Below are positions 1-8,390 of a DNA stretch of 8,390 nt, in pieces. The DNA is taken from the NCBI GenBank assembly GCA_903928615.1, contig CAIYRJ010000088.1, positions 1 to 8,390 on the forward strand, read 5' to 3'. The notes under the pieces were generated by a model that saw only the letters and a list, made by a program, of their open reading frames with translations, was not told where the DNA came from and ran no database searches. The DNA comes from an uncultured Actinomycetes bacterium (GTDB taxonomy: Bacteria; Actinomycetota; Thermoleophilia; Miltoncostaeales; Miltoncostaeaceae). Numbering within the stretch: position 1 is the stretch's first letter; each line of letters starts with the position of its first letter. Position numbers and translations under genes: made by a program.

Positions 1-669
<669 letters not shown>

Positions 670-713
670 CGTGCGGTGAATACCTTTCTCGGTTGATGCG
701 GCGGTGCCGCGCG

Positions 714-1271
714 TCAGGCCTCGACGGCGGTGGATAGATCGATGGGCGTGGTCTCGAGCGAGCGACGCATCTCCTCGAGGCGGGTGCGCAGCGAGGCGTC
801 CACCACGACGTCGCCGACCCGGAGCACCAGGCCGCCGATGATCGACGGGTCGACGGTCTCCTCGATCTCGGCCTCGCGCCCGGTCTGGGCGTGGACCTTC
901 TCGCGGATCTTGTCGCGGAGCTCCGGGGTGAGCGGGATCGCCGTGACGGCGGTCACGACCACGCGTCCCTCGGCCGCGTCGGCGCGGCGGCCGTATGCGG
1001 TGACCACCTCGTCGAGCTCGGCGATGCGGCCACGGTCGATGAGCACCTGGACGAACCCGAGGGACACCGGATGGGCGCCCTCCATGATCTCCGTGACGGC
1101 CGCCCTCTTGGCCGCCTCGTCGATCTCCGGGCTCGTGAGGGCCTCGCGCAGCTCCGACCCGGGGGCCATGGCCTCGGCGAACTCGTTGAGCTCGCTCCGC
1201 ACCTGGTCCACGGCGGACTGCGCGTGGGCTGCCTCGTACAGGGCCTCTGCGTATGTGGCCGCGACGCTCAT
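714..1271 (-). CDS. atpH: F1Fo ATP synthase subunit delta (OSCP family)
   Basis: Peripheral-stalk subunit that ties the top of the alpha3beta3 head to the b subunits, acting as part of the stator. The protein is 185 aa, the usual size for bacterial delta. The N-terminal helical domain begins [16 protein letters not shown], and the C-terminus carries the family signature around [20 protein letters not shown], followed by [12 protein letters not shown]. The start is firm: ATG at 1269-1271 shares one base with the atpF stop (TGATG), and AGAAGG at 1276-1281 lies four bases before it inside atpF. That arrangement implies translational coupling. Order b-delta-alpha is the standard bacterial one. 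This is a separate delta, not the mycobacterial b-delta fusion. Confidence 0.96.
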
Positions 1272-1813
1272 CAGGCCTTCTGCAATCCGCTGAGGTCGGC
1301 GTCGGCGAGTGCCTCCTCGACCAGCCTGCGGTGATCGTCGTCGGACAGGGACTTCTTCGTCACCTTCTCGGCTGCGGTGAGCGCGAGCACCACGACGTCG
1401 TCGCGGATGCCGGCCACGGCCGCCTGGGCCTGGGCGTCGATCTGCGTCTGCGTGTCGCTCACGATGCGCTCCCGCTGCTCCTGGGCCTGGCCCACGATCT
1501 CCGTCTTCTGCCGTTCGCCCTCACGGCGACCGGATTCGCGGAGCTCGTCGGCCTCGCGACGGGCCTCGGCCAGCTTGGCCTTGTACTCGTCGAGGAGCCT
1601 CACGGCCTCATCGCGGCTGCTCTCGGCCTCCTCGATGGAGGCTGCGATGGATGCGCGCCGCTTCTCGATCGCCTGGCCAACCGGGCCGAAGACGAACTTC
1701 TTCATGATGAGAAGCGTGAGAAGGAAGACGACGATCGTCCAGATCATCAGACCCGGACTGACCTGGAGGAGCGGGTTCGCTCCTACGGGATCGACGCCTG
1801 AAAGGGGACCCAT
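1271..1813 (-). CDS. atpF: F1Fo ATP synthase subunit b
   Basis: Membrane-anchored peripheral-stalk subunit, 180 aa, expected to dimerise. After a short polar N-terminus a single membrane helix runs through about residues 22-41 ([19 protein letters not shown]). A long, highly charged, alanine/glutamate/arginine-rich helix follows from about residue 48 to 150, suited to a parallel coiled coil. The C-terminus ([23 protein letters not shown]) matches the delta-binding end of b subunits. The gene starts only 3 bp after the atpE stop, with no clear Shine-Dalgarno of its own, so it probably depends on ribosomes finishing atpE. It overlaps atpH by one base. There is one b gene here rather than a b/b' pair. 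Confidence 0.96.
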
Positions 1814-1816
1814 GGT

Positions 1817-2089
<273 letters not shown>

Positions 2090-2971
2090 CTAGTGCTCGG
2101 ACTGCGCGGCGTAGCCGATGTAGATACCGGACAGCAGGGCGAAGATGAACGCCTGCAGACCGGCCACCAGCAGCCACTCGAACACGTAGAAGAAGAGGGC
2201 GAAAGGGATCCCCAGGACGCCGAGAAGGCTTCCGACGAGGATCGAGAAGCCCGCGGCCATGATGATGAGAAGGTGGCCGGCGAGCATGTTTGCGAACAGT
2301 CGCACCGAGAGGCTGACGAGGCGAAGCACCTGCGACAGCAGCTCGAGGGCGAAGATGAAGGGCGTGATGCCCTTGCTGGAACCCGGCGGGATCAGCGTCT
2401 TGAAGTAGCCGATGAAACCGTGGGTGCTGAAGCCTTCGTACAGGAAGGCAACGAACGTCATGAGCGCCAGGGCGATGGTCACGCTGATGTTCGCCGTGGC
2501 GGCGTAGAGCCCGAGGTCGCCGACCACCTGGAAGGTGTCGGTGTGCGGGGCCGTGGGAAGGGGGATGAACGAGATGAGGTTGTTCACCGCGATGAAGAGG
2601 AAGAGCGTGGCCAGGTAGGGGAACCACTTGGTGAACACGCGCTGCGGGAGGGTGGCGCCCGCGATCTGCTCCTCGGCGAACTCGTACGTGATCTCGAGCA
2701 CGTTCTGGGCCTTGGTGGGCTTCATCTTCAGCCCGCCGCGCACCACGAGGATGCCGAACAGGATGATGATCGCGCTCGAGGCCAGCATGTAGAAGACGGC
2801 CTTGTTGATGCTGAGGTCGATGAAGCCGAGGTTGAGGTCCACCCAGGCGGACGTCTCGAACTCCTCGGCGGGGTCGAACTCCTCTGCGGCCGACGCCAGC
2901 GAAGGCGCGGCGAGCAGCAGGCCGAAGGTGGCGATGAGCCACCACTTGAGCCGGCTCAACGACGCCCTCAC
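2090..2971 (-). CDS. atpB: F1Fo ATP synthase subunit a, with signal-peptide-like N-terminus
   Basis: Membrane stator subunit forming the two proton half-channels against the c ring; 293 aa. The essential arginine is Arg224 in LSVRLFANMLAGH (codon 2300-2302), equivalent to E. coli Arg210. His233 stands where E. coli has Glu219, and Glu265 lies in the last helix near the place of His245. The last helix has the conserved LQAFIFALL, and the protein ends YAAQSEH. Start choice: GTG at 2969-2971 overlaps the previous gene's stop (GTGA) and has GGAGGG six bases upstream. The open frame extends further upstream, but only as antisense-type sequence inside the preceding gene. Residues 1-28 (basic start, hydrophobic WLIATFGLLLAAPSLASA, then acidic AEEFDPAEEF) look like a cleavable signal peptide, which E. 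coli AtpB lacks. Confidence 0.95.
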   Translation of the reverse strand: MRASLSRLKWWLIATFGLLLAAPSLASAAEEFDPAEEFETSAWVDLNLGFIDLSINKAVFYMLASSAIIILFGILVVRGGLKMKPTKAQNVLEITYEFAEEQIAGATLPQRVFTKWFPYLATLFLFIAVNNLISFIPLPTAPHTDTFQVVGDLGLYAATANISVTIALALMTFVAFLYEGFSTHGFIGYFKTLIPPGSSKGITPFIFALELLSQVLRLVSLSVRLFANMLAGHLLIIMAAGFSILVGSLLGVLGIPFALFFYVFEWLLVAGLQAFIFALLSGIYIGYAAQSEH

Positions 2972-3411
2972 TCGTCGCCCTCCCCCGCCTCGGCGGCGGC
3001 CTGGGCCTTGGCGTCGGCGATGGCCTTCTCGCGCGTGCCGAACGCGATGGCGCGGCCCAGCAGGTCGAAGGTGAAGGCCACGATGAACACCGCGGCGGCC
3101 ACGAGGGCGACGGTCTCGTTGAAGCGGAGGGCCGTGATGAACAGCACGCCGGCCACGGTCCAGGCGCGGATGATGAACGACAGCCCGGTGACGCCCACGG
3201 CGGCCGACTGCCCCATCCTCATCGCGTACTTGGCGGTGGCCAGCTGCACGGCCCAGTTGGCCACCCACAGCGCGGTGCCCAGCACCCAGCCGTTGAGCGG
3301 CCCGCCCAGGGCAAGCACGATCGGCAGGGCCACGATGCAGGCGGCGATGCTCGCGGCGGTCGCGAACACGAGAGCACGGCGCGGGACTTCCTTAGAGGCA
3401 GGCACAGGCAT
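2968..3411 (-). CDS. AtpI-like small membrane protein of the ATP synthase operon
   Basis: 147 aa with four hydrophobic segments (about 13-35, 40-60, 72-94 and 99-117) and a charged, alanine-rich C-terminal tail (REKAIADAKAQAAAEAGEGDE). Position between wecA and atpB, size and topology match the AtpI/hypothetical protein found there in other actinobacteria (for example Rv1303 in Mycobacterium). AtpI-type proteins are thought to help c-ring assembly or magnesium supply; I see no catalytic motif, so function rests on context. The stop overlaps the atpB start by four bases, so the two are coupled. The start is uncertain: the ATG at 3409-3411 has no good Shine-Dalgarno. A strong GGAGGG at 3457-3462 lies six bases before an in-frame ATC (3448-3450), which would add 13 residues. 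I annotate the ATG by convention. Confidence 0.75.
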   Translation of the reverse strand: MPVPASKEVPRRALVFATAASIAACIVALPIVLALGGPLNGWVLGTALWVANWAVQLATAKYAMRMGQSAAVGVTGLSFIIRAWTVAGVLFITALRFNETVALVAAAVFIVAFTFDLLGRAIAFGTREKAIADAKAQAAAEAGEGDE

Positions 3412-3589
3412 TATCTGGTTTGCAGCCTGGCCAGGGGCGGCTGAGGTGATGCTCTTCCCTCCGGGCGTGAAACCTCACCGCGACGGTCCGCGGCAACGGG
3501 CGGGAGCATACCCATCCGCCCGTGGCATGCCATGGGAACCGCGCCTCGTTATGGGGTGACAGGCGTCCCGCGTTCCGGGGCGGAAGGAC
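3412..3589 (-). other. Intergenic region wecA-atpI with perfect inverted repeat
   Basis: 178 bp between the wecA stop and the atpI-like ATG, where an ATP operon promoter could lie. An 8 bp perfect inverted repeat (3496-3503 with 3516-3523, ACGGGCGG / CCGCCCGT, 12-base loop) is visible, without a T-run after it, so it is not a standard intrinsic terminator. A TATGCT inside its loop fits the loose actinobacterial -10 pattern, but I see no convincing -35 box. Near the atpI end is GGAGGG (3457-3462). No protein-coding sequence is supported in the rest of the region. Confidence 0.45.
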
Positions 3590-4714
3590 CTACCGCTTGT
3601 TCGCGGCCACCTCGTTGCCCGCCGCACGCCGTCGGCGGACGATCTGCACCACCGGCTCGCTGCGCCACTTGAGGATCTCCAGCACGTACACCAGGTACAC
3701 CGCGCCGGCCAGGCCGATGGCGGCGATCGCCGCCAGCAGGGCCGTCCAGCCGGGGTTCCAGTCGCCCGGGGAGTCCATGTATGGAACGAAGCGCATGGCG
3801 AGCGCGAGGATCGCCATGAGGCCGGTCCATGCGTAGATCGCAAGCACGGTGCGCCGCTGGCTCCAGCCAATCGCCAGGAACCGGTGATGGAAGTGGCTCT
3901 TGTCGGCCGAGTACACGGGGTTGCCGTGCTTGAGGCGCTTCAGGATGACGAACGACGTGTCGAGGATCGGGATCGCCAGCACGATGAGCGGCAGCACGAT
4001 GGCGATGGCCGCGGCGCTCTTCATCACCCCGCTGATGGCGATGCCGGCCAGCATGAAGCCGAGGAACATCGAGCCGCCGTCGCCCATGAACGTGCGGGCC
4101 GGGTGGAAGTTGAAGCGCAGGAACGCCGCGCAGGCACCGGCGAGGGCCGCCGCCAGGATGGCCGCGTCGGCGCGGCCGAGGGATGCGGCGATGATCGCGA
4201 ACGTGGTGGAGCCGATGGCCACCACCCCGGCCGCGAGGCCGTCCATGCCGTCGGTGAAGTTGATGATGTTCACGATCGCCACGAACCAGAGCACCGTGAG
4301 CGGGTACTGGGCACCGCCCAGGTCGATGGCGCCCAGGAAGGGCAGCGTGAGGTGGTCGATCGTGAGGCCGGCCGCAACGGGGATGCACGCGCAAGCCACC
4401 TGCCCCGCGAACTTCACGGCGGGCTGCATGCCGAGCACGTCGTCGGCGATGCCGAGCAGGGCGATGAGCACCGCGCCCGCGATCAGCCCGCGCGCGCCCG
4501 GCTCGATGGGCAGGAACCACAGCGCGGGCACCAGGAAGCCGATGAGGATCGCCACGCCGCCGAGGCGCGGGATCGGCCGGTCGTGGATGCGCCGGGCCGA
4601 GGGCTGGTCGACGGCCCCCACCTGGCGGGCCAGGGCCATGGTCGCGGGCGTGAGCACGAGCACGACGACTGCCGCGGCGATAGCGCTGAGTATGGGGATC
4701 AGCGTCGTGGTCAT
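3590..4714 (-). CDS. wecA: WecA/TagO-family undecaprenyl-phosphate glycosyl-1-phosphate transferase
   Basis: Integral membrane enzyme of the MraY/WecA/TagO superfamily that moves a sugar-1-phosphate (usually GlcNAc-1-P from UDP-GlcNAc) onto undecaprenyl or decaprenyl phosphate, starting cell-wall polymer or arabinogalactan-linker synthesis. The 374 aa protein has about eleven hydrophobic segments. Motifs in order: DQPSARRIHDRPIPRLGG (36-53), the Mg2+-binding Asp91-Asp92 in GIADDVLG, NIINFTDGMDGLAAG (149-163), GDGGSMFLGF (211-220), Asp252 in PILDTSF, and the HFHHR loop (274-278), which is typical of WecA/TagO rather than MraY. The C-terminus is basic (IVRRRRAAGNEVAANKR). The ATG at 4712-4714 is the first possible start after an in-frame stop at 4748-4750 and has no Shine-Dalgarno directly before it; see the mini-ORF upstream. 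The gene sits before the ATP operon in other actinobacteria too. The exact sugar cannot be read from sequence. Confidence 0.92.
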   Translation of the reverse strand: MTTTLIPILSAIAAAVVVLVLTPATMALARQVGAVDQPSARRIHDRPIPRLGGVAILIGFLVPALWFLPIEPGARGLIAGAVLIALLGIADDVLGMQPAVKFAGQVACACIPVAAGLTIDHLTLPFLGAIDLGGAQYPLTVLWFVAIVNIINFTDGMDGLAAGVVAIGSTTFAIIAASLGRADAAILAAALAGACAAFLRFNFHPARTFMGDGGSMFLGFMLAGIAISGVMKSAAAIAIVLPLIVLAIPILDTSFVILKRLKHGNPVYSADKSHFHHRFLAIGWSQRRTVLAIYAWTGLMAILALAMRFVPYMDSPGDWNPGWTALLAAIAAIGLAGAVYLVYVLEILKWRSEPVVQIVRRRRAAGNEVAANKR

Positions 4715-4734
4715 GGTGTCGCGGAGCCCGTCAT
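4711..4734 (-). CDS. Seven-codon upstream reading frame coupled to wecA
   Basis: ATG ACG GGC TCC GCG ACA CCA TGA, encoding MTGSATP. Its ATG directly follows a strong CCGGAGG ribosome binding site (4736-4742), though the gap to the ATG is very short (GGAGG ends two bases before it). Its stop shares four bases (ATGA) with the wecA start. wecA has no other ribosome binding site, so ribosomes may enter here and reinitiate at wecA, making this a leader that sets wecA expression. The alternative is that the site serves wecA directly at an overlong distance of about 22 bases. No regulatory codon pattern (such as a run of one amino acid) is visible in the peptide. Confidence 0.4.
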   Translation of the reverse strand: MTGSATP

Positions 4735-4749
4735 GGCCTCCGGAGGGTC

Positions 4750-4755
4750 ATTCTA
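4750..4755 (-). promoter_or_regulatory. wecA: Possible -10 box for wecA
   Basis: TAGAAT on the minus strand, five of six matches to TATAAT, 15 bases before the mini-ORF ATG and so giving a very short leader. The best -35 candidate, GTCGCA about 19 bases upstream, matches only three of six consensus bases. Support is therefore weak, though the 98 bp gap and the hairpin after the SDR gene make a separate wecA transcript possible. Confidence 0.25.
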
Positions 4756-4783
4756 CGAGTGACCCGCGGGTACCTGCGACCTT

Positions 4784-4809
4784 CCGGGCCCAGCGTGTCA
4801 CCAGCCCGG
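4784..4809 (-). terminator. Hairpin after the SDR gene, weak terminator candidate
   Basis: CCGGGC (4784-4789) pairs perfectly with GCCCGG (4804-4809) around a 14-base loop that itself contains GTGACAC. It begins four bases after the SDR stop codon in the direction of transcription. There is no T-run behind it, so it is not a classical intrinsic terminator. Many high-GC actinobacterial terminators lack the U-tract, which keeps it as a candidate. It may simply protect the 3' end of the message. Confidence 0.3.
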
Positions 4810-4812
4810 CCC

Positions 4813-5607
4813 TCAGTGGCCCGGCCGGTGGTAGATGCCGGCACCCCACGCGGAGATGGCCTCGCCCAGCAGCGCGGTGAGCGGCATCGTGATGGGCGCG
4901 AGGGGCCCGCTGGCCACCACCGGGTTGCGACGGCGACGATCGAGCACGCGGATCACCCGCGCGGCCACCGACCCCGCCGACTCGGTGGGCATGAGCCTCG
5001 GCAGGTCCTTCCCCCACCCCAGGCGGTGGAACGCCGTGCGCACGGGGCCCGGGCAGATGGCGAAGGCGCGCACGCCGGTGCCGCGCAGTTCCTGGTCGAG
5101 CCCGCGCACGAAGCGCATCTCGAAGGCCTTGGTGGCGGCGTACGTGGACATGTACGGAATGGCCTGCGACGCCGCGGCGGATGACATCACCACGAGATCG
5201 CCCCGCCGGTTGGCCACCATGCCCGGCAGCACGTGCGCGGCCATGTCCACCACGGCCACGCAGTTGAGGCGCACCTCGCGCACCTCCCTCTCGCGGTCGA
5301 GCTCGGTGAAGCGCCCCTGCGTGCCGATGCCGGCGTTCAGCACCGCCACGTCGAGCGGCCCGCGCAACTGCTCAACCACCCCGCGCACCGCGGCGCGCCC
5401 CTCCTCGCGCGAGAGGTCGGCGGCCACGCCGCGCACCTCCACCCCGTGCTCGCGCCGCGCCTGCTCGGCCAGCGCCGCCAGCCGGTCGCCGCGCCGGGCG
5501 ACGATCACCAGCGGATGCCCGCGCCGGGCGAGCCGGAGCGCCACCTCGGCCCCGATCCCGGCACTGGCCCCCGTGACGAGCGCCCACCCCCGCCGGTCGC
5601 TATGCAC
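4813..5607 (-). CDS. Short-chain dehydrogenase/reductase (classical SDR)
   Basis: NAD(P)-dependent oxidoreductase with a Rossmann fold; 264 aa, normal for classical SDRs. Visible motifs: the cofactor loop TGASAGIG (12-19), VARR after beta-2 (Arg residues suggest NADP(H) preference, inferred), NAGIG (91-95), structural Asn115, and the catalytic set Ser143, Tyr156 and Lys160 (YAATK), followed by PGPVRTAF. All catalytic residues are intact. The substrate cannot be told from sequence. I chose GTG at 5605-5607 because GGAGG (5617-5621) lies nine bases upstream. A longer open frame reaching 5652 would begin inside the arm of the neighbouring palindromic repeat and adds residues foreign to the family. 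The gene lies between glyA and wecA, where most actinobacteria have no such gene as far as I know, suggesting a lineage-specific insertion next to the repeats. Confidence 0.88.
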   Translation of the reverse strand: MHSDRRGWALVTGASAGIGAEVALRLARRGHPLVIVARRGDRLAALAEQARREHGVEVRGVAADLSREEGRAAVRGVVEQLRGPLDVAVLNAGIGTQGRFTELDREREVREVRLNCVAVVDMAAHVLPGMVANRRGDLVVMSSAAASQAIPYMSTYAATKAFEMRFVRGLDQELRGTGVRAFAICPGPVRTAFHRLGWGKDLPRLMPTESAGSVAARVIRVLDRRRRNPVVASGPLAPITMPLTALLGEAISAWGAGIYHRPGH

Positions 5608-5616
5608 GCAGGCGCG

Positions 5617-5621
5617 CCTCC
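5617..5621 (-). promoter_or_regulatory. Ribosome binding site fixing the SDR start
   Basis: GGAGG on the minus strand, nine bases before the GTG at 5605-5607. It decides against the more upstream ATG at 5652, which has no comparable site and lies at the edge of the repeat arm. Confidence 0.65.
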
Positions 5622-5641
5622 ATGCTGCGGGGGGATTCGCA

Positions 5642-5759
5642 ACGGGAAGCACCGGGGCATTGCCTACGGTCGCGACGCGCAGCGCGAGCGAGCCGGGCTC
5701 CGCCCGGATTCGCAGGGCGGCAATCGTCTTCCCTTCGGCAATGCCCCGGTGCTTCCCGT
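5642..5759 (+). repeat. Palindromic element copy A (inverted arms, 72 nt core)
   Basis: A 23 bp perfect inverted repeat (5642-5664 with 5737-5759) encloses a 72-base core (5665-5736). Two more outer pairs follow after one mismatch. Within the core is a hairpin, CCGGGC-TCC-GCCCGG (5693-5707). The core aligns without gaps to the 72-base core of copy B read from the other strand: by hand count 56 of 72 positions agree. The strand given is only the one on which the shared core reads in the same sense as the minus strand of copy B. It could be a REP-like element, a small non-autonomous mobile element or a structured RNA. I do not recognise a named family. Confidence 0.8.
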
Positions 5760-5810
5760 GGCACGTCGCCGCAGCAGGAATGGCCCCCCCGGCCTGGCTG
5801 CCGCGAGAGC
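5760..5810. other. Spacer between the two palindromic copies
   Basis: 51 bp of C-rich sequence including a run of seven C (around 5784-5790) and a small hairpin, GCCGC-GAGA-GCGGC (5800-5813), that reaches into the outer arm of copy B. No coding or regulatory signal is recognisable. Confidence 0.4.
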
Positions 5811-5930
5811 GGCCCGGCGGGGCGGGGTGTTCCCGGAGGGAAGACCAATGCCGCCATGCCTTCCCGGGCGAAGCCCGGGACGCTCGCGCTGCCGTTGGCG
5901 ACCGAAGGGAACACCCCGCCCGGCCAGGCC
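5811..5930 (-). repeat. Palindromic element copy B (inverted arms, 72 nt core)
   Basis: Arms 5811-5834 and 5907-5930 are complementary at 22 of 24 positions; the inner 15 pairs (5820-5834 with 5907-5921) are perfect. They enclose a 72-base core (5835-5906) with a central 8 bp hairpin, TCCCGGGC-GAA-GCCCGGGA (5862-5880). Copy B faces copy A, so the two copies together make a larger inverted repeat. The arm sequences differ from copy A, but wherever one side of the inner stem differs, the partner differs to match. The element ends 25 bp after the glyA stop codon, so it would lie in the 3' region of the glyA message. It could act as a transcript end or stabiliser there (inference). Confidence 0.8.
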
Positions 5931-5955
5931 GTCAGGCAGCGCGCGACACAGGCGA

Positions 5956-7248
5956 TCACACGCGGGCGGTTTCGGCGATGAGCTGGGGGTAGAGCGGGAA
6001 GCGGTCGCCCAGCGCCTTGCTGCGCTGGCGAAGGCCATCGAGGTCGGCGTCGGTGGTGTCGGGCGTGAGGGCCTCGGCGATGATGGCGCCCACCTCGCGA
6101 AGCTCATCGGGGCCCATGCCGCGCGTGGTGAGGGCGGCGGTGCCGATGCGCACGCCTGACGTGACCGTGGGCGGGCGCTCGTCGAACGGCACGCCGTTCT
6201 TATTCACCGTGATGCCCGCCCGGTCGAGCCGCTCCTCGCCATCCACGCCGGTGAGTGGCGTGCCGGAGAGGTTGACGAGCACGAGGTGGTTGTCGGTGCC
6301 GCCCGTGACCAGGTTGATGCCGTTGGTCATGAGCACCTCGGCCATGGCCTGGCAGTTGTCCACCGTGCGCTGCTGGCGCTCGCGGAACTCCGGCGTGAGG
6401 CACTGCCCGAAGGCGATGGCCTTGCCGGCGATCACGTGCATGAGCGGGCCGCCCTGCAGGCCGGGGAACACCGCGCGGTCGATGGCGCTGCCGAACTCCT
6501 CGTCGCACATGATGAATCCCGCACGCGGGCCACCGAGGGTCTTGTGCATGGTCGAGGTGACCACGTGCGCGATGCCTACCGGGCTCGGGTGCACGCCCCC
6601 GGCCACGAGGCCCGAGATGTGCGCCATGTCCACCATCAGCTTCGCGCCGACCTCGTCGGCAATCTCACGGAAGGCAGGGAAGTCGAGCGTGCGCGGATAC
6701 GCGCTGGCGCCCGCCACGATGAGCTTGGGGCGCACCTCGAGGGCCTGCGCGCGGATGTCGTCCATCTCGAGGCGGTGCGATTCGGGGTTCACCCCGTAGC
6801 CGTGGAACTCGTACATGCGGCCCGAGAAGTTCACCTTGAGGCCATGGGTGAGGTGGCCGCCGTGGGCCAGCGACATGCCCATCACCTTGTCGCCGGGCTC
6901 GATCAGCACGCTGTAGGCGGCCTCGTTTGCCGTGCTGCCCGAGTGCGGCTGCACGTTGACGTGATCGCACCCGAAGAGATCCTTGGCGCGCGCGATGGCG
7001 AGGTCCTCCACCTCGTCCACCACCTCGCAGCCACCGTAATAGCGCTTGTGCGGCAGCCCCTCGGCGTACTTGTTGGTGAGCACCGAGCCCACCGCCTGCA
7101 GGATCGAGATGCTCGTGAAGTTCTCGCTGGCGATCATCTCGAGCGTCTCGGCCTGCCGCTCGAGCTCGCGCCTCAGCAGCGCGGCAACCGCCGGGTCGGC
7201 CTCGGATACGTCCTGGGACAGCTGGCTCTCGGGATCGAAGAAGCTCAC
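5956..7248 (-). CDS. glyA: Serine hydroxymethyltransferase
   Basis: PLP enzyme converting serine plus tetrahydrofolate to glycine and 5,10-methylene-tetrahydrofolate, the main one-carbon source; cytosolic dimer or tetramer. The protein is 430 aa. Motifs: LEMIASEN (37-44), KRYYGG (68-73), PHSGSTAN (101-108), the cofactor-contacting Asp207 and His210 in MVDMAHISGL, the PLP Schiff-base lysine Lys236 in TSTMHKTLGGPRAG, and the carboxylate-binding Arg367 in SGVRIGT. All key residues are present. I chose GTG at 7246-7248: GGAG lies seven bases upstream and the family N-terminus begins just after it. The longer open frame to 7407 overlaps prmC and adds a proline/arginine-rich shadow. It starts 47 bp after the prmC stop and is followed by the palindromic pair. 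Confidence 0.96.
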   Translation of the reverse strand: MSFFDPESQLSQDVSEADPAVAALLRRELERQAETLEMIASENFTSISILQAVGSVLTNKYAEGLPHKRYYGGCEVVDEVEDLAIARAKDLFGCDHVNVQPHSGSTANEAAYSVLIEPGDKVMGMSLAHGGHLTHGLKVNFSGRMYEFHGYGVNPESHRLEMDDIRAQALEVRPKLIVAGASAYPRTLDFPAFREIADEVGAKLMVDMAHISGLVAGGVHPSPVGIAHVVTSTMHKTLGGPRAGFIMCDEEFGSAIDRAVFPGLQGGPLMHVIAGKAIAFGQCLTPEFRERQQRTVDNCQAMAEVLMTNGINLVTGGTDNHLVLVNLSGTPLTGVDGEERLDRAGITVNKNGVPFDERPPTVTSGVRIGTAALTTRGMGPDELREVGAIIAEALTPDTTDADLDGLRQRSKALGDRFPLYPQLIAETARV

Positions 7249-7294
7249 TCGCGCGCTCCGGCTCTCGACTGCTGGGGAACGCTGCAAGGATAAA

Positions 7295-8161
7295 TCACGA
7301 AGCGGGGGAGTCGGGGGCCCCCGGCTGGGCCGAACGGCCCCAGATGGCCCGGGGGATCCCGGCGAGGTCGGCACGCGTCGACACCTCGCCGAATCCGGCG
7401 CCCGCAAGGATGTCCCTCGCAGCCGGGGACTGGCCCTCGCCGATCTCCAGCACGAGCCACCCGCCGGGCTGGAGCACCCCTGCCGCCTCCCTTGCCACGC
7501 GTGCGTGATCCTCGGTGCCGACGGGCCCCGCCACCAGCGCCTGCTCCGGCTCGTGGCGAAGCGCCGGGTACCGCTCGAGGTCGGCAGGCACCAGGTAGGG
7601 CGGGTTGCTCACCACCACGTCGAAGCGCTCGCCTGCCACCGCGGTCATGCCATCGCTCTCGAGCAGGCGCACGCGATCGGCCAGCGCGGGGTTGGCGTCG
7701 AGGTTGCGGCGGGCAACGGCCAGCGCGGCGGCGCTGCGCTCGAGCCCGGTCACCGTCACATCGGGGCGCAGGTCGGCCACCGAGAGCGCGATGGCCCCCG
7801 ATCCCGTGCCCCAGTCGACGATGCGCGCACCCTGGGGCGCCATCTCCACCACCACGTCGACGACCACCTCGGTGTCCGGGCGGGGCACCAGGACGTCGGG
7901 CGTCACCTCGAGGTCGAGCCTGCCGAACGCCCGGCGTCCGGTGATGTGGGCCACCGGCTCCAGCTCACCCCTCCGCGCGATGAGCGCCCGGCACTCCGCC
8001 AGCTCGTCCTCGGTGAGCGGCCTGTCGGCCTCGGTGTAGAGCTCGATGCGCTGCAGCCCGAGCGCATGCCCGATGAGCACCTCCGCATCGAGCCGCGGCG
8101 TGTCCGACCCCTTCCCGGCGAGCCATTCCGTCGACCGTCGAACTACTTCAGAAAGCGTCAC
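7295..8161 (-). CDS. prmC: Release factor glutamine N5-methyltransferase (HemK/PrmC)
   Basis: SAM-dependent enzyme that methylates the glutamine of the GGQ motif in RF1 and RF2, improving termination. The protein is 288 aa with an N-terminal helical substrate-binding domain (about 1-75; STEWLAGKGSDTPRLDAEVLIGHALG) and a C-terminal Rossmann-type domain. Landmarks: RPDTE (94-98), SAM-binding motif DWGTGSGAIALSVA (116-129), and the catalytic NPPY (186-189) that holds the target amide. The C-terminal tail (AQPGAPDSPAS) is low complexity. The GTG at 8159-8161 is the first start after an in-frame TGA (8165-8167); no strong Shine-Dalgarno precedes it. It follows prfA, its substrate's gene, as in most bacteria. 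Confidence 0.94.
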   Translation of the reverse strand: MTLSEVVRRSTEWLAGKGSDTPRLDAEVLIGHALGLQRIELYTEADRPLTEDELAECRALIARRGELEPVAHITGRRAFGRLDLEVTPDVLVPRPDTEVVVDVVVEMAPQGARIVDWGTGSGAIALSVADLRPDVTVTGLERSAAALAVARRNLDANPALADRVRLLESDGMTAVAGERFDVVVSNPPYLVPADLERYPALRHEPEQALVAGPVGTEDHARVAREAAGVLQPGGWLVLEIGEGQSPAARDILAGAGFGEVSTRADLAGIPRAIWGRSAQPGAPDSPAS

Positions 8162-8281
8162 GGTTCACAGCATGCCACCGCCGCCCCGACAGGGGTGGAA
8201 CCTGTCCGCACCCGCATCAGCAGCCGTGCGGAGCGGGACCGAAGGCAGAAGGACAGGCGGCCCTGGGTCGCCCGGCAGGGG
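8162..8281 (-). other. Intergenic region prfA-prmC with competing short repeats
   Basis: 120 bp without a supported gene. On the minus strand three short segments occur in order: CCTGTCC (8251-8257), GGACAGG (8201-8207) and CCTGTC (8188-8193). The middle one can pair with either neighbour, giving a 7 bp stem with a 43-base loop or a 6 bp stem with a 7-base loop. This could be chance in GC-rich DNA. No T-run and no clear promoter are seen. Confidence 0.3.
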
Positions 8282-8390
8282 TTATGTGACCTGCTGCTCG
8301 AGCAGCAGCCGGCGCTCCTCGGCCTGGAGGGCGTCGGTGAGCGACGCGAGCTGGCCCTGCAGCACCTGCTCCTTGAGCGGCACGGTGACG
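8282..8390 (-). CDS. prfA: Peptide chain release factor 1, C-terminal end
   Basis: Only the last 35 codons before TAA (8282-8284) are in the window. They read VTVPLKEQVLQGQLASLTDA followed by LQAEERRLLLEQQVT. This resembles the RF1 C-terminal helix pattern (in E. coli [20 protein letters not shown] and onward): a hydrophobic strand, then xxxVLxGxLxxLxxAL, then a charged helix. The call rests mainly on that pattern and on the prfA-prmC gene order, which is conserved widely. The GGQ and anticodon-like motifs lie outside the window, so RF1 is inferred rather than proven. Confidence 0.7.
   Translation of the reverse strand, partial: VTVPLKEQVLQGQLASLTDALQAEERRLLLEQQVT

Follow-up and report, generated by a model that had tools for sequence, protein, structure and literature searches.

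MITEs, including Correia/NEMIS, are non-coding, intergenic, hairpin-forming elements of 100–150 bp that are present in some genomes and absent from their relatives, and their terminal inverted repeats are common to all copies. Integron attC sites are read as folded DNA, with a stem that varies in sequence while keeping its structure and with conserved ends at the stem base. More generally, covariation across a stem is usually taken as strong evidence of a functional RNA. REP sequences have stems of 5–13 bp, loops of 2–20 nt and a GTAG or CGTC end (PMC3733652). Finally, template switching between inverted repeats is described as homogenizing arms and inverting spacers in yeast (PMC8604942) and as producing multi-base compensatory changes and loop inversions in rRNA genes (PMC8794818); the events in these accounts are short, with loops of 7–8 nt (PMC8794818) and 2–5 substituted bp (PMC8604942).

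The elements considered here were noticed as two facing palindromes, A and B, in an 8,390-nt stretch of actinobacterial DNA (the window). They resemble MITEs in size, in forming intergenic hairpins and in presence or absence between relatives, but their ends differ from place to place and their middle is common. As in attC sites, structure is kept while the stem varies; here, however, the stem base is the variable part. REP, BIME and REPIN elements are likewise short palindromic intergenic repeats that occur singly, facing or in tandem, with stems that vary within a family, whereas the arms of our elements enclose a core of ~68–74 nt, copies are few (1–7 per genome) and a link to RAYT was not found. 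Quasi-palindromes corrected by template switching share arm homogenization and spacer inversion with our elements (PMC8604942, PMC8794818), but are described there as mutation events with short spacers, not as a dispersed homologous family with a ~68–74-nt core and inversion of the whole insert.

We observe one core at about eight intergenic places, complementary arms specific to each place, a 152-bp inversion, and presence or absence between sister species. Our best explanation, to which we give roughly an even chance, is that A and B belong to a set of genus-specific interrupted DNA palindromes in which template switching during replication preserves the complementarity of the arms and, by the same event, would flip the centre.

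Two facing palindromes between glyA and a dehydrogenase gene

Copies A (plus strand, 5642–5759) and B (minus strand, 5811–5930) lie where the preliminary description put them (Table 1). A repeat search of the window recovered the arms that they share (5653–5748 and 5823–5918; 96 nt, 77% complementary) as well as the stem of each copy, 5639–5669/5732–5762 in A (90% complementary) and 5810–5834/5907–5931 in B (92% complementary). Recounting reproduced the reported identity of 56/72 over the core at 5668–5739, with 74/96 positions identical over the longer stretch, and all five pairs named as covarying (5662/5739, 5659/5742, 5658/5743, 5691/5709 and 5674/5725) were verified. Among the 23 pairs of the stem 5642–5664/5737–5759, ten are changed on both sides and Watson–Crick in both copies, 11 are unchanged, one is changed on both sides and T-G in B, and one is changed on a single side, giving C-C in B. 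Used as a query against its own genome, A finds B at E 5.2e-15, and the two copies fold as DNA with z-scores of −7.0 and −5.6, a stability reached by 0 of 200 shuffles. The nearest named records of the adjoining glyA are Thermoleophilia MAGs. Elsewhere in the window, positions 1–3411 carry ATP synthase genes, named from translations only, in the order expected of an operon.

Table 1. Features of the facing pair and the genes on either side (window coordinates)
Feature	Position	Strand	Remarks
Copy A, left arm of outer stem P1	5642..5664	+	Pairs with 5737–5759; 23/23 Watson–Crick
Copy A, conserved core (GGTCGC ... GTCTTCCCTNCGG)	5668..5738	+	Antisense to glyA; pattern search; match to covariance model R1 (see below) at 5648–5756, 106.9 bits
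Copy A, right arm of P1	5737..5759	+	Repeat search and pair check
Spacer separating the facing copies	5760..5811	.	From the sequence; poorly aligned counterpart in G019
Copy B, 3' arm of P1 (minus-strand sense)	5812..5834	-	21/23 Watson–Crick with 5907–5929
Copy B, conserved core	5833..5903	-	Same sense as glyA and SDR; pattern search; R1 match at 5815–5923, 113.0 bits
Copy B, 5' arm of P1 (minus-strand sense)	5907..5929	-	Repeat search and pair check
glyA (serine hydroxymethyltransferase), gene upstream of the intergenic place	5956..7245	-	Pfam SHMT PF00464, 1.6e-154
Short-chain dehydrogenase (SDR), gene downstream	4813..5601	-	Pfam adh_short PF00106, 3e-43

The facing pair recurs as a unit. 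Besides the glyA/SDR pair of G000, a second stands beside surE in G019, at a contig end with only one side visible, and 228/299 aligned columns of the two pairs are identical; the remaining 43 copies of the family are single or in direct tandem. In G007, a remnant at glyA/SDR (L207) has B's left arm joined to A's right end, which is what one deletion across the middle of the facing pair would leave.

In keeping with the preliminary description, which recognized no family, an Rfam scan of the window gave 0 matches above the gathering cut-off. Below that cut-off, the strongest match was MIR918 (35.8 of the 268 bits required, E 7.3e-05). It extends across the facing pair, and we read it, together with three weaker matches to miRNA precursors, as a match to a long hairpin. 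Searches of the literature outside subscription journals found no description of this hairpin-repeat family.

Distribution, places and orientation

An initial DNA search gave clear relatives in the genus of the window; matches beyond that genus were short and weak. A pattern search then matched 108 of 299 genomes, with 21 true copies by eye, all in the genus, and a remainder that looks like chance. Covariance model R1, built from these 21, scores 47 copies at 70 bits or more, spread over 14 of the 20 genomes of one Thermoleophilia genus, thus bearing out the expectation that further copies would turn up in this and related genomes. In 279 other genomes of the class, R1 at E 1e-4 and with stricter filters than in the genus search found 0 copies; because the genus and other-class searches scored only some of the first-look candidates (150 and 12 per genome, respectively) and the filters of the latter were stricter, these counts are lower bounds. 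The genus set consists of 20 draft genomes, four of them less than 70% complete (G004, G015, G016 and G017). Carriage of copies by phages or plasmids was also considered and set aside, as blastn of window positions 5630–5940 against phage and plasmid sequences gave no match; an exact-pattern scan of IMG/VR with the commonest core type only (GCGAATCGGAATCGC), which would miss A- or B-like copies, gave none either.

Every copy has the conserved core of ~68–74 nt between its arms, which run to 15–29 pairs in 43 of the 47 copies and to 7–11 in the other four. The claim that the elements are larger than classic REPs therefore holds against the 5–13-bp stems given for REPs (PMC3733652), and no end is common to the places, as the GTAG or CGTC tag of a REP would be. 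The likeness to REPINs that the preliminary description saw holds only in part. Palindromes that are short and come in tandem groups and in facing pairs, such as the dimer beside surE, would suit REP or REPIN elements moved by a RAYT (Y1 transposase), and RAYT-type genes do occur in 11 of the 20 genus genomes, eight of which have copies. The link to RAYT nevertheless fails: Y1_Tnp hits are present in copy-free G011, G014 and G016 and missing from copy-bearing G001, G006, G007, G012, G015 and G019 (drafts, in which absence is not firm), and none of the 15 Y1_Tnp regions has an R1 copy around it, the best R1 match there being 12.9 bits and the flanking palindromes being, by eye, of other kinds. 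We regard mobilization by RAYT as very improbable. A weak first match near a Y1_Tnp gene (G000:C398) is no copy according to R1.

Two other sets of palindromes came to light. The Y1_Tnp (RAYT-type) genes in L295, L297, L299 and others of L285–L299 are flanked by palindromes of type GGTGNCAGNCACC, which by eye form a REP-like set of their own, and in L297 a short tandem run of CTACCGGGGGC-like units lies immediately upstream of the Y1_Tnp frame. A second family has the same architecture as ours with an unrelated core (L203:1975–2105 and 2199–2316; L301, L302, L303, L306); G002 has a tandem pair of its copies, G003 one on each of two contigs, and G004 and G017 one each. This second family adjoins ahcY where examined and is weakly touched by R1.

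All 47 copies are intergenic, at about eight recurring places, a statement that depends on gene calls from a simple codon score and tblastn of named neighbours; neighbour names come from Pfam where it was run and otherwise from a reading of the translation start. Ten copies lie at glyA/SDR (core sense to glyA in six, antisense in four), 14 at truA/surE (12 sense and two antisense to truA), five at gatB/ilvN (three sense and two antisense to gatB), four between the convergent genes of P-type ATPase/GST (two in each sense relative to the ATPase gene) and 11 between the divergent genes of X/sucC (0 sense and 11 antisense to sucC), with one each at folP/ftsH, at plsY/unknown and beside a SIS-type gene. 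The gene context thus ranges over co-directional, convergent and divergent neighbours, and core orientation varies among genomes at four places, ATPase/GST and three more. The copies at X/sucC form tandem groups of two, three, four and two in G002, G003, G004 and G017, respectively; L190 and L191, at the same place, show by eye truncated copies with the 5' half of the core between full tandem copies. Only one neighbour is visible at some contig ends (surE in G019, the SIS gene in G010, gatB/ilvN in G000), and in G018 two further small genes separate the surE copy from truA. The antisense gatB/ilvN copy of G000 sits at such an end, next to an inverted duplicate of the ilvN start (end of G000:C225, L198/L264), and this copy with its duplicate may be an assembly error, possibly induced by the hairpin.

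These contexts bear on whether the copies are ordinary intrinsic terminators that merely look alike, which we consider highly improbable. They are GC-rich intergenic hairpins, and five lie between convergent genes (four at ATPase/GST, one at plsY/unknown). On the other hand, the core is homologous across places, the X/sucC copies lie between divergent genes, and a terminator scan that takes only loops of 3–8 with a T-run found 0 sites over 5500–6060.

Covariation and the change of arms

The covariation first seen between two copies is strong in the larger alignment. With 21 copies, RNAalifold places 34 pairs, 17 of them with changes on both sides, and the covariation score is 0.413, against 0.112 in shuffles, a control that ignores relatedness, and 0.05–0.07 with partners slid, a control that favours the structure because the structure was derived from the same alignment. 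Further pair types, the weakest of five covariation measures, number 33 against 29.2 and are reached by 35 of 500 shuffles.

Selection for pairing in a structured RNA (a 3'-UTR element, attenuator or small RNA) would account for such covariation and for conserved internal loops; some core pairs also take G-U forms (columns 25/83 and 27/80), and 21 of the 29 copies at co-directional places lie in gene sense. Several observations oppose this reading, which we judge quite unlikely. Of the 946 arm pairs in the 47 copies, 876 are Watson–Crick, 14 G-T, 19 A-C and 37 other, counted in the best of several registers and clipped to the paired stretch and thus biased toward pairing; G-T does not exceed A-C, which argues against RNA selection on the core strand, as this would favour G-T. 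Orientation differs at four places, including the flip of a whole insert between sister genomes described below, copies stand between co-directional, convergent and divergent genes alike, places are empty in relatives, and no Rfam family was found at gathering score. Opposite orientations at one place speak against a single functional transcript, whereas the sense bias at truA/surE and the uniform orientation at X/sucC speak the other way. Moreover, one G-T pair inside the core is invariant in 21/21 copies and the internal loops of the core are conserved in a sequence-specific manner, two features that hint at binding by a protein or at a function as RNA; the invariant G-T fits a purely DNA-level reading less well. 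The proposal that a folded form is either selected for or regularly regenerated is thus supported as a whole by the further copies and the strong covariation, and between its two halves the evidence leans to regeneration at the level of DNA over RNA selection.

Comparisons of arms at the same place in different genomes (169 of 192 copy pairs, kept at an arm identity of at least 0.5; related and not independent) suggest how pairing is maintained. Where arm identity is at least 0.9 (59 comparisons), 84 changes are one-sided and three are double and pair-preserving; at 0.75–0.9 (28 comparisons) the numbers are 46 and 66, and at 0.5–0.75 (82 comparisons) 135 and 407. Double changes are therefore scarce in close pairs of arms and dominant in distant ones, so mismatches come first and are later resolved to new pairs. 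Pooled, the 169 comparisons contain 476 double changes that preserve pairing, 46 double changes that leave the bases unpaired and 265 one-sided changes, against an expectation with independent sides of 224 double changes of any kind and 860 one-sided. Double changes that keep Watson–Crick pairing in orthologous arms, the signature of template switching, are thus abundant.

Between places, by contrast, the copies have in common the core and roughly 12–16 flanking nt. In the 66 of 874 different-place pairs with a core identity of at least 0.90 (47 of them involving X/sucC and hence not independent), arm identity is 0.62–0.74 over the first 12 nt and falls to 0.26–0.42 beyond 16 nt, unlike the terminal repeats shared by all copies of a MITE; in same-place pairs (n=67), flank identity stays at 0.56–0.98. 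For example, the glyA/SDR copy of G004 and the SIS-gene copy of G010 have a core identity of 0.99 and unlike outer arms, each nearly self-complementary (24/25 and 20/21 pairs). Across the set, complementarity at outer pairs 12–24 is 70%, and it drops to 37% if arms from different places are matched with each other. The core therefore travels, or is converted, taking short inner arms along; the outer arms belong to each place.

Such a division would also be expected if the core and short inner inverted repeats formed a miniature mobile element whose targets were the loops of resident hairpins such as transcription terminators; the outer arms would then be the target's and an inversion would reflect independent insertion or a recombinase. 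Some copy-free gatB/ilvN places do have a short GC-rich hairpin immediately ahead of the start of ilvN (for example in G002, G003 and G004; by eye), the empty ATPase/GST site of G013 is the palindrome CGACTAGTCG, filled ATPase/GST sites have CTAG on both flanks (in G007 one of them is ATAG), resembling a 4-bp duplication of the target (by eye), and the A/B pair is found again at a second place. However, other empty places (glyA/SDR in G013, G014, G008 and G017; by eye) show no clear hairpin, the duplication occurs at one place only, where both CTAGs double as the genes' stop codons, and no transposase was identified, the search having covered Y1_Tnp. Above all, same-place arms change on both sides together, for which a force beyond the target would still be required. 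We consider this origin unlikely. CTAG as a general target was discarded, being found at one place only, and no clear target-site duplication appears at glyA/SDR in G002/G017 or gatB/ilvN in G007/G013.

Inversion, gain and loss between related genomes

At the ATPase/GST place, the insert is bounded by two CTAGs, of which one reads ATAG in G007. Its length is 149 bp in G019 and 152 bp in the other three genomes, G000, G007 and G015. Compared directly, G000 matches G015 at 148/152 positions and G007 matches G019 at 127/152, whereas G000 and G007, sisters with a support of 0.939 in a four-protein tree, match at 116/161 directly and at 145/152, outer ends included, when one is reversed. The whole 152-bp insert is inverted between these sister genomes, and the reversal extends to the outer ends, so that a flip introduced by assembly within the arms does not account for it. 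The inverted centre expected of template switching is thus present in G000/G007, with orientation differences at three further places.

Under template switching, one arm would be re-copied from the other during replication, restoring complementarity, and the same event is predicted to flip the centre in place. The core with its roughly 12–16 flanking nt would spread between places by transposition or gene conversion and acquire new outer arms at each new place, perhaps entering by insertion into resident hairpins, and copies would be lost through palindrome-stimulated deletion. We infer that the arms are maintained by DNA-strand copying instead of RNA selection and that the inversion is due to this same copying; no host function is required. 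Against template switching, an inversion of 74–152 nt is far longer than the cases described in the two accounts cited above, orientation is uneven (12/14 copies at truA/surE and 11/11 at X/sucC face one way), and the GST inversion ends near CTAG, outside the arms, so that a recombinase or independent reinsertion could equally have produced it. Compensatory mutation under selection for a DNA hairpin may instead be at work. A bolder proposal, which we advance tentatively as possible but doubtful, is a mobile DNA inherited by shape: only the ~68–74-nt core with short inner arms would move, outer arms would be acquired anew at each site, and from then on the fold would be inherited instead of the sequence, through continual rewriting of the arms and in-place inversion of the whole 75–152-bp centre. 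The facing A/B pair would then be a unit of higher order.

More broadly, these repeats covary in textbook fashion, yet they flip relative to transcription, have no bias toward wobble pairs and can be present in one species and absent from its sister. Copying at the level of DNA may therefore imitate RNA selection over whole elements of 130–150 nt. If maintenance by template switching is correct, these repeats would call for caution in covariation-based RNA discovery and would offer a natural set of orthologous palindromes for dating and testing arm correction, inversion and excision.

Turnover is seen most clearly between G019, which holds five copies, and its sister G013 (support 0.997, four-protein tree), which holds none and is empty at glyA/SDR, ATPase/GST and gatB/ilvN; surE was searched for in G013 and not found. 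Remnants are visible by eye at glyA/SDR in G007, G001 and L030 and at ATPase/GST in G011. Palindromes are frequently deleted, and the empty places and remnants fit such deletion, gain and loss being inseparable at most places. Loss of the palindrome nuclease SbcD was set aside as the cause of presence or absence: 0 of 20 genus genomes pass the TIGR00619 cut-off, and the weak hits in 13 of 20 do not track copies, although a diverged SbcD may be present. At glyA/SDR, the comparison of G002 with G017 looks as though the flank had supplied an arm, with 7 nt inverted, but a deletion in G017 explains it equally.
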